Assembly (NCBI RefSeq): GCF_012911975.1
Contig: NZ_SMDQ01000007.1
Span: 62,001-126,000 of the forward strand
Length of the DNA: 64,000 bases
From: Nodosilinea sp. P-1105
Lineage (GTDB): Bacteria > Cyanobacteriota > Cyanobacteriia > Phormidesmidales > Phormidesmidaceae
Direction: 5' to 3'
The stretch's first letter is position 1. The number at the start of each line of letters is the position of its first letter. The notes under the pieces were generated by a model, which had not been told where the DNA came from, did no database searches, and worked only from the letters and a program-made list of their open reading frames with translations. A program made the position numbers and the translations under genes. Positions 1 through 64,000 of the stretch are shown here, in pieces.

Positions 1-21
1 ATGGCTAGGTTGGCTTGAACA

Positions 22-1872
22 TCACTCACTGCCTAGAGATTCTCGGTAGCGGGTGAGTAGGGGTAACAGGTAGTCGTACCCATCGACGCCAATCACGGCT
101 AGAAACTGTTGCCGGTGGTTGGCCATCAAAAGCTGAACATTTTCTGGCCCCAATTGTCCATACAAAATGCTCAGCACCGCCGCAGGCTGACGCCAATCGG
201 GGGAGTCAATTTGATACAGCAGGTACATGCCCAGACAACCGGTCAGAACGGCCTGCTCCAGGTTTCCCTGGCCCTGGTAAGCAGCAGCTAACTGGGCAAA
301 GTTGGAGGCCATTAAGAAGCGATCGCCGATCGCCTGGGCCACCCCGAGTCCTTTGGTCAAGGCCTCCACGGCCTGGTCGTAACGGGAGAGTTTTAACTGG
401 GCAATGCCTAGGCTGTTGGTGCAGAGCGCCTGGCTGGGCAGATCGCCAACCCGCTCGGACAGGGCGACCCCCTGGGTGAGGTACCCCAACAGAGTTTCGT
501 ATTGCTCTATCGGTAATAGCTGCGATCGCCCCTGGGCCACCTGGCTGTACCCCAGGTTAGCTAAGGCATTGGCTTGGCCGGTGGTATCCCCCTGCTGGCG
601 GGCTAAAATCAAGGCCCGCTGGCTATAGTCGATCGCCTGATCATAGCGGTCCTGCATGACGTTGGTGCGGCTGAGGTGGTTCAGGTTAGCCACTTCGCAG
701 GGGTGGTCCTGGGCCTCCCGGGCAATGGTCAACGCCTGCTGATGGAAACGCTCGGCTTGGCTGTAGTCGCCCAGGGCCCGTTGAGAATAGCCCAGCAGGG
801 TTAAAATTCGGGCTTTGACAGCGGTATTGGGCACCTGCTGCAAGGGTTGATCGAGGTAGTCCAGCAGGGTGCGCAAGGGCTCCCCAGACAGGGCGGTAAA
901 CAGCCCACCGTACAGGGGGAAGTAGCTCTGGGTGGCAAACTGCCGCAGTACTTGAATGGTCATTTGAAAGGCTCCCTGGGCCAGTTGCCCTTGTCCCAGG
1001 GTCTGTAGACGGCTAGAAATCTGGCTCCAGACCACCGCAAAGGTAAGAAAGGTGGCAATGGATAGCCGCTTACCAGCCTTAGGATCATAGGGCTGACGGT
1101 CGAACCAGCTGACCAGGGCCAGCTGTAACCGCTGCAGCACCACCGCCCAGCTGACCCACTCTGCCACTGGCAGAGTGTCGGGAATGGCCGCCTGAGAGAC
1201 CTGCTGCTGCTGGGCTAACCCCTCAAACAGGGTGGCGAGGGGAGAGCCGGGCACCAGTTTGCCCCAGTGGTACCAGGGACCCGCTTGCTCTTGGGGGGCA
1301 CCAAAGCCTAGGGAGCGTTGCCCTTGGGCATAAATCCAGCTAACCACTTCCCCCTCTAGGCGCTGCCAGGTGACTAGCCCCTGGTCTAGGCCCGCGGCCA
1401 GGGTGGCCAGGGGAGGGGAGTCGTCTGTGGCGGTGCGGTGCGGTGGCGCTTGTTTGAGCGCCTGGGTCAGTTGGCCAATTTGCTGCCGCGATAGGGGTTG
1501 GTCGCGGTTGGGATCTAGGGCCTGTAACAGCTGGGTTAGGCGCTCCTCTGGGGGAGCCTGAATCAAGTTGGTTTCTAGGCTGGTGAAGACGGTTGTGGCC
1601 TGGTTATCGGCCTGCCACCGCTGCCATTCTGATTGAATCATGGCTAAGGCGCGCTGCTGGCGGATGGCTTTAGCCTGTTTGAGGTCGTCCTCGGAGTCTA
1701 GGGCCTGGGCCACCTGGGCCAGCGTCTGATCAAGGCAGCGCTCAAACAGCTCTCCGCTGCCAAGTTCTACCCCCTCTTTGAGCTGCCGGTAAATTTGCTG
1801 TTTGGACTGGATTTTGCCCTTTAGCACAGCGGCGACCAGGGTGTCGATCAGGTCTTGGGAGGAATTGGCCAT
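22..1872 (-). CDS. TPR-repeat protein, last gene of a four-gene operon
   Basis: The 616-residue product has a helical N-terminal region of about 130 residues, a central helical part, and tetratricopeptide repeats over roughly residues 360-590, with recurring patterns such as A-x-LGYSQ and A-x-LNHL. TPRs are protein-binding scaffolds; no catalytic motif is visible. The open frame reaches up to 1971, but the start at 1872 (MANSSQDLIDTL) lies 11 nt after the stop of the upstream cobT-like gene, whereas the longer form would overlap that gene. It is probably cotranscribed with the Crp/Fnr, DUF2232 and cobT-like genes. The partner is unknown. Confidence 0.85.
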   Translation of the reverse strand: MANSSQDLIDTLVAAVLKGKIQSKQQIYRQLKEGVELGSGELFERCLDQTLAQVAQALDSEDDLKQAKAIRQQRALAMIQSEWQRWQADNQATTVFTSLETNLIQAPPEERLTQLLQALDPNRDQPLSRQQIGQLTQALKQAPPHRTATDDSPPLATLAAGLDQGLVTWQRLEGEVVSWIYAQGQRSLGFGAPQEQAGPWYHWGKLVPGSPLATLFEGLAQQQQVSQAAIPDTLPVAEWVSWAVVLQRLQLALVSWFDRQPYDPKAGKRLSIATFLTFAVVWSQISSRLQTLGQGQLAQGAFQMTIQVLRQFATQSYFPLYGGLFTALSGEPLRTLLDYLDQPLQQVPNTAVKARILTLLGYSQRALGDYSQAERFHQQALTIAREAQDHPCEVANLNHLSRTNVMQDRYDQAIDYSQRALILARQQGDTTGQANALANLGYSQVAQGRSQLLPIEQYETLLGYLTQGVALSERVGDLPSQALCTNSLGIAQLKLSRYDQAVEALTKGLGVAQAIGDRFLMASNFAQLAAAYQGQGNLEQAVLTGCLGMYLLYQIDSPDWRQPAAVLSILYGQLGPENVQLLMANHRQQFLAVIGVDGYDYLLPLLTRYRESLGSE

Positions 1873-1883
1873 AGACGTATCCG

Positions 1884-3005
1884 CTAGACTTTTCCAGAAA
1901 GTGTTTGATCTATTTTGGCCTTTGTGGCCAGTAATTGCTCGATGGCGGTAACCAGGTCGGCTTGACCCCAATTTTGATACAGGCTGGCGGCGATCGCACA
2001 GGCCCCTGCCCCTACCCCCTCTTTGACAAAGCCCGCTTCGTAAGCTTGCAGGGCCGGGTAGTCAGAGGCTTGAAAAGATAGCTGAGTAGCCAATAAACTG
2101 GCCCCCACCAGTCGGGCTAGCCCCACCGTGTCCCCCGTAGGGTCTTCGGCAACCCAGCGGGTGGTACCCACCACCACATTGGCCGGGTTCCAGGGGTAGG
2201 GTTCCATTCTGGCCATGGCGGTGATCAGGGCGTAAACCGCCAACATTTGGGTGCCCCCGGCCAGCATCACCGGCTTAAACCGACTGGCGGCCATGGCCAT
2301 GGCCGCCACCAGCGGTTGCATCGGGTCACCCACGGCGGCCACCACCTCTAGGGGATGGGATCCGGGCTGGCTCAGCGATCGCAGTCCCTGGGCCACCAAC
2401 TGTTGTTTTTGGTCATGGTTACAGGTTGGATGGCTACTGTTAACTCGGCCGGTGGCCGCCACCCCTAGCCCCGTCAATAGGCCCAGGGCCGTGGTCGTGC
2501 CCCCGACCACACATTCTGCCAGCAGCAGGTAACCGCAGGGGTCGCTTGCCAACCGCTCCCCCCAGGCCAATCCCTGTTGCCACAGGTGCTGTACCGTCTC
2601 CCAGGGCAGCGCCGCCCCGGTGCTGAGACACTGGGCCGGTTGGCCGCCTAAATCCACACAGGGCACCGTGGGGGATTGGGGCAGCCCAGCGTTAAAAATT
2701 TTCAGGGGTATCTGCTGTGCGGCGATGACCGCCCGGGAAATCAAGGCTGGAGACGCCCCCGCCTGCAAGGGGGGTAGGGGAAAGCGAGGATGGAGCTGCA
2801 AGCCATTGACCAGGCACTCGGCGTCTGCGAGGGCGGTCACCTGGCGATCGCTGGGGGTGGCTCCCGCCGCCGAAATTCCGGCGATCAATCCGGTTGCTGT
2901 AAATCCCAAGGTCAAGACCAGGATCGGACACTGCCCTTCGACTTGGTGCAGCCATGACTGCCCCAGGTGGGGTTGGGTGTAGACCTGAATCAAGGGATGC
3001 ACCAT
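1884..3005 (-). CDS. cobT: CobT-like nicotinate-nucleotide phosphoribosyltransferase (UPF0284 family)
   Basis: This 373-residue protein matches the cyanobacterial/archaeal TIGR00303 (UPF0284) group, which is related to the CobT enzymes that activate the lower-ligand base for cobamide synthesis. Visible hallmarks are the glycine-rich segment ECVVGGTTTALGLLTGLG near residue 165 and a second glycine-rich stretch, MLAGGTQMLAVYALI, near residue 245. Cyanobacteria mostly make pseudocobalamin, so the base used may not be dimethylbenzimidazole; that is inference. Only 6 nt separate it from the DUF2232 gene, which indicates translational coupling in one operon. Confidence 0.85.
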   Translation of the reverse strand: MVHPLIQVYTQPHLGQSWLHQVEGQCPILVLTLGFTATGLIAGISAAGATPSDRQVTALADAECLVNGLQLHPRFPLPPLQAGASPALISRAVIAAQQIPLKIFNAGLPQSPTVPCVDLGGQPAQCLSTGAALPWETVQHLWQQGLAWGERLASDPCGYLLLAECVVGGTTTALGLLTGLGVAATGRVNSSHPTCNHDQKQQLVAQGLRSLSQPGSHPLEVVAAVGDPMQPLVAAMAMAASRFKPVMLAGGTQMLAVYALITAMARMEPYPWNPANVVVGTTRWVAEDPTGDTVGLARLVGASLLATQLSFQASDYPALQAYEAGFVKEGVGAGACAIAASLYQNWGQADLVTAIEQLLATKAKIDQTLSGKV

Positions 3006-3011
3006 AGGTGA

Positions 3012-3821
3012 TTAGTCGTCTAGCAACCCCTGCACCCACTCTGGGGGGGGCGGAATGCTAGCCCCTAACCGCTCCAGTAACAGCCAGGCCGCCATGTGAA
3101 CCGCAAACAAGTACACCACATTGCTTAGCACCACCATAATCAGTGCCAGAATTTGAATCGCCTCGACATTGGCCTGGCCCAGCACCCCCATGTCCAGCAG
3201 CCCCAGGTTAACCAGTCGCTCTAGTCCCCAGTTCAGCATTTGGGTGACCTGGGCGGTTAGGTACACCCAAAGGTCTTCCCCCACCAAGACAGACATCAAC
3301 CACAGACGAAAGAAAAATCCCAAGGCCCCCAGCAAGGCTCCTGCGGCAATCGACACATACCAACTGGCTCCCCGCACCCAGGTAAATCCCAACTGCACCC
3401 CCAACACCGCATAGGGCATCAAAAACAAGAGGCTGCGGGGTGGCCCCATCAAAACTGACAGCAACAAACCAGATACCAGGGCAGACATCCAGGCGGCCCT
3501 GGCCCCCCAGCGTAGGTAAATTAACGCCATCGGCAGGGGGAATAAAATCCGGAGCACCGGACCGGGCGGAAAATAGGTATTGACCAACCAGATCAAAGCC
3601 GCTGTACTGGCCAAAAATGCCGTTTCAACCATGACCAAGGGCCCCGCCTTACGGCGATGATCCCCCTTGCCCAGATCAGGCTTAGCCCCCTCTGCGGTGG
3701 CGGAGCGATAGTCCAGGTAGGTGTCTAAATCATCGAAGCCGGACTCACCGGCATTACCAGGGGATGATGCCATGGAATCAGACTGAGAAGCACGATCAGG
3801 GTCGGGAACAAATGAGCTCAT
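3012..3821 (-). CDS. DUF2232 multi-pass membrane protein
   Basis: 269 residues. A hydrophilic N-terminal tail of about 60 residues is followed by six or seven hydrophobic helices (for example LVMVETAFLASTAALIWLV and LPMALIYLRWGARAAWMSAL). The pattern fits the DUF2232/YybS-like family of predicted membrane proteins, whose function is not established. It sits 6 nt after the Crp/Fnr gene and 6 nt before the cobT-like gene. A role in vitamin or precursor uptake would fit the cobT neighbour, but nothing in the sequence proves it. Confidence 0.8.
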   Translation of the reverse strand: MSSFVPDPDRASQSDSMASSPGNAGESGFDDLDTYLDYRSATAEGAKPDLGKGDHRRKAGPLVMVETAFLASTAALIWLVNTYFPPGPVLRILFPLPMALIYLRWGARAAWMSALVSGLLLSVLMGPPRSLLFLMPYAVLGVQLGFTWVRGASWYVSIAAGALLGALGFFFRLWLMSVLVGEDLWVYLTAQVTQMLNWGLERLVNLGLLDMGVLGQANVEAIQILALIMVVLSNVVYLFAVHMAAWLLLERLGASIPPPPEWVQGLLDD

Positions 3822-3827
3822 GACTAC

Positions 3828-4532
3828 TTACACTAGCAGCCGCTCAAGGGCATTGATGTCAGGAATGCTCAGAAGATCCCGATCCCGCACAATCAGCCCT
3901 TTCTTTTCCAGCTTATTCAGTACCCGGGTGACCGTCTCCCGAGCTAGACCACTGAGACTACTCAGCTCCCGATGGGGTAAGTTGGGAATTTCTAAGCCCG
4001 TGGCCCCTGGTTTACCCTGGCCATCGGCCAAAAACAACAGGATATCGGTGACCCGGGCAGTGCTATCTGATTCCCGTAACCGTAGCCGCCGGTTGACTTG
4101 GCGCAGCCGCCGAGCCATCAGCTGTGACAACCGAATACCTGCCAGAGGCTGAGTCTGTAACAAATTCACAAAATCACTGGCGGGGATGCTGCCAATCACC
4201 GTCGGCACCAGGGTAATCACATCGGTAGACCGGGGCACTTCATCGAGGGGGGCCATTTCGCCAAACAGTTCCCCCCGCCCCAGAATATTCAGGGTGACTT
4301 CCTTGCCGTCTAGGTTGTAGGTGCGAATCTTAACCCAGCCATCCAGAATGAAATAAACTGAGCTACCCCAGTCGTTTTCCAGCAAAATCACTTGATTGGC
4401 CGGGTGGCTGCGAGAGACCACCTGGCCCGTAGCACTGGCAACGGCCTCAGTTGGCAGTCCCTGAAACAGCGGGGCCTCTCTCACCAACTGAATATCAGCT
4501 TGAAGATCCCGATGGCCATAGCGCGCATCCAT
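3828..4532 (-). CDS. Crp/Fnr family transcriptional regulator
   Basis: 234 residues with the standard two-domain layout. A cyclic-nucleotide-binding-type beta roll spans about residues 15-140 and contains the G-E...P-R-S-T phosphate-binding pattern (GELFGEMAPLDEVPRSTD). A long dimer helix follows, then a winged HTH near residues 175-225 (HRELSSLSGLARETVTRVL). No Fnr-type cysteine cluster is visible. It leads the operon continuing with DUF2232, cobT-like and TPR genes, so it may regulate that operon. Its start is ATG at 4532, with the promoter in the long gap upstream. It is not NtcA, judging by the HTH residues. Confidence 0.9.
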   Translation of the reverse strand: MDARYGHRDLQADIQLVREAPLFQGLPTEAVASATGQVVSRSHPANQVILLENDWGSSVYFILDGWVKIRTYNLDGKEVTLNILGRGELFGEMAPLDEVPRSTDVITLVPTVIGSIPASDFVNLLQTQPLAGIRLSQLMARRLRQVNRRLRLRESDSTARVTDILLFLADGQGKPGATGLEIPNLPHRELSSLSGLARETVTRVLNKLEKKGLIVRDRDLLSIPDINALERLLV

Positions 4533-5017
4533 TGACTACCCCGATAGTAAAAAACAATTGGCAGGAAAATTGTTTAAGCTAAGTCTTGTAGGTTAAATCA
4601 ATCATAGATTAGATACACCTGCGGCAAGGCAATTCCGGGCACTGGCTGATAGGGAATTCAATTAGACCGCTTTCGATGCTTCTGTGCCGCTTTGGTTAGG
4701 CCGCCTGCCTCGCTTCTAGTGGTTTCTGCGTCGCTGGTGGGTTGTGAGTAAGGGTTGCCAAAAGTGGGGTTGTCAAGGGTTCCAGTCAAGTTGATGACTG
4801 AGGCTCCGACCAGGTCTTAACAGACCGGATCTTAATATAACTGTCTTGCTGTGGGCCAAGGGTCTCTGTAGGGGCCGTCTAAAAAATGACAAATCTTTGC
4901 TAAGTCATGGGAATTAGGTCGGCTAGTCGGGCAGGTTAGACCATGGGGTTAAGGATGATTTTTGGCGACACCTGACATACACTTTGGCCATTGTTGGGGA
5001 GAGGGATAGGAAAAGAC
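4533..5017. other. Divergent intergenic region between crp-type gene and giant ORF
   Basis: About 485 nt without a credible gene. It must hold the divergent promoters of the Crp/Fnr operon and of the giant Hsp70-like gene. The stretch 4530-4620 is AT-rich. I see no strong palindrome and assign no specific promoter boxes. Confidence 0.5.
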
Positions 5018-8000
5018 GTGACTCTGCAACGGGATGAACTAGAGGCCTTGGTGGCCGAGATTGACGGGCTCCTAGGGGATGCCGCGCCGAGGTTGCCGTG
5101 GGTCATGGCTAGTAATGCCACCCAGCAGCGACAATTGTTAGCTAAGGCGCGAGCCTATTTAGCAGACCTAGACAACCGTATCCAAGCTGATACAACGGTG
5201 AATGATGCGGCTGTGGCATCGGACACTCTGCCTGTTGACCCCACCATGGCGACGGCCAGTCAGATCCTGCAAGCGCTACTGCAAGAAATGCAGTATCTGC
5301 GGGGGCAAACCATGCAGATTTTAGATCCCCTGCGGCAAGAGGTCGCCACCTTAAACCAACAGCGAGAGCTGTTGCTACAAGAGGTGCAGCAGTTGCAGCG
5401 ACAGCGTCTACAGTTGGAAGCGAGTGCCCTGCCCAATGGGGCAGATCGAAGCTGGGATGAAACCCTACAACAGTTGACTCGCCACCTGGAAGCCCACTTG
5501 ACCAACCAGGTGGAGCAATCGGTGCAACGGCTAGAGGCTTCGGTGGCCAATACTTACTTGTTGGGGGATTCGTCCCAGCCACCAGCGGGTTCCGACCAGG
5601 CCGATGGTGAACCGGACGATCGCCTGTCCCCGACCCAGCGGCTGGCCTACTTGAATCAACTTCAGACCCAGACGGACCACCTGGTGCTGAACCTGGACCA
5701 GTCGATCCGAACGGTGTTTGAAGCCCTAGAACAAAGCCTTTATACCTACAAAGATTCCCTCAACCAGGGGCTGAATAAAATGCATACCCTGGGTCAGCAG
5801 GGGGAAATGATGTTCAGTGCCCTGATTAATCATCTGGCCCGACAAATGAACCAAGAGGCTCGGGCCTATCTGGATGCCAGTGAACCGCCCAGCGGCCAGC
5901 GGCCCGGGCTACCCACAGGTGATGGGACAGCCAGTGAGGTAGAACCAGGTTCGGCGATCGCGGAGACCCAGACAGACACCGATTTGACCTTCGATGACCT
6001 CGATCTCGACGAGGGCTTTAACGACTTAGACTTTGACTTTGAGGATGACGAACTCACTCTGGCCCAGCTAGACGATGACGTTTTATCGGCGGCGGTGGCC
6101 CCAGATGCAGGACCAGGGAACGAGGCAGACAGCTTACCAACGCTGGATCAACTGGATGTAGCCAATCCTGATCCAAGTCCAACGGTGTCCTTGCCCCAAA
6201 TGCCCTCAGCTGATGCCGAGGTGATTCAGCTTAACGCCGATAACGACTCGGCGTTGGATGACCTATACCAGAGTTTATTTGGCACCGGAACCTCGACTGC
6301 ACCAGATGAGGGCGATGAGGGCAGATCCTCCGACTCGGCAGCATCGGCAGCATTGACTGGGGACGATGCCTGGCCCGAGGCGTTGGCCATGGATGTAGGG
6401 GCCGAAGAGCCCGATGATGAACCCGAATTGGCGTCCACCGCCCCAGCAGTCGAGGCGGACGCCCTGGCTCAGCTGATAGAACCGTCGGAGGAGGAGCAAG
6501 GAAATGCTGCGATCGCCCCTGAAGAGGCCACCCTAGCCGATGTTCTGGGGACCGAAACAGCGGCCCAACTGTCGGTGGACCCAGATGCGGCGGCGATCGC
6601 GCCCCCAGACGACGATGTGATTACCTCCCTAGCAGAGTTGCTGCCGGACCAGCAGGGAGCGGCCCTCAACCCAGAGGCCAGATCATCCTTTGACCCGGAG
6701 GGCTCCTTCCTAGATGACGCTAGGGATAGCCAGTTTATGGCCGCTCCGGCCGAAGAGGACTTGCTGACCCAGGGCAGCACGGCTGACGCCAGTCAGTATG
6801 GACTGTCAGTGGATGGAGATATTGTCGATCAGCTGCAAGCAGATCTCGACGACCTGGAAGCCCGGGAAGTGGCCGCACCGTCAGTAGAGGTTGAGACATC
6901 GACTGACCAGGACCCGGTACCGCCAGCAGAACCAGCGGCAGATGAGGCCTTAGAACCTGGCAACGATCACTGGGTTAACGATCTGGAGGCAGCCCCGTCT
7001 GAATCCGGGGTGCCTGAATCCGGGGCGGCCGATCGCCCCCCATGGGACGTGACAGCCCCTGAAACCATGGATATCTCTGATCAGCTAGGGCCAGACGAAC
7101 TAGAGCCCAGGGATCTAGAGCCTGGTGATTTAGCAGGTTTAGGCCTAGATGATCAGGACAACCTATCCCTCAGCACAGACCTGTTTAGCGATGAGTTTGC
7201 CCTGGCAGACGATGGCCGCGATGATGATATCTTTGCCGCCGATCTTGATGCTTCAGAAGGCTCGGTAGCAGAAGACTCGGTATCGGAAGACTCGGTAGCA
7301 GACGAGGCCAGTCAGACGGCTGACTGGTGGGTCGATCAGTCCGACTTGGAGTCTACCCCTGAACCACTAGAGCAAGCGGGGCTAGAAGACGCGATCGCTA
7401 CCCCAACCCCAGATCTATGGACCCAGGCCTCCGCAGCCGTGACGGAGCGTCAAGCTGACGTTGGCCAGACTAGGGTCGAGCCACAGCCCCCCGACTTGGA
7501 TCAAGCCCTGGACGACATGGGGCCAGAGGCCGAAACCCTGCAACCTGAGGCTTGGACAGCTGATTGGACGGCTGCCGAGGGTAGCACCGACCCAGCCGCT
7601 GACTTAACGGCCACCCCTGGGGAGTTTTCGGCTGAAGGAATCGATCTGTTTGCCGAAGCCACCTCTGCCCCCCCCCCCCCCCTAGGGCAAGACAAGGCTA
7701 CGGAGGGGATCAACCTATTTACCGACGAAGCCTACGTCGAACCCCAGCCGACCGATTTAGAGGATGGCCCCAGTGGTATCGACCTATTCGCCAATCAGAA
7801 CTTTGTGGAACCCCAACCCCCTGACCTGGACACCGCCCAGGAGGGGATTGACCTGTTCCCTGAGACCAGTACGCCTCAGGAACCTGGCCCTGATCAGTTA
7901 TCGAGCCACCTGGAGGAATTTGGATCCGACAGCCCAACTTTTGGCCGCCCAGTTGCAGATGTCCCGGCCCCAGAGGATGCCCCGGAAGGGATTGATCTAT

Positions 8001-11000
8001 TTCCAAGGGAGTCTGCCCAGAGCCCTGCCGATCAGCAACCCAGCCCCGATGGCTTAGCGAACCTGCTGGCCGAACTAAACCTGAGCCTAGAGGACGATAC
8101 CCCAGCGGTTGGCGAGTCAGGACTGACCCTGAGTGACCTAGGGGACATGGCCTCAGATGTACAGCCCGAACCCCAGCGTCCTCGCCCAGGCCCCATTCCG
8201 CCTTGGACCCCCGAGGGAGACATTTCTCGTCCAGGGCCAGCGGCACCCCCTACCGAGGCCAATACCGAGACCGACCCCAGTGCAGAGCTAACGGTGTCTG
8301 ATCCGTCCCTGACCCTAGAGAATCTGTTGGGCGATCTCGCCCTAGATCCTCTGCCACTGGAGCCGGACCAACCTCCAGAGGTAACGGCCGATAACCTGTT
8401 TGGTGCAGAGGCCATGCCCACCGACCCCACCGAGGCTACCGATACCTCGGTGACGGCCGAGAATGTGTTTGATCCAGCGGCTATCCCGGCTGACGGTGAG
8501 CCCGAGCCTGAACTCGAGGTGATCCAGTCAGCCCCGCCGGATTCAGCCCTGCAGCCGGATGTGCCCGATTCCTCCGATACCCTGGACGACCTAATCTCAG
8601 CCGGTTGGGGGGTGGAGAATCCCCCCCCTGCCTGGTCAGAGCCTGATCTGACCCTAGAGACGGTTGATTTAGAGGCAAGCCCCGAACTAAGGTCGCCAGT
8701 CCCTGCCCCTGGGGAGGCGTTGGAGCTTTCCCTAACGATGGATGATCTGGATCTGAGCTTGGAGGGGACAACATTTCCTGGGGCTGACGAGGCTAGTGGC
8801 GGTGACCAACCTCAGATAGAAGCTCCATCCCCAGACATTTCAGACCTAGACATTCCAGACCCAGAAACCCCGGACCCAGAAACCCCGGACCCAAAAACCC
8901 AAGAGTGGCTGCGGGAAATTAGCTTAGATAATATTCTGGATACCGCTGGCGAGAATTTGCCCCGTCGGGCAGAGGCTGAGTTTCCCACTGGCCCAGCAAC
9001 ACCAGCAGCGTTTTCCCTAGATCAGTTTGATTTTTCCCTGGGGGATGAAGCTGAAGACCTCGCAGGGGCGATCGCCCCTGCTGACGGCCCCTCTGATGTC
9101 CCGGCTGAAGACCTTGCTGATGCCCCTGCTGAGCTAGACCTCGATTCATTGGCCCTGGCCGATCAGGTTGGGGCTGACCTGGGTTGGGATCAGGGGGAAG
9201 AAATCGCTGAGGCTGCAACAGCGCCTGAAGCAGCCCCTGAAATACCTGAAGCCACCGAGGACTTATCTGAGGTTGAATCCTCCCCCGATATTGAACTACC
9301 TACCGAGCTGGAACTGCCCGCCGAGATTGAAGTGTCCGACTCAGCGCCACCCCTAGGGGAATTTACCGCTGGAGCTGAGGGCTTACCGATGCCGACCCTG
9401 GAGTCTGACTTTTTGACCAGCCCCATGGCGGATTTGGACTTAGCCGCGATGGGGCCTGAACAGGTACCTGCTGCTGGCTTGCTGGGGACCGAACCACCAG
9501 CCGTTCCTGAGTCACCGGATGCCCTATGGTTTTTAGGGCTGGATGTGGGCACTAGCGGTCTGTCAGCCGTGCTACTAGATAAGTGCAGCGGTCAGGCCTA
9601 TCCCATCTACTGGATGGATAATGCGATTTCTGGGGCCACGGCTGATAAGTTTTTCCGGTTGCCCACCCTAGTTTCTGTGGCGCCCTCTGCCGCAGAGGGG
9701 AGTTACCAGGTACAGTCGGTCGGGGCCTCGGCTCTGACCGTGGACTGGGATGACGCCACTGCATCTGACGACGCGGAAGACAGCTCGGTTCTGCTCAAAA
9801 CCTTGAAGCCATTTTTAAAGTTTGGCATTCCTGTAACCGATGCAGAAACAGGGGATTCGCAGCCCCAAGTGCAATGGTCTGACCAGACTCAGCTCCCTTT
9901 GCAGGTATTTTTAGAGGGTCTGCAAGCGTTATTGGCGACCCTATCGCCGTCAGATTCTTCCCCATTCACCGTTGGGGCTGTGGACCTAGGGACAGATAGG
10001 CTGCCCCAAGCTCTACAGCAACTGCAAGGGGTAGTTGTGAGCTATCCAGCCAACTGGCCTGATACCTACACCTTTAACCTGCGGGAAGTGGTGATTGGGG
10101 CCGGGCTGATCGAGAACCCCGAAGATATTTACTTCCTTGAAGATGCGATCGCGACAGTATTGTCTGGCTTTCCCGATCCCAATGAACCCATGCCTGAGGC
10201 CAATAGCCAGCCCCTGCAGCAGCAAACCGTTTATGCCTGTCAGTGGACTGGGGGTACCGTCGTGCTATCCGCCGGAGCCACGATGACCGAAGTGGGCCTG
10301 GTTAACTTGCCTCGCGATCGCACCCAACTGTCCTACGATGACTTTATGCTTCATTCCATGGCCTATGCCGGGGATGCGATTGATTTGGACATGGTCTGCC
10401 ATCTGCTGCACCCCATGGAACGGCGGCAACGACGGACCCCCAATGACTACGATCGAGCCCAAAATGGCTGGGGCTGGCAGGCGGCAATCCCTGAGTTAGA
10501 CACAGCTCGGTGGGACGATTTGGGACTAGATCAGCTTGACTTGCCTCGGCCTGCCGAGCCAGACTTAGCTCGACGCCAACAGCTACAACAGCGGTTGGAA
10601 GCTTCGCTACTGGGGCAAAGCACGTTAGAAGCGGTGCGCCACCTGAAGATTATCTTGCAGCACCAGTCCCAGTTCGAGCTAGAACTGGCCGATCAACACT
10701 GGGTAGTGCGCAGCAAGGAGCTCGTGGATCGGATTATCCTGCCCTATATCCAGCGGATAAATGGCCACTTCAATCAATTGCTGAGCAAAGCAGGGCTGTC
10801 TACCCATAGCATTAAGCAGGTGATTTGTACCGGCGGCAGTGCTTCGCTGCCTAAGATTACCCACTGGCTGCGGCAGAAGTTTCCTGAGGCGATTATCATC
10901 CAGGATACTTACCACAGCGATCGCCCCCCGAGCTGTAGTCGGGTCGCCTATGGCCTGGCCAACCTGGTGCGCTATCCCCAGGTACTCGATCTAAATCGCC

Positions 11001-11395
11001 ATCAGTACAGCGACATGTTTCTGCTGCTAGAACTGTTGCGCACCTCCCCCGAGCAGCCTATGCCCCTCAGCGGTTTACTGCACCTGCTAAATGAGCGGGG
11101 GATCAACACTGAAGCCTGTGAACTCCACATTGCGGCCCTGCTAGAAGGTCGTCTCCCCCCAGGCCTGCTATCAGCGACAACCCAGCCAGTGTTATTGCCT
11201 TCGGCGGCCAGTGACCTCTCCCAATCCCTGGCGGAAACCCCCTTGTTTAAGCGACCCAATAACCAGATTTATGTGCCCAATCTGGGTCAACAGCAGCGCC
11301 TACAGACCTACATGGAGCAATTGCTGAGTGATAAGCACCAAAACCTGGTAGATCCCTTACTCGCCAAGCTGATCGCCATCAGCATTCAAGCATGA
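5018..11395 (+). CDS. Giant protein: coiled-coil head, acidic disordered middle, C-terminal Hsp70/actin-like ATPase domain
   Basis: The likely start is GTG at 5018 (AGGA a few bases upstream), giving 2125 residues; a TTG at 4991 is also in frame. Residues about 88-145 form a coiled coil rich in Q, L and E, followed by amphipathic helices to about 290. Residues 290-1500 are low-complexity, rich in D, E, P and S, with short repeats including five G-I-[DN]-L-F motifs. From about 1503 an actin/Hsp70-type ATPase fold begins: phosphate-1 loop GLDVGTSG, connecting segment YPANWPDTYTFNLREV, phosphate-2 region CQWTGGT near 1742 (Q where Hsp70 has the catalytic-loop Asp), and adenosine motif ICTGGSASLPKI near 1938. 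It is monocistronic. A scaffold or chaperone-like role is inferred only from the fold. A C15 tract (7668-7682) lies inside the gene. Confidence 0.85.
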   Translation: MTLQRDELEALVAEIDGLLGDAAPRLPWVMASNATQQRQLLAKARAYLADLDNRIQADTTVNDAAVASDTLPVDPTMATASQILQALLQEMQYLRGQTMQILDPLRQEVATLNQQRELLLQEVQQLQRQRLQLEASALPNGADRSWDETLQQLTRHLEAHLTNQVEQSVQRLEASVANTYLLGDSSQPPAGSDQADGEPDDRLSPTQRLAYLNQLQTQTDHLVLNLDQSIRTVFEALEQSLYTYKDSLNQGLNKMHTLGQQGEMMFSALINHLARQMNQEARAYLDASEPPSGQRPGLPTGDGTASEVEPGSAIAETQTDTDLTFDDLDLDEGFNDLDFDFEDDELTLAQLDDDVLSAAVAPDAGPGNEADSLPTLDQLDVANPDPSPTVSLPQMPSADAEVIQLNADNDSALDDLYQSLFGTGTSTAPDEGDEGRSSDSAASAALTGDDAWPEALAMDVGAEEPDDEPELASTAPAVEADALAQLIEPSEEEQGNAAIAPEEATLADVLGTETAAQLSVDPDAAAIAPPDDDVITSLAELLPDQQGAALNPEARSSFDPEGSFLDDARDSQFMAAPAEEDLLTQGSTADASQYGLSVDGDIVDQLQADLDDLEAREVAAPSVEVETSTDQDPVPPAEPAADEALEPGNDHWVNDLEAAPSESGVPESGAADRPPWDVTAPETMDISDQLGPDELEPRDLEPGDLAGLGLDDQDNLSLSTDLFSDEFALADDGRDDDIFAADLDASEGSVAEDSVSEDSVADEASQTADWWVDQSDLESTPEPLEQAGLEDAIATPTPDLWTQASAAVTERQADVGQTRVEPQPPDLDQALDDMGPEAETLQPEAWTADWTAAEGSTDPAADLTATPGEFSAEGIDLFAEATSAPPPPLGQDKATEGINLFTDEAYVEPQPTDLEDGPSGIDLFANQNFVEPQPPDLDTAQEGIDLFPETSTPQEPGPDQLSSHLEEFGSDSPTFGRPVADVPAPEDAPEGIDLFPRESAQSPADQQPSPDGLANLLAELNLSLEDDTPAVGESGLTLSDLGDMASDVQPEPQRPRPGPIPPWTPEGDISRPGPAAPPTEANTETDPSAELTVSDPSLTLENLLGDLALDPLPLEPDQPPEVTADNLFGAEAMPTDPTEATDTSVTAENVFDPAAIPADGEPEPELEVIQSAPPDSALQPDVPDSSDTLDDLISAGWGVENPPPAWSEPDLTLETVDLEASPELRSPVPAPGEALELSLTMDDLDLSLEGTTFPGADEASGGDQPQIEAPSPDISDLDIPDPETPDPETPDPKTQEWLREISLDNILDTAGENLPRRAEAEFPTGPATPAAFSLDQFDFSLGDEAEDLAGAIAPADGPSDVPAEDLADAPAELDLDSLALADQVGADLGWDQGEEIAEAATAPEAAPEIPEATEDLSEVESSPDIELPTELELPAEIEVSDSAPPLGEFTAGAEGLPMPTLESDFLTSPMADLDLAAMGPEQVPAAGLLGTEPPAVPESPDALWFLGLDVGTSGLSAVLLDKCSGQAYPIYWMDNAISGATADKFFRLPTLVSVAPSAAEGSYQVQSVGASALTVDWDDATASDDAEDSSVLLKTLKPFLKFGIPVTDAETGDSQPQVQWSDQTQLPLQVFLEGLQALLATLSPSDSSPFTVGAVDLGTDRLPQALQQLQGVVVSYPANWPDTYTFNLREVVIGAGLIENPEDIYFLEDAIATVLSGFPDPNEPMPEANSQPLQQQTVYACQWTGGTVVLSAGATMTEVGLVNLPRDRTQLSYDDFMLHSMAYAGDAIDLDMVCHLLHPMERRQRRTPNDYDRAQNGWGWQAAIPELDTARWDDLGLDQLDLPRPAEPDLARRQQLQQRLEASLLGQSTLEAVRHLKIILQHQSQFELELADQHWVVRSKELVDRIILPYIQRINGHFNQLLSKAGLSTHSIKQVICTGGSASLPKITHWLRQKFPEAIIIQDTYHSDRPPSCSRVAYGLANLVRYPQVLDLNRHQYSDMFLLLELLRTSPEQPMPLSGLLHLLNERGINTEACELHIAALLEGRLPPGLLSATTQPVLLPSAASDLSQSLAETPLFKRPNNQIYVPNLGQQQRLQTYMEQLLSDKHQNLVDPLLAKLIAISIQA
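7668..7682 (+). repeat. C15 homopolymer tract inside the giant gene
   Basis: Fifteen consecutive cytosines encode a Pro run near residue 885. A one-base change in length would shift frame about 620 codons before the ATPase domain. Confidence 0.9.
8858..8902 (+). repeat. 15-bp tandem repeat, three units, in the disordered region
   Basis: Two identical copies of GACCCAGAAACCCCG (8858-8872, 8873-8887) and a diverged third (8888-8902) encode D-P-E-T-P repeats. Unit length is a multiple of three, so copy-number change would keep frame. Confidence 0.9.
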
Positions 11396-11850
11396 CATCC
11401 AGCCTTTGCGGCTCAACGAGTCTTGCGCCACAAAAGCCAAAAGCCCTCTTATCAAATAGAGTTTTGGATCATCGTGGCGATTCACTATGTCGCTTGGTTA
11501 CTGTGGCTATGGTTTGCTATGAGCCGTTGGGGATAAGGTTAGGTAAACCTATGCCTGGCAGAAAAATAACCACCGTGGCTAAGACTGTCAGGTGTCAGAA
11601 CGGGTGGGCCGACTTGCGCCTCAGAGAACTAAAGCACCAGTACAGCAGCATGTCAAGATCCCAGGGCTCTCGGACTGATTGACCATAAGTTTTTAGGCAT
11701 TCCAAGCAAGAACCCTGGGATCCATACCGGCGTTCTAGGCTATGGTCAGACAATCAACCTGATTTATCATAGAAAAGACATGACAGATGAATAATTTTTG
11801 ATAGAATGAAATCTATGAATAGGTTCTTCGCCAACCGAGGAGGTTGATCG
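11396..11850. other. Intergenic region with a spaced inverted repeat, upstream of the LysR gene
   Basis: 455 nt. GATCCCAGGG at 11657-11666 and CCCTGGGATC at 11713-11722 form a perfect 10-bp inverted repeat around a 46-nt centre and may end the giant gene's transcript. The AT-rich part 11760-11820 probably holds the promoter of the LysR gene. The open frame at 11392-11682 looks like random sequence and I do not call it. Confidence 0.55.
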
Positions 11851-12858
11851 TTGATTCACGCTACGTTACACCAACTCAAGGTTTTTGAAGCCACGGCCCG
11901 TCACGGCAGCTTCACCCGAGCCGCAGAGGAGTTGTATCTGACTCAGCCCACCGTATCGATCCAGGTGAAGCAGCTCACCAAAGCGGTTGGTCTTCCCCTG
12001 TTTGAGCAAATTGGTAAGCGACTGTACCTGACCCAGGCCGGGCAAAAGCTGTTAGAAACCTGCCAAGAGATTTTTAGCGGTCTTGATCAGTTTGAGATGG
12101 CGATCTCTGACCTGAAGGGGTTAAAGCAAGGGCAACTGCGCCTGGCCGTTATCACCACGGCCAAGTATTTTGTACCGCGGCTCCTCGGGCCATTTTGCCA
12201 GCGCTTTCCAGGCATTGATATTTCCCTTAAGGTGACCAACCACCAACATATTCAAGAACGTATGACCAATAATGATGATGATCTGTACATCATCAGTTCT
12301 CCGCCAGAACAGCCGGATCTGAAAATCTATCCTTTCCTAGAAAATCCCCTGGTGGTGATCGGCCCTAAGGATCATCCCCTGGCAGGTAAAACCAACGTGC
12401 CGATCCAAGCGCTAAATGGTGAGCAGTTTGTGATGCGGGAACCGGGTTCGGGGACCCGATATGCGGTGCAAAAACTATTTGAAGCCCACAATGTCGACGT
12501 CAAGGTCCGCCTAGAACTGGGCAGCAACGAGGCCATTAAACAGGCGATCGCAGGTGGCCTGGGCATTTCTGTCTTATCTCTGCATACCATTATTTCTGAA
12601 GGCACCAGTGGCGAATTTACCATCCTCGATATTGAGCACTTCCCGATCGAGCGCCACTGGTATGTGGCCAGCCTAGCTGGCAAGCAATTGTCGGTGGTGT
12701 CTGAGGCCTTTTTGGCCTATCTATTGGAGGAAAGTCACACCCTAGTGGAGAAATTTTTACCTGGCATTAACCGGGTTCCCAACTCAGACAAGGTAGCCCT
12801 CGATCCTAAAGCAGAAGGGGGTAAATCCTCTGGTAAGGTGCTGACTAAGACCCCATAG
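11851..12858 (+). CDS. LysR-type regulator of the CmpR/NdhR/RbcR group
   Basis: 335 residues starting at TTG 11851, chosen because GAGGAGG (11837-11843) is well placed and the protein begins exactly at the conserved HTH (ATLHQLKVFEATARHGSFTR). The N-terminal winged HTH covers residues 1-65 and a periplasmic-binding-like effector domain covers about 90-300. The HTH wording (RAAEELYLTQPTVSIQVKQL) is closest to cyanobacterial regulators of carbon acquisition and Calvin-cycle genes (CmpR, NdhR); exact orthology cannot be settled here. The C-terminal 35 residues are a hydrophilic tail. It is convergent with trxA, 18 nt away. Confidence 0.88.
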   Translation: MIHATLHQLKVFEATARHGSFTRAAEELYLTQPTVSIQVKQLTKAVGLPLFEQIGKRLYLTQAGQKLLETCQEIFSGLDQFEMAISDLKGLKQGQLRLAVITTAKYFVPRLLGPFCQRFPGIDISLKVTNHQHIQERMTNNDDDLYIISSPPEQPDLKIYPFLENPLVVIGPKDHPLAGKTNVPIQALNGEQFVMREPGSGTRYAVQKLFEAHNVDVKVRLELGSNEAIKQAIAGGLGISVLSLHTIISEGTSGEFTILDIEHFPIERHWYVASLAGKQLSVVSEAFLAYLLEESHTLVEKFLPGINRVPNSDKVALDPKAEGGKSSGKVLTKTP

Positions 12859-12876
12859 CGCCAAAACAGCTTATGT

Positions 12877-13200
12877 TTACTGGAGATGCTGCTCTAGGGC
12901 GGCGCTGTACTCCTCGTACTTTTTCGCCCCCACTAGGGTGTCAACGACTTCGCCCTGGGCAAAGATGATCACAGCGGGAATACTACGGATACCATATCGC
13001 TTAGCAACTGACTGATTGGCGTCGAGGTCGAGCTTCAAGACTTTGACCCGATCGCTGTAGTCGTCAGCCAGCTGATCGATCAGCGGGGCAACCAGCTTAC
13101 AGGGGCCACACCAAGTGGCTGTGCAATCGACTACAAATAGTGACTCTGAGCTTAGCAGAGCATCAAACTCGGTTTCGTTTTGAATGTAGGCAGCAGGCAT
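12877..13200 (-). CDS. trxA: Thioredoxin
   Basis: 107 residues, the usual length for a single thioredoxin domain. The redox site WCGPC sits at about residues 30-34, with the cis-Pro loop R-S-I-P-A at about 73-77. It reduces protein disulfides in the cytosol, supplied by ferredoxin- or NADPH-dependent thioredoxin reductase. ATG at 13200 places the domain in register. It lies about 50 nt downstream of the histidine-kinase gene on the same strand, so cotranscription is possible. Confidence 0.95.
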   Translation of the reverse strand: MPAAYIQNETEFDALLSSESLFVVDCTATWCGPCKLVAPLIDQLADDYSDRVKVLKLDLDANQSVAKRYGIRSIPAVIIFAQGEVVDTLVGAKKYEEYSAALEQHLQ

Positions 13201-13254
13201 AAATTAAGGCTCATAAAATCTCATTCTCCCATGCTGGCTGCGTTTATCCCAGGG

Positions 13255-15282
13255 TTAATCATCGATTAGCACGGAGGGATTGCCGGGCATCGTAGCGGGC
13301 TGTTTAGGCTTGATTTCAGAGGATCGACTGCGGCGGCCGTCAACCTTCCCTTGAGCAATGGGCACCGTAAAGTGAAACTGACTGCCTTTATTTTTGCCCG
13401 CTGACTCGGCCCAGATGGTGCCCCCTAGCCCTTCAACAATTTGCCGACACATGGCCAACCCCAGACCGGTCCCCCCCGTCGTGCGCCGCAGGGCCCCTTC
13501 TTCTTGGTAGAAGCGATCGAAGACCGCATTCAGGCGACTGGGCTCGATGCCCCGCCCCGTGTCAGAAATGGTCACTTGCAGGTGAGTCGGGCTAGAACGG
13601 GTCACCTGGATGGTGATTTTGCCCGTGGCTGGGGTGAATTTCTGGGCATTGTCGAGTAACTTGGCCAGCACTTCCACCAGCCATTCCCCATCGGCCCGCA
13701 CCAGGGGCACTTGCTTCGGCAGTTTAACTTTGACGGTGGGGGTCTTGGTGGCGTCTTGGCTGGCGTGCATGCTACTCAGGGCCAGATCGATACACTCCTG
13801 AATCGAGAGGGACTCTAGGTTCCACTCGACCCGACCACTTTCTAACCGCGATAGGGTGAGGAAGTCTTGTACCAACTTCCGCATCCGCTCGGCATCGTCT
13901 AGGGCCGATTGCAGCATAATCTGGCGTAGTTCGGCGGGCATGTCTGGTTCGGTGGACAGGCTCTCTAGGCACACCTGAATGGTGGACAACGGGGTGCGTA
14001 GTTCGTGGCCAGTGATGGCAATTAAATTACCTCGGGTGCGGTCTAGGGCTTCCAGTTGCTGATTCAGGTCCTGTAGATTGGCGTAGGCTTCGGCTTGGAT
14101 AATGGCGACACTCAGGTGGGTGGCGATCGCGTCTACCAGAGCTTTATCGTCTTCGGTCCAGTCGTAGGGTTGGGGTTGACAGTGGTGCAACTCGATCATG
14201 CCAACCAGGCGGCCCTGGTAGGTTAGTGGCACCAATAGCCAAGACTGAATCTGCCACCGCTCTAGCAGGGGCGCAATGCCGTCTAGCTCATAGCGAAAGG
14301 GAGATTCAGGGTCGTGGGTATCGGCGATCGCCACCGTCTCTTTGGCATCTTGTACATAGTCGAACAGGGGGTTGGTCGCCAGGGGCCAGGTTTCCCCCAG
14401 CAGCGAGTCCACAGACTCTTTGAGGTGCTGATGTTCGATCGTGACCGTAGCCTCGTTGGCGCTACAAGGATAAATCAGACACCGACAAACATCTAGGGCA
14501 TGGCCCAACTCAGTCACCGCCTGCTCAAAGATTTCGGTAGCGTCTAGGGATTGACGAATCACAGCGGTCATCGAGTTGACTAACCGCTCTCGCCGTTCTT
14601 GGGCTGCAATCGCCTTGTAGGCTTTCAGCAGTTTGTACTGCCCGGCCTGTAAGTAGGTGACCAGCCGTTGGGTGAACGGGTCGGGGCCACTGCTATTATC
14701 CAGGCGGCTAGAGGGCTGAAGGTGGGGATCAAGGTAGCGCTGCTTGGCGATCGCAGTTTTGTCAGCAATATCTGGGCGATACTGGGCGATGCGATCCAGT
14801 AGAATGGCGGCAGCCCGCTGGCTAACGTAACGATCCTGGGTCCAAATACCCTCGAATCGCCGGGTTTGATCTAGCGATGGCCCATCGCTGGTGGTGGGCA
14901 CAGGGGTGCGCTCTCGACAGATTAAGCAGGCATTGTAATTTTCACCCATGACCACCAGGTGCCATTCATGGGTCAAGGCATCGTCAGCTGCAAAGGCAAT
15001 GGTTTCGTAATTATCTGACCGACTGGTAAAGCTGGTGCCTTGGGCAGACAGAACATATACCTGGTCAGTAATCTCAGCAATACGCAGGTACCGGTTAGCC
15101 TCTTGCAGATAAAATCGTTCCTGCTGGAAGCTGGCAATCACTAAAGAGCCCTCTGCCCCAGCTAGCACATGGTCTTCCATTGCATGGGACAATGCTGTCA
15201 ACGATGTCTTGAAATAGAGGCTGGGTCTAAGCTGGGGAATTGCCGTCAACAATTCTTCCACCACCGATGTGGAGTTGCTCAT
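13255..15282 (-). CDS. DICT-GAF sensor histidine kinase
   Basis: 675 residues. Residues about 1-125 match the DICT sensory domain of cyanobacterial signalling proteins (contains an NACLICRE segment with two Cys). A linker helix, a GAF domain (about 240-400) and a transmitter follow. The phospho-acceptor is H426 in ITGHELRTPLS. The ATPase has an N-box Asn near 545 (LLDNAQKF), a DTGRG G1 box near 574 and GTGLGLA near 604. No transmembrane segment is evident, so it is probably cytosolic and senses light, redox or a small ligand. No response regulator gene is adjacent. Confidence 0.93.
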   Translation of the reverse strand: MSNSTSVVEELLTAIPQLRPSLYFKTSLTALSHAMEDHVLAGAEGSLVIASFQQERFYLQEANRYLRIAEITDQVYVLSAQGTSFTSRSDNYETIAFAADDALTHEWHLVVMGENYNACLICRERTPVPTTSDGPSLDQTRRFEGIWTQDRYVSQRAAAILLDRIAQYRPDIADKTAIAKQRYLDPHLQPSSRLDNSSGPDPFTQRLVTYLQAGQYKLLKAYKAIAAQERRERLVNSMTAVIRQSLDATEIFEQAVTELGHALDVCRCLIYPCSANEATVTIEHQHLKESVDSLLGETWPLATNPLFDYVQDAKETVAIADTHDPESPFRYELDGIAPLLERWQIQSWLLVPLTYQGRLVGMIELHHCQPQPYDWTEDDKALVDAIATHLSVAIIQAEAYANLQDLNQQLEALDRTRGNLIAITGHELRTPLSTIQVCLESLSTEPDMPAELRQIMLQSALDDAERMRKLVQDFLTLSRLESGRVEWNLESLSIQECIDLALSSMHASQDATKTPTVKVKLPKQVPLVRADGEWLVEVLAKLLDNAQKFTPATGKITIQVTRSSPTHLQVTISDTGRGIEPSRLNAVFDRFYQEEGALRRTTGGTGLGLAMCRQIVEGLGGTIWAESAGKNKGSQFHFTVPIAQGKVDGRRSRSSEIKPKQPATMPGNPSVLIDD

Positions 15283-15682
15283 AGTTCAATTCAGGGCACT
15301 ACCAACAGACCAGCATTCTGCCAGGGCTAAAACCGCACCCTAAAAAACACCAGATGCATCGGCAGCAGTTACTTTCACTTAGCCTACCAGGTGCCTAGCC
15401 CAACCATTGCACTTTGTAACCATTTGCCAAGAAAAAAGGGGAAGGGGGGGGGATGGGGAGATGGGGACGGTGGAGAAGGTGGGGTTGGCGTAGGGGCGGA
15501 CCCGTTGTGTCCGCCCTGGCGGGGGAATGGGAAGGTGGGGGGATTTTGGATTTTGAATTTTGGATTGAAGCCGTAGATTCGTAGGGTGCATTAGCGGCTG
15601 GGGTTAGGGCGATCGCCAGGCCCCTTAAGTCCCGCCGTAACCCACGGGTGAGGGATGGGTGGTGGAAAAAATTCCCGCAAGC
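15283..15682. repeat. Repeat-rich intergenic region
   Basis: 400 nt with no gene. It holds a purine-rich block (15430-15485, runs of G), a hairpin GGGCGGAC/GTCCGCCC (about 15494-15518) of a type also seen near 35200, an 'attttggattttgaattttgg' block (15540-15566) resembling the one behind groS, and a GTAGGGTGCATT fragment (15580-15591) shared with the 28-kb and 60.8-kb repeats. Confidence 0.7.
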
Positions 15683-15716
15683 AAGCGCCTGTCTGCATTA
15701 GAACAGGCAGGCGCTT
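15683..15716 (-). terminator. Stem-loop terminator of the ammonium transporter gene
   Basis: A 13-bp stem (AAGCGCCTGTCTG / CAGGCAGGCGCTT, one G-T pair) with an 8-nt loop lies 54 nt after the amt stop codon. On the minus strand it is followed about 10 nt later by a short T run. Confidence 0.7.
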
Positions 15717-15769
15717 CCAGCTAAGTCATGCTGTTAAGAGGTCGTCAAACCCTATTCACAGGGACTGAC

Positions 15770-17272
15770 TCACATCACACCAGTCATATCGGAGGTGTCT
15801 TTCAAGAAACCACTGTAGGCTTCCATCCCATGTTCGCCAATATCCAGACCTTTCATCTCCTCTTCTGGGCTGACGCGGATACCTAGGGTAGCCTTGAGAA
15901 TCAACCAGAAGATGCTTGTGGCCACTACGGTAAACAAGCCCAGGGACAAAATCCCCAGAATTTGCACGCCCAATTGACCAACGCCACCGCCATAGAACAA
16001 GCCGGCCACAGCATCGGCATCACCAGCTTGGGTGAAGTTATTGGGGTTGGCAAACAAGCCCACCGCCAGAGTACCCCAGGCCCCACACACTAAGTGAACC
16101 GAGGTGGCACCCACAGGGTCATCAATTTTGATGCTGTCGAAGAAGCCAACCGAGAACACTACGATGATGCCAGCCAGCAACCCAATCCAGAAGGCACCGG
16201 CATAGCCCACCACAAAACAGCCAGCCGTGATGCCCACCAGGCCCGCCAGAATGCCGTTAATGGTCATTGACAGGTCAGGCTTACCACTCAGAGCCCAGGA
16301 GGTAAAGGTGGCTGCAACACCGCCAGCCGCCGCCGCGATGTTGGTGGTCACAGCAATGTAAGGCACAGCTAGGTTAGCGGCTAACTCAGAACCCGGGTTG
16401 AAGCCAAACCAGCCGATCCACAGAATCAGGCAACCCAGGGTAGCAATGCTGAGGTTGTGACCCGGCAGGGCACTGACTTGGCCCTCGGCAGTGTACTTGC
16501 CCATACGGGGTCCGAGAAAGGCTGCACCCATCAGTGCTGACCAACCGCCGACTGAGTGCACAACCGTGGAACCAGCAAAGTCTTCAAAGCCCATGGCCCC
16601 CAGCCAACCATCCTCACTCCAGACCCAGTGGCCCGTAATCGGGTAGGCAATACCAGTCAGCAATACGCTGAAAATTACAAAGTCAAGGAATTTAATCCGC
16701 TCAGCCACAGCCCCAGACACAATGGTGGCTGCCGTGCCCGCAAAGGCGGCCTGGAACAGGAAGAATGTGTCTTTGGTCAGACCAGCGTCAGCTTCTAAAC
16801 CATAAAGCTCTGGAGACCCCCCTAGGAAGAAGTTGCCCCAGCCAATCCAACCGCCACCGCCACCAAACATGAGGGAAAAGCCGATGAACCAGTAGGAAAG
16901 CGTGGCTAACGCAAACACAATCAAGTTTTTGGTGAGAATATTTACCGCATTCTTCTGACGGCAGAAGCCGGTTTCCAGCATGCCGAAACCCGCGTTCATG
17001 AAGATCACCAAAAATGCCGCAATCAGAACCCAGATGTTATCTAGGGTTCTTTGGACGTCATCAATGGAGAGTTCATCCTGAGCGTGGGCTGCCAGGCTCC
17101 AGGTGGCTAGGATAGCGATCGCCAGGGGGATGCAGGCTAACCAAGACCAACCGCCAACCCGACCAAACAAGCGTTTTACCGCCTGATCAAAGGGCGGCAC
17201 ACTGGCGTTCCAGAAAGACGATTTTGACCGTCTCCGGAACTTAGAACGATTTCGCAACACTAAATTAGACAT
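15770..17272 (-). CDS. amt: Ammonium transporter, Amt family
   Basis: 500 residues from ATG 17272; a TTG at 17305 would add 11. An N-terminal hydrophobic segment ending in AAHAQDE looks like a signal peptide. Eleven transmembrane helices follow, with Amt signatures [21 protein letters not shown] and [13 protein letters not shown], and the pore His pair region ([10 protein letters not shown]). Amt proteins conduct ammonium/ammonia across the plasma membrane and are regulated by PII. The gene has a canonical NtcA box about 300 nt upstream, consistent with nitrogen-starvation induction. It is monocistronic with its own terminator. Confidence 0.93.
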
Positions 17273-17305
17273 CTCGACAGACGTTCCTTCAACACAATCA
17301 GACAA

Positions 17306-17697
17306 GCAAACACGGCCTACCGAGTGAGACTAGCTCTGCCCTTGCAGAGCAGTGAACCAGACCTGTGTGGGAGCTAAAACCTACAACAACAAGTCACTCT
17401 GTAGACTAACTAGGTCAGACCAAAATGGCCTTTCAAGAGTTAAGCCAGCAGATGCGTACTTACTTTCGAGGAACAAACGACCAGCCACATAAGACACCTA
17501 TGGAACCCTCATGGCTAGGAATTTGATATGAACTATAGAACAAAATGATTCCATCAATTCTCAGAGAGTCAATCTGTATCAGAGAATACATAATTTTCCA
17601 AAGGAAAGCTAAAAGCTCCAGCCAACAAGGGTTTCTGGCAGTTCTATTAACCGCTAATTAATCTTGCGGATGGGAGCGATCGCAGTTATTTTCCTCC
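17306..17697. other. Long leader/promoter region of amt
   Basis: 392 nt between purE and amt, markedly AT-rich from 17460 to 17660. It carries the NtcA box listed separately and otherwise no open frame or strong hairpin that I recognise. Confidence 0.6.
17576..17589 (-). promoter_or_regulatory. NtcA binding site upstream of amt
   Basis: GTATCAGAGAATAC is an exact GTA-N8-TAC, the consensus of the global nitrogen regulator NtcA. On the minus strand a TATAGT hexamer follows 38 nt downstream (17537-17532), farther than the typical 20-24 nt, so the exact -10 box is uncertain. Confidence 0.75.
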
Positions 17698-18219
17698 TTA
17701 GGCCATGGTTTGTAGGTAACCCTGGGGGCCGAGGTCGTCCAGTCGGGCTTGCTTAGCCAGTACGGATGCTTCCAGTTCTTGTCGGTACTGGGCAACTTGA
17801 TCGAGCAACTCAGGGCGATCAGTGGCCAGAATTTGCACCGCCAGCAAGCCTGCATTTTTGGCGTTGCCAATGGCAACGGTGGCCACTGGAATGCCCGCTG
17901 GCATTTGCACAATTGAGTAGAGGGAATCAAGCCCTTGCATGGCCCGACTGGGCACAGGCACGCCAATCACTGGCAAAGGGGTGAGGGCGGCTACCATACC
18001 CGGCAGGTGCGCCGCCCCTCCGGCCCCCGCAATAATCACCTTTAAACCTCGCGGGCGAGCGGTTTGGGCGTAACTCACCATCCGTTCTGGGGTGCGATGG
18101 GCCGAAACAATGGCCACATCATGGGCAATGCCAAAGGCACGACAAATGGCGATCGCCCCTTCCATCGTAGGCAGGTCAGAATCGCTGCCCATAATGATGC
18201 CAACCTCAGAATGGGTCAT
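17698..18219 (-). CDS. purE: 5-(carboxyamino)imidazole ribonucleotide mutase PurE
   Basis: 173 residues, normal for class I PurE. It converts N5-CAIR to CAIR in de novo purine synthesis. Family motifs are [10 protein letters not shown] near the N terminus, the catalytic-His loop [10 protein letters not shown] (about residues 39-48), and [16 protein letters not shown] 18219 gives the standard N terminus. It is divergent from chlM and upstream of amt on the same strand, with no sign of cotranscription. Confidence 0.96.
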
Positions 18220-18508
18220 GGTTTTTTGCCCTCAGCACAACAGCGTCTCCCATCATGCCATTGACGCTGACTAGAGCATCGGTTCAGTCTGGCTAAAACC
18301 CGGTTTCTTCGTTGCTGCTCTAGCGGCATAATCTGCTGTCTGGCCAAGGAATCGGGCTTCTGTACCAGCGTTCTAGGGGTGGGCTCAACCCGAAATATTG
18401 CGTTTCATGTCAGGACTGAGGATGAATACCCCAATCATCTAAAATTTTGATTAGCAAAACGTTATAGAATTTTACAGAAATTATTTCAGTCCATCTCAGG
18501 CTACCGCT

Positions 18509-19192
18509 ATGACCGTAACTGACGATAAAACCGTAGTCCGCGACTATTTTAACGCCACCGGGTTTGATCGCTGGCGACGCATCTACGGTGATGGTGATGT
18601 CAACAAGGTGCAGCTTGATATTCGCAAAGGGCATCAGCAAACCGTTGATACCCTACTGGAGTGGTTGACCGCAGACGGTAACTTGGCCGGGTTAACCTGC
18701 TGTGACGCTGGTTGCGGGGTGGGCAGCTTGGCTATTCCTCTGGCGCAGGCGGGGGCCAAGGTCTACGCCAGTGATATTTCCGCCAAAATGGTGGAAGAGG
18801 CCCAGCGCCGAGCCACTGACGTCTTGGGGGATGACAACCGGCCCACCTTTGACGTCAAGGATTTAGAGCAGTTAAGCGGTCGCTACCATACCGTTATTTG
18901 TCTGGATGTGCTGATCCACTACCCCCAGGACCAGATGCAGACCATGATTGCCCACCTGAGTTCCTTGGCTGAGTCGCGCCTGGTGCTGAGTTTTGCCCCC
19001 AAGACCCCGTGCTATACCTTACTGAAAAAAGTGGGCGAATTTTTCCCAGGGCCCAGCAAAACCACGCGGGCTTATCTGCACCGGGAAGCGGACATTGTCA
19101 AGATTCTGGAGACCAGTGGCTGGACCATCGAGCGCCGGGCAATGACTAAAACTCAGTTCTACTTCTCTCGTTTATTGGAGGCAGTACGGTAG
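18509..19192 (+). CDS. chlM: Mg-protoporphyrin IX O-methyltransferase
   Basis: 227 residues. It transfers a methyl group from SAM to the 13-propionate of Mg-protoporphyrin IX in chlorophyll synthesis. The N-terminal signature DYFNATGFDRWRRIYG and the SAM-binding motif CDAGCGVGSLAIPLA (about residue 70) identify it; DVLIHYP follows at motif II/III. Length agrees with cyanobacterial ChlM. DUF423 and a small gene follow on the same strand at short distance. Confidence 0.96.
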   Translation: MTVTDDKTVVRDYFNATGFDRWRRIYGDGDVNKVQLDIRKGHQQTVDTLLEWLTADGNLAGLTCCDAGCGVGSLAIPLAQAGAKVYASDISAKMVEEAQRRATDVLGDDNRPTFDVKDLEQLSGRYHTVICLDVLIHYPQDQMQTMIAHLSSLAESRLVLSFAPKTPCYTLLKKVGEFFPGPSKTTRAYLHREADIVKILETSGWTIERRAMTKTQFYFSRLLEAVR

Positions 19193-19247
19193 AGACCTGC
19201 CGTGGGGAAAGGGCTGAGATTTGTCGAGCATTTGGTTAAGTCGGTTT

Positions 19248-19634
19248 ATGGCTCTAGAACGCTGGTTTGTGGGGATCGCTGCTGGATTGGGGGGCACTGC
19301 TGTGGCTGCCGGGGCCTTTGCCACCCACGCCCTGCGGGGGCAGCTCAGCGATCGCCTGCTAACAATTTTTGAAACCGCTGCCCGCTACCAGATGATTCAT
19401 GCTCTGGCCCTGTTGGGGGTCGCCCTGGCCCTGGGGCAAGGGGGGCTCTCCCCCAGCTGGTTAGGGGCAGCCGGATGGGCCTTATTGGTCGGGACACTGA
19501 TTTTTTCTGGCAGCCTATATGCCCTGAGCCTAACGGGCCTAACGGTGCTGGGAGCTGTAGCCCCAATCGGTGGGGTGGCGCTGATCATTGGTTGGGGGTG
19601 CTTGGCAGTGGCGGCTTTAGTTGGGGCCACCTAA
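19248..19634 (+). CDS. DUF423 small membrane protein
   Basis: 128 residues with four hydrophobic helices. The start region GLGGTAVAAGAFATHAL is the DUF423 (YgdD-like) signature, followed by ARYQMIHALALL. Function is unknown in the family. ATG 19248 is chosen over the TTG at 19221 because it sits right before the conserved segment. It begins 55 nt after chlM. Confidence 0.88.
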   Translation: MALERWFVGIAAGLGGTAVAAGAFATHALRGQLSDRLLTIFETAARYQMIHALALLGVALALGQGGLSPSWLGAAGWALLVGTLIFSGSLYALSLTGLTVLGAVAPIGGVALIIGWGCLAVAALVGAT

Positions 19635-19645
19635 AGGACAGGGTT

Positions 19646-19906
19646 ATGATAGCCATAGCCCCTTGCCTGTTTGACCACATGTTGGACTCTTTTTCGGCTC
19701 GATTTCTAGCTACTCCTCAAGATGTTTTGGAGTCCCTGGAATTACACCAGATGGCCCAGACGTTTCGGCTGGAGGTGGAGCATAGGGATCACTTTGATGC
19801 TTACTGTGCCTGGTACTATCGCGTCGCAGCAGAAAACCAGCAAGATCTGGAAATCATGCGCTCTGAGCTGAATGTTAGGGCCTGGTTTGATCGCCCTAGG
19901 GCGTAG
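19646..19906 (+). CDS. Small conserved hypothetical protein
   Basis: 86 residues from ATG 19646, or 75 from ATG 19679 (MLDSFSARFLATPQ), which may be the true start. It is soluble, charged and rich in aromatic residues (FDAYCAWYYRVAAENQQDLE), with no known catalytic motif. It begins 11 nt after DUF423 and overlaps the CPBP gene end by 11 bp tail to tail. The codon pattern and the tight spacing argue for a real gene. Confidence 0.65.
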   Translation: MIAIAPCLFDHMLDSFSARFLATPQDVLESLELHQMAQTFRLEVEHRDHFDAYCAWYYRVAAENQQDLEIMRSELNVRAWFDRPRA

Positions 19907-20729
19907 GGGTATGATGCCAGCGGGTCACCACGGTAAGGGCGATCGCGGCTTCAAACCACCACCTAATCTGGCGAACGGCATCACTGGGCAATAACAGTTG
20001 GCCAGTAAGATTGCCGAGAACGTGAAACAGAATCACTGCCAGCAGACTCCGTCGAGTGTTGAGATAAATCCAGGTGTACAGAATAGCTGTGGGTATCAAC
20101 GACAGTAATTGCCGCCAAGGGCCTCGGGGGGTGCCGTCAAAGGCCTCAAAATATCCGGGTAGATAGCCTAAGGGCAAGTGCCAACTCCACCAGGCGATTG
20201 CCACCAGTAAACTGGCCCCTAAGGGCGATCGCCACCGGAGCAATCGTTCAAGCAAGTAGCCTCGCCAGCCAATTTCCTCAGGCAGAGGGCCGATTAATAG
20301 GATGAACCCCAAAAACCGCAGAAAGGCCAGTGGGTGAGCCATGCGATCTAGGGCATGACCAAGTGCAAGACTATGATCAAACCCCGCTGCGATCGCTATG
20401 GCTGCCGAAAGCAGGGTTAAGCCTGGGTAAAACAGCATGACCAGTCCCCACCAGCAAACTGTCAGTCGACGGGGATCAAGGCAGCGCCACAATAAATCCT
20501 GTAAGGCTCGCCAGTGGCCTTGTTGGTAAGCCATAACCAGCCCACCTAGAAAAACCCCAGTTCCGCCAAGATAAAAGCAAGCAACCGCAGGCCAGTGCCA
20601 AACGCTCCCCTGAGATAGAGCGGCGATCCAGGCAGCAAGCCCCCACCAGACCCAGGTCCAACCATGGGAAAACAGCAGAAAACCCAGGATTCCTGACTTA
20701 GGTTGGCCGTGGGAAAGCAGGAAAGCCAT
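19896..20729 (-). CDS. CPBP-family intramembrane metalloprotease
   Basis: 277 residues with about seven transmembrane helices. The Abi/CPBP motifs are present in order: EEIGWR (E151, E152, R156), a His in WWSWHLP (H184), and F-H-x3-N (H236, N240). These residues form the presumed Zn-glutamate protease site in the membrane. The gene starts 24 nt after the response-regulator gene, so the two may be one transcript. The substrate is unknown. Confidence 0.9.
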   Translation of the reverse strand: MAFLLSHGQPKSGILGFLLFSHGWTWVWWGLAAWIAALSQGSVWHWPAVACFYLGGTGVFLGGLVMAYQQGHWRALQDLLWRCLDPRRLTVCWWGLVMLFYPGLTLLSAAIAIAAGFDHSLALGHALDRMAHPLAFLRFLGFILLIGPLPEEIGWRGYLLERLLRWRSPLGASLLVAIAWWSWHLPLGYLPGYFEAFDGTPRGPWRQLLSLIPTAILYTWIYLNTRRSLLAVILFHVLGNLTGQLLLPSDAVRQIRWWFEAAIALTVVTRWHHTPTP

Positions 20730-20753
20730 AGTAACCTAATGGTTAAGACACCT

Positions 20754-21176
20754 TTAGGTTAATCGCAAAAATCGGCACACCATTTCTTCTAGAGCCTCTA
20801 TCAAAAAAGGTTTGCTAATGTAGCCGTCAAATCCAGCATTTAAAATTTTGACTTGGTCATCCTTGCTAGCCAATGCTGTGACAGCAACGATGGGAATAGC
20901 GCTGGTTTCGCTATCGGAGCGCAATTGCCGAATAATATTGAAGCCATCCACCTGGGGCAAATAGATATCTGTCAAAATTAAACTAGGCTGATAGCGTTTT
21001 GCCGCTACCAAGGCACCATAGCCATCGGCGACAAAACAAGCCGCACAGGCAAGTTGCTCAAGTACGTAAGAGATCAATGTCAGACTATCATCGTCGTCAT
21101 CGACGACTAAAATTAGGGGAAATTGCCCTTGGGCGGCTTGAGTACATTTACTTATACTTTCACCTATAAGTGCCAT
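20754..21176 (-). CDS. Single-domain response regulator
   Basis: 140 residues consisting of one receiver domain: acidic cluster VVDDDDDS near the N terminus, phospho-acceptor Asp in LTDIYLPQVDG, Thr in VAVTAL, and Lys in ISKPF. There is no output domain, as in CheY-like or PatA/Rcp-type cyanobacterial regulators. ATG 21176 is chosen because AAGGAG lies 10 nt upstream; the frame extends to 21248 without such support. It precedes the CPBP gene closely. Confidence 0.9.
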   Translation of the reverse strand: MALIGESISKCTQAAQGQFPLILVVDDDDDSLTLISYVLEQLACAACFVADGYGALVAAKRYQPSLILTDIYLPQVDGFNIIRQLRSDSETSAIPIVAVTALASKDDQVKILNAGFDGYISKPFLIEALEEMVCRFLRLT

Positions 21177-21644
21177 ATAAACCATACTCCTTGGGGGCGA
21201 GTTTCGGTTAAAACGATTTACCGCAGCAGGAACCCTGCATTTAGGCAACCCCTCTCGTGGTCAGTCGAGCACGTTAACGGACTGGCTAGGTAAGATTAAG
21301 GTCTGCTGGACCAAGCAATGAAGCCTAAAAAACGACCAAAACAGAGCTTAAAACAGTAAGTTCTATCAGCTTAGCACAGGGATTAGCGACCATCAGGACA
21401 AACCATATGAAAGTAATGCTTCTTTAACGACAGCCGGGTAAAATGATCATCTTCTCAGGGCAATTGTTGCAGAGTCTGCTAAGCGGAAAGTCAGTTCTGA
21501 TAAGGTGCGGGTGCCTTTGGGGTGAAGGAAGAAGTGATTAAGAGACCTGTCATAAGAAACTACGCTTCCCAAGAATGTCGCCTTGGAAAACGTAGTCGAG
21601 TTATAGCGAAAGAGATGAGTATATGTACTCTTAACCGCAAACTC
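21177..21644. other. Intergenic region between response regulator and psbA 3' end
   Basis: 468 nt that hold the response-regulator promoter and the psbA 3' end. I see no credible gene and no clear intrinsic terminator. Confidence 0.5.
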
Positions 21645-22730
21645 CTAACCGTGAACAGAAGGGGCCGTCAAAGCCACAGGCTGCATGTCACCATCAATAG
21701 CCAAATCTAGCGGGAAGTTATGGGCATTGCGCTCGTGCATAACTTCTAGCCCTAAATTAGCTCGATTCAACACATCAGCCCAAGAGCCAATCACATGGCC
21801 CCGACTGTCTAGAATGGAGTGGTTAAAGTTAAATCCATTCAAGTTAAAAGCCATAGTACTAATCCCTAGGGCTGTAAACCAGATGCCAATGACCGGCCAA
21901 GCTCCTAAGAAAAAGTGTAAGGCACGGCTATTATTAAAGCTGGCATATTGCCAAATTAGTCGGCCAAAGTACCCGTGGGCAGCGACAATGCTGTACGTTT
22001 CTTCTTCTTGGCCAAACTTGTAGCCGTAGTTTTGGGACTCATTTTCTGTGGTTTCTCGCACCAATGAGCTGGTGACTAGAGAACCGTGCATAGCCGAGAA
22101 TAAAGCACCGCCGAACACCCCGGCAACCCCCAACATATGGAAGGGGTGCATCACAATGTTATGCTCTGCCTGGAACACAAACATAAAGTTAAATGTGCCG
22201 CTAATACCTAAGGGCATCCCGTCAGAGAATGATCCTTGACCTAGGGGATAGATCAAAAATACTGAGGTAGCCGCAGCCACAGGGGCCGAGTAGGCAACAC
22301 AAATCCAGGGACGCATACCGAGACGGTAGCTGAGCTCCCACTGGCGACCGAGCCAGCAAAAGATACCAATCAAAAAGTGAAAGACAATCAGCTGGTAAGG
22401 TCCACCGTTATACAGCCATTCATCTAAGGAAGCCGCATCCCAAATGGGATAAAAGTGCAGTCCGATCGCATTAGATGAGGGAACCACAGCCCCAGAAATA
22501 ATATTATTGCCGTACAGCAGAGCCCCTGATATTGGCTCTCGAATGCCGTCCATATCAACAGGGGGAGCTGCAATAAATGCAATTACAAAGCAGGTGGTAG
22601 CTGTGATTAAGGTAGGAATCATCAGCACTCCAAACCACCCAATATATAGGCGATTTTCGGTACTGGTAATCCACGCACAGAATCGTTCCCAAAGGGACGA
22701 TTGTCTTCGTTGTTCAAAGGTGGTTGTCAT
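21645..22730 (-). CDS. psbA: Photosystem II D1 protein
   Basis: 361 residues. D1 is the reaction-centre subunit that binds P680, pheophytin, QB and the Mn4Ca cluster in the thylakoid. Cluster ligands are in place by alignment to reference D1 numbering: D170, E189, H332, E333, D342 and A344. Position 130 is Gln (GRQWEL), the form usually linked to low-light D1. G80, F158 and T286 are the common residues, so this is not the microaerobic D1' form. The C-terminal extension cleaved after A344 is 17 residues ([17 protein letters not shown]), one longer than usual. Confidence 0.98.
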
Positions 22731-23135
22731 AGGTCAAACACCAGTTACATCAGAGGGGGTCTAAAAGGTGCTAAGCGGGCTACGCTACCTGGCAACTAGA
22801 TAAAGAACGAAAAATCAGTATTTTTTTATCACTGCCGAGTAGCATTAGCAACCTGCCAAGCGACTTCTCAAACATGCTCTCAAGGCGCTGACACAGCAAC
22901 ATATGGGTGGTTAAGCTTTATTCGTGTTCATCTGCATCATCGCCCAGATTGATTTGTTTCAAGCCATGGGAGTATTTTGCCGTCAGACTATTAATTAAAT
23001 CTTGCTGATTAAGGCAGCAGCCTAACAGCAACCCCTATGGTTAACAGTCTAACGAAAACACTTTATCTGTGTGTAAAGCTTTGTTTAGTTGAGGGTAAAT
23101 CCAGATTTTTGGGGTAATACAGGGGTCAATGTCGC
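22731..23135. other. psbA upstream region
   Basis: 405 nt between psbA and the DUF3102-like gene. The part near psbA should hold its promoter and leader; an A/T block lies at 22809-22838. No open frame and no distinctive repeat were seen. Confidence 0.5.
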
Positions 23136-24185
23136 TTAATTTTCTTCCAGGATTAAGCGCCAGCGAATTGTTTGGGCTGTGACACTGTTGGCTTCCCCTA
23201 AGCGTACTTGCACAGTTTCGTTGATCACGGGGCCTAAGGCTGTTAGCAGCGCCCGCAGGTTAGGGGTGCTTTCACCACTGTCTACAAATACCCGTTCAGA
23301 CAGTTGGTTCAGCCGCTTCCAGGCGGTGTAGAGCTTGACGGCGGTTTGTTCAATTTGGGCCGCCTGGGCCACCATGTCGGCAGCGGAGTTGAGGCAGCCC
23401 ACTCGCAGAGCCTCTTCCAGGGCCAGTTCCAGATCAAAGTCGTCCGTTTCCAGTAGCTGTACCTGGTTAGCCGAAGCCAGATATTTAGACAGGTAACGGG
23501 CCTCGGCAGTGACCTGCTTCAGGGTATCCAGGTCAGGGTTCAGCTCCACCTCGGTTTTGAGGGTGCTCTGGTGGGCCGGGGGCAGCTTTTCCATCTCCTT
23601 CACCAGGGGGGCGATGTAACGGCTGGGGATGGTGTTGTTGGCCGCTTTTTCCCGCAGGGTTTCAGGAATCAGATCCGAGGTCATGGCTGACCACTCGTTG
23701 GCCACCTGACGCACCTCCCGACGGGTGATATGGTCTCCCTTACGGGCCGAGTCGCTGACCAACTGCTGCACCTCCGGGGCGGCCTTGGCGGTTTCCACAA
23801 AGGCCCGCTTACTGAACTGATTCACCTCCTGGGGGGTCAGCATGCCAGCATCCAGTAACTGATCGGCACTGTCCGCTAGCTCAATCAGGTTATAGGCATG
23901 GCTTTTGGTAATTTCGCGATCCTTCAGCCAGTTCAGAAAGCCAGTGCCCCGACCGTCACCGCCCCGCTTTTCGCGATCGCGCACTGTCCGCAAAATTCTG
24001 CCCCGCCAAATGTCGGTTTGCAGGTCAAAGCGATCGCACACCTGCCAGGCCGCTTCTACCTGCTGGTTAAACTCATAGTCAGAGATTTTCTCGTCGTTGG
24101 GGTCAGGCAGGTTAAACGAAAGCTCTCCTCCCCCCTGTATGGCCGACTCGATCGCGTCTGAAGAATAGGGCATTGCCGCCGTCAT
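23136..24185 (-). CDS. Conserved cyanobacterial protein, DUF3102/HTH-like
   Basis: 349 residues from ATG 24185; the frame opens from a TTG at 24239, which is less likely. After about 40 disordered residues, the segment IWRGRILRTVRDREKRGG...FLNWLKDREITKSHAYNLIELAD resembles DUF3102/ParB-associated helical domains in which 'work on one side, HTH on the other' suggests DNA binding. The rest is mostly helical and charged. I do not recognise a specific function. It is monocistronic. Confidence 0.75.
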   Translation of the reverse strand: MTAAMPYSSDAIESAIQGGGELSFNLPDPNDEKISDYEFNQQVEAAWQVCDRFDLQTDIWRGRILRTVRDREKRGGDGRGTGFLNWLKDREITKSHAYNLIELADSADQLLDAGMLTPQEVNQFSKRAFVETAKAAPEVQQLVSDSARKGDHITRREVRQVANEWSAMTSDLIPETLREKAANNTIPSRYIAPLVKEMEKLPPAHQSTLKTEVELNPDLDTLKQVTAEARYLSKYLASANQVQLLETDDFDLELALEEALRVGCLNSAADMVAQAAQIEQTAVKLYTAWKRLNQLSERVFVDSGESTPNLRALLTALGPVINETVQVRLGEANSVTAQTIRWRLILEEN

Positions 24186-24251
24186 GCTGGTGTTCTCTTG
24201 GTGCACAGGTTGTCCATTCTCCCACGTCTGGATGAACAACCGCTAAGTCAT

Positions 24252-24845
24252 TCAGTCGGCTTCGCGATCGCGCAGAATTGCCATGCCGCCCCGCAAGACA
24301 ACCGCGGCCACCAATAGGCCCACCAATAAATCGGGCCAGGCTGAACCCGTCAGGCTGACCAAAAACCCTGCCCCGATCACGCCCAGGTTGGCAATCACAT
24401 CATTTTTAGAAAAAATCCAACTGGCCCGCATGTGAATTTCTTCCTTGCGGTGTTTGGCAATCAGCAGCAGGCAAGTGACGTTAGATCCTAGGGCCAGCAG
24501 GCCGATGGCAACCATCCAGGCGGGCTCCGGTGATTGCCCCGCCAAGAACCGTCGCACCCCGTCTATGAGCACCAGTACCGCCAGCGCCACCTGCAACCAC
24601 CCACTGAGCCGGGCCGCCCGGACTTTAACCCCAGCAGCTCGCCCCACGGCATAGAGCGACAGACTATAAACCGTGGCATCAGCCAACATGTCTAAAGAAT
24701 CGGCCAACAGGGCTGTGGACTGAGCCCACCAACCCGTCACCGCTTCTATGACAAACATCGCCCCATTGATCCCTAGCAAAACCCACAGCGTCCGCCGTTG
24801 GGCCAATTCTTTGGCACTCAGAGCATTGCATTCACAGTCAGACAT
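24252..24845 (-). CDS. Small CDF-type cation efflux protein
   Basis: 197 residues from ATG 24845. The frame extends to 25082 but that part is the repeat region and looks non-coding. There are six predicted helices with cation-diffusion-facilitator features: ADSLDMLADATVYSL in TM2 (D-x3-D) and FSKNDVIANLGVIGAG in TM5 (D near the membrane centre). It lacks the cytosolic C-terminal metal-binding domain of full-length CDFs (about 300 aa) and has Cys residues (DCECNA) at its N terminus. The metal is unknown. Confidence 0.85.
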   Translation of the reverse strand: MSDCECNALSAKELAQRRTLWVLLGINGAMFVIEAVTGWWAQSTALLADSLDMLADATVYSLSLYAVGRAAGVKVRAARLSGWLQVALAVLVLIDGVRRFLAGQSPEPAWMVAIGLLALGSNVTCLLLIAKHRKEEIHMRASWIFSKNDVIANLGVIGAGFLVSLTGSAWPDLLVGLLVAAVVLRGGMAILRDREAD

Positions 24846-24935
24846 TAGCCAGTGGGTAATTACATAGCCTCTGCATAGCGTAAGCCATCTGCACCTATAG
24901 CTAGCCTGGTTAAATAATTTCTTCAGCCTACTTAA

Positions 24936-25072
24936 ACCAAATCCAAGTCCAGACCTGGCGTTCTGTCTGTGGGAAAGCCTAAGATCCCGATCTGGACTTG
25001 GCATGAACCAAATCCAAGGCCAGACCTGGCGCTCTGTCTGTGGGAAAGCTCCAGCTCGGGAGCTGGACTGGG
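24936..25072. repeat. Direct pair of a ~66-bp hairpin repeat (a third copy lies behind groEL)
   Basis: Copy A (24936-25001) and copy B (25006-25072) share AACCAAATCCAAG[GT]CCAGA and CTGTCTGTGGGAAAGC. Copy A ends are a perfect 11-bp inverted repeat (CCAAGTCCAGA 24943-24953 / TCTGGACTTGG 24991-25001). Copy B has an inner hairpin CCAGCTC/GAGCTGG (25051-25066). Confidence 0.9.
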
Positions 25073-25132
25073 TATAGCCCAAGTAGAATAAGGATACCGG
25101 CTAATGCTCGTTGTTCTCTTGAGACCCCAGCC

Positions 25133-25330
25133 ATGACTACCGCCACCCTGAAAGCAAAAATCCTGGCAGAGCTAGAACAACTGCCCGAGGAGGCTTTGGC
25201 TCAAACACTTGCCTATGTGCAGAGGTTGAATGCTGCACCGCAGATAGCATCTTCCGAGGAGGCCATGCAGGCTTACTTGGCATCAGAGCAAGAATACAAC
25301 GAGGTCTATACTCGCCTTATGATGGGCTAG
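25133..25330 (+). CDS. Small antitoxin-like protein
   Basis: 65 residues from ATG 25133 (MTTATLKAKIL). It is helical, with the L-x-x-LPEEALAQTLAYVQRL pattern common in DUF2281-type antitoxins and related small cyanobacterial proteins, followed by an acidic tail. The frame opens at 25040 inside the repeat, so the later start is preferred. No toxin follows; the ATPase gene starts 19 nt downstream on the same strand, suggesting cotranscription. Confidence 0.6.
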   Translation: MTTATLKAKILAELEQLPEEALAQTLAYVQRLNAAPQIASSEEAMQAYLASEQEYNEVYTRLMMG

Positions 25331-25349
25331 GTTCTCCCGAAGCTCGCCC

Positions 25350-26633
25350 ATGAACGACGAACTCTTTCAGCGATTTACCACCGCCTCGCGAAATCTCAAC
25401 CTGTTTCCCCTGCTGTCGTCGGAGGAGATTGAAGAGTTTCGGGTGACCTACGGTAGCCGCACCCTGGCCGTGCTGGAAGACGCCATTTTGGACCTGGAGG
25501 CCGACGGTAAGCTGATTTTCACTGGGCATCGGGGCTGTGGCAAATCGACCCTGCTCAACCAGTTGGCCCTGAATATGCGCAAGCAGGGATTGTTTGTCTC
25601 CTTCTTTTCCATTGCCGACATGGTGGAGATGTCGGCCGTGAACCACATCAATATTCTCTACTCCATTGCCCTGAAACTGTTGCATCGAGCCACAACGCTA
25701 CAGGTACCCATCCCCGATACGGTGCAAGACTCGCTCAAAACCTGGTTTACCCAGACCAAGTCCCGCACCTACACCGACCAGCTGAAGCAGGAGGTGGGGC
25801 TAGGGGGCAACTTTTTTGAGCTGTTCACCGCCAAGCTGCAAAAGGAAGACTCTTTCCGTGAAGAGATTAAGGAAACCTACGAGCGTCGCGTATCTGACCT
25901 GACCCAGCACATCGACCAAATTGCCGCCGCCATCCAGGCCGCCACGGGCAAAGAGGTATTAGTGATTATCGACGACCTGGATAAGCTGGACCTGGCGGTG
26001 GTGGAAGCCATCTTCAACGACAACATCAACGCCCTGTTTTCCCCCCACATTCGGATTTTGTTTACCATCCCCATTGCGGTGGTGCGGGATACCCGCCTCA
26101 AGGCCACCCTTGATTCCGTCTGCCAGATTGTGCTGCTGCCAGTGACCAAGTTTTACCCCCAGGAGGTGGTCCACCAGCCCGACGCCACCCCGATCGAGGC
26201 CAGCGTGGCCACCCTGCAAGCGGTGCTGGAAAAACGGATCGAGCCTGACCTAATTGAACCCGAAACCCTGCGGCAGATGGTACTGCTCAGCGGCGGCGTG
26301 CTGCGGGAACTGGTGCGCCTGGGCAAAGAGTGCTGCCGCGAATGTCGGCTAGAGCTGAAGCTCGACCCCAGCAATACCCGCCAGAAAATCGATGGGGCCA
26401 TCCTCACGGCGGCCCAAAAGTCACTGCGCAATCAGTACGCCCGCCCCCTGGGCAACAACCAGTATGCCCTGCTGACGGAGACCTACCGCTCTTTCGCCCC
26501 CCCGGATGCCGGGGATGAAAAGTTTTTGGATCTCCTGCATGGGCTGTATGTGTTGGAATATGAGAATGACGATCTCTGGTATGACCTGCACCCCCTGGTG
26601 ACGGACCTGTTGAAACGCAAAAAGTTGATCTAA
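25350..26633 (+). CDS. P-loop ATPase of an ATPase-TPR cassette
   Basis: 427 residues. Walker A GHRGCGKST is at 59-67 and Walker B EVLVIIDDLDKLD at about 202-214, an AAA/STAND-like arrangement. An extended insert (120-185) lies between the two. The C-terminal part (about 365-427) resembles a winged helix, with LHGLYVLEYENDDLWYDLHPLV. The TPR gene follows after 110 nt of hairpin repeat. The pairing suggests an ATPase switch with a TPR sensor or effector, as in STAND/NLR-like conflict modules; that is inference. No nuclease or protease domain is visible. Confidence 0.8.
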   Translation: MNDELFQRFTTASRNLNLFPLLSSEEIEEFRVTYGSRTLAVLEDAILDLEADGKLIFTGHRGCGKSTLLNQLALNMRKQGLFVSFFSIADMVEMSAVNHINILYSIALKLLHRATTLQVPIPDTVQDSLKTWFTQTKSRTYTDQLKQEVGLGGNFFELFTAKLQKEDSFREEIKETYERRVSDLTQHIDQIAAAIQAATGKEVLVIIDDLDKLDLAVVEAIFNDNINALFSPHIRILFTIPIAVVRDTRLKATLDSVCQIVLLPVTKFYPQEVVHQPDATPIEASVATLQAVLEKRIEPDLIEPETLRQMVLLSGGVLRELVRLGKECCRECRLELKLDPSNTRQKIDGAILTAAQKSLRNQYARPLGNNQYALLTETYRSFAPPDAGDEKFLDLLHGLYVLEYENDDLWYDLHPLVTDLLKRKKLI

Positions 26634-26640
26634 CCCTCGT

Positions 26641-26720
26641 CCCCTCCTGGGAGGGATGCCCGTAGGGCGGGGTGGGTTCCGGGGACTGGCCTAACCCACC
26701 CCTGCCCCTCCCAGGAGGGG
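26641..26720. repeat. 80-nt intercistronic hairpin, CCCCTCCTGGGAGGGG family
   Basis: Outer arms CCCCTCCTGGGAGGG (26641-26655) and CCCCTCCCAGGAGGGG (26705-26720) are inverted copies, and inner arms GGGGTGGGTT (26670-26679) and AACCCACCCC (26693-26702) pair too. Single copies of the same motif occur inside mfd (54739-54754) and between groS and groL (60720-60735). Confidence 0.9.
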
Positions 26721-26743
26721 AAACTCTAACCTTGGTTTTGGCG

Positions 26744-28027
26744 ATGCCCCCAGCCGCTCTCTCTTCCCTGAACGATCGCGAGTACCGCAAGCTACTGCTG
26801 GCCCTTACCCTCGACACCCAGCGGCTGGAACTGCTGATCGCCATTACGGACGATCGCAACCTGCAAGACCAGCTGATCGCCGCCTACGAAGCGGACCTGA
26901 AGGCCGAGGACATTACCCCCCTGCGCGCCCGCCTGGACCCCAACCGCCCCAGCCTGCGGGCCACCCTGGAGGAGCTGGCGGCCCAGACCCCGGCGCTGCA
27001 AGCAGGGGAACCCGCCGTGGTGACGGTGCTGAATGCCGGGGAATTGCTGGGGGTGCGCCTGGATGATGAGAAATCGGAGCAGGAGAAGTTTTTCTTTTCC
27101 CTGCAATGGACCCGGGAGGCCCTGCGGAAGTTTACCTTCCCGATTGTGCTGTGGCTGCCGGATGCAGTGGCGACCCGCCTGGCCCAGCAGGCCCCAGATT
27201 TTTGGAGCTGGCGCGGCGGCGTGTTTGAATTTGTGGCGGAGGCCAGGGAGCCAGCGGTGGGGCGAGAATTGCTGGCAATGCCTATGCGTGGTCTGCAAGA
27301 TGAGCCACAGAAAAGCCCCATCGCCATCGCTGACTTGCAGCAGCAGGTGGCCCAGCTAGAGCAGACTGCGCCGGAATCGCCGCTGCTGATTACGCTCTAC
27401 AACAACTTGGGAGAAGCTTACTCGGGTCAGTACGATTACAAGCAGGCGCTGGAGCTCTACGAAAAAGCGCTGACTCTGGCCAAGACAAAGAACGACCGTG
27501 CTGGGGAAGCCAGGGCGTTACGAAATTTGGGAGATGGATTGGCAGATTGTGGGCGACCGTTTCAGGCGATGGGTTACTATCAGCAGGCTTTGGAGAAGTA
27601 TCGGGAACTGGGCGATCGCAGTGGCGAAGCAAAAACGCTAAATCGGCTTGGCCTTGCTAGTGATGATTTAGGGCAATACCCCCAGGCGATTGAGTACCAC
27701 CAGCAGAATTTAGCGATCGCGCGGGAGATTGGCGATCGCAGTGGCGAGGCCAATTCCCTAGGCAGTTTAGGCATTGCCTACGATTTGCTGGGGCAGTACC
27801 AACAGGGGATTGAGTACCATCAGCAGTGGTTAGCGATCGCGCGGGAGATTGGCGATCGCTTTGGTGAGGCGGCTTCTTTGTTTAACCTTGGCAATGCTCT
27901 GGTAAAACTGGGCCAAGCACAACAGGCCATTTCTAACTACGAAACTGCCAAGGCAATTTTCGAGGAAATCGGGCAACCGTTCAACGCTGATAAATGTGAC
28001 ACCGCTCTCCGCAGCCTAAACAATTAA
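26744..28027 (+). CDS. TPR protein with NTPase-associated N-terminal domain, partner of the upstream ATPase
   Basis: 427 residues from ATG 26744; the upstream extension is the hairpin repeat. Residues 1-190 form a domain ending in ...RLAQQAPDFWSWRGGVFEF, a phrase I associate with NTPase-linked TPR proteins of cyanobacteria. Residues about 205-420 hold five 40-residue TPRs (Y..AL.LYEKALTLA type) with nearly identical DNA in units 3-5 (GCGATCGCGCGGGAGATTGG repeats near 27713 and 27833), pointing to recent unit duplication. It likely acts with the ATPase at 25350-26633. Confidence 0.8.
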   Translation: MPPAALSSLNDREYRKLLLALTLDTQRLELLIAITDDRNLQDQLIAAYEADLKAEDITPLRARLDPNRPSLRATLEELAAQTPALQAGEPAVVTVLNAGELLGVRLDDEKSEQEKFFFSLQWTREALRKFTFPIVLWLPDAVATRLAQQAPDFWSWRGGVFEFVAEAREPAVGRELLAMPMRGLQDEPQKSPIAIADLQQQVAQLEQTAPESPLLITLYNNLGEAYSGQYDYKQALELYEKALTLAKTKNDRAGEARALRNLGDGLADCGRPFQAMGYYQQALEKYRELGDRSGEAKTLNRLGLASDDLGQYPQAIEYHQQNLAIAREIGDRSGEANSLGSLGIAYDLLGQYQQGIEYHQQWLAIAREIGDRFGEAASLFNLGNALVKLGQAQQAISNYETAKAIFEEIGQPFNADKCDTALRSLNN

Positions 28028-28030
28028 TTC

Positions 28031-28214
28031 CTCCTGCGGTAGGGTGCATTCGCGGCCCTCAAATCCTCCGGACAGGCGATCGCCCCCATACCGCAATGCA
28101 CCGCCCACCCATCGCGAGCATCCCCAAAACCGGATTTCTCGCCGTGGTGCATTGCGGCGGGCTGGGGTGGAGGGGTTGGTAACAGGGGTAAACGCGCCGC
28201 GAATGCACCCTACG
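28031..28214. repeat. ~180-bp nested inverted-repeat element, complete copy
   Basis: Ends are a perfect 18-bp inverted repeat: GTAGGGTGCATTCGCGGC (28039-28056) and its complement (28196-28213). An inner pair CCGCAATGCACC (28091-28102) / GGTGCATTGCGG (28146-28157) is nested inside. It has no open frame and looks like a non-autonomous mobile or structured RNA element. Confidence 0.85.
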
Positions 28215-28278
28215 ACTCTCTAGCGCCAAATTTCCGTGGTTTTTGGTGGGTCTCGGTGTCGCCGCCCTCGCCTGGTGG

Positions 28279-28330
28279 TTCCTGCGGTAGGGCGCGATCG
28301 CGGCTTCCAAATCCTCATGTCTGTGCGATC
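28279..28330 (+). repeat. Left half of a second copy of the 28-kb element
   Basis: The stretch CCTGCGGTAGGGCGCGATCG onwards parallels the left end of the complete copy (28033-28085). It lies upstream of the orphan hicB gene. Confidence 0.65.
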
Positions 28331-28387
28331 GCACCTACGAGGATATTGATTTGGCCTATGATCGCCCTAGAGGCCACGGTGAAGCTT

Positions 28388-28612
28388 ATGCTGACTCGCT
28401 ATATCCAAACCGCGATGCACCAAGCGGTGTACGAGCTGCTAGACAACAACACCTTCTACGGTGAAATCCCTTCCTGCCCAGGCGTTTTGAGTAGTGCCAA
28501 CACCCTAGAAGCCTGTCGTGAGGAGCTGCAAAGCGTGCTTGAAGAATGGCTCATTCTGGGATTACGCCTTGGGCATACCTTACCTGTCCTTAACGGCGAG
28601 AATTTGCCGTAA
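28388..28612 (+). CDS. Orphan HicB-type antitoxin
   Basis: 74 residues from ATG 28388 (MLTRYIQTAMHQAVYELL); an ATG at 28358 is in frame but lacks a ribosome site. The domain follows the HicB pattern: a beta strand FYGEIPSCPGV, then T-L-E-A-CREEL and a helix VLEEWLILGLRL. HicB proteins normally neutralise a HicA mRNA interferase, but no hicA is adjacent. The gene is framed by the two halves of a repeat element (28279-28330 and 28618-28686). Confidence 0.75.
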   Translation: MLTRYIQTAMHQAVYELLDNNTFYGEIPSCPGVLSSANTLEACREELQSVLEEWLILGLRLGHTLPVLNGENLP

Positions 28613-28617
28613 ATCAG

Positions 28618-28686
28618 TTTCTCGCCGTGGTGCATTGCGGCGGGACGATGGCCAACAATCGGCCCAAAATACAATCGCGCCGCGAA
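28618..28686 (+). repeat. Right half of the second 28-kb element copy
   Basis: 27 nt from 28618 (TTTCTCGCCGTGGTGCATTG...) are identical to 28135-28161 of the complete copy, and CGCGCCGCGAA recurs at the end. Confidence 0.8.
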
Positions 28687-28723
28687 GACTCTTTGCCTGC
28701 CCCACATGCACTAGACTGGGGCT

Positions 28724-29212
28724 ATGACCTCTGAAAACGCCGACAAGCTCGACATTGAGCAACTGCCTAACCTGGCCATCCAACCCCAGACCAAAAACAG
28801 TGATGCGGGTTTGGCCCCTCTGCTGTTGACGGTGGTTGAACTGATTCGCCAGCTGATGGAAGCCCAGATCATTCGTCGGATGGAGGGGGGAGAGCTCAGC
28901 GACGAGGAGTTGGACCGAGCGGCCGAAAGCCTGCGCAAACTGGAAGAGCAGGTGGTACACCTGTGCGAAATTTTTGACGTTGACCCCGCTGACCTCAATA
29001 TTGACCTGGGGGAAATCGGCACCCTGCTCCCCCGGGAAGGTCACTACTACCCCGGCGAAAAATCCCCCAGCCCCACCATCTTGGAGCTGCTAGATCGGCT
29101 ATTAGCCACAGGAGTCGTCGTAGAAGGGGATCTGGATTTAGGGATGGCCCAACTCAGTTTGATTCAGGCCAAGCTGCGGTTAGTGCTCACCTCTAAACCG
29201 CTTGGGACCTAA
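28724..29212 (+). CDS. gvpK: Gas vesicle protein GvpK
   Basis: 162 residues. The GvpK core (LAPLLLTVVELIRQLMEAQ, RRMEGGELSDEELDRAAESL, DPADLNIDLGEIGTLLP) spans about 30-105. The C-terminal part (LELLDRLLATGVVVEGDLDLG) resembles the GvpA/GvpJ fold, as in other cyanobacterial GvpK. It is a minor protein needed for gas-vesicle assembly. It heads a three-gene set with gvpF/L and gvpG on the same strand. Confidence 0.95.
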   Translation: MTSENADKLDIEQLPNLAIQPQTKNSDAGLAPLLLTVVELIRQLMEAQIIRRMEGGELSDEELDRAAESLRKLEEQVVHLCEIFDVDPADLNIDLGEIGTLLPREGHYYPGEKSPSPTILELLDRLLATGVVVEGDLDLGMAQLSLIQAKLRLVLTSKPLGT

Positions 29213-29341
29213 CGTTCTGGGCGGAGAGGGTTAGGTTCTATGCCCGGATATCAACTTTGTATCGCTCTATGTGGACCTGTTGAGTCCCTCGGGGTTTTAG
29301 GGAACGTTGGGAACATCCCCCTATAATTCAGTCATTGCCCT

Positions 29342-30085
29342 ATGGCCGATCGCTATTATCTGTACGGAATTTTTCCTGCCCCTGGCCCCATCGACCTGGC
29401 CATAGATGGGTTAGACAAGCAGCCGGTGCAGGCTCACCGGCTAGACGGCTTTACCTTTCTCTATTCCGAGGCCTGCCAAAACCGTTACCTGGCCAGTCGC
29501 AAAAATCTACTGGGCCACGAGCGAGTGCTAGAAGCAGCTATGGAACAGGGGTTTCGCACCCTATTGCCGCTGCAGTTTGGGCTGATTGTTGAAGGCTGGA
29601 GTCAGGTGCAGCAGGACTTGGTTACTCCCCACGCTGAGGATCTCCGCCAGTTATTTGAGCGGCTGAAAGACAGCCGTGAAGTCAGTATCAAGGTGTTGTG
29701 GGAACCGACCACCGAACTAGAGCTGATGATGGCCGAAAATGACGCCCTAAGAGCCCAGCGGGACCAGTTAGAAGGCACCCAGTTGAGCATGGACCAGGTG
29801 ATCAAAATTGGGCAGGTGATTGAAGCGGCCCTGGAAGACCGTAAGCAAACTATTGTGGCTCAGTTTCGCGAGGCGTTAGGGCCTCTGGCGAAAGAGGCGA
29901 TCGAAAACGAGCCGATGACCGACTCGATGATTTTTAACGCCGCTTACCTCATCCCCTGGCATCACGAACCCGAGTTTAGCCAGGCGATCGAAGCGGTAGA
30001 TAGCCAGTTCGGCGATCGCCTGCGCATTCGTTACAACAACTTCACAGCCCCCTACAACTTCGCTCAGCTTAATCAGCTCAACTAA
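29342..30085 (+). CDS. gvpF: Gas vesicle protein GvpF/GvpL
   Basis: 247 residues. The family fold is visible from the start: DRYYLYGIFPAP, then LLPLQFGLIVE (about 80-90), a helical middle (ELELMMAENDALRAQRDQ), and a second ferredoxin-like part ending RIRYNNFTAPYNF. GvpF/L are accessory proteins thought to bind GvpA during nucleation. GvpF and GvpL are paralogous and I cannot separate them here. It lies 130 nt after gvpK and 2 nt before gvpG. Confidence 0.93.
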   Translation: MADRYYLYGIFPAPGPIDLAIDGLDKQPVQAHRLDGFTFLYSEACQNRYLASRKNLLGHERVLEAAMEQGFRTLLPLQFGLIVEGWSQVQQDLVTPHAEDLRQLFERLKDSREVSIKVLWEPTTELELMMAENDALRAQRDQLEGTQLSMDQVIKIGQVIEAALEDRKQTIVAQFREALGPLAKEAIENEPMTDSMIFNAAYLIPWHHEPEFSQAIEAVDSQFGDRLRIRYNNFTAPYNFAQLNQLN

Positions 30086-30087
30086 CT

Positions 30088-30342
30088 ATGTTGCTAAAAC
30101 TACTGTTTGCCCCCGTACTTGGTCCTGTAGAAGGGGTTAGCTGGATTGCCGATAAAATCCTAGAGCAGGCTGATGTGGCTACCAACGATATGGAAAGCTT
30201 GCAAAAACAGCTGCTGACCCTGCAAATGTCCTTCGATATGGGAGATGTATCAGAAGAAGACTTTGAGGCACAAGAAGAAGAGATTCTACTGGCTATGCAA
30301 GCGATTGAAGACGAAGAAAACGGGCCAGATAGTCCAGAGTAA
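30088..30342 (+). CDS. gvpG: Gas vesicle protein GvpG
   Basis: 84 residues, the expected length. The N terminus MLLKLLFAPVLGPVEGVSWIADKI is the GvpG signature; the rest is a charged amphipathic helix (SFDMGDVSEEDFEAQEEEIL). It is an assembly factor. It starts 2 nt after the gvpF/L stop codon, indicating translational coupling. Confidence 0.95.
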   Translation: MLLKLLFAPVLGPVEGVSWIADKILEQADVATNDMESLQKQLLTLQMSFDMGDVSEEDFEAQEEEILLAMQAIEDEENGPDSPE

Positions 30343-30514
30343 TGTTGCAGAACCACAGCATCTAAACCGCAGAATTTAGGCGTTACTTAAATTAGGCATG
30401 AAACTTCAGCAGGGCCATCTACCCGGTCCCTTTACTGGTATGCCCCGAAAGGCGATAAGTCGCGTCTCAGGTAAGCTTTCGTAGAAAAAGCTAATCAAAC
30501 CAAGCTCAATTAAA

Positions 30515-30586
30515 CTGGGGTGCTAGGATTCGAACCTAGGAATGCCGGGACCAAAACCCGGTGCCTTACCGCTTGGCGACACCCCA
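30515..30586 (-). tRNA. tRNA-Gln (TTG anticodon)
   Basis: 72 nt reading TGGGGTGTCGCCAAGCGGTA at the 5' end. The acceptor stem TGGGGTG/CACCCCA is perfect, the anticodon arm is CCGGG-TTTTGGT-CCCGG (anticodon TTG), the T arm is CCTAG-GTTCGAAT-CCTAG class, and the discriminator is G. CCA is not encoded. Confidence 0.97.
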
Positions 30587-31003
30587 TTAACGGCGCTTTT
30601 GTAATATAGCAGGTCAGGCCGCAGCTGTGTCAAGATTTTTGCTTCTACGAATTATGGCTGAACTGTAGCCCTGAATCAGCAGAGCTGCCTCACGGAGTTC
30701 GTATAATAGATAACTGACATACCCGTAGGCTTTGACCATCAGCATTAGTCAAGCCCAAACTGATACCACTGATATCCCAAAAAATACGGTTACCGTACCC
30801 ATGCATCTACCCTCGGTTGACCGTAGCATCCAAACTGTAGCATCGAAATTGATGTTTGTAGGCTGGGCAGGCCAAGCTGTCTAGCCAGCGAGATACCTGT
30901 CCTACGGGTTGCCACGATTTATGGCGGCTTGCTGTGGGGCTGAACAGATCGTCCTTCCAAATCGTTTCTCAAGCTTAACTCCAGATGGCACCCTGGATTT
31001 CCT
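30587..31003. other. Intergenic region, tRNA-Gln to DUF3095-like gene
   Basis: 417 nt. It contains the tRNA promoter side and the leader of the next gene. An overlapping frame at 30909-31109 is not supported. Nothing else is recognised. Confidence 0.5.
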
Positions 31004-31807
31004 ATGGCTAACGCTAACTTTTATGCTTCGCTTCCAGCCTTTGACCACTTCTCAGACCTGGCAAATCCAACTAATTTTACAGATGCTCCTGAAGACTGGT
31101 ACATCTTAATTACTGATGTGGTGAATTCCACCCAGGCGATCGCGGCCGGTCGTTACAAAGAGGTCAACGTGTTAGGAGCCAGTTCGATTATGGCGGTTCT
31201 AAATGCTGTTGCTCCCCTAGAGATACCGTTTGTCTTCGGTGGAGACGGAGCAACCATGCTCGTACCCCCCACTGAACTACAGCGGGCGCGACAGGCGCTA
31301 TTGGGAATTCGTCGCCTAGCACAAGAATCGTTTGGGCTAGACCTGCGCATAGGGGTTGTGCCTCTAGCCGCAGTTCCTGTCCAGCACGCTGTCAAGGTAG
31401 CCAAGTTACGACTGACCAAAACCTACGGTCAGGCTAGTTTCATCGGCGGTGGGCTAACCTATGCCACGGAACTGGTTAAGCAGTACAAAACCAATACCCG
31501 GGCGGCGACCGATCACCGCAAGATTGATGATGCCCTGCACATGGTGATTTCTGGCAGTCCTGCTCAGACCCAGCAACTGAGCGACTACCTAGAACAGCGG
31601 TTTCGCCAGGGCCATTTAGTCTACGGTCTGCATGTCTCTGATCGAGCACTCATGACCTGCCTAATCATGAACCGTCGCGATCGCCACTTTCACCTGATTG
31701 ACGGTGCCGACGGGGGGTATACCCTAGCGGCTCAACAGATGAAAGCCAGGCTCAAGGCCAAAGCCCAGAACTGGCGCACCTATGCCCAGCTAGCGAGGAG
31801 GGCGTAA
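31004..31807 (+). CDS. DUF3095 protein, apparently with an internal deletion
   Basis: 267 residues. The N-terminal part (WYILITDVVNSTQAIAAGRYKEVN, FVFGGDGATMLVP) resembles nucleotide-cyclase-type domains as annotated for DUF3095. The C-terminal part (LVYGLHVSDRALMTCLIMNR, FHLIDGADGGYTLAAQQMKA) is the family's end. Full members are about 380 residues as I recall, and the junction around ATDHRKIDDALHMVISGSPA skips the usual middle. The frame is intact, so it may still be expressed. ATG 31004 precedes the conserved start. Confidence 0.75.
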   Translation: MANANFYASLPAFDHFSDLANPTNFTDAPEDWYILITDVVNSTQAIAAGRYKEVNVLGASSIMAVLNAVAPLEIPFVFGGDGATMLVPPTELQRARQALLGIRRLAQESFGLDLRIGVVPLAAVPVQHAVKVAKLRLTKTYGQASFIGGGLTYATELVKQYKTNTRAATDHRKIDDALHMVISGSPAQTQQLSDYLEQRFRQGHLVYGLHVSDRALMTCLIMNRRDRHFHLIDGADGGYTLAAQQMKARLKAKAQNWRTYAQLARRA

Positions 31808-32114
31808 GCGAACTAAGCTGGCCTATCCTAACCTCGGAGACGGGATGCAACAAAGCACCCATACCAAAGCATCCATACTCTGGGGGTGCAAGACGCCCAA
31901 AGCCTTTCTCCCCTGCTTTGCTCACCCCGCCCTACGTTCTGCTGCGGCTACGCGCGGGCATCGCCCTAGTGTTCTGTGAAGCCAGAAGTGGCGGGTCAGC
32001 AGGGCCTAGGATACACGGTGCAAGGTCGGCTCACCTTAAACCGCATACCGTAAACCGTGAACCCTAAGTCACATCTCTCGTCATTATTTTTTTGACTGAC
32101 TACTAAGTTCGTCC
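31808..32114. other. Convergent intergenic region
   Basis: 307 nt between the DUF3095-like gene and argJ, convergent. It includes a T-rich end (32087-32094) that may help terminate the plus-strand transcript. No gene seen. Confidence 0.45.
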
Positions 32115-33356
32115 CTATGTCGTATATTCCGCATTGATCTTGACGTAGTCATAGCTCAAATCACAGCCCCAGGCCTGGCCAGTGCCAGGGCCATCGCCAA
32201 TCCGCACATGGATAGCCACAGTATCGCTCTTCAGATACTCGCCCTGGGTGGCCTGGGTCAGGTAGGCGCTGGCTGCCGGGCGGTCAAAGGCTAGGGGTTG
32301 ACCGTGCTCCATTAGGAGCATATCCCCTAATTGTATGCGTAGGTCATTCTGGTCGAAGGCCACTCCAGCCCGGCCAGCGGCGGCGGCAATGCGGCCCCAG
32401 TTGGGGTCGTGCCCAAAGATGGCCGATTTTACCAAGGAAGACCCGGCAATGGTACGGGCCACTTGATTGGCGACGGCTTGGTTGGCAGCGCCGGAAACGT
32501 TAACTTCGATCAGGCAGGTGGCCCCTTCCCCGTCACGGGCAATGGCTTTAGCCAGGTGCTGGCATACAGCCGTTAGCATCGCTTCCAATTGATTGGCCTC
32601 AGCCCCTTCATCCATGATCGCCGGAGTCCGGGATTCACCATTGGCCAGGGCCAGTAGGCAATCGTTGGTGCTGGTGTCGCCGTCTACGGTGATTTGATTA
32701 AAACTGCGATCGGCGGCCCGGCGTAGCATGTCTTGCCATAGGGTGGGGGAAACAGTGGCGTCGCAGGTGACAAAAGCTAGCATGGTGGCCATGTTGGGAT
32801 GAATCATGCCCGAGCCTTTGGCGATGCCACCAATGCGTACGGGGCGATCGTGAATCGTGGTTTCTAACGCCACGGACTTGGTCACCAGGTCGGTGGTGAT
32901 GATGGCGCTAGCCGCCGCATCAGACCCAATGGCAGACAGGCTCTGGACCAATGGGGGGATGCCGGCTTTTAGCTGTTCCATTTTGATCGGTTGGCCAATC
33001 ACCCCGGTAGAGGCAATCAGTACGGCTTCTGGTGCTATGCCCAGGGCAGCGGCTAGGGTTTCGGCGCTGTCTACGGCATCCACCCAGCCCTGATTACCGG
33101 TACAGGCGTTGGCTTGGCCCGCATTAACTAAAATGGCTCTGGCACTAGACTTGGCCTCTAGCCGTTGATAGCAGTAGTCGACACAGGCCGCTCGCACATG
33201 GCTGGTGGTAAAGACTCCTGCTGCGATCGCATCACAGTCTGAATAAATCAGAGCTAGATCTGCCGCGCCTGATGGCTTTAGACCAGCGACAACACCCGCC
33301 GCTTGAAACCCCTTGGGCGCAGTTACCCCTCCGTCGACTATCCGCCAGTCTGCCAT
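32115..33356 (-). CDS. argJ: Bifunctional ornithine acetyltransferase/N-acetylglutamate synthase
   Basis: 413 residues from ATG 33356 (MADWRIVDGGVTAPKGF); a GTG-type extension to 33371 is less likely. ArgJ recycles acetyl groups in arginine synthesis and self-cleaves into two subunits. The cleavage motif is present (GSGMIHPNMATMLAFVTCDA, nucleophile Thr after Ala). Downstream motifs NQITVDGDTSTND and GHDPNWGRI are complete. It is separated from gatB by that gene's terminator, so it has its own promoter. Confidence 0.97.
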   Translation of the reverse strand: MADWRIVDGGVTAPKGFQAAGVVAGLKPSGAADLALIYSDCDAIAAGVFTTSHVRAACVDYCYQRLEAKSSARAILVNAGQANACTGNQGWVDAVDSAETLAAALGIAPEAVLIASTGVIGQPIKMEQLKAGIPPLVQSLSAIGSDAAASAIITTDLVTKSVALETTIHDRPVRIGGIAKGSGMIHPNMATMLAFVTCDATVSPTLWQDMLRRAADRSFNQITVDGDTSTNDCLLALANGESRTPAIMDEGAEANQLEAMLTAVCQHLAKAIARDGEGATCLIEVNVSGAANQAVANQVARTIAGSSLVKSAIFGHDPNWGRIAAAAGRAGVAFDQNDLRIQLGDMLLMEHGQPLAFDRPAASAYLTQATQGEYLKSDTVAIHVRIGDGPGTGQAWGCDLSYDYVKINAEYTT

Positions 33357-33432
33357 GGCCTCTCCGTACAATGCTGATCAGCTTCCACGGGATTATAGCA
33401 ACCACCTCTTACCAGAACGACGTCCCTAGCGA

Positions 33433-33462
33433 CAAAAAAAAAGGAGAGCCCAAAAGCTCTCC
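33433..33462 (-). terminator. Rho-independent terminator of gatB
   Basis: On the minus strand, stem GGAGAGC/GCTCTCC with loop TTTTGG is followed directly by nine or ten Ts (33442-33433). It lies about 145 nt after the gatB stop codon. Confidence 0.9.
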
Positions 33463-33607
33463 CTACCATCAGGGTGCATCTGGTATCATGTTAACCCAGA
33501 AAAAGCACGGGGGGTAAGACCCCTTATTTAAAGTTTCAACAAAACTTAGCCATCCACATTACAGGGGATTACCCATTGACGTTGTACGAGAATAGGGCCG
33601 TTGGTGG

Positions 33608-35095
33608 CTAGCCGTTCAGTTTCTTACTCAGCAGCTGATTACTGAGCTTAGGATCGACCCGTCCACCGCTGCGCTTCATGAGTTGACCGACGAAGAACCC
33701 TTGAAGTTTCTTCTTGCCGCCGCGATAGGCCTCCAGTTCGGCCGGATGATCAGTCAGCACCTGGTCAATCATGGCGTTGATTGTCGTTGGGTCAGAAATC
33801 TGGCTTAGGCCCCGTTCTTCAACGATGGCTTTTGGGGATCCCCCCTGGGCCAAAAGCTCGGGCAGTAGGTCTTTGCCAATCTTATTGCTGATCGTACCCG
33901 CCTCAATCAGCTGCACCAGTTCTGCTAGGAGATCTGGGGTTAGCGGCAGCTCGTCAATCGTCAGCTTTTCGGCATTCAGGTAAGCCGCTATGTCCTGGGT
34001 AATCCAGTTGGCGGCTAGTTTGGGGTCGCCCCCTGCTGTGACCGTAGCCTCGAAGTACTCGGTGATGGCCCGCTCATCGCTGATGACCCGGGCATCATAG
34101 GCTGAAAGGCCGAATTCTGCCTCGTAGCGGCTGCGCTTTTGGGCTGGCAGTTCCGGTAGTTCCTTCTGCCAGGCGTTTTTTTGCTCAACTGACACGACAA
34201 TCGGGGGCAGGTCGGGTTCAGGAAAATAGCGATAGTCACTAGACCCTTCTTTCGAACGCATGCTTTTGGTGCGTTGCCCCGCCTCATCCCACAGGCGAGT
34301 TTCTTGAACAATCGCTTCCCCAGACTCATTGGCTTTGATCTGGCGGTCGATTTCGTAATCAATCGCCTTCTGGATGGCACTAAAGGAGTTCATATTCTTG
34401 ATCTCCACCTTGGTGCCAAAGGCCTCTTGCCCCACAGGGCGCACCGAAATATTGACGTCACAACGCAGGGACCCTTCCTGCATGTTGCCGTCGCTAATGC
34501 CCAGGTAACGCACAATTCGCTGTAGCTCTTGGGCGTACTCTGCGGCCTCCAGGCCACTGCGAATGTCGGGTTCTGACACGATCTCGATCAGCGGCACCCC
34601 AGCCCGGTTGTAGTCCACCAGGGAGTAGGTGGACCCGGCCAGCCGGTCACTGCCTGCATGTACCAGCTTGCCTGCATCTTCTTCCATGTGCAGACGAGTG
34701 ATACCGATGCGCTTGCGAGTCGCGTCCTTAGTTTTCTTGTCAATCAACTCAATTTCCAGCCAGCCGTGCTCGGCAATGGGTAAGTCGTACTGGGAAATTT
34801 GGTAGTTTTTGGGCAGGTCGGGGTAGAAGTACTGCTTGCGATCGAACTTGGAATAAGGGGCGATCTGGCAATTTAAGGCCAGCCCAGCCTTAACAGCATA
34901 CTCCAGCACTTTTTGGTTGAGCACCGGCAGTACCCCTGGCATGCCCAACACAATCGGGTCGATGTAGGTGTTGGGGTCTGCCCCAAAGGCCGTGGAGGCA
35001 GGGGAGAAAATCTTGGTGTCGGTACACAGCTGACAGTGGGTTTCGAGACCAATGATGGCTTCGTACTGGGTTTTGGCCGGGGCCGCAGTGGTCAT
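33608..35095 (-). CDS. gatB: Aspartyl/glutamyl-tRNA amidotransferase subunit B
   Basis: 495 residues from ATG 35095; a TTG at 35110 is upstream. GatB binds the mischarged tRNA and, within GatCAB, makes Gln-tRNAGln (and Asn-tRNAAsn). Hallmarks: IGLETHCQL, the cradle domain with [34 protein letters not shown], the helical and YqeY/tail domain ending [19 protein letters not shown]. The length is normal. A strong terminator follows. The nearby tRNA-Gln is a natural substrate but is not in the same transcript. Confidence 0.98.
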
Positions 35096-35242
35096 AGACT
35101 GCTCCAACAAATCACGATGACGTAACCATTGTAGCGGGATGGGGGAAGGTGAAGTGTGGTAGATACCCCACCGTCCCCTTGCCCCATTCCCGGCCCGGGC
35201 AGACTACCCAGGTCTGCCCCTACGGAACCCATTCACTCGCCC

Positions 35243-36325
35243 CTAACGGCCAGCCTGGAGGCCAGCTTGGCGGGCGGCTTCGACCCATTGATCAAACTGC
35301 TCCTGGTTTTCGGCCACCCAGTCTTCCGCATGGCGGCGAATGTCGGTGGGGCTGTCTTCGCCATCGCGCATCAACTGGTTTTGGGCGCTGACATCTTCAA
35401 TCGGGATTTCTACCAACCTAAAGAATTCAGCGGCAGCCGCATTGCTGTCGTAGAAGTCCTGATTGGCCAAAATTTCCTGGGTATCTACGGCAAACCCCAA
35501 GTTGAGCCCATCGACAATCGTATCGGCTTCGTCAACATCCCCCTGTTCAGCGGGTAGGGACGTGTAAGGCACTTCTAACCAGACCACATCCTCATCTTCC
35601 CGCAGCACACCGCTGACCCAGAGAGGGGTCCAGGTGTAGTAGAAAATGGGTTCTCCCTGGTTAAAGCGAGTGATGGTGTCGGCCATCAGGGCAAAATACT
35701 GCCCCTGGTCGTGCTGCACCGTGTCTCGCAAGCCATACTCATCCAGGTGATGTTCAATCACCAACTCGCAGCCCCAGCCGGGGTTACAGCCGGTCAGGTT
35801 GGCCCGACCATTGCCATCGGTGTCAAATAGAGCAGCAATCTCAGGGTCAGCGAGTTGGTCCAGGCTGGTGATGTCATGCTCTTCGGCGGTGGCTTTGTCG
35901 ATTTTGTACCCTTGCAGCACGTTGTCGATAAACACCCCGGTGCGCTCTAGGCGCTCGTCACCGCCACTGTTTTCAAAAAAGTCGGTGTGCAGCCGGGTCC
36001 AGTGGGCCGCCGTAAAGTCAATGCCACCCCCGGCAATATCCACATGCAGGGTGGCGTACTCTAGCTCCAGACCCCGCTGGACTTCATAGCCCAGCTGTTC
36101 TAAGCCAATGTTGACCACTTCGGTTTGAAACAGTTCTTCCAGCACCGAGTAGCCAGGGGTCACCATCACCCCCGCGCCGGGCTGGTCATTGTCTCCTGGG
36201 GTTTCGGTGACCTGGGTTCCTGGGTCACAGGCGGCTAGGCCAGTCAGGGTGGCGGTCGCCAGGGCGATCGCACTGACCGGTCGAGCCCAATTAGACATCA
36301 TAGACATTGGCATTAAGGTCTTCAT
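35243..36325 (-). CDS. proX: Glycine betaine/proline ABC transporter, substrate-binding lipoprotein
   Basis: 360 residues from ATG 36325; the longer frame overlaps proW and lacks a signal. A lipoprotein signal ends at LTGLAAC (Cys about residue 33). The OpuAC-type binding domain follows, with Trp/Tyr-rich loops (AAHWTRLHTDFF, FYYTWTPLWVSGVL) that would form the aromatic cage for quaternary amines. It is the last gene of the proV-proW-proX operon, 43 nt after proW. Osmotic induction is expected but not visible. Confidence 0.9.
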   Translation of the reverse strand: MKTLMPMSMMSNWARPVSAIALATATLTGLAACDPGTQVTETPGDNDQPGAGVMVTPGYSVLEELFQTEVVNIGLEQLGYEVQRGLELEYATLHVDIAGGGIDFTAAHWTRLHTDFFENSGGDERLERTGVFIDNVLQGYKIDKATAEEHDITSLDQLADPEIAALFDTDGNGRANLTGCNPGWGCELVIEHHLDEYGLRDTVQHDQGQYFALMADTITRFNQGEPIFYYTWTPLWVSGVLREDEDVVWLEVPYTSLPAEQGDVDEADTIVDGLNLGFAVDTQEILANQDFYDSNAAAAEFFRLVEIPIEDVSAQNQLMRDGEDSPTDIRRHAEDWVAENQEQFDQWVEAARQAGLQAGR

Positions 36326-36368
36326 AACAAACGTTGTTTTTGAAACGACAAGCCGCAAAGCGGCAGAT

Positions 36369-37325
36369 TTAGGCTTTAGCTGAGACCTGGCGACGGTTGA
36401 GCAGACTGCGAATCGCCCCGATGGGTCCCCGTTCGTTCCAGGTGAGGCCATCTTTGGGGGGGTTGCCCATGGCCTGGGTCAACCGATCTAGCACCACCGC
36501 CAGCACCACAATCCCCAGTCCCCCCACGGCGGCCAACCCCACATCCAGGCGGCCAATCCCACGATTCACCATTTGCCCCAGACCTTCCACGGCAATCAGG
36601 GAGGCAATCACCACCATAGATAGAGCCAACATGATGGACTGGTTGACCCCGGCCAAGATGGTCGGCATCGCCAGCGGAATTTGCACATCCCACAGCATTT
36701 GGTTGGGGGTGGACCCAAAGGCCAGGGATGCCTCAACCGCTTCGGTGGACACTTGGCGAATGCCAATGTTAGTCAGACGAATCAGCGGCGGCACCGCAAA
36801 AATAAAGGTGACAATTACCCCAGGCACTTTGCCCGTACCAAACAGCATCACCACTGGTACTAAATACACAAAGGCTGGAAGGGTCTGCATAGCATCTAAG
36901 ATGGGGCGAATCAGACCTTCAACCCGGTGGCTGCGGGCAGCGGCAATGCCGAGGGGTAACCCCACCACAATGCACAACACCACGGCGGTAATCACTAGGG
37001 ATAGGGTGGTCATCGATTCCCGCCAGGCCCCCATCAGGCCAACGAAGATCAGGGCGGCCATGCTACCCCAGGCTAGCCGTCGACCGCCAAACTGCCAGGC
37101 GATCAGGCCTAATATCCCCAAAAAGAGGATGGGCGGTAGCCAGAGAAAAAAGTCTTCGATGCCGTTGAGTACGGCACCAATGGGCCAACGGATCAGCTGA
37201 AACAGCCAGCGAAAGTTGGTGACAACCCAATTGACTAAAGCGGCAATCCAGTCGGCCACGGGAATGAGTTCGGTGGATTGACCGCGAAATAGCCAGTTGA
37301 GAAAGTCGGAGATCCAGGGAGTCAT
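36369..37325 (-). CDS. proW: Glycine betaine/proline ABC transporter permease
   Basis: 318 residues with a hydrophobic N-terminal part (about 1-100), then the BPD_transp_1 permease core with the EAA-type loop (EASLAFGSTPNQMLWDVQIPLAMPTILAG) that docks to the ATPase. GLGQMVNRGIGRLDVGLAAVGGLGIVV is typical of ProW/OpuAB. Start ATG 37325 lies 25 nt after the proV stop codon. Confidence 0.93.
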   Translation of the reverse strand: MTPWISDFLNWLFRGQSTELIPVADWIAALVNWVVTNFRWLFQLIRWPIGAVLNGIEDFFLWLPPILFLGILGLIAWQFGGRRLAWGSMAALIFVGLMGAWRESMTTLSLVITAVVLCIVVGLPLGIAAARSHRVEGLIRPILDAMQTLPAFVYLVPVVMLFGTGKVPGVIVTFIFAVPPLIRLTNIGIRQVSTEAVEASLAFGSTPNQMLWDVQIPLAMPTILAGVNQSIMLALSMVVIASLIAVEGLGQMVNRGIGRLDVGLAAVGGLGIVVLAVVLDRLTQAMGNPPKDGLTWNERGPIGAIRSLLNRRQVSAKA

Positions 37326-37350
37326 GGGGGAGGGTAAGAGGTGACGTTAA

Positions 37351-38598
37351 TTAGGCCAGTACAGGCTGATCGCCACTAGGGGCTAAGGGAGGGGTCGGGT
37401 CTGGGGGGCTGGCTTGGGTGCTAATCCCGGCCAAAATATCAAAGGGCCTAATCACCCCCCTGAAGCGGCCATCTGCATCTACGACGGCCAGGGGAATGTC
37501 GGCTTGGGCAATGTGGAAAATCTCTTCGAGACTGCTAGCGGCGGGCACGGTGGGAAAGTCAGTCAGCATCACCTGGCTGACGTCAACCTCGCCACGACTG
37601 GCGGCGGCGGCTAATTCATCGCGAATTAGCAGTCCAATCGGTTTGCCGTCACCGTCAATCACATACATGTGTTCGCGGTGGAAGTCTTGCATTTGTCGCA
37701 GCGCTGCGACGGTCGGCCCAGTGCCGATCACAAAGGGGCGGGTGCGGCGGGCAATAGACCCGGTCTTGAGTACCTGGGCCCGGTTGACATCCTGGGTAAA
37801 GGCGCGGATGTAGTCGTCGGCGGGTTGGGTGATGATCTCTTCTGGGGTACCCACCTGCACCAGGTAGCCGTCTTTCATGATCGCGACGCGATCGCCAAGT
37901 TTGAGCGATTCCTGAATGTCGTGGCTGATAAAAATAATCGTTTTCTTCAGGGTGGCTTGTAGCCGCATTAGCTCATCCTGCATGCCCCGGCGAATCAACG
38001 GGTCTAAGGCGCTAAAGGCCTCATCCATCAGCATAATCGGCGCATCGGTGGCTAGGGCCCGGGCTAACCCCACCCGCTGTTGCATGCCACCACTGAGGTT
38101 GTCCGGTAAATAGTCGCCCCAGGCCTCTAATCCGACAGCGGCAAGGGTCTCAGCCGCTTTTTGGCGACGCTCGGCAGCGGCAATGCCACGCATTTTGAGA
38201 CCGTACTCTACATTTTCCAGCACCGTTTTGTGGGGAAACAGCCCAAACCGCTGGAAGACCATGGAGATCTTGGTGCGGCGCAACTCCCGCAGTCGTTCTG
38301 CAGAAAACCGCACAACATCCTCCCCATCGATTAATATCTGCCCACTGGTGGGTTGAATCAGCCGGTTAATGCAGCGTACCAGGGTTGATTTCCCAGACCC
38401 AGAGAGCCCCATAATCACGAAGAGTTCCCCTTCGTGAATGGTGAGCGAGACATCTGCCACCCCTAAGACATGGCCAGTGGCCTCAAGAATGTCATCTCGA
38501 TTACCACCCTGCCGAAACAGCTTTAGGGCCCGTTGGGGGTGGTCGCCATAAATTTTAACCAGGTGTTCTAGGACAATCTTAGGTTTTGAACTTGGCAT
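37351..38598 (-). CDS. proV: Glycine betaine/proline ABC transporter ATPase with CBS domains
   Basis: 415 residues. The ABC domain has Walker A GLSGSGKST (about 64-72), signature LSGGMQQRVGLARA and Walker B PIMLMDEAFSALDP. Two CBS modules (about 285-400) follow, which in OpuA sense ionic strength or nucleotides. It powers import through ProW with ProX delivering substrate. It is the first gene of the operon; the promoter lies in 38599-38823. Confidence 0.94.
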   Translation of the reverse strand: MPSSKPKIVLEHLVKIYGDHPQRALKLFRQGGNRDDILEATGHVLGVADVSLTIHEGELFVIMGLSGSGKSTLVRCINRLIQPTSGQILIDGEDVVRFSAERLRELRRTKISMVFQRFGLFPHKTVLENVEYGLKMRGIAAAERRQKAAETLAAVGLEAWGDYLPDNLSGGMQQRVGLARALATDAPIMLMDEAFSALDPLIRRGMQDELMRLQATLKKTIIFISHDIQESLKLGDRVAIMKDGYLVQVGTPEEIITQPADDYIRAFTQDVNRAQVLKTGSIARRTRPFVIGTGPTVAALRQMQDFHREHMYVIDGDGKPIGLLIRDELAAAASRGEVDVSQVMLTDFPTVPAASSLEEIFHIAQADIPLAVVDADGRFRGVIRPFDILAGISTQASPPDPTPPLAPSGDQPVLA

Positions 38599-38823
38599 TA
38601 CTTAATTTTGGACAGAATTGGGTAAGCCCTTGGGAGTGACTGACCCATGCTCGATGACACTACCCTTCAGTCTCAGCCGTCAGAGAGAATTTGTGTGTCT
38701 CAGGACACAAAAATTTGTCTAATGCCCATGCTGAACCAACTTACCGAAACCTAAAGTCTCGACTACATCCCTGGCCTGGCCTAACTTTGCCACCATGATG
38801 GCCAACCGTAGGCTTTACATCAC

Positions 38824-39717
38824 TTAAAGTACCGTTAGCCAAGTGCCCAGCAGCATACCGGCCAATAGCACAAACCCCAGTTGGACATTCTGCTTGAAAA
38901 TCTGACCATAGAGCTTTTGGGCTGGTTTGTAGCGACTCAGCAAATAGGTCTGTCGGGACCAGACCACTAGCGCGATCGCCAGGGTGAACCAGTAAGGCAA
39001 GGCCAGCAATTGCAGTAAGCCCAACCAAATCAGCATTAGCCAGGTGCCTAAAAAGCACAACCCGACAAACTGAGGCGTATAGTCGCCAAAACATAACGCG
39101 GCAGAATTGACCCCGAGGCGGCGATCATCGTCGCGATCGGGAATGGCGTAGACCGTGTCAAACCCCAGGGTCCACAGCACCACCGCCAGCCACAAAATCC
39201 AGGCGGGCAGGTCCAATCGGCCAGTGACCGCTGCCCAGGGAATTAGCACCGCAAACCCCCAGGCCAGGGACAGCACCAGCTGGGGCACTGGGAACACCCG
39301 CTTGGCTGCGGGATAGAGCAAAATAAATGGCACCGCCAACACGCACAGCCAGAACCCCAGGGCATTGAGGTACAGGGACAACCCGTAAGCACAGAAGAGC
39401 GCCACTACCAGTACCCCCATCCCCACCTGTACCGACAGGTCGCGGGCGGCCAGGGGCCGGGTGCGGGTACGGGCCACATGGAGGTCAATGTTGCGATCCC
39501 ATAGATCATTGACCACACAACCAGCGGCACTGGTGGCCAGGGTACCCAGAATGATTACCCCCACCAGCGGCAGGGGGGGCTGCCCATCGGCGGCCAACAC
39601 CACCGACCAGAGGGCGGGAATCATTAAAATTAACCGGCCAGTGGGCTTATCCCAACGCAGTAGGCGGATGATCGCCTGTAGCTTTGAGGGACTGGGCCGG
39701 GTAGAAGGACTCGCCAT
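38824..39717 (-). CDS. plqA: 4-hydroxybenzoate polyprenyltransferase (plastoquinone synthesis), UbiA family
   Basis: 297 residues with about eight or nine transmembrane helices. The two Asp-rich motifs of UbiA enzymes are present: NDLWDRNID (about 70-78) and DRDDDRRLG (about 195). In cyanobacteria this subgroup attaches a long prenyl tail to 4-hydroxybenzoate for plastoquinone-9. The start motif RLLRWDKPTGRLILMIPALWS is typical. It is monocistronic. Confidence 0.9.
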   Translation of the reverse strand: MASPSTRPSPSKLQAIIRLLRWDKPTGRLILMIPALWSVVLAADGQPPLPLVGVIILGTLATSAAGCVVNDLWDRNIDLHVARTRTRPLAARDLSVQVGMGVLVVALFCAYGLSLYLNALGFWLCVLAVPFILLYPAAKRVFPVPQLVLSLAWGFAVLIPWAAVTGRLDLPAWILWLAVVLWTLGFDTVYAIPDRDDDRRLGVNSAALCFGDYTPQFVGLCFLGTWLMLIWLGLLQLLALPYWFTLAIALVVWSRQTYLLSRYKPAQKLYGQIFKQNVQLGFVLLAGMLLGTWLTVL

Positions 39718-39987
39718 AGTCGCACAGGTTTAGGATAGCGGTACGTTGATCAGCATAGCGATGTCGCCAATGCGGGGGACTTTGACAGCTCTTGCTCCCC
39801 CAAAATTATGCCCTTCGGGCACGCTGCGCGAAGGGGGTGGGGAGCCTTTGGGGGTAACTTTCTCACGAGCTTGTTACAGAATGAGGATTTCGCTATTGGT
39901 ATCAGAATTGGGGGCTGGGGGGCAAATCATACCTGTATTAGCAACGCCAGTCACAGCTGCGGTGATGAGGCAAGGTCGTAGTGATCA

Positions 39988-40341
39988 CTACGACCCATAA
40001 CCGAGGGTCAGGAGTACAGTATCTTCAAGTTGAAGAATGGTTTCAGCTTTGAGCTGCCCTAGTCGTTTGATAAGACGACTCTTATCTAAAACGCGCATTT
40101 GAAAACAAAGTGCAACTGAGGCCTGAGATAATCCACCGTCCCCTTGCTCAATTGACACACAGATGGGTAATGAAGCGCGACGCTGATTAGTGGTTAGGGG
40201 AATGGTGATAACGGTTGTCGAAAATTGAGAAACAATATCGCTTTGAAAAACAATAACTGGGCGCACTCCTGCTTGTTCAGAGCCTTGGGTTGGGTTGAGA
40301 TTCGCTAGCCAAACTTCGCCACGTTTGAGCTGATTTGCCAT
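39988..40341 (-). CDS. mazF: MazF/PemK-family mRNA interferase toxin
   Basis: 117 residues with the MazF/CcdB fold motifs: RGEVWLANLNPTQGSEQAGVRPVIV at the start and a VITIPLTTN strand. The catalytic Arg (in GVRPV) and Thr (PLTTN) typical of the family are present. It cleaves mRNA at short sequences. It starts 2 nt after its antitoxin gene, as expected for a type II pair. Confidence 0.92.
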   Translation of the reverse strand: MANQLKRGEVWLANLNPTQGSEQAGVRPVIVFQSDIVSQFSTTVITIPLTTNQRRASLPICVSIEQGDGGLSQASVALCFQMRVLDKSRLIKRLGQLKAETILQLEDTVLLTLGYGS

Positions 40342-40343
40342 AG

Positions 40344-40574
40344 CTAGTCTTCTTGGTGCAGCATGTCTACGTAATCGCCTATGCCCAATTCGGCAAAGGT
40401 TCGATCTTCGTCGACAAATTCGTCGGCGAGGGGCGCTAGCTGATCCGGATCGAGCACGATGCGACGACGCTGGTCCCGAAATTTGAGAAAGGAAATAAAG
40501 TCAGCAACTTGCTGAAGCTGCTCACGGGTGAGCTGATCAAGATCTTGTTTGACGGCTTCGCTGCTAACTAACAT
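40344..40574 (-). CDS. Antitoxin of the MazF pair (DUF2281-like)
   Basis: 76 residues. The N-terminal helix region QDLDQLTREQLQQVADFISFLKFRDQRRR resembles DUF2281-type antitoxins; the acidic C-terminal part (LADEFVDEDRTFAELG) would wrap the toxin. It is upstream of mazF with 2-nt spacing and probably autoregulates. Confidence 0.85.
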   Translation of the reverse strand: MLVSSEAVKQDLDQLTREQLQQVADFISFLKFRDQRRRIVLDPDQLAPLADEFVDEDRTFAELGIGDYVDMLHQED

Positions 40575-40719
40575 CGTGTTGAGTCCAGAATAATCGATAA
40601 GATTTTTAGAGCCTCTTTACAGGACAACCCCCTCCGCACCAGTCGATCATAGCATTGCCAGTTCGCAGTAGATTGAGTCGATGCTGTTGACGCAGACTAG
40701 ACCACCAGCCTGGGGATAG

Positions 40720-42417
40720 CTAGACCGTGACTGGGGGCTGAATCAGCACCAGGGCCGACTGTAGGGCTTGGAAACGATTTTCCACCTGGTGAATGGCGGG
40801 GGGCACTTTACTGTCACTGCGTTTACGCTGGGTGACAAACCGTTGCAGGTCTAGGGTTTCGAGGCGGCTTTGCACTTGACCCGGTTTAACCACAATCCAG
40901 ACATTGCGATCGCGCTTAACCGCATCCTGCACAATCGACTCAATCGCCAGGGCCGCTGTCACCCCAATGGTGGGGACTTCGCTCAGATCCAGCACCAGGG
41001 CCCGATAGTTTTTGACAAACGATAGGCGGCGAGAAATACTCTTCGCCGCCCCAAAGCTCATGGGTCCCCCTAGCTGCAACATCAGAATATCGCCCTTGGA
41101 CTGGATCAAAATATCTTGCTCAGCCAGGGTGAGGTTTTGGCTATCGGTAGGGCCAGTAATGGTTTTAATCCGGTTGCTCTGCAAATCCGATAGCCGCTTA
41201 ATCGTCAGCATGTTGGCCACAAAGGCCCCCACCAGCACCGCCGTAATCAAATCGACAAACACGGTCAGAAACAGCACCATGTACATGATGCCGGTGCCCT
41301 TGAGGGAAATTTTGGGAGCCCGTTTGATAAAGCCCCAGTCCAAAATGTCGATGCCTACTTTTAGCAAAATGCCCGCCAGCACCGCATCGGGAATTTGGGC
41401 GGTGAGGGGTCCGGCCCAAAAAATGACCAGCAACAGTACCAGGGCATGGATTAGCCCTGATAGGGGAGTACGGCCGCCCGCCTGCACATTCACCACGGTA
41501 CGCATGGTTGCCCCGGCCCCCGCCAATCCGCCAAACAGTCCGGAAATCAGGTTGCCGATGCCCTGGCCAATCAGCTCTTTGTCAGAGTCGTGCTGGGTGC
41601 GAGAAATACTATCGGCCACCAGGGAGGTTAGTAAGGAGTCGATCGCCCCCAGCACTGCCAGCATAATGCCGTAGCGCAGCATGTCATCCAATTCCCGCAG
41701 GTTGAAGCTGGGCAGCTTCAAGTTAGGCAGTCCCTGGGGAATAGTGCCGATGCGGGGTAGATCCACATCCCCTAAAAACAGGACGGAAACCAGGGTGCCG
41801 ACGACCAACGCAATCAAGGGAGATGGCAAGACGCGATTAAGGCTAGTCGGTACGGCATAAACAATGGCCAGGGTAAGTAACCCTAGCCCTAATGCAAACC
41901 AGTTGGGTTGACTGAGAAACGCCGGTAGCTGCTGCAAGGTGCCAATCACCCCACCAGCCGCCTGGTGCCCTAGCAAAGGCGGCAATTGCAATAACACAAT
42001 AATCACCCCAATCCCGGACATAAAGCCGGAAATGACGGTGTAGGGCAGTAGCGTAATATATTGGCCCAAGCGCATCAGGCCAAAGATAATCTGCAACACC
42101 CCCCCCAGCATCACCACCGTAAACGCCATCGCTAGGCCGGTGCCATCGGGGTAGCGGGCCACAAAGGCCGAAATCACCGTGGCAATTACGACGGTCATGG
42201 GACCGGTGGGACCGGAGATCTGGGTGGGGGTACCGCCAAACAGGGCCGCAAAAAAGCCGGTGAAGACAGCGCCATAGAGGCCAGCGATCGCCCCGGCCCC
42301 TGAAGCAACGCCAAAGGCCAGGGCCAGGGGTAAGGCGACAATGGCCGCTGTGACGCCGCCAAATAGGTCCCCGCGCCAGTGGCGGAAACTAAGGGAGTTC
42401 ACTAGAGGAATCGACAC
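40720..42417 (-). CDS. bicA: SulP-family bicarbonate transporter, BicA-like
   Basis: 565 residues from GTG 42417 (GAGG 9 nt upstream); TTG 42432 is an alternative. The membrane domain is very close to BicA: HWRGDLFGGVTAAIVALPLA, ALAFGVASGAGAIAGL, GGTPTQISGPTGPMTVV, MPYTVISGFMSG-like LPYTVISGFMSGIGVI, and DKELIGQGIGNLISGLFGG. A cytosolic STAS domain fills about 440-550. BicA performs Na+-dependent bicarbonate uptake in the carbon-concentrating mechanism. The neighbouring Usp and second SulP genes on the same strand suggest a transport cluster. Confidence 0.88.
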   Translation of the reverse strand: MSIPLVNSLSFRHWRGDLFGGVTAAIVALPLALAFGVASGAGAIAGLYGAVFTGFFAALFGGTPTQISGPTGPMTVVIATVISAFVARYPDGTGLAMAFTVVMLGGVLQIIFGLMRLGQYITLLPYTVISGFMSGIGVIIVLLQLPPLLGHQAAGGVIGTLQQLPAFLSQPNWFALGLGLLTLAIVYAVPTSLNRVLPSPLIALVVGTLVSVLFLGDVDLPRIGTIPQGLPNLKLPSFNLRELDDMLRYGIMLAVLGAIDSLLTSLVADSISRTQHDSDKELIGQGIGNLISGLFGGLAGAGATMRTVVNVQAGGRTPLSGLIHALVLLLVIFWAGPLTAQIPDAVLAGILLKVGIDILDWGFIKRAPKISLKGTGIMYMVLFLTVFVDLITAVLVGAFVANMLTIKRLSDLQSNRIKTITGPTDSQNLTLAEQDILIQSKGDILMLQLGGPMSFGAAKSISRRLSFVKNYRALVLDLSEVPTIGVTAALAIESIVQDAVKRDRNVWIVVKPGQVQSRLETLDLQRFVTQRKRSDSKVPPAIHQVENRFQALQSALVLIQPPVTV

Positions 42418-42608
42418 GGGTTCTTGCCTCAATCACAAACATTGGGGGGTGATGGCTGCTACTATGATCCACCTTTAGGGGCACAACGGACACTAAATTC
42501 CTGGTCCCAAGTGCCTTGGCATCCCATGTATGGGGATTGCTCCTGTTGGTCGAGGCGGTCATGACTGAAGGGGGTAAAGCTCGTGACCAAGCTGCCATCC
42601 AGGGGGCT

Positions 42609-43472
42609 TCAGCGGAATACCAGAACCGGTATGTGACTGCTGCGCAGGACTTGAGCGGTCGTACTACCAATCACCAGGTGACGGATGCGGCTGTGGCCGT
42701 AGGCCCCCATCAATAGCAGGGAAATGGTGTGGGTGTCGCAGTATTGAGCGATTTCCGTTTCCGGGTTGCCCTCTTTTAGTACACAAGTGGGCTCAAACCC
42801 GCCCTGCTGGGCCTGGTATCGGGCCTGGTCTAAGCGGGTAGAGGCCGTGGTGTCGTCGGCATTTTTAGCCACGGTCATAAGATGTAGGTCTAGGCCTTGA
42901 AACAGGGGTGACTGGGTGGCAAAGGCCAGCATCTTTTGGCCGCTGTCGCTCCCATCATAGGCCACCAGCACCCGCTCAATGGGCTGATACTGGCGCGACG
43001 TCACCAGGCAGGGTTTGTGGCTAGCCCGGACAATGCGCTCCAGGTTGGCCCCCAGGTGGCCCGAGGCAAACTCGGCCGTTTCCCCCCGTTTGCCCAGCAC
43101 CATCAAATCGGCATGGGTTTCCAGGGTTTCCAAGGCGTCTACCAGGAATCCTGTTTTGTGAAGCAACCTAACCGAGGCCGCACCATGCTCCATGAGCACC
43201 TGCTCAGCTTCCTGCAAAATCAGCTTGGCCCGTTCGTGATTGAGTCGGGCTCGCTCATGCTCCACCTCCACCAGTTTTTTCAGTAGGGATTCCGAGGCTC
43301 CCAGGCCAATGCTGCCACTCAGGTTACTGGCCTCGGCGGTGGCTTTGCCCCGGGCATCGGTGACGTACAGGACCTCCACGCTGGCCCCCAGTCGCTGGGC
43401 AAACCAGGCCCCATAGCGGTAGCTGCTCTGGGCAAAAATCGAGCCGTCTGTGCACAGAAGAATGGTTTTCAT
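42609..43472 (-). CDS. Tandem universal stress protein
   Basis: 287 residues from ATG 43472 (MKTILLCTDGSIFAQ). Two Usp domains are visible; the second carries the ATP-binding pattern G-x2-G-x9-G-S/T (GAYGHSRIRHLVIGSTTAQVLR) and starts VERVLVAYDGSDSG. The first ends GKRGETAEFASGHLGANLERIV. It begins 7 nt after the SulP gene, so the two are translationally coupled and the Usp may regulate that transporter. Confidence 0.92.
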   Translation of the reverse strand: MKTILLCTDGSIFAQSSYRYGAWFAQRLGASVEVLYVTDARGKATAEASNLSGSIGLGASESLLKKLVEVEHERARLNHERAKLILQEAEQVLMEHGAASVRLLHKTGFLVDALETLETHADLMVLGKRGETAEFASGHLGANLERIVRASHKPCLVTSRQYQPIERVLVAYDGSDSGQKMLAFATQSPLFQGLDLHLMTVAKNADDTTASTRLDQARYQAQQGGFEPTCVLKEGNPETEIAQYCDTHTISLLLMGAYGHSRIRHLVIGSTTAQVLRSSHIPVLVFR

Positions 43473-43479
43473 CAGTAAT

Positions 43480-44976
43480 TTAGTTTTCTCCGGCAATGGA
43501 TGGTTGGGTGGGTTGACTATGGACGGCCAGTTTCTCAACTAGGGTGGCGCTGGCTTCGTTAAGGCCCACCACCTCTACCTCGGCCCCAGACCGGCGGAAT
43601 TTATTGACGATTTTGTCCAGGGCAGCCACGGCCCCCTGGTCCCAGAGGTGGGCATGGGTCAGGTCGATGGTGACGCGATCGATAAACTCGTCAACGTCAA
43701 AGGCAGCTAGAAATTCGTCGATGGACACAAAGAAAATCTGCCCCGACACGCTGTAAATTCGGTGGTTACCATCGTCCTTTAGGACTTTATCGACAAACAC
43801 CAGTTGAGCAATCTTGCGGGAGAAAAATACCGTGCTCATGACGATGCCCGTGGCCACCCCCAGGGCGAAGTTGCGGGTAAAGATGGTGACGAACATGGTG
43901 GTCAACATCACCGCTGACTCGGTGCGAGGAATTTTGGCCATGTCCCGAAAGGAGGCCCAGCGGAAGGTGCCAATGGAGACCATGATCATCACGGCGACCA
44001 GGGCGGCCATGGGCATCTGCTGCACCCAGCGACTAAGCACCAGAATGGCAAATAACAAAAACACCCCGGCACAGAGGGTGGATAGGCGTCCCCGCCCCCC
44101 AGACTGCACATTAATCACCGATTGGCCAATCATGCCGCAGCCCCCCATACCGCCAAAGAAGCTGGTGATCATGTTGGCGACTCCTTGCCCCTTGGCCTCC
44201 TGATTTTTGTCGCTGGGGGTGTCGGTAAGCTCATCCACCAGAGAGGCGGTGAGGAACGAGGCCAACAGCCCGACGATCGCCATAGTTAGTGACGTGGGTA
44301 GCACAATCAGCAGGGTTTCCACGGTAAATGGCACATCGGGCAGGGAAAATATCGGTAGGGCGGTGGGCAGTTCCCCCATGTCACCCACGGTGGGCACGTC
44401 AAGGCCCAGGGCAATCGCCGCTACGGTCATCACAAACAGGGCCACCAGGGGGGACGGTATCGCCGTGGTAAACCGAGGCAGGATGTAAATGATCCCTAGG
44501 GATAGGGCGGTCATCACGTACACCGCCGAGGGCACGTTGGTTAGCTGGGGCAGTTGGGCTAGAAAAATCAGCACCGCCAGGGCGTTAATGTAGCCTACCA
44601 TCACCGCCCGGGGCACATAGCGCATTTGCCGCCCCAGCTTTAGCACCCCAAAAATCACCTGAAACACACCGCACAGCAGGGTAGCCACCAGCAAATACTC
44701 CAGGCCCCAGTCCCGCACCAGGTCAATCATCAACAGGGCCATGGCCCCGGTGGCGGCGGAAATCGAGCCGGGTCGCCCCCCTAAAAAGGCTGTGACCACC
44801 GCAATGATAAAGGAGGCATAGAGCCCTACTTTCGGATCAACACCGGCAATGATCGAAAAGGCGATCGCCTCTGGAATCAGGGCCAGCCCCACCACGGCCC
44901 CAGCTAAAATATCGGCTTTGGGGTTAGATAGCCACTCTCGCCTGAAATGGCGCAGGTTGAATTTACTGATAGTCAA
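43480..44976 (-). CDS. SulP-family anion transporter with STAS domain
   Basis: 498 residues from TTG 44976, preceded by GAGGAGG-AACGAGGAATC; the frame opens at 45033. The membrane domain has [21 protein letters not shown] and a [25 protein letters not shown] loop typical of SulP; the STAS domain is about 390-490. It differs from the BicA-like protein (no GPTGPMTVV motif; here [12 protein letters not shown]). Its anion (bicarbonate, sulfate or another) is unknown. It forms an operon with the Usp gene. Confidence 0.85.
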
Positions 44977-45544
44977 GATTCCTCGTTCCTCCTCTGACCT
45001 GGTTAACACTGCAAGAAACGGACGGCAGGCCACCGTACCCTTTTGCCTGGGAGATCTCAGCCCCTATCCAAACGAGCTAGATACAAGCGCTGAAAGGATG
45101 CCAGCCTTAGCGGCATACCCTAAGCCAACGTCATTACGGCTGCTAGATTTATGGTTAACTACACAGCTTACGAATGCGCCATGGAGGCTGGGGAATGGTT
45201 TAATGCGATCGCCAAAGGCCTCAAGCACCCAAACGGTGAACCACCCGAAGAACAGCCACTTTCTGAGAGTAGTCCCAGATTGGCACCTGTCCACCTGACG
45301 CCTGAGCCTCAAGCGGCTACACAATGTCGAGGACGATCCAAGCGGTCTGTCGGAGCGCGACCACGCGAACCATAGCCATCACGAGGGACGGGCTATCTGC
45401 CAAAGGCTGAGGGTGGAGATGTCAGGCAAACACATGATTGATAAGTAAACTTACTTAACGCTTTGTTACCTTTGCTTATATAAAAACAGTTTGGCTCCGG
45501 TGTCTAGGGGTAACGTCAAAAGATCATAGTTTTGAGGCCTGTCA
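44977..45544. other. Upstream region of the SulP-Usp operon
   Basis: 568 nt. Frames at 45064-45324 and 45151-45375 overlap each other on opposite strands and look random, so I call none. A 16-bp palindrome at 45442-45457 is listed separately. The stretch 45470-45490 is AT-rich. Confidence 0.5.
45442..45457. promoter_or_regulatory. 16-bp operator-like palindrome
   Basis: TAAGTAA-AC-TTACTTA is a perfect 7-bp inverted repeat around two bases. It is a plausible site for a dimeric repressor, but no regulator or target can be named. Confidence 0.35.
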
Positions 45545-45775
45545 TCAGCCCGAAACATCATTTCCTTGGCTGGCCGCACCAACCCCCAGGAGTCCAATCA
45601 CGGTGATAGTGCCCATCTTCCAAGTGTCGAGAGCGCTGTCGAGCAGGCGGCTCTGCTGATCGGTGAGGGTGGGCTGGTTGGCTAGGTGCAGGGCTGTACC
45701 GCCAGAGCCCAAGGTGAGGGATAGAACGGCGATAAAAATTAGGTTGAAGGCGACTGGAGTTTTAGTGGGTTTCAT
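45545..45775 (-). CDS. Small membrane protein
   Basis: 76 residues from ATG 45775 (MKPTKTPVAFNLIF), with GAGAG about 8 nt upstream. Two hydrophobic segments (FNLIFIAVLSLTLGSGGTAL and TWKMGTITVIGLLGVGAA) flank a short polar loop with TDQQSRLLDSALDT. Similar small two-helix proteins occur in cyanobacterial accessory regions; their role is unknown. It sits at the edge of the toxin-antitoxin zone. Confidence 0.65.
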   Translation of the reverse strand: MKPTKTPVAFNLIFIAVLSLTLGSGGTALHLANQPTLTDQQSRLLDSALDTWKMGTITVIGLLGVGAASQGNDVSG

Positions 45776-46017
45776 GGTGAACTCTCTTGTGTTTTGGATG
45801 AGTCCATCATCGTTGGGATGCCGTGAAAGTTCAGTCCCCACAAGGGTTTCAGACGGTATGACTTGGGTGTGAGTTGGGGATGACTTGCGCTACCCTTGGA
45901 GCAATCCATGGTCAAGCGAGATGAAACGGCATGGCAGGGCGATCGCTCTGCTGCCCCTCAGCGAAATCGAAAAATATCCAGTCCCCGATGCGATCGCGAA
46001 TCTATAGCGGCAAACAA

Positions 46018-46045
46018 AGAGTTTTTGAAAAACTCCGAGGTCTGG
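46018..46045. repeat. Degenerate copy of the CCCAGGG palindrome
   Basis: GAGTTTTTGAAAAACTC followed by CGAGGTCTGG resembles the right half of the palindromes at 49025-49057 and 52139-52171. It directly abuts the decayed antitoxin copy. Confidence 0.5.
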
Positions 46046-46395
46046 ACCCCGCTAGCCAATCACCAGATGGGGGCCGGAAGTCGGCAGATTCAGTGACCTG
46101 GGGTTGGGCTTGATGCTCAGTGTTAACAAGAAAATTGAGGAAGTCGGCGACAAGGCGGAGGCGATCGCCCGATATAGCGGTTCTTGGATAGGCGAGGTAC
46201 ATCTCAGTTTGGGAAGCCACTAAATTAATAGGCTTGAGTAAATGATCTGTACTTCATGTAAGTGAGAACAGCTATAGTTGATCCAGGTAATGATTGATCG
46301 TGTGTCGTAGCTGAGTATTGTTCATAGTTTTTTTACCTCATCTGACAAACCCGCAGTATCTAGTCAGCGCTGGATAGCATCTTCAAAAGAACTAA
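46046..46395 (-). pseudogene. Decayed copy of hicB-tail + antitoxin, interrupted by a MITE
   Basis: On the minus strand, DNA matching the intact antitoxin gene at 49777-50034 starts at its ATG region (about 46324) and runs to about 46046 (LRLVADFLNFLVNTEHQAQPQVTESADFRPPSG). A 100-bp element (46175-46274) splits it after the first 15 or so codons. Upstream, 46325-46395 matches the tail of the hicB-like gene (FEDAIQR-stop-LDTAGLSDEV) with an in-frame stop. The toxin part is absent. Confidence 0.8.
46175..46274. mobile_element. 100-bp MITE with TA target duplication
   Basis: Compared with the intact antitoxin copy, exactly 100 bp are inserted and flanked by TA on both sides (46173-46174 and 46275-46276). 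Ends read TAGCGGTTCT and AGAACAGCTA, an inverted repeat with one mismatch, and a second short match lies further in (GGTACATC / GATCTGTACT). TA duplication and this size suggest an IS630/Tc1-mariner-driven element. Confidence 0.8.
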
Positions 46396-46398
46396 ATT

Positions 46399-47886
46399 TT
46401 AGGGAATATATCGCAATTCATTTCGATTTTGAAAATCTAGGATAAATTGAGCATTCTTTTCTTCTATTGGAGAAATCAACTCGCCTGGAAAATCGTCGGG
46501 CATATAGATGGGTTGATACCAAGGCTGTTGGTTAAAGTAACTCTGCAGCTCACTGCTTTTAAAGAGACGTCCATGACGGGCAAAAATCGAATTTCTCATC
46601 ACGTCTAGCTGCCAAGGGGTTTTTCCCACTAAATCAACTTCCAAAACGTATCGGTGTGACAGCCATGAGAAGTCATCCGAGTTTGCAACTTGGGGAACTG
46701 AAGGAGTTGGAGATGATACTGGTAAAGGCTCACCATCTGCGGGCGTCGGTGAGTGATTTTCATTTAGCCTGCCAGATGTTTGTGACGAAAGCCCATCAGC
46801 AGTTGTTAACGAGGTGGGTGCAGACTCCGCTGTAGTTTCAGGTGCTACTGGTTCTAACACGCTAATTTCTGGATTGACTGGGCGGTCGATAAATCTTGAC
46901 CCTAGCACTAACAATGCCAATCCTACTCCTGCAAACCCTCCTAACTGTAAGAGATTGGGCCAAGATTGCCTATGCTGAGAGGCAGTAACAGGCTTTGATG
47001 GAGGGGGTGGTTTAGGGCTGGCAACAACTGTTTTAGAATGAAAAGGTAAGGGTTGAAGAGGAACTTCAAGATCCTTGAGAACAGTTTCACAGTTGGCGTA
47101 ACGACGGCTATAGTGCTGGCGCACCATTTTCGTTAGGACATTAGCAAGTACAGTACTTACTTGTACGCCTGGCTGCCAGACTACCTCTCCTGTAGAAGGG
47201 TCAATATTAAAGTCTCTGGGTAATTGCCCTGTTAGCGCCTCGATGGCAACCATGCCTAGAGCATAAATATCACTGGCAGGAAGAGGCTTGCCTCGCCCCT
47301 GCTCTGACGGCACATATCCATATGTACCAATACTAACAGTAGTAGACATCTGTTTAGATTCGGGCGTTACAGTAGTCCGTCCAAGGTGCTGCACGGAAAA
47401 CTCTTTGACGATGCCAAAATCAATCAGGCAGATAACTCCATCTTGGCGTCGGATCAAGTTCTCAGGTTTGATGTCTCGGTGAATTACTCCTTGCTGGTGA
47501 ACATAGGCGAGTACTGTTAGCCCTTGGCGCAGCAGTGTAATCACATCGTTTTCAGGCAAACGCTTTACAGCTTTTAATTCATCCCGCAGGGTTCGCCCCT
47601 GAATAAAATCCTGCACAATGAAAAGATTGCCGTTCTCTTCAAAGTGAGCCAGCAATAAGGGAATTTGGTCATGGCGGCCCAGACGCTCAAGTATTTCAGC
47701 TTCTTGATCAAACAAACGCCGAGCCACCTGCCACTGATCAGAAGAAAAATCTCGCTGAGGACGCAATTGCTTTACCACACACTGAGGTTGGCCAGGACGG
47801 CGCAGATCCTTTGCCAGGTAGGTAATTCCAAACCCTCCAGCACTCAATTCTTTAAAGACTTCATAACGTCCGTCTAGAACAGTCAT
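46399..47886 (-). CDS. Ser/Thr protein kinase with C-terminal YARHG domain
   Basis: 495 residues from ATG 47886; TTG 47910 is upstream. The Hanks-type kinase has the glycine loop LSAGGFGITYLAKD, catalytic Lys in CVVKQL (about 39), HRDIKPEN (136-143) and DFG (156-158). After a Pro-rich linker comes one transmembrane helix (about 310-332) and a Ser/Thr/Pro-rich stretch. The C terminus (about 415-480) is a YARHG domain (WQLDVMRNSIFARHGRLF), probably on the far side of the membrane. This suggests an envelope-sensing kinase. No substrate gene is adjacent. Confidence 0.9.
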   Translation of the reverse strand: MTVLDGRYEVFKELSAGGFGITYLAKDLRRPGQPQCVVKQLRPQRDFSSDQWQVARRLFDQEAEILERLGRHDQIPLLLAHFEENGNLFIVQDFIQGRTLRDELKAVKRLPENDVITLLRQGLTVLAYVHQQGVIHRDIKPENLIRRQDGVICLIDFGIVKEFSVQHLGRTTVTPESKQMSTTVSIGTYGYVPSEQGRGKPLPASDIYALGMVAIEALTGQLPRDFNIDPSTGEVVWQPGVQVSTVLANVLTKMVRQHYSRRYANCETVLKDLEVPLQPLPFHSKTVVASPKPPPPSKPVTASQHRQSWPNLLQLGGFAGVGLALLVLGSRFIDRPVNPEISVLEPVAPETTAESAPTSLTTADGLSSQTSGRLNENHSPTPADGEPLPVSSPTPSVPQVANSDDFSWLSHRYVLEVDLVGKTPWQLDVMRNSIFARHGRLFKSSELQSYFNQQPWYQPIYMPDDFPGELISPIEEKNAQFILDFQNRNELRYIP

Positions 47887-47979
47887 CTTAGTTTGGGCCT
47901 TAGCTATCAAGGTTGATGGGATGAGTCGTCTGCTGTGCGTGTAGCTGAGAATTTCTCGCTACCCTGGAACAGATGGCAG

Positions 47980-48306
47980 CTATGCACTTTTTTGCTCTGA
48001 TTGATCTTTCTGCAATAGAAAATCAAGATATTCTTCGAGTTGTAGTAGTCTGGGTTGAGAGAGTTGACGTAGTTTTACTAAAAGTTCTTCTTTTTGCTGC
48101 CATTGGCTCACTGACACAATTTGTGAAGCCGAGACTTCAACAGTTACATTTGGCACACCGAACCCTTCTAAGCTATAGCCATCATCTTCGTTGTCAGGCA
48201 TAGGGTAATGCTCTACCACGGTGGCAATATCACCCCGTTTTAGGTAGTGCTCAGGCAAATCTTCAGCTAAGGCGACTTGGGAAAAGAGCGGATACTGAGT
48301 TTTCAT
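47980..48306 (-). CDS. DUF4926 protein with helical C-terminal extension
   Basis: 108 residues. The N-terminal 65 residues (LFSQVALAEDLPEHYLKRGDIATVVEHYP...VTVEVSASQIVSV) fit DUF4926, a small beta-barrel domain often found beside toxin genes. A helix (LLVKLRQLSQPRLLQLEEYLDFLLQK) like those of DUF2281 antitoxins follows. No partner toxin is intact upstream; instead a diverged duplicated segment begins at about 48365. I regard it as an antitoxin that has lost its toxin. Confidence 0.7.
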   Translation of the reverse strand: MKTQYPLFSQVALAEDLPEHYLKRGDIATVVEHYPMPDNEDDGYSLEGFGVPNVTVEVSASQIVSVSQWQQKEELLVKLRQLSQPRLLQLEEYLDFLLQKDQSEQKSA

Positions 48307-48465
48307 AGGTTTGCCCCTTTGTTTGGCACCAAAGTCGAAACTTGTGTTGTTCCGTTTCCATCGCTGTAGACAACGTGTGACTTCACATTGCTGGGGCCTC
48401 CGTCGACCATCAGATCAGGTAAATTAAGCTTAAACATACCCAAGCACTTCCCATGGTGGGAGTCT

Positions 48466-48702
48466 ATGATGCAGAAACAGACCATAGGGTACACATCACC
48501 TCTAGACACTTTAGTTGCCGTGGCCAAACGGCTGAGCCTCTACGAAAAGGGTCAACAGCTCTCCTCAGAAGACTTTTTTGACCAGTATAGCTGGGGACAT
48601 CTGGGTGACGAAGCTCTGTATGTGGAGTGGGCTAACGACTACCGCCACTACCTCGCCCTACGGCAAGACCTCGAAGAACTGCTAGTGCAGCGTCAAGACT
48701 AA
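48466..48702 (+). CDS. Small conserved protein, copy 1
   Basis: 78 residues from ATG 48466 (MMQKQTIGYTSPLDTLVAVAKRLSLYE), GGGAG just upstream. It is soluble, helical and acidic (SSEDFFDQYSWGHLGDEALYVEWANDYRHYLAL). A paralogue at 51848-52081 is about 80% identical by eye. The ~100 nt before the ATG is also duplicated. The look is antitoxin-like but I cannot name a family. Codon use resembles the host genome. Confidence 0.7.
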   Translation: MMQKQTIGYTSPLDTLVAVAKRLSLYEKGQQLSSEDFFDQYSWGHLGDEALYVEWANDYRHYLALRQDLEELLVQRQD

Positions 48703-48839
48703 AAATTAGGGTCCAGTAGGTGGGGTGAAACGCAGGGGCACCCAACTGCAGTCAGCCTTGTTGGGTTCTGCTGGCGCGCCACCCAGCCTACAAATTTAGA
48801 ATTGACTGGCTTGTTAGAGTAGGATGCTTTCTGGAAGAC

Positions 48840-49010
48840 TTGCTACTCAAGGATCACAGGCAGCGGAAAGTCAAGGATCCAACTTTAGGAGACCAGTGGC
48901 GGCAAGAAACCCTGGCAGTATCCGATGCAGAGTCAGACATTCTCACCACCATGACCATGGCTCTGGCTGCCATAGCCGAAGACAACGCTAGCGAAGCCGA
49001 AGATCAATGA
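48840..49010 (+). CDS. Possible small ORF or gene remnant
   Basis: 56 codons from TTG 48840 (GGAAG upstream), ending in LAAIAEDNASEAEDQ. The frame stays open further upstream without a start, so this may be the tail of a lost gene. The wording (RQETLAVSDAESDILTTMTMALAAIAED) looks coding, but no family is recognised. Confidence 0.35.
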   Translation: MLLKDHRQRKVKDPTLGDQWRQETLAVSDAESDILTTMTMALAAIAEDNASEAEDQ

Positions 49011-49024
49011 ATCTGTGGCAGCAA

Positions 49025-49057
49025 AGATCCCAGGGTTTTTCAAAAACCTTGGGATCT
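49025..49057. repeat. 33-bp palindrome, likely bidirectional terminator
   Basis: AGATCCCAGGGTTTTT-C-AAAAACCTTGGGATCT has a 16-bp stem with one mismatch and sits between convergent genes. It is nearly the same as 52139-52171. Confidence 0.8.
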
Positions 49058-49114
49058 GAGACACCTTAAACATTTGCCTGATAGAATCAGGGCTTGCGAA
49101 AAGTTTCACTTAGC

Positions 49115-49330
49115 TTATGGCTGCGGCATCGCTTCGATAAATGCCCTAAGGGCTTTATTGACCGCTTCAGGGGTAGTAAATACCTGAGCCACATCGTCGT
49201 CTAAAACAACAACTTTAAGCTTTTCGACATCATGCCCGACGGCAAATCGATTAGGCTTCGCTTTTTGATAGTCAAAGCGGTATTCCGGCTGCAAGTCATC
49301 TTCAGAGGGTGGCATGGGGTTAGAGGGCAT
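49115..49330 (-). CDS. Small protein downstream of vapC
   Basis: 71 residues from ATG 49330, whose A is the last base of the vapC stop codon (TAATG). The sequence YRFDYQKAKPNRFAVGHDVEKLKVVVLDDDVAQVFTTPEAVNKALRAF is typical of a small cyanobacterial family that tends to accompany toxin genes. Coupling to vapC suggests an accessory antitoxin or a neighbouring module. The longer frame to 49438 lies inside vapC and is rejected. Confidence 0.75.
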   Translation of the reverse strand: MPSNPMPPSEDDLQPEYRFDYQKAKPNRFAVGHDVEKLKVVVLDDDVAQVFTTPEAVNKALRAFIEAMPQP

Positions 49331-49773
49331 TAGAGCCAGGATTCTAGAGGGAAGTTGCGGACTTGCTGCATACGAGGAAAATCTTGATCGCGGGAAACAA
49401 CCGTTAGTGAATAATGTAAAGCGGTGCAGGCGATCCATAAATCGTTATCGCTGATGCCAATTTCCTCAATTCTGGTTTTGCGGCGTTTTTGACGCTCTTT
49501 GGGGCCATAGTGGCGAATGAGTGCAGATTTGAATTGGCCATACAGTTCAGAGATTGACTCGTTAAGGGAATAAATGCCGATGTCAGCCAAGTATGCTCTA
49601 GCGCGGCGGAGATTTTCTTGCTGGCGCTCGGAGTGGTATGCCATGTAGTAAATTTCACCTGCTGTAATGATGCTCACGGCAACATTTTGCTCACCGACCT
49701 CAGCAATTTTGCGGCGCATGGTCAGGTCCCCCTGAATCAACCGACTGAAGTGATTGGTATCGAGTAGATACAT
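49330..49773 (-). CDS. vapC: VapC-type PIN-domain toxin
   Basis: 147 residues. PIN nuclease acidic residues are visible: D5 in MYLLDTNHFSRL, E41 in TAGEIYYMAY, and two Asp in ISDNDLWIACTAL (about 109-111) followed by D133 in VVSRDQDF. These coordinate metal for RNA cleavage. It starts 3 nt after the antitoxin gene at 49777-50034, giving a standard type II order. Confidence 0.93.
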   Translation of the reverse strand: MYLLDTNHFSRLIQGDLTMRRKIAEVGEQNVAVSIITAGEIYYMAYHSERQQENLRRARAYLADIGIYSLNESISELYGQFKSALIRHYGPKERQKRRKTRIEEIGISDNDLWIACTALHYSLTVVSRDQDFPRMQQVRNFPLESWL

Positions 49774-49776
49774 CGC

Positions 49777-50034
49777 TTAGGCCTGGATCTGGGAGCGGGT
49801 TTCGTAAACGGTTTCTAGGCAGTCTTCAAAGTCTGTGCCTTCCCAGGTTTCGGTATGACTGAGTAGGGAACCGCCAGATGGGGGCCGGAAATCGGCAGAT
49901 TCAGTGACCTGGGGTTGGGCTTTATGCTCGGTGTGAACTAGAAAATTGAGGAAGTCGGCTACGAGGCGGAGGCGATCGCCCGATAGCTGATCCAGATAAT
50001 GATTGATCGTGTGCCGCAGTTGAGCGTTGTTCAT
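49777..50034 (-). CDS. Antitoxin of the VapC module
   Basis: 85 residues. The N-terminal helix HTINHYLDQLSGDRLRLVADFLNFLVHTE resembles DUF2281-type dimerisation segments, and the C-terminal part (WEGTDFEDCLETVYETRSQ) is acidic and would bind VapC. Its ATG overlaps the stop codon of the hicB-like pseudogene (ATGA). A decayed duplicate lies at 46046-46324. Confidence 0.85.
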   Translation of the reverse strand: MNNAQLRHTINHYLDQLSGDRLRLVADFLNFLVHTEHKAQPQVTESADFRPPSGGSLLSHTETWEGTDFEDCLETVYETRSQIQA

Positions 50035-50211
50035 AGTGCTCTTTCCACCTCATGTGACAAACCAGTAATATCTAACCAACCCTGAATAGCATCTTCTAGC
50101 ATTTCGAGCAGGCGATCATAGCTTTCTCCCCAGGTGTGACAACCAAGGCAAAGCAGGCACAGATACACACCACACATCGTCTTCTTGCCAGATAATAGCT
50201 TTGTTGTTCAT
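50031..50211 (-). pseudogene. Frameshifted hicB-type antitoxin gene
   Basis: Reading from ATG 50211 gives MNNKAIIWQEDDVWCVSVPALP; the continuation GCHTWGESYDRLLEMLEDAI lies in another frame. One extra T in CCTTGG near 50145 explains the shift. The restored product has the HicB pattern and would end at 50031, overlapping the next start by ATGA. A matching tail exists at 46325-46395. A sequencing error is possible. Confidence 0.7.
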
Positions 50212-50281
50212 AAGATCAATCTTTCCCTTAATATATATCGTTAATATCTTCTGCATCCACCTTCCAGACTTACCTGTAACT

Positions 50282-51481
50282 TTAGTTTCTGCTGTCTATC
50301 TGCATCTTTATAGTTGATGGCAGATTCTTGGCTTTAGCAAGGATAGGTTTCTCATTTGGATGAATGAAAAAGTCTAATTTCGCATTACTTAAATCAGCAT
50401 TAGTCAAATTTACATAACTAAGATTTACTCCTTGAAGATCTACATGACTAAGATTTGCGTTCTCAAAGTTAACATTAATAAGCGACGAATTACGTAGATT
50501 TGCATGACTTAAATCAGCATGCCTGAAATCAGTATTTTTGATTTCCGTATAATCTAAATTGGCTTGACTCAAGTCAGCATTAGAAAAATCTGAGTCTTCC
50601 AGACGAGCATAACTAAGATCTGTATTCACCAGATTGGCACTACAATAAGTCTTGTAAAAAGTTGCTCCGACTAAGCTTGCTCCATTAAAGTTACACTTTC
50701 CAAAGTCTGCATAGCTAAAGTCGGCCTCATCTAAAACAGATCTCTCAGAACCCTCGCTAAAATCAGCGTAGTTAAAACGAGAGTGATTTAATTTTGCGTT
50801 TGCAAGCTTGACTCCTTTCAAGATTGCCTTGTAGGATTGAGCACCCTTGAGAATTGCTGATGTCAGATCTGCATCAGTTAAGTCAATCCAGCTCAGAACT
50901 GCTGACGTTAGATCTGCATCCATAAGTTGTGACTTCTCTAAATTTGCCCTGACAAGGTATGCTTCCTTTAGATTAATACCAGGCAAGTAAGCACTGGGAG
51001 AACTTAATCCTTCAAGTTTTATGTTGTCTGAGTTCAAGTCCTGTAGGGCTTGATAACGAGCATAGCTGGCTGGATTTCCCACCGCGTTATCTATCACCTG
51101 CCATGCTGAATAGTGTGCTTGTCTTTTTCTGCTTCTAGCCTCTTTGAAGAATAGTGTAACTGCTGAAATCAAGGCTATTGCTTCACTTCTTTCTAAAAGC
51201 ACAGTCAAAACATCTCTGGCTGTGTTTATATTTTCTTTCTCAACCCAAATCACGAAAGGGATAAGGATCGCTACAAAATATGATATTACTTTAGTCGAAG
51301 AAGATTCATAGAACCAATCTAGGTATTGATTTGCTACCCAATCGAAAAATTTTTTAGAATTGTCAATCTCACGTTTTTTGAAAAAGCCAATAAGTGTTCT
51401 GTTGAGACTCGGATCAGATGTCCATTTGAATAGAGAAACAATAGAATGTCTTAATCTGACTGCTGTCTTGCCATTGCCCAT
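50282..51481 (-). CDS. Membrane-anchored pentapeptide-repeat protein
   Basis: 399 residues. Two hydrophobic segments (about 62-80 and 92-108) lie in the N-terminal part. From about 150 to 385 the sequence is a run of A(D/N)LxX pentapeptides (ADLTSAVLSWIDLTDADLTSA, ANLSHVDLQGVNLSYVNLTN), which fold as a right-handed quadrilateral beta helix. The DNA is clearly more AT-rich than the neighbours and lacks GCGATCGC, suggesting transfer. Function is unknown; some such proteins bind gyrase, others act at membranes. Confidence 0.9.
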   Translation of the reverse strand: MGNGKTAVRLRHSIVSLFKWTSDPSLNRTLIGFFKKREIDNSKKFFDWVANQYLDWFYESSSTKVISYFVAILIPFVIWVEKENINTARDVLTVLLERSEAIALISAVTLFFKEARSRKRQAHYSAWQVIDNAVGNPASYARYQALQDLNSDNIKLEGLSSPSAYLPGINLKEAYLVRANLEKSQLMDADLTSAVLSWIDLTDADLTSAILKGAQSYKAILKGVKLANAKLNHSRFNYADFSEGSERSVLDEADFSYADFGKCNFNGASLVGATFYKTYCSANLVNTDLSYARLEDSDFSNADLSQANLDYTEIKNTDFRHADLSHANLRNSSLINVNFENANLSHVDLQGVNLSYVNLTNADLSNAKLDFFIHPNEKPILAKAKNLPSTIKMQIDSRN

Positions 51482-51630
51482 TCTAATACATATTTCTATG
51501 ATGAAGTTTAAACAAGGAACAGACTGAAGATCTACTGATCAAATCATCAACACTACGAGAGGGAATTTTCGTGTTTTGATAGACCTTAGAACTTTTGCAA
51601 AATCCTCGAATCCAGGTAGATTTAGCCTTG
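51482..51630. other. Spacer upstream of the pentapeptide gene
   Basis: AT-rich 149 nt likely holding the pentapeptide-repeat gene's promoter. Nothing else recognised. Confidence 0.4.
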
Positions 51631-51775
51631 TCTAGCCAACGGTTCTGTGATCGCACCCTGCAAATGCCCCAGCTACTCGGTCAGGCTCTCCAGCTGCTTT
51701 TCGGGCTTCAGCACGCCCAGGCCGCGCACCACCACCTTGCCGCTGCTGTAGACAAAGCGCGACTTCACATTGCTG
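51631..51775 (-). pseudogene. Displaced remnant of the mfd 3' end
   Basis: About 145 nt match the last 48 codons of mfd (52186-52330): [20 protein letters not shown] continues to ESLTE, a stop where mfd has Trp, and then LGHLQGAITEPLA. It lies on the far side of the small gene at 51848, in the same orientation as mfd. Confidence 0.9.
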
Positions 51776-51806
51776 TGACCTCCGTTGACCATCAGATCAG
51801 GTAGAT

Positions 51807-51820
51807 TAGGCTTAAGCCTA
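51807..51820. promoter_or_regulatory. 14-bp palindrome before the small gene
   Basis: TAGGCTTAAGCCTA is perfect and sits 27 nt before ATG 51848. The paralogous position before 48466 is degenerate. It could be an autoregulatory operator. Confidence 0.4.
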
Positions 51821-51847
51821 CCCAGGCACTTCCCATGGTAGGAGTTC

Positions 51848-52081
51848 ATGATGCAGAAACAGACGATAGAGTACACCTCGCCCTTAGACGCCTTGGTTGC
51901 CGTGGCCAAACGGCTGAGCATCTACGAAAGTGGTCAACAGCTCTCCTCCGAGGACTTTTTCAACCAGTATAGCCAAGGGCAACTGAGTGACGAGGCTCTG
52001 TATGTAGAGTGGGCCAATGACTACCGCAACTACCTGGCCCTACGGCAAGACCTCGAAGAACGCTTGGCCGATGCGGCATAG
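51848..52081 (+). CDS. Small conserved protein, copy 2
   Basis: 77 residues from ATG 51848 (MMQKQTIEYTSPLDALVAVAKRLS). It is a close paralogue of 48466-48702, differing mainly at the C terminus (DLEERLADAA). It lies between the displaced mfd tail and the genuine mfd 3' end, as if inserted there. No domain is recognised; its acidic, helical character is antitoxin-like. Confidence 0.75.
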   Translation: MMQKQTIEYTSPLDALVAVAKRLSIYESGQQLSSEDFFNQYSQGQLSDEALYVEWANDYRNYLALRQDLEERLADAA

Positions 52082-52138
52082 ACTACTGGCAGCTTATCTG
52101 TCTAGGGTCGAACAAAGCATTTTGGGATGTCCTGGAGA

Positions 52139-52171
52139 AGACCCCAGGGTTTTTCAAAAACCCTGGGGTCT
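52139..52171. terminator. Perfect 33-bp palindrome between convergent genes
   Basis: AGACCCCAGGGTTTTT-C-AAAAACCCTGGGGTCT has a 16-bp perfect stem with T or A runs inside. It lies 15 nt after the mfd stop codon and 57 nt after the small gene, so it can end both transcripts. A relative lies at 49025. Confidence 0.8.
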
Positions 52172-52185
52172 GGGGAAAGCAAGAC

Positions 52186-55100
52186 CTAACTCGCCAGCGG
52201 CTCTGCGATCGCCCCTTGCAAATACCCCAGCCACTCCGTCAGGCTTTCTAGCTGCTTTTCGGGCTTCAGCACCCCCAGGCCGCGCACCACGACTTTGCCA
52301 CCGCTGTAGACAAAGCGGGACTTCAGGTGGCTGGGCAGTTTCTCGCTGATCAACTTCCAGGCGGGTTCTTCCATCGGGGTTTCCATCACCACATGTTGCT
52401 TGCCCTCGGGTTTGATCCGAGAGAAGCCTGCCGCCTTGGCCACCAGCTTCAGTTCCAGCATGCGCACCAGTTGCTCGGTGGCGTGGGGAATGGGGCCATA
52501 GCGATCGCTGAGATCCGCCGCAATCTGCATCAGCTCTACCTTGCTGCTGGCGCTGGCCAGGGAGCGGTAGGCGCTCATCTTTTGTTCCAGGTCGGGAATG
52601 TAGTCATTCGGTACAAAGGCGGTGACATTGAGATCCACCTGGGTGTCCTCCACCTTGGGAATATCTTGGCCGCGAATTTCGGCAATTTCCTCTTCTAGCA
52701 TGTCCATATAAAGGTCAAAACCGATGGCATCCATCTGGCCGGACTGCTCGACCCCCAGCAGGTTACCCACACCGCGAATCTCCATATCCCGCATGGCCAG
52801 TTGGTAGCCCGAGCCCAATTGGGTAAATTCTTGGATGGCTCGCAGGCGCTTGCGGGCTTTGTCGGTGAGGGATTTTTTGGGATAGAACAGCCAGGCATGG
52901 GCCTGAATACCGGCCCGGCCGACCCGGCCCCGCAGTTGGTAAAGCTGGGAGAGGCCAAAGCGGTGGGCGTCTTCCACCAGGATGGTATTGACCCGGGGAA
53001 TATCGAGACCCGACTCGATGATGGTGGTACAGACCAGAATGTCGGCCTCCCCGTTGCTGAAGGTGAGCATGGTGGATTCCAGTTCCCCTTCGTCCATCTG
53101 CCCGTGGGCGATCGCGATGGTAGCGGTGGGCACCATCTCGCGAATTTTGGCCGATACATCCTCAATGCCTTCGACCCGGGGCACCACATAAAACACCTGC
53201 CCGCCGCGATCGAGCTCCTGGCGGATGGCGGTACGCACCGCTTCCGGGTCCAGGGGCGACAGGTGGGTTTTGATCGGACGGCGGGAGGGGGGCGGCGTGG
53301 TAATCAGGCTCATTTCCCGCACACCGGATAGGGCCATGTACAGGGTGCGAGGGATGGGGGTAGCGCTGAGGGTGAGCACATCCACCTGGGTTTTGAGGGA
53401 TTTGATCCGCTCTTTTTGGTTCACCCCAAACCGCTGTTCTTCGTCCACCACTAGCAGACCCAGACTCTTGAAGTTGACCCCCTTCCCCAGTAGCTGATGG
53501 GTACCGACCACCACATCCAACTCGCCGGTCTTCAGCCGCTGCAGGATCTCTTTTTTTTCGGTTTGGCTGCGGAAGCGGTTGAGCAGCCCCACCTGGATCG
53601 GGTAGGGGGCAAAGCGCTCCTTCAGGGTGTGGTAGTGCTGCTGGGTGAGGATGGTGGTGGGGGCCAGCAGAGCCACCTGTTTACCGGCGGTGATCGCTTT
53701 AAAGATAGCCCGCAGGGCCACTTCGGTTTTACCAAAGCCCACATCGCCGCAAACCAGTCGGTCCATGGGGCGATCGCTTTCCATATCCCGCTTCACATCC
53801 TGCACCGCCTTCAGCTGGTCGGGGGTGGGCTGATAGGGGAAGGAGTCTTCCAGCTCCTGCTGCCAGGGCATATCGGTGGGGTAGGCAAACCCTTCCAGCT
53901 TGGCCCGCTGGGCGTAGAGCTTCAGCAAATCCACCGCCACCTTTTTGATCGCCTTTTTAGCGCGGCCTTTGGTTCTCTCCCAGGCGCTGCTGGTCATTTT
54001 GTTCAGCACCGGTGCCTGACCACTGGCGGCCCGATAGCGCGACAGGGAGCCCACCTGATCCGCCGCCACCCGCAGCAGGCCGTCGGCGTACTGAATCACC
54101 AGGTAGTCTCGGGTTTCGTGGTTGACCGTCAGGCTTTCCAGCTTGATGAATTTGCCGATACCGTGGCTGCGGTGGACCACAAAGTCCCCAGGCTTCATTT
54201 TGTTGGGGTCCACCTGCTTAGAGGTGGAACGGCGACGCTTGCGGACGTAGCCCCCCGTGGCCAGGGTATGTTGGCCAAAAAACTCCCGGTCCGTGACCAC
54301 CACCAGTCGAAAGGTGGGCAGCACAAACCCCTCCATCTCTGCCAACCCCGAATACTTGACCGCCACCGGCACATGCTGAGTGTGCAGCTTGTCGATGGCG
54401 TTGTAGTCTTTGGGGTTGGGGATAAACTGGGCCGGGCAGTCATGCTCTTGCAGCAACGCCACCGATCGCGAAGGCTGAGCTGAGACCAACCAGACCGCAT
54501 ACTTGCGATCGCATTCTTTGCGAATGGTCTCCGCCAGCTTGCCAAACTGATGGGGAATTGCCGGAACTGGACGACTGGCCAGATTCAGCCCGCCATGGTT
54601 CGCCTCGCTCAGCTCCGAGAGCAACAGTCGAGGGAAAACTTCGGCATCGGTCAGGGTATCGGTGAAAGGGCGGTGGATCTTGGGGAGTGGGTGGGTGGAT
54701 GAGTGGATGGGTGGATGGGTGGATGAGTCTGCATCCGTCCCCTCCTGGGAGGGGGAGGGGTGGGTTTCTGCCCCATCCTCCCCAACTTCTCCATCTCCCC
54801 TTCTGCCTTCTTGCCAGTGGTCCTCCACATGCTCGATCCAGCGATCGCTGTGGGCCTGACATTGATCCACCTCATCGATGGCGATCAGGCTGGTGTCTGG
54901 CAGGTAGTCCAACAGAGAGGCGGGGTTGGGAAACGCCAGACCCAGCCAGCGGCGCAGTCCTTCGGGCAAAATGCCGCTGTCCAGTCCTTCCTGGGCGGCG
55001 TCGGAGAGCAGGTCGTTTAGCTTCCCTTGCTGGCGCAGGTGATCGATAATCACCGGACCGTACTGGGTGGGGGTGAGCACCAGCTGGTCAATGGTGTCCA

Positions 55101-55770
55101 GGGAGCGCTGGGTGGCCGGGTCAAACTCCCGCAACCGCTCTAGCTCGTCGCCAAACAGCTCTATCCGCACGGGCAGTTCACTGGCGACGGGATACACGTC
55201 AATAATGTCGCCCCGCTGGGCCCACTGGCCTTCGGTTTCAACGGTGGGGGTGCGCTCATAGCCCAGGTTTGCCAGCTGCTGGGCCAGGGTTTTCACAGTC
55301 ACCTCCTGGCCCAGGCTCAGCCGCAGGCAGTAGGGGGCCAGGGCCGCGACCGGGGGCAAATGGGGTTGCAAGGCTCGCTCGGTGGCAACAATCGCCAAAG
55401 CCTTGGACTCGGACGTCTCGGCGGTCGTCTGCAGGGCCAGTAGGTCGGCCAGCACCTGCAACTGGCCCCAGGTCATTTCAGACTCCTGGTCAAAGGGGTC
55501 GTAGGGGGAGGCTTCGGAAGTGGGGTAAAAATGCACCGTGTCCCAACCCATGGCCTCCAGTTGACTGGCCCAGCGGCCTGCTTCTTCCAGGGTGGCAGTA
55601 ATCACCAGCAGGGGACGATCCTGAGCCTGGGCCAGGGCAGAGGCAATCAGCCCCTTGGGAAAGCGGGAGACACCATTCAGGATCAACTGTCCCTGTTGGT
55701 CTAACTTGCCGAGCAGTTCGCTGGTGAGGGGAGAGCGTTGCAGAGCACGGGTAATCGAAGAGAAAGCCAT
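52186..55770 (-). CDS. mfd: Transcription-repair coupling factor Mfd with repeat-derived insertion
   Basis: 1194 residues from ATG 55770; upstream frame to 55800 overlaps the terminator. Mfd removes stalled RNA polymerase and recruits UvrA. Order of domains: UvrB-like N-terminal part (to about 310), RNA-polymerase-binding domain ([13 protein letters not shown], about 525), translocase with [14 protein letters not shown] and DEEQRFG, TRG/motif VI region (RGRVGRAG), and the C-terminal D7. Residues about 318-362 ([17 protein letters not shown]...) are a low-complexity insertion derived from the CCCCTCC repeat and 8-bp tandem repeats. An intrinsic terminator lies 29 nt before the start codon. Confidence 0.97.
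54689..54728 (+). repeat. 8-bp tandem repeat, five units, inside mfd
   Basis: GGGTGGGT, GGATGAGT, GGATGGGT, GGATGGGT, GGATGAGT in a row. Eight is not a multiple of three, so loss or gain of a unit would shift the mfd frame. Confidence 0.95.
54739..54754. repeat. CCCCTCCTGGGAGGGG motif inside mfd
   Basis: It is followed by GAGGGGTGGGTTT, as in the copies at 26641 and 60720. Translated on the minus strand it reads THPSPSQEG. Confidence 0.95.
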
Positions 55771-55798
55771 GGCATCAACCCAGGGAACAGGAGCAAGC

Positions 55799-55827
55799 AA
55801 AAACCCCCTCGACCTGGCAGTCGAGGG
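55799..55827 (-). terminator. Intrinsic terminator upstream of mfd
   Basis: On the minus strand CCCTCGAC-TGCCAG-GTCGAGGG is followed by GG and TTTTT. It lies 92 nt after the PF09818 gene and 29 nt before the mfd ATG. Confidence 0.85.
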
Positions 55828-55918
55828 TTGTAGGCAAGGGGAACGGCATCGGCCTGCCTCGCGTTAACTATTGTAATAATCTCCGGTCTATTTACCCAGG
55901 CCTGGGGGCCGATAGCCC

Positions 55919-57625
55919 TTAAGACCTCACCTGCAGCGATCGCAGCCGATTGATCGCCGCCGCCAATTCTAGCCCCCGAAACACCACTAAATCGCCCATG
56001 GGCCAATGGGTGAGGCTATCCAGTCCATGGCGCTCAACATCAGCCATCACCGCCTCTACCACCGCCCCCAGGGGAGTGGTGGCGGTCATATAGTGGCTCT
56101 GGGCATAGACAATCGCTTCGGCGATCCCCCGCACCTGTCCTGACTCCACCAGTTGCTCCACTGCGGATAGGTCAATGGCTTCGGTGCCAATTTCCAGGTG
56201 ATCGACGTCGCGGGTTCTGAGTTTGACGCTGCGCTTTCCCTTACTGGGGTCAATGCTCTGGGGTTGAATGGTGCGGCGGGTCAGCGCCCCAAACTGGGCG
56301 CCCCCCTCCCGATCGCGATCGGTTTGGTACTGGGCCGCGATCGCCTTAGCCTGGGCGGTGACATCCTGGGGGCAAAACTCGTCCATGGCGATCACGGTGT
56401 CGGCCACATCGAAGTAGTCGCCGCTGCCCCCCATCACCAGCACGGTCGAAATGCCGTAGTCGGTGTAGAGCTGCTGCACTTTATCGATGAAGGGGGTGAT
56501 GGGCTCACGATCTTTGGCAATCAGGGCCTGCATCCGGCGATCGCGAATCATAAAGTTGGTGGCCGAGGTGTCTTCATCCACCAATAAGGCCGTCGCCCCC
56601 GCTTCAATCGATTCAATGATGTTGGCCGCCTGGGAGGTGCTGCCGCTGGCATTGGGGGTAGAAAACCGCTGGGTGGATTTACCCTGGGGCAGGCTGCCAA
56701 TAAACGGTGAAATATTCACCCCGGCAATGCTGCGGCCATCTTCAGCCCTGACCTTGACCGCAGTGGGGTCCGTTACCACCTGGTGGCGGCCATCTCCAGG
56801 GATATGGTTATAAATTCCGGTGGCGATCGCCCGCAACAAAGTGGACTTACCGTGGTAGCCACCCCCCACAATCAGGGTAATGCCCCGGGGAATGCCCATG
56901 CCCGTCACCTCTCCGGCATGGGGACAGCTTAGGGTCACCCGCAGGGATGGGGGCGACTGAAACGGCACCGCCTGATCGGCCAGGGGCCGCTCATCCACCC
57001 CACTGCGGCGGGGCAAAACCGCCCCATCGGCCACAAAGGCCACCAGGTTTTGGGCGGCAAGCTGCGATCGCAGGGCTTCTGCATCCTCAGCCGTCTGTCC
57101 ATGCTGGGACAGGCTGGTCGGATCCAGGGCGTCGTAGTACAGGGTCTGGTCTACCAGGTCGGGCACAGTGTTGCACAGCAAATCAGCCGCCTGGCGGCCA
57201 GCAATCCGGCGGCCAAAGGCTGGTAACCCCACACTAAACCTCAGTTCTACAGCCTCAGCCGTGACCCGAGCCGCACTGCGGGCCAACATCGCCTGACTGG
57301 GGCGCACAATACTAATCAGCCCGCTTTTCCCAGAGCCCGACTTGCGCTGACTACTCCCAGCCACCTGGTGAAATTCACGGGTTAGGTAGTCAGCCAGGGC
57401 GATCGCCCGGCAGGGGGAATTCCATGCCTCAGGCGGAAACCCGGCTATGGCCTGGGGCACCACCACCCGCACCCGACTAGGAGCGGCAAACGGGTCCCCC
57501 TGCACATGGTCAATGTGCAGGGTAAAGTCGGCAAAATCATAGGCCCCTTTCAGAGACTTGTAGGCCCCATAACTTTGGCCATCAAGCTGCTGTAACTGGT
57601 TAAAAAGACTCTGCTGAGTGGCCAT
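55919..57625 (-). CDS. ABC-class P-loop ATPase, PF09818 family
   Basis: 568 residues. An N-terminal part (1-90) leads to a GSGKSGLISI loop (about 96-105). The ATPase has Walker A GGGYHGKST (254-262), an ABC-like signature region FSTPNASGSTSQA (about 321-333), and Walker B TALLVDEDTSATNFMIRD (about 345-362). A C-terminal helical part follows. The family (MRB1590-like, predicted ATPase of the ABC class) has a suspected RNA-binding role but no settled function. It precedes mfd on the same strand, separated by a terminator. Confidence 0.85.
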   Translation of the reverse strand: MATQQSLFNQLQQLDGQSYGAYKSLKGAYDFADFTLHIDHVQGDPFAAPSRVRVVVPQAIAGFPPEAWNSPCRAIALADYLTREFHQVAGSSQRKSGSGKSGLISIVRPSQAMLARSAARVTAEAVELRFSVGLPAFGRRIAGRQAADLLCNTVPDLVDQTLYYDALDPTSLSQHGQTAEDAEALRSQLAAQNLVAFVADGAVLPRRSGVDERPLADQAVPFQSPPSLRVTLSCPHAGEVTGMGIPRGITLIVGGGYHGKSTLLRAIATGIYNHIPGDGRHQVVTDPTAVKVRAEDGRSIAGVNISPFIGSLPQGKSTQRFSTPNASGSTSQAANIIESIEAGATALLVDEDTSATNFMIRDRRMQALIAKDREPITPFIDKVQQLYTDYGISTVLVMGGSGDYFDVADTVIAMDEFCPQDVTAQAKAIAAQYQTDRDREGGAQFGALTRRTIQPQSIDPSKGKRSVKLRTRDVDHLEIGTEAIDLSAVEQLVESGQVRGIAEAIVYAQSHYMTATTPLGAVVEAVMADVERHGLDSLTHWPMGDLVVFRGLELAAAINRLRSLQVRS

Positions 57626-57810
57626 GGGAAAAATAACTAAACACTAAGCTGGCACGCTGTCACAAACCCTAGAACTATAACTCTGGCTGGTTGGCTTCGG
57701 CCGTCACTGCCACATCAAACAGTCCATCTGGGTGATGGCTGATAGTTTTAAGCACCCACCAAAAACCTTTGTACCATCAACACGAATATAATATAGGTTC
57801 AGACCTCTGC

Positions 57811-59370
57811 CTATACCCGGTAACTAGAGGACTGCTCCGCCAACCCCAATTCTAACTGCCCACCAGAACCAACTCGCGTAGCTTTAGCCAACTCAAGATA
57901 CTCCTGCAAAAGATCCAGCTCTTTAGCAACAGAGTGCAGAGAAAGTCGCTTCAAAATTTCTATAGTGATAGGCCTTTTGTTATCCCAAAATATCATAGAA
58001 TCGAGAAATTCAAGAGACTGCTTCGAAGTTAAAATGCCATGCACAAACTCAGCCTCTTTTTCTGTTTCAAAGGACAGGAAATTAACAGTATCATCCAGCA
58101 TGACTGGCTTATTTTCAATAGGCCCGACAAGGTAGAAGTCAAGCTTCTTATAGAGTGAAGATATAGCGACCTTCCATTTTTTAAAGGAATAATCTCCTAC
58201 ACCAAATATAGAATATGGTGGCTTGTTTTTATATATTGAACTTTTTCTTTTTTTGAGCAACTCATCATGTTCAAGCAGGTATTGCCACGTGTTAGGCGCT
58301 TTATCTTTGATGATGCCCGTATCTTCGCCTACTAACCTCTGTGTAACTAGAACAAATTTTCGGCAGCTTTCAATTCTGGCATTGCCGATATCTGAGCTCT
58401 TTAACAGAGGATAAATATACTCTTTTTCAAGAAAATATTTTCGCCGCATTCCATTTAAGAAGAACCCATCTTCAACCTGTTCAAGTTCCATGACTTTTGA
58501 ACAATCATGTTTAATTCCAGAACGCCAGATATATTTCAAGTTCTGGCCTGATAAATGTTTCCACTTTTCATACTTTTTAGTATCTTTTAGAATTAGTCCA
58601 TCCCTCTCACCGATCACATATAGTATCTGATTCGATTCTAGATCTCTGTAGACCTTGCAATCAGAGCTAGGACTTTTATTCACAGATGAATTGTTATTTG
58701 TAGATAAAACGAAAAAGCATGCTTCAACTGAAGCTCCAAAGAAAGCTTTCGTGTCAATCAAGTAAATTGAAACAGAAAATCTATTGCCTAATTTTACCCT
58801 TGCTTGCTGAATAACTTTACGGGCAACTGAATGTTTACATAATAAGGCTATAGTCCCTTCTCTCTTTGAAAGCCATTCAATATGTTGCAACAACATCCAC
58901 TCCGAGATATCAAAATTACTTGATCCTGTTATGGCTTCGATGCCTCGACGGCTTTGAAAGTTTGACTTCGAAGGCAGGTTTTTACTGTTGAGGATACTTA
59001 ACTCACTACTGGTAACCCAGGGAGGATTTCCCACTATCAAAATATAGCCCGGAGAACTGGCGAGAAAGGAACCCCAATTCATACCAAAAAAGTCTTCCAC
59101 ATAAATATCAACATTATTTGATTCAAATTTTCTTGACAAGGACTTTCTTGCTTCTTCGACATATTCTTCATTGATATCGAATCCTACAACTTTTGAATAC
59201 TTGAATTCATGTAAAGATGCTCTAAGGAAAGCTCCTTTTCCACAGGTTGGTTCTATTATTATGTCAGGATTTAAGTCATGCCTTTTCTTCAGAACTCTGA
59301 TTGCGAGGTTCGCAAGTTCATCAGGTGTCTGAAAATCACCAAACTGCCATTTATCTAACGACTTAGCCAT
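57811..59370 (-). CDS. N6-adenine DNA methyltransferase of a type II restriction-modification system
   Basis: 519 residues. SAM motif I is IIEPTCGKGAFLR (about 38-50), an acidic motif II (GFDINEEY) follows, and catalytic motif IV is NPPW (115-118), indicating adenine-N6 methylation. The rest is a target-recognition region rich in Lys, Ser and Ile. The start ATG shares one base with the endonuclease stop codon (TAATG), so they are coupled. The DNA is AT-rich relative to neighbours, indicating recent acquisition. Confidence 0.9.
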   Translation of the reverse strand: MAKSLDKWQFGDFQTPDELANLAIRVLKKRHDLNPDIIIEPTCGKGAFLRASLHEFKYSKVVGFDINEEYVEEARKSLSRKFESNNVDIYVEDFFGMNWGSFLASSPGYILIVGNPPWVTSSELSILNSKNLPSKSNFQSRRGIEAITGSSNFDISEWMLLQHIEWLSKREGTIALLCKHSVARKVIQQARVKLGNRFSVSIYLIDTKAFFGASVEACFFVLSTNNNSSVNKSPSSDCKVYRDLESNQILYVIGERDGLILKDTKKYEKWKHLSGQNLKYIWRSGIKHDCSKVMELEQVEDGFFLNGMRRKYFLEKEYIYPLLKSSDIGNARIESCRKFVLVTQRLVGEDTGIIKDKAPNTWQYLLEHDELLKKRKSSIYKNKPPYSIFGVGDYSFKKWKVAISSLYKKLDFYLVGPIENKPVMLDDTVNFLSFETEKEAEFVHGILTSKQSLEFLDSMIFWDNKRPITIEILKRLSLHSVAKELDLLQEYLELAKATRVGSGGQLELGLAEQSSSYRV

Positions 59371-60023
59371 TATCGAACTCTAATTACCCCTGAAATATTG
59401 CCTGCTTGCTGGATGACACGCCTATACTGTAATCTCCATTGAAGAGCATTTGAAATCGTCAAATAACCCTGATTTGGAGGTGAATCCAAGATTCTATCAG
59501 CCAGTTGGTCTGCCCCTATGTCATCGACCGGCAGGTTTCTATCTTCTAAAAAAGCAAGGATGTCGTCTTTATTCCCATCACGACTTAAGATATCTAAGAT
59601 ACCCGTAGTTGTTTGGAAGTCCGCAGTTCTATCTTTGTCTACAAAAATAGTATGCTGCATATTCAATCTTCCAGTTCTGCGACTTGGATCATCATATTTG
59701 TCGTAGACAAAAATTAGAAGATGATATCCTAGGCCGAAGACTTTTTGGGCAGCAGACTTGAAGGGACACGACGATTGAGGCTGTTTCAAACTAGTCACCT
59801 TTATATCAACCTCAAGACCGGGAAAATCGATGCCCGAGGCTGAATTTCCTGATTGACAGTCATAGGTCTCGTTCAAGTACGCTGAAAACTTTTGCTCAAG
59901 GTAGGTTCCTACAGCTTTTCCGTCAGTGACCCCATAAAGTGTAGGTTCGTCGTAGGTGGACTCTAAATCAGCAAACTGTGCTGCTTCAATACACAGTTGC
60001 TCGATGGTTAATGTTGGTTTCAT
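59370..60023 (-). CDS. Putative type II restriction endonuclease
   Basis: 217 residues from ATG 60023; a TTG at 60035 is upstream. A PD-(D/E)xK-like site is visible: G-I-D-FPGLEV-D-I-K-VTS (Asp about 66, Asp 73, Lys 75). After it come beta strands (YHLLIFVYDKYDD, NMQHTIFVDKD) and a C-terminal helical part. Its position directly before, and coupled to, the methyltransferase supports the restriction role. The recognition sequence cannot be read from the sequence. Confidence 0.8.
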   Translation of the reverse strand: MKPTLTIEQLCIEAAQFADLESTYDEPTLYGVTDGKAVGTYLEQKFSAYLNETYDCQSGNSASGIDFPGLEVDIKVTSLKQPQSSCPFKSAAQKVFGLGYHLLIFVYDKYDDPSRRTGRLNMQHTIFVDKDRTADFQTTTGILDILSRDGNKDDILAFLEDRNLPVDDIGADQLADRILDSPPNQGYLTISNALQWRLQYRRVIQQAGNISGVIRVR

Positions 60024-60035
60024 CCTCGCTATCAA

Positions 60036-60269
60036 TCACATCCATAGTCAATAGTACATCAGTGTCAGGAGGCTGCTTGCTGACTATTGACACCAACTAT
60101 AGATGACAGGAACACCCTCGCAGCGATTTTGCTGTGATTGAGTGCTTAACTCCAATCCCCGGCCGGATCATTTCGACTAATGTCCTTTCACACATCGGCT
60201 TGCTCAGCCTGGAAGTTCGGCAAACCGCACCTCCAAAAGAATTGTCTAATCGATATTTGGGCGGCTACA
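60036..60269. other. Region between the RM pair and the groE operator
   Basis: This holds the divergent promoter of the RM pair and the upstream part of the groE promoter. A frame at 60134-60388 is interrupted by the operator and is not called. Confidence 0.5.
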
Positions 60270-60296
60270 TTAGCACTCAGGAAGCGAGAGTGCTAA
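60270..60296 (+). promoter_or_regulatory. CIRCE operator (HrcA) of groESL
   Basis: TTAGCACTC-N9-GAGTGCTAA is a perfect match to the CIRCE inverted repeat. It lies 57 nt before the groS start codon, so heat induction by loss of HrcA repression is expected. Confidence 0.97.
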
Positions 60297-60353
60297 AACC
60301 GCTTCCCTCCCCTCAACCCTATATTATTTATTCGGAACATTTGGAGGTACATC

Positions 60354-60665
60354 ATGGCAGCTGTCACCCTCAGTGTGTCAACGGTTAAACCCCTGGGCGA
60401 TCGCATCCTGGTTAAGGTCAGCGAAGCCGAAGAAAAAACTGCTGGCGGCATTTTGCTACCCGACACCGCCAAAGAAAAGCCCCAGGTGGGTGAAGTGGTG
60501 CAGATTGGCCCCGGCAAGCGCAACGATGACGGCTCTTACCAAACGATGGAAGTTAAAGTCGGCGACAAGGTGCTCTACTCCAAGTACGCCGGTACCGACA
60601 TCAAACTGGGCACCGACGAGTATGTGCTGCTGCGGGAGTCTGACGTTCTCGCCGCCTTGGGCTAG
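60354..60665 (+). CDS. groS: Co-chaperonin GroES
   Basis: 103 residues. The mobile loop [20 protein letters not shown] is intact, as is the start [12 protein letters not shown] and the end [18 protein letters not shown]. It caps GroEL. A strong ribosome site GGAGGT lies 5 nt before ATG 60354. The gene is under the CIRCE operator and cotranscribed with groL. Confidence 0.98.
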
Positions 60666-62528
<1,863 letters not shown>

Positions 62529-62529
62529 A

Positions 62530-62590
62530 CCAGATCGGAAGTTCAGACATGGAGTTTTCCCACAGGCAGAACTCCATGTCTGGACTTGGT
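62530..62590 (-). repeat. Third copy of the 24.9-kb hairpin repeat, directly behind groL
   Basis: An 18-bp stem, AAGTTCAGACATGGAGTT (62539-62556) / AACTCCATGTCTGGACTT (62570-62587), with one G-T pair and a 13-nt loop. In reverse complement it matches copy A of the 24936 pair (CCAAGTCCAGAC.TGG.GTTCTG.CTGTGGGAAA). It could terminate groESL, though no T run follows. Confidence 0.85.
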
Positions 62591-62778
62591 ACAAGTTAGG
62601 GGTCAGGGGTCAGAAGCCAGGTTGCCCTTAGGTGACTTCTAGGGAACTTTCTACTGAGTGGTGGGCGATGCCCACCCTACGAAAGCCACGATTGCTGACA
62701 ACAAGCGGGATTATCTTTCTCAGAAATCTCCTTAAATCCTGACTCCTGGCTTCTGGCCACGAAAACCAGCCCCACGTC

Positions 62779-62910
62779 CTAATCTTCGTGGTCATCAAAG
62801 GGGTCAGCCAGTTGCTTAGATGGGGGGCCAAAGGAGGTGTAGATAGCGAAGGCGGTCACGCCTACCAGAATCGCACCGACGGAAATGATAAGAACTGTTG
62901 CAGGTTCCAT
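62779..62910 (-). CDS. psbN: PsbN protein
   Basis: 43 residues: MEPATVLIISVGAILVGVTA then a PPSKQLADPFDDHED tail, with one transmembrane helix. It is too short for most ORF filters. PsbN is an assembly factor for photosystem II reaction centres rather than a core subunit. It is encoded opposite psbH, with divergent starts 75 nt apart, the usual arrangement in cyanobacteria and chloroplasts. Confidence 0.97.
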   Translation of the reverse strand: MEPATVLIISVGAILVGVTAFAIYTSFGPPSKQLADPFDDHED

Positions 62911-62984
62911 AAACTTTATGAGAATGGGAAACCCTTCCATCTTATAATATTACGAACTATAAAGTGTTGATTGTGGAAGGATCC

Positions 62985-63188
62985 ATGGCACAACGGACTT
63001 GGTTGGGAGATGTTCTAAAGCCTTTAAATTCTGAGTACGGCAAAGTCTCCCCAGGGTGGGGAACAACGCCGTTGATGGCAGTGTTTATTGGCCTGTTTTT
63101 CGTGTTTTTGCTGATTATTCTTCAGCTCTACAATTCCTCCATCGTTTTGGAAAGCTTTGACGTTGACTGGCGCAGCATCGGTCTGTAA
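62985..63188 (+). CDS. psbH: Photosystem II protein H
   Basis: 67 residues ([20 protein letters not shown]) with one helix ([20 protein letters not shown]). It is a small thylakoid subunit near CP47 that supports QA-QB electron flow. ATG 62985 has GGAAGG just upstream; the frame opens 21 nt earlier. A terminator follows. Confidence 0.98.
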
Positions 63189-63215
63189 TTGGTTAACGAA
63201 TCAAGCTCAGCATCA

Positions 63216-63255
63216 ATAGGGTTGGGGCGGCTTCCTCTGCTTCAGCCCTATTTTT
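63216..63255 (+). terminator. Terminator of psbH
   Basis: Stem ATAGGGTT/AGCCCTAT (one G-T pair) around a 20-nt loop, followed by TTTTT. It lies 28 nt after the psbH stop codon. Confidence 0.7.
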
Positions 63256-63411
63256 ATGGGATTCGATTTGTGGGATCCAAAGGGAGGTCTGTTTTTCCCT
63301 TCGCCGGACGATCTACACTGGGGGAGGTTCAGGGGAATTGCCCCTGGGCTGTTAAGCGCTATCCATGGCAAGGGTCAGCAGTAGCGGTGATACAGATAGG
63401 AGTTGTGGGAT

Positions 63412-63774
63412 ATGAATGTTTTTGGCATCGGTCTACCCGAAATGGCACTGATTATGGTGCTGGCGCTACTGGTGTTTGGGCCCAAAAAACTGCCGGAAAT
63501 TGGCCGCAGTATGGGGAAAGCCATCAAAGGGTTCCAGGACGCCTCCCGGGAGTTTGAAGAAGAGTTCAAAAAAGAGGCGGAACAGATTGAAAAGGCTGTC
63601 ACCAGCCCGATGAAGGCAACTCTAGAGTCTGATCCACCCAAAGCGATCGCCCCCCAGGAAGCCGAATCAACCCCCGAACAGCCAGCAGCCAACCATGATG
63701 GCTCTACTGAGCCTGAACCGGAAGCAGTTGCGCCCCAAGCCGCCGAGGCGGTTGAATCTGAATCCCAAGCCTAA
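63412..63774 (+). CDS. tatA: Twin-arginine translocase subunit TatA/TatE
   Basis: 120 residues from ATG 63412, with AGGAG 9 nt upstream. The N-terminal helix MNVFGIGLPEMALIMVLALLVF ends in the FGPKKLPEIGRSMGKAIKGF hinge and amphipathic helix, the TatA signature. The C-terminal tail is acidic and Pro/Glu-rich. It forms the pore for folded proteins in plasma or thylakoid membrane. The product could serve the TatB role as well in cyanobacteria. Confidence 0.93.
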   Translation: MNVFGIGLPEMALIMVLALLVFGPKKLPEIGRSMGKAIKGFQDASREFEEEFKKEAEQIEKAVTSPMKATLESDPPKAIAPQEAESTPEQPAANHDGSTEPEPEAVAPQAAEAVESESQA

Positions 63775-63786
63775 CAACGTTAACCC

Positions 63787-64000
63787 ATGACCGCAGGACA
63801 ACCATTGGACAGTTCTCCCATTGCCCTGATCGTCGGCTTGGGCAACCCTGGCCCCAAATATGCTGGCACCCGCCATAACATCGGCTTTGACGTGGTCGAT
63901 CGTCTGTCTAAACGCTGGGCCATTCCCCTCAAGGAGGAACGTCGCTTCCATGGGGAATATGGGGCGGGGCGGTTGGCCACGGGTCAACGGGTGTATTTGC
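63787..64000 (+). CDS. pth: Peptidyl-tRNA hydrolase, partial (cut by window end)
   Basis: 71 codons are visible without stop. The family start [29 protein letters not shown] carries the catalytic His of GxRHN (about residue 30) and Asn. It recycles peptidyl-tRNA released during translation. It starts 12 nt after tatA and is probably cotranscribed. Confidence 0.96.

Follow-up and report, generated by a model that had tools for sequence, protein, structure and literature searches.

A single gene in the window, by which we mean the whole 64,000-nucleotide stretch of DNA from Nodosilinea sp. P-1105 that was analyzed, encodes a huge and apparently undescribed cyanobacterial protein whose front end is a coiled-coil module of the kind found in SepJ. 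SepJ, or FraG (Anabaena alr2338), which consists of a coiled coil, a linker, and a DMT permease, keeps the cells of filamentous cyanobacteria joined. Because the new protein joins SepJ's coiled-coil module to an acidic string and a degenerate Hsp70-like domain, it may be a missing inner-side partner of cell-to-cell junctions. While this anatomy is shown, the partnership with SepJ and the septal location are what we infer. Our tentative reading, to which we give somewhat less than an even chance, places the protein in the septal apparatus of cyanobacteria as a long-reach scaffold in the cytoplasm, which would assemble together with SepJ by way of the coiled coil that both possess and would present a clamp that binds nucleotide but hydrolyzes it poorly.

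The gene is one open frame on the forward strand (5018..11395; GTG start at 5018, stop ending at 11395) that specifies 2125 aa, and its V-T-x-Q start is common to relatives. In comparison with a close relative (L039), dN/dS was 0.15 for the head, 0.38 for the tether, 0.07 for the ATPase, and 0.08 for the C-terminal part. By this measure all parts of the protein are under purifying selection, and therefore the entire frame is a real gene. No transmembrane-like segment was predicted, and no signal peptide was evident on reading the N-terminal sequence. A phage or defense origin was ruled out, as PHROGs and PADLOC gave no match. The original prediction knew of no described system with this architecture, and the literature that we searched, including for SepJ together with Hsp70, yielded no description of the protein.

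The head (residues 1-290) is a coiled coil, as predicted, and is moreover of the SepJ type, a clue missed at first that is the most informative pointer to function. It opens with a helical subdomain (residues 1-60; 5018..5197, forward strand like all features of the gene; LxALIAEID...RxxLxxxRxYL) that is conserved in the head alignment and in compact relatives. The SepJ-type coiled-coil domain follows (residues ~74-288; 5237..5881), with the motif LDxxxxxVFEALxxxxxxYxxSLxQGLxxMHxLGQQGE. Using hhalign, the head matched SepJ-like coiled coils over 189 columns (E=1e-26). Real head/SepJ matches scored 63-127 bits, while 700 heptad-preserving shuffles scored at most 4.5 bits, ruling out a generic coiled-coil artefact. 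In genome profile searches, the head model matched only the head protein and SepJ in each genome, rare weak hits aside, and in a tree the two sets of domains formed clean sister clades (support 100) with no mixing. On these profiles and this tree, the two-coil domain of the head is homologous to, and a paralogue of, the SepJ-type domain. Pfam matches of the head were weak and scattered, and AlphaFold returned an all-helical but weak model (pLDDT 48.7).

A very long acidic disordered region had also been predicted, and the composition agrees. The tether (residues 291-1501; 5888..9520; about 1210 aa) is D/A/P/E-rich, with 24.5% D+E and 1.7% K+R over residues ~291-1500. Long relatives carry tethers of similar composition (16-34% D/E) that vary in length from 254 to 1698 aa. 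A lack of head and tether in close homologues, which would have spoken against the original prediction, was not what we found: homologues keep both, either fused or as a neighboring gene. Only compact relatives from SepJ-less genomes are without the tether, as in the four that we read, and in one of them (L049) the head passes almost directly into the ATPase.

Sampling of 292 genomes across the phylum detected the family in 71. With permease proteins counted as SepJ on architecture rather than accession, 60 genomes contained both the ATPase and SepJ, 11 only the ATPase, 5 only SepJ, and 216 neither. This ratio of 60 genomes with both proteins to 16 with one alone is confounded by phylogeny, as the SepJ-less compact forms stem from just two family groups. 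All 11 ATPase-bearing genomes without SepJ had short, compact forms; the long tether was observed only in the company of SepJ. Of 41 loci, 23 encode head and ATPase as one fused protein and 15 as adjacent genes on the same strand, and the state switches between fused and split at least six times on the tree, two switches being forced by well supported branches. Since the two parts are fused or neighboring in most loci, this genomic arrangement indicates that they function as a single unit. Such repeated fusion or fission is also a clean Rosetta-stone example of a degenerate Hsp70 that works as a tethered module and not as a chaperone.

As compact relatives exist in SepJ-less genomes, the head has a SepJ-independent role there, which counts against the septal scaffold. 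It is possible, if on balance unlikely, that this holds for the whole family: the head would make only homotypic coiled-coil multimers, the module common with SepJ would reflect an ancient recruitment into two unrelated jobs, and the tethered nucleotide-binding domains would form a multivalent hub, such as a condensate or client-clustering platform. The compact forms in the 11 SepJ-less genomes, including the four read as lacking a long tether, and the separation of head and SepJ domains into unmixed clades are consistent with such a homo-oligomeric scaffold. So is affinity purification of SepJ, which pointed to no specific partners (PMC5623728) and which likewise counts against the septal scaffold. 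However, the 60-to-16 co-occurrence and the restriction of the long tether to the company of SepJ would go unexplained.

The C-terminal domain had been described as an Hsp70/actin-like ATPase with phosphate-1 and adenosine motifs, and Pfam, NCBIfam, and hhalign all point to such a nucleotide-binding domain (residues 1502-1990; 9521..10987). It matched NCBIfam HscA at 2.3e-7, far below the NCBIfam cut-off, and scored 17.0-19.8 bits against Pfam HSP70 (cut-off 20.6), with 21.1 bits in the genome search. An hhalign comparison of 36 family members with the DnaK nucleotide-binding domain (E=1.4e-6, 221 columns) aligned the phosphate-1 motif, the connecting Glu, and the adenosine motif colinearly. 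These correspond to WFLGLDVGTSGLSAVLLDK (9527..9583; Asp invariant in 36/36 members), FLEDAIATVLSGF (10133..10171; counterpart of DnaK NEPTAAALAYG, Glu in 29/36), and QVICTGGSASLPKI (10817..10858; first Gly in 36/36). AlphaFold, given this domain from three sequences (the window, L039, and L040), produced no confident fold (pLDDT 29).

The phosphate-2 assignment had to be moved. CQWTGGT (10238..10258), originally read as this motif with Gln in place of Asp, is not phosphate-2 by the DnaK alignment, which puts the motif in the next strand, at GGTVVLSAGATMTEVGLV (10250..10303, including VVLSAGATMTE). There, the column of DnaK Asp194, the catalytic Asp of phosphate-2, is Ser (Ser1751) in the window protein and N in 19, S in 4, D in 4, and other residues in 9 of the 36 members, so that Asp is replaced in 32. 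Thus, although the Gln is no catalytic substitution, weakened hydrolysis is plausible because the Asp194-equivalent residue is replaced. Beyond this domain lies a conserved region of ~135 aa (residues 1991-2125; 10988..11392), which had no match in Pfam or NCBIfam and none to the Hsp70 substrate-binding domain that it replaces. The missing substrate-binding domain and the different conserved domain in its place support the earlier view of a scaffold or tether over a chaperone.

That the protein is a filament-forming actin homologue (MreB/ParM/PilM-like), with the tether linking polymer to anchor, seems improbable. MreB gave a partial match (E=4e-5, 89 columns only), and weak PilM Pfam hits occurred in 8 of 36 members; a PilM-like role would connect the protein to type IV pili, in keeping with its divergent Crp gene, as SyCRP1 controls pili in Synechocystis (PMC2633013). 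However, DnaK matches better, the hydrolysis residue is lost, and comparison with cyanobacterial PilM (hhalign E=0.07, probability 0.8%) ruled out a PilM-type ATPase. We also think it very unlikely that the protein is an Hsp70 of the chaperone type, targeted by an unusual head, that performs ATP-driven client cycles: although the HscA/DnaK domain is the closest profile match and the Glu and adenosine motifs are conserved, no substrate-binding domain was matched in Pfam or NCBIfam and the phosphate-2 Asp is lost in most members.

The gene is divergent from a Crp/Fnr operon, as had been noted, but the description of it as standing alone overlooks that it equals a two-gene operon in other lineages and that its divergent neighborhood is conserved. 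On the reverse strand lie a Crp-family regulator (cNMP-binding + HTH; 3828..4532), a DUF2232 membrane protein (3012..3821), and a CobT-like phosphoribosyltransferase (DBI_PRT; 1884..3005), a neighborhood conserved among loci. A regulatory partnership with Crp, for example as an adaptor that sequesters or activates it, would fit the divergent Crp gene kept in 31 of 41 loci of the phylum sample but is most unlikely, as divergent synteny may mean shared promoter control only, L055 and L069 have no adjoining Crp though DUF2232 remains, and the intergenic region (4533..5017) contains no CRP site (TGTGA-N6-TCACA with fewer than three mismatches).

For the septal scaffold speak the head-SepJ homology, the co-occurrence, the fusion or pairing, the acidic tether and its absence from the four SepJ-less relatives read, the lack of a transmembrane segment or an evident signal peptide, and a phosphate-2 Asp replaced in 32/36 members while the phosphate-1 Asp is invariant. 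SepJ itself is septal and forms multimers, with a two-coil domain of the head's kind (PMC5623728, PMC6463045). In such a scaffold, the head would oligomerize with itself and/or SepJ and thereby fix the protein to the septum on its cytoplasmic face, and the tether would allow the nucleotide-binding domain to explore a large volume about this anchor point. This domain would bind ATP and, because the phosphate-2 Asp is replaced, hydrolyze it slowly or not at all. Its nucleotide state could switch its conformation, so that it either grips and lets go of a client, for which the conserved C-terminal domain is the likely site, or senses energy charge.

A more specific version, which we regard as doubtful, makes the protein the SepJ complex's cytoplasmic arm: a tethered pseudo-Hsp70 that senses nucleotide and assembles, by its head, with the coiled coil of SepJ. 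Cytoplasmic energy state or client binding would then be linked to the joining of cells and to how their junctions work, SepJ would have arisen when the head module joined an EamA permease, and the SepJ coiled coil would be at least partly cytoplasmic. The location and the binding partners of that coiled coil are disputed in the field of cyanobacterial multicellularity (PMC12096826). It binds peptidoglycan and has been argued to be periplasmic (PMC5623728, PMC12096826), which speaks against the septal scaffold, since a cytoplasmic head would then have no access to it. In favor of the scaffold, its compartment has been questioned, as a signal peptide is missing (PMC12096826). Apart from SepJ, the new protein is the only clear carrier of the module that we found; it has no evident export signal and occurs in most SepJ-bearing genomes sampled. 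It offers a candidate SepJ partner, an independent argument on where the SepJ coiled coil is located, and a possible route by which nucleotides act on septal structures.

Among known systems, MreB, PilM, and ParM presumably share the superfamily fold, but the MreB match is weaker than that of DnaK and does not cover the whole domain, the phosphate-2 Asp is lost, and the PilM profile similarity is not significant. DnaK and HscA share the colinear motifs; unlike them, the window protein has a replaced phosphate-2 Asp and carries the head and tether, and where they have a substrate-binding domain it has a different, conserved C-terminal domain. SepI (Anabaena Alr3364), compared by published description only, likewise has a coiled coil and a linker-like domain without a permease and interacts with SepJ, although that description mentions no Hsp70-like or ATPase domain (PMC12096826). 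From SepJ/FraG, the window protein differs in having no Pfam EamA match, DMT permease, or transmembrane segment, in a tether that is acidic where the SepJ linker is Pro/Ser/Thr-rich, and in its additional N-terminal helical subdomain and C-terminal Hsp70-like domain. The two proteins co-occur in genomes and have in common the homologous two-coil domain and a linker of variable length whose composition is conserved more than its sequence.

The gene for the 2125-aa protein extends on the forward strand from a GTG codon at window position 5018 to a stop at 11395, and the protein begins with a V-T-x-Q motif common to its relatives. Compared with L039, a relative from a Leptolyngbyaceae MAG, dN/dS was 0.15 for the coiled-coil head (residues 1-290), 0.38 for the tether (residues 291-1500), 0.07 for the ATPase domain (residues 1502-1990) and 0.08 for the C-terminal part. 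As all four values lie between 0.07 and 0.38, the gene is real along its entire frame; the value of 0.38 indicates that constraint on the tether is present but weaker. The tether is 24.5% D+E and 1.7% K+R, and in long loci it spans 254-1698 aa (D/E, 16-34%; K/R, 0.5-6.4%).

The ATPase domain matches NCBIfam HscA (2.3e-7) and scores at the family cut-off against Pfam HSP70. Aligning a profile built from 36 family members to the nucleotide-binding domains of cyanobacterial DnaK gave a match over 221 colinear columns (E=1.4e-6), versus 89 columns for MreB (E=4e-5); PilM gave no match in this profile comparison. Alignment with DnaK places the phosphate-2 strand at GGTVVLSAGATMTEVGLV, and the CQWTGGT that the original prediction read as phosphate-2 sits just ahead of it. 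At the site equivalent to DnaK Asp194, our protein has Ser, and the 36 members have N in 19, S in 4, D in 4 and other residues in 9, while the phosphate-1 Asp is found in all 36 and the connecting Glu in 29. By what is established for Hsp70 proteins, such a pattern predicts that the domain would bind nucleotide and be impaired in hydrolysis. The last 135 residues, located where Hsp70 has its substrate-binding domain, form a conserved block that matched no family in a Pfam search.

In a divergent group (L046, L054 and L080), phosphate-1 reads DWSDRG, not DxGTTG, and the nucleotide site is, judged by its motifs, yet more degenerate; urease-like genes lie downstream. A separate 1277-aa protein at locus L059 (8416-12249, + strand, on its own genome contig C114) combines an Hsp70/actin-like domain at its N terminus with a P-loop NTPase region at its C terminus. 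It matches the PADLOC candidate PDC-M26A (E=1.9e-26) and is possibly a defence protein in which an actin-like ATPase is joined to a P-loop motor.

With a cut-off of E up to 1e-6, the ATPase domain was present in 71 of 292 sampled genomes of the phylum; judging from length, three weaker matches look like another Hsp70 paralogue. We read 41 loci for the arrangement of head and ATPase. Both lie in a single frame in 23, including the compact L049 and L050, and the head gene is immediately upstream on the same strand in 15 (gap, -128 to +139 bases). In the other three, the head profile gave no match: L077, where a short upstream frame has a head-like start (IQSLIAEVDLSL); L047, in which the N-terminal region is head-like by eye; and L052, where the form is 399 aa long. 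With L077 scored as split, the ATPase tree requires at least six changes between fused and split states, two of them forced by well supported branches. Because they are fused or adjacent and this state changes repeatedly, head, tether and ATPase are, by Rosetta-stone logic, one predicted functional unit.

Of the 41 loci, 31 have a divergent Crp-family gene upstream, and DUF2232 and CobT-like genes usually come after it; in our window this operon ends with a 649-aa TPR protein (22-1971, - strand). Synechocystis sycrp1 (sll1371), which may belong to the corresponding locus, is listed in one transcription unit with sll1372-sll1373 (PMC2633013). The window's intergenic region contains no close CRP site. 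The ATPase gene is often followed directly, on the same strand, by a gene of cluster 6 that resembles sugar transferases (12 loci, 11 at +1), and 8 loci have a PgsA-like phosphatidyltransferase gene among positions +1 to +3, both families being named by eye from sequence (L041, L043, L044, L058, L063-L066, L075, L077 and L078). In L047, the PgsA-like gene and the ATPase gene share a 4-base overlap.

Used as a query against the genomes, the head alignment recovered a second main carrier per genome in addition to the protein itself, 564-855 aa long on complete contigs. At 15 loci, this carrier has 8-10 hydrophobic segments and a variable, mostly Pro/Ser/Thr-rich linker; its permease part was EamA in both proteins tested by Pfam (L112 and L042). 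The order matches that of SepJ, a septal protein of 751 aa (coiled coil, 28-207; linker, 208-411; permease, 412-751; PMC6463045), and the carrier's identification as SepJ rests on this architecture and on homology rather than on a matching accession. Profile comparison aligned the head with the SepJ-like coiled coils over 189 columns (E=1e-26); real sequences scored 63-127 bits versus at most 4.5 for 700 heptad-preserving shuffles. In a tree, the two domains form unmixed sister clades (support 100). Short 418-437-aa frames in two genomes of one family group (G185 and G289 of f15), which carry a SepJ-type coiled coil and did not match the ATPase, are perhaps a further carrier of this module.

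ATPase and SepJ occurred together in 60 genomes, ATPase only in 11, SepJ only in 5 and neither in 216 (Fisher p=1e-44, which ignores kinship and is not readable as a probability). The ATPase may have been overlooked in two SepJ-only genomes, G197 and G229, since each has a second head-like frame. The SepJ-less compact forms come from just two family groups, and all four such genomes read (L047, L049, L050 and L052) lack the tether; in L049, the ATPase starts some 20-25 residues after the head ends. L040 (Phormidium sp. FACHB-1136) and L039 each have a second head-bearing frame, whose length (679 or 633 aa) fits that of the SepJ-like protein. The filamentous habit of the searched genomes is inferred from the presence of SepJ.

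The protein, which has no transmembrane-like segment, would be cytoplasmic, co-assemble with SepJ and be anchored at the septum, its ATPase domain acting as a nucleotide switch without cycling. When SepJ was purified, nothing pointed to specific partners (PMC5623728), a result that speaks against a tight stoichiometric complex. The main argument against this mechanism concerns the compartment: a periplasmic position has been argued for the SepJ coiled coil, because it binds peptidoglycan (PMC5623728) and because it passes through the membrane in AlphaFold 3 tetramers (PMC12096826). This location has itself been questioned, a signal peptide being wanting (PMC12096826), and our protein, whose head is joined to an ATP-binding fold and which lacks an evident export signal, provides an independent hint in favour of the cytoplasm.

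Follow-up and report, generated by a model that had tools for sequence, protein, structure and literature searches.

The window analysed here comprises 64,000 nucleotides of the genome of Nodosilinea sp. P-1105 (bases 62001 to 126000 of contig C163; the genome spans 6.01 Mb in 195 contigs) and contains two related copies of a small gene, both on the reverse strand. The uninterrupted copy (49777 to 50034, 85 amino acids), recognized as an open reading frame (ORF) and by alignment, precedes a gene for a PIN-domain, VapC-like toxin (49330 to 49773, reverse strand; PF01850, E value of 2.4e-11; NF047863, E value of 1.2e-13, under the cutoff of that model). The 85-amino-acid product had no match in profile searches of Pfam and NCBIfam, and the gene is VapB-like by position, since it precedes the PIN-domain gene. 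The second copy (46063 to 46325, reverse strand), delimited by translation and by its similarity to 49874 to 50096, is a partial duplicate whose similarity begins at 46063, and a repeat comparison of the window found no VapC-like duplicate beside it near 46 kb. An initial sequence-only reading had described an intact and an interrupted copy of one gene; the uninterrupted paralogue stands, while the interrupted copy is a truncated duplicate and not a working gene. Other repeats are also seen in this window. Short segmental duplications lie near the VapB-like duplicate, around the 3' end of an mfd-like gene (48363 to 48679 with 51745 to 52061, and 51632 to 51775 with 52190 to 52333; 86 to 87% identity), a 33-bp stretch at 52139 to 52171 is a 97% match to its own reverse complement, and adjacent repeats are found at 27563 to 27870 (shift of about 120 bp) and at 24935 to 25075 (shift of about 71 bp).

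Alignment of 46030 to 46345 with 49860 to 50065 leaves one gap only, of 102 bp, with an unbroken match on either side; identity to the paralogue is 93.8% over 112 bp on the left (46063 to 46174) and 80.7% over 114 bp on the right (46274 to 46384). The empty site in the paralogue reads CCCGA-TA-GCTGATCC (written continuously, CCCGATAGCTGATCC), and the filled site reads CCCGA-TA-[TAGCGGTTCT...AGAACAGCTA]-TA-GTTGATCC (right flank including the TA, TAGTTGATCC). The net insertion of 102 bp consists of a 100-bp element (46175 to 46274, forward strand) and one extra TA, the paralogue carrying a single TA where the element has one at each side (46173 to 46174 and 46275 to 46276). Other partitions of the 102 bp are possible in principle because the element itself begins with TA and the target is TA. 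Duplication of a TA target and ends starting with TAGC are the rule in the IS630 family, and it is on account of this rule, together with the agreement with other copies, that the borders were placed here.

The element is bounded by 10-bp terminal inverted repeats, TAGCGGTTCT on the left (46175 to 46184, forward strand) and TAGCTGTTCT on the right (46265 to 46274, reverse strand), each with an imperfect extension, TA included, that reaches 46201 on the left and goes back to 46248 on the right. The short repeats agree at 9 of 10 positions; for the longer ones, which start at the TA, the agreement is 20 of 29. Among 63,000 frames of 104 bp across the window, three reach 9/10 and one reaches 20/29, the element's own frame being counted in both cases. 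The coordinates given by the sequence-only reading were thus correct to the base, as was its TA duplication; its terminal repeats, described as exact, are present and extend to about 29 bp, with one mismatch within the first 10.

The paralogue had been proposed as the empty site, and this is borne out by congener genes in two sister genomes (L084 in G008 and L086 in G023) that are also without the insert, both with CA and not TA at the target. In a third congener (L083 in G022) similarity ends at the insertion site, and this gene is hence uninformative on the empty site. Translation of the interrupted copy gives 17 codons from the start, followed by TAG at 46274 to 46272; this first in-frame stop is brought by the end of the element, of which it forms the last three bases. 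The old reading frame picks up again past the insert, because 102 bp correspond to 34 codons. There is next to no likelihood that no insertion took place and that the paralogue instead lost 102 bp from an ancestral, element-bearing gene. The CA in the two sister genes leaves the ancestral base unsettled, which is compatible with such a loss, but the 102 bp introduce a stop into a frame that is otherwise open, the same two sister genes also lack them, and members of the same family, flanked by TA at either end, occupy unrelated sites. Given an insertion, the truncated gene copy at 46 kb was probably useless before it or independently of it, and any selected function of the element at this particular site would seem to be absent.

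Further copies, which the sequence-only reading expected elsewhere in the genome, are indeed present. Six loci carry the exact end pair TAGCNGTTYT-N60..90-ARAACNGCTA, all of them with TA on both sides; the reversed-pattern control gave no hit. A sequence model of the element family, built from 12 copies, adds loci on contigs C142, C184, and C162, for a total of nine full or nearly full copies. The copies on C24 and C125 are identical over 101 bp and lie at different sites, which would imply recent movement. Those on C11, C46, and C90 (L004 1501 to 1592, L006 1501 to 1590, and L007 1501 to 1592) form a second MITE subfamily of 90 to 92 bp, sharing the terminal repeats and differing in the interior. 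At locus L002, the stop codon of a 271-amino-acid ORF falls within the element's end. Taken with a length under about 500 bp, no room for a transposase gene, inverted repeats, and a TA duplication proven by the empty site, these copies at unrelated sites mark the 100 bp as a nonautonomous element of the MITE kind.

Beyond this genome, BLAST with the window copy recovered 12 full-length relatives (68 to 82% identity) in nine other genomes of the 143 searched, a set that includes the genome studied here, and matches of any kind at an E value of ≤0.01 came from 14 of the 143, again with our own included. At the same threshold the family model matches 22 of the 26 genomes of the genus, a count that includes partial matches to IS ends as well as antisense matches. 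TA was found on both sides in 22 of 26 full-length rows, or in 20 of 24 distinct copies once two duplicates were removed (the flanks of L142 equal those of the G006 copy, and those of L143 equal those of the G024 copy); in the other 4 of the 24, at least one side lacks a clean TA. This flank count leaves out, from 34 rows, the partial, shifted, or decayed L102, L106, L107, and L137 and four antisense rows. In addition, close relatives turned up in two records of a named genome collection scanned by pattern, "Leptolyngbyaceae cyanobacterium SM2_5_2" and "Filamentous cyanobacterium CCT1," which assigns the group to the filamentous cyanobacteria. In distant genomes, some of the end-pair matches look like chance, as the reversed control also matched in 6 of the 143 genomes. 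A plasmid search with the element gave one partial match, on plasmid pn1 of Nostoc sp. UHCC 0926, with a different IS630 about 80 bp away from the right end. On this plasmid (L003 2936 to 3037) we observe a fragment of about 37 bp with the same right end, flanked on one side by an IS630-type transposase and on the other by a TnpB-like ORF. A literature search returned no paper whose title or opening lines of the abstract name this repeat.

A complete IS with corresponding ends was recovered from the congener G008 (L046 473 to 1526; 1,054 bp between TAs). It encodes two ORFs in overlapping frames, one helix-turn-helix (HTH), matching PF13565, and one DDE; the DDE part is an IS630 transposase by its matches to NF033545 (101.4 bits; cutoff, 100) and PF13358 (E value of 1.4e-30; 106.5 bits). 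A frameshift between two transposase ORFs is common practice in the IS630 family, and together with the overlap this suggests that the two ORFs are joined in the same manner. A plasmid search with this transposase found IS630 relatives, about 50% identical to it, in other cyanobacteria. The left end of the window element matches end A of the G008 IS at 25 of 29 positions and end B at 21 of 29; for its right end the figures are 23 of 29 with end B and 17 of 29 with end A. Across the aligned copies, the right end is closer to G008 end B than to end A in 12 of 12 and closer to the end B of our own genome in 11 of 12. In several other copies the left end does not tell the two apart, and in some (e.g., G013, G082, and G000_C24) G008 end B scores higher. 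On these alignments the polarity of the match is firm for the right end only, and such a polar match fits the loss of an IS interior.

The G008 DDE protein matched 78 of the 143 genomes, with no match in our own genome at an E value of ≤1e-10, which hinted that the partner is missing from it. This possibility was rejected by a search with single ends, which hit 21 places in the genome (reversed control, two, one per strand) and uncovered IS ends on five contigs. Contigs C123, C137, and C181 all break off at one and the same base, 141 bp into the IS left end, and carry the transposase start MKAYSLDFRKKIVEV (L132, L136, and L140); contigs C135 and C195 break off 76 bp into the right end and carry the transposase C terminus DIRSWFTFRCYCTS (L135 and L141). 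The protein search misses this partner because the IS ends sit at contig edges. In a short-read assembly, an IS present in multiple copies leaves near-identical repeats broken at the same base. Since the five contigs show this pattern, three at the left end and two at the right, a resident IS630 of the G008-type subgroup, its interior unassembled, is very likely present in this genome. The window element agrees with these resident ends at 23 of 29 positions on the left and 21 of 29 on the right, the same-genome relationship that defines type I. A match to IS630 ends in the same genome, which the sequence-only reading had anticipated, is therefore found, as fragments at five contig edges only. 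The assembled DDE_3 transposases on C1, C141, and C34 were considered as partners and rejected, being of other kinds and with no searched end motif nearby.

Anabaena sp. 90 offers a contrasting case. Its MITEs are described as 77 to 541 bp long with inverted repeats, 15 of 147 lying inside broken genes, and, because the genome showed no matching IS ends, are classed as type II (PMC3542288). By comparison with that description, the element studied here does have matching IS ends, at contig edges. That it nevertheless belongs to type II, or is a self-standing repeat with no relation to an IS of the genome, the proposal made for those MITEs, is very improbable: a transposase of the right subgroup is not assembled here, as such a reading would have it, but IS630 ends with matching repeats stand at five of the genome's own contig edges, and a complete IS exists in G008.

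The element also folds as DNA into a hairpin (−13.1 kcal/mol; z score of −2.69 against shuffles), and any inverted repeat would do so. In the consensus hairpin of 12 copies, 93.4% of cells are paired, the paired cells and covariation score lie above 500 of 500 shuffles, and 13 cells are changed on both sides, a number matched by 1 of 500 shuffles. Five pairs show two-sided change, which 158 of 500 shuffles reach, and further pair types are reached by 403 of 500. These statistics hint weakly at selection and are compatible with descent. They do raise the question of whether the element is a selected RNA or regulatory hairpin (a terminator, small RNA, or processing site) that was spread by transposition and kept for its folded transcript. 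The fold energy, the extent of pairing, and the excess of two-sided cells speak for this, as does an interior that can be aligned among copies of 68 to 82% identity. However, the outer helix is just the inverted repeat needed by the transposase, the numbers of two-sided pairs and of further pair types are unexceptional, and the two-sided changes may be common by descent. Furthermore, the element has no match in Rfam, and the window copy lies in a dead gene with no evident role. An identity with a known Rfam RNA was rejected, as the whole window yields a single Rfam match, a tRNA at 30515 to 30586. We consider an RNA function of this kind unlikely. Equally doubtful, in our estimate, is the broader proposition that selection on transcripts holds the MITE interior paired throughout the genus, in which case the copies would be portable RNA elements beyond being passengers of IS630.

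We conclude with high confidence that the 100 bp are a type I, IS630-dependent MITE inserted into a TA of a truncated vapB-like duplicate, most likely after movement in trans. The MITE reading made at the outset is thereby supported and can be narrowed to a type I element, dependent on IS630, inside a decayed duplicate gene. What the sequence itself supplies for this conclusion is the borders, the TA duplication, the copy family, the polar end match to IS630, and the presence of IS630 ends elsewhere in the genome. The element would be a noncoding derivative of a two-ORF IS630/Tc1-mariner IS that has kept little beyond its two ends, and its likely origin is an internal deletion of such an IS. 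Transposase from a full-length IS630 copy would bind the imperfect inverted repeats of about 29 bp, excise the element, and join it to a TA, presumably by cut and paste, and repair would then duplicate the TA. Mobilization in trans by this transposase is proposed by analogy with ISY100. In the present case the target was the truncated duplicate of the vapB-like gene, its frame ended by the terminal TAG of the element.

ISY100, an IS630 element, is reported to transpose in vitro with its transposase alone, which cleaves at the element's termini and uses TA almost exclusively as the target, with duplication of the TA (PMC2170065). Its imperfect repeats are bound by the HTH domain (PMC2170065). 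As described there, ISY100/ISTcSa of Synechocystis PCC 6803 resembles the IS found here in being a cyanobacterial IS630/Tc1-mariner element that duplicates TA; it is autonomous with one transposase gene (PMC2170065), whereas the IS here carries HTH and DDE parts in two overlapping frames. The closest parallel to the MITE among the systems in the papers cited here is the pair formed by RUP and IS630-Spn1 (PMC3049150). RUP of Streptococcus pneumoniae is described as a noncoding element of about 107 bp with inverted repeats like those of IS630-Spn1 in the same host, and it generates a target site duplication (TSD) upon insertion, has knocked out genes, and is proposed to move in trans (PMC3049150). 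RUP and the window element, likened by description, have in common that they are short and noncoding, with IS630-like ends, a TSD, and a proposal of movement in trans. They differ in host and in number, with 110 copies of RUP given for one pneumococcal genome versus the 9 found here (PMC3049150). Another cyanobacterial MITE, Nezha, has been tied to ISNpu3-like elements by its terminal repeats (Zhou 2008, quoted in PMC3049150; referenced in PMC10969869), and it shares with the window element, by description and not by sequence, a link to an IS through terminal repeats.

The element is an unnamed addition to a well-known class, the IS630-dependent MITEs, and the understanding of how these work stays unchanged. 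It presents a clean case of such a MITE, in which the empty site, the copy family, and the partner IS are all identified. The finding is useful for the annotation of this cyanobacterial group, where 100-bp repeats and IS ends at contig edges are easily overlooked.
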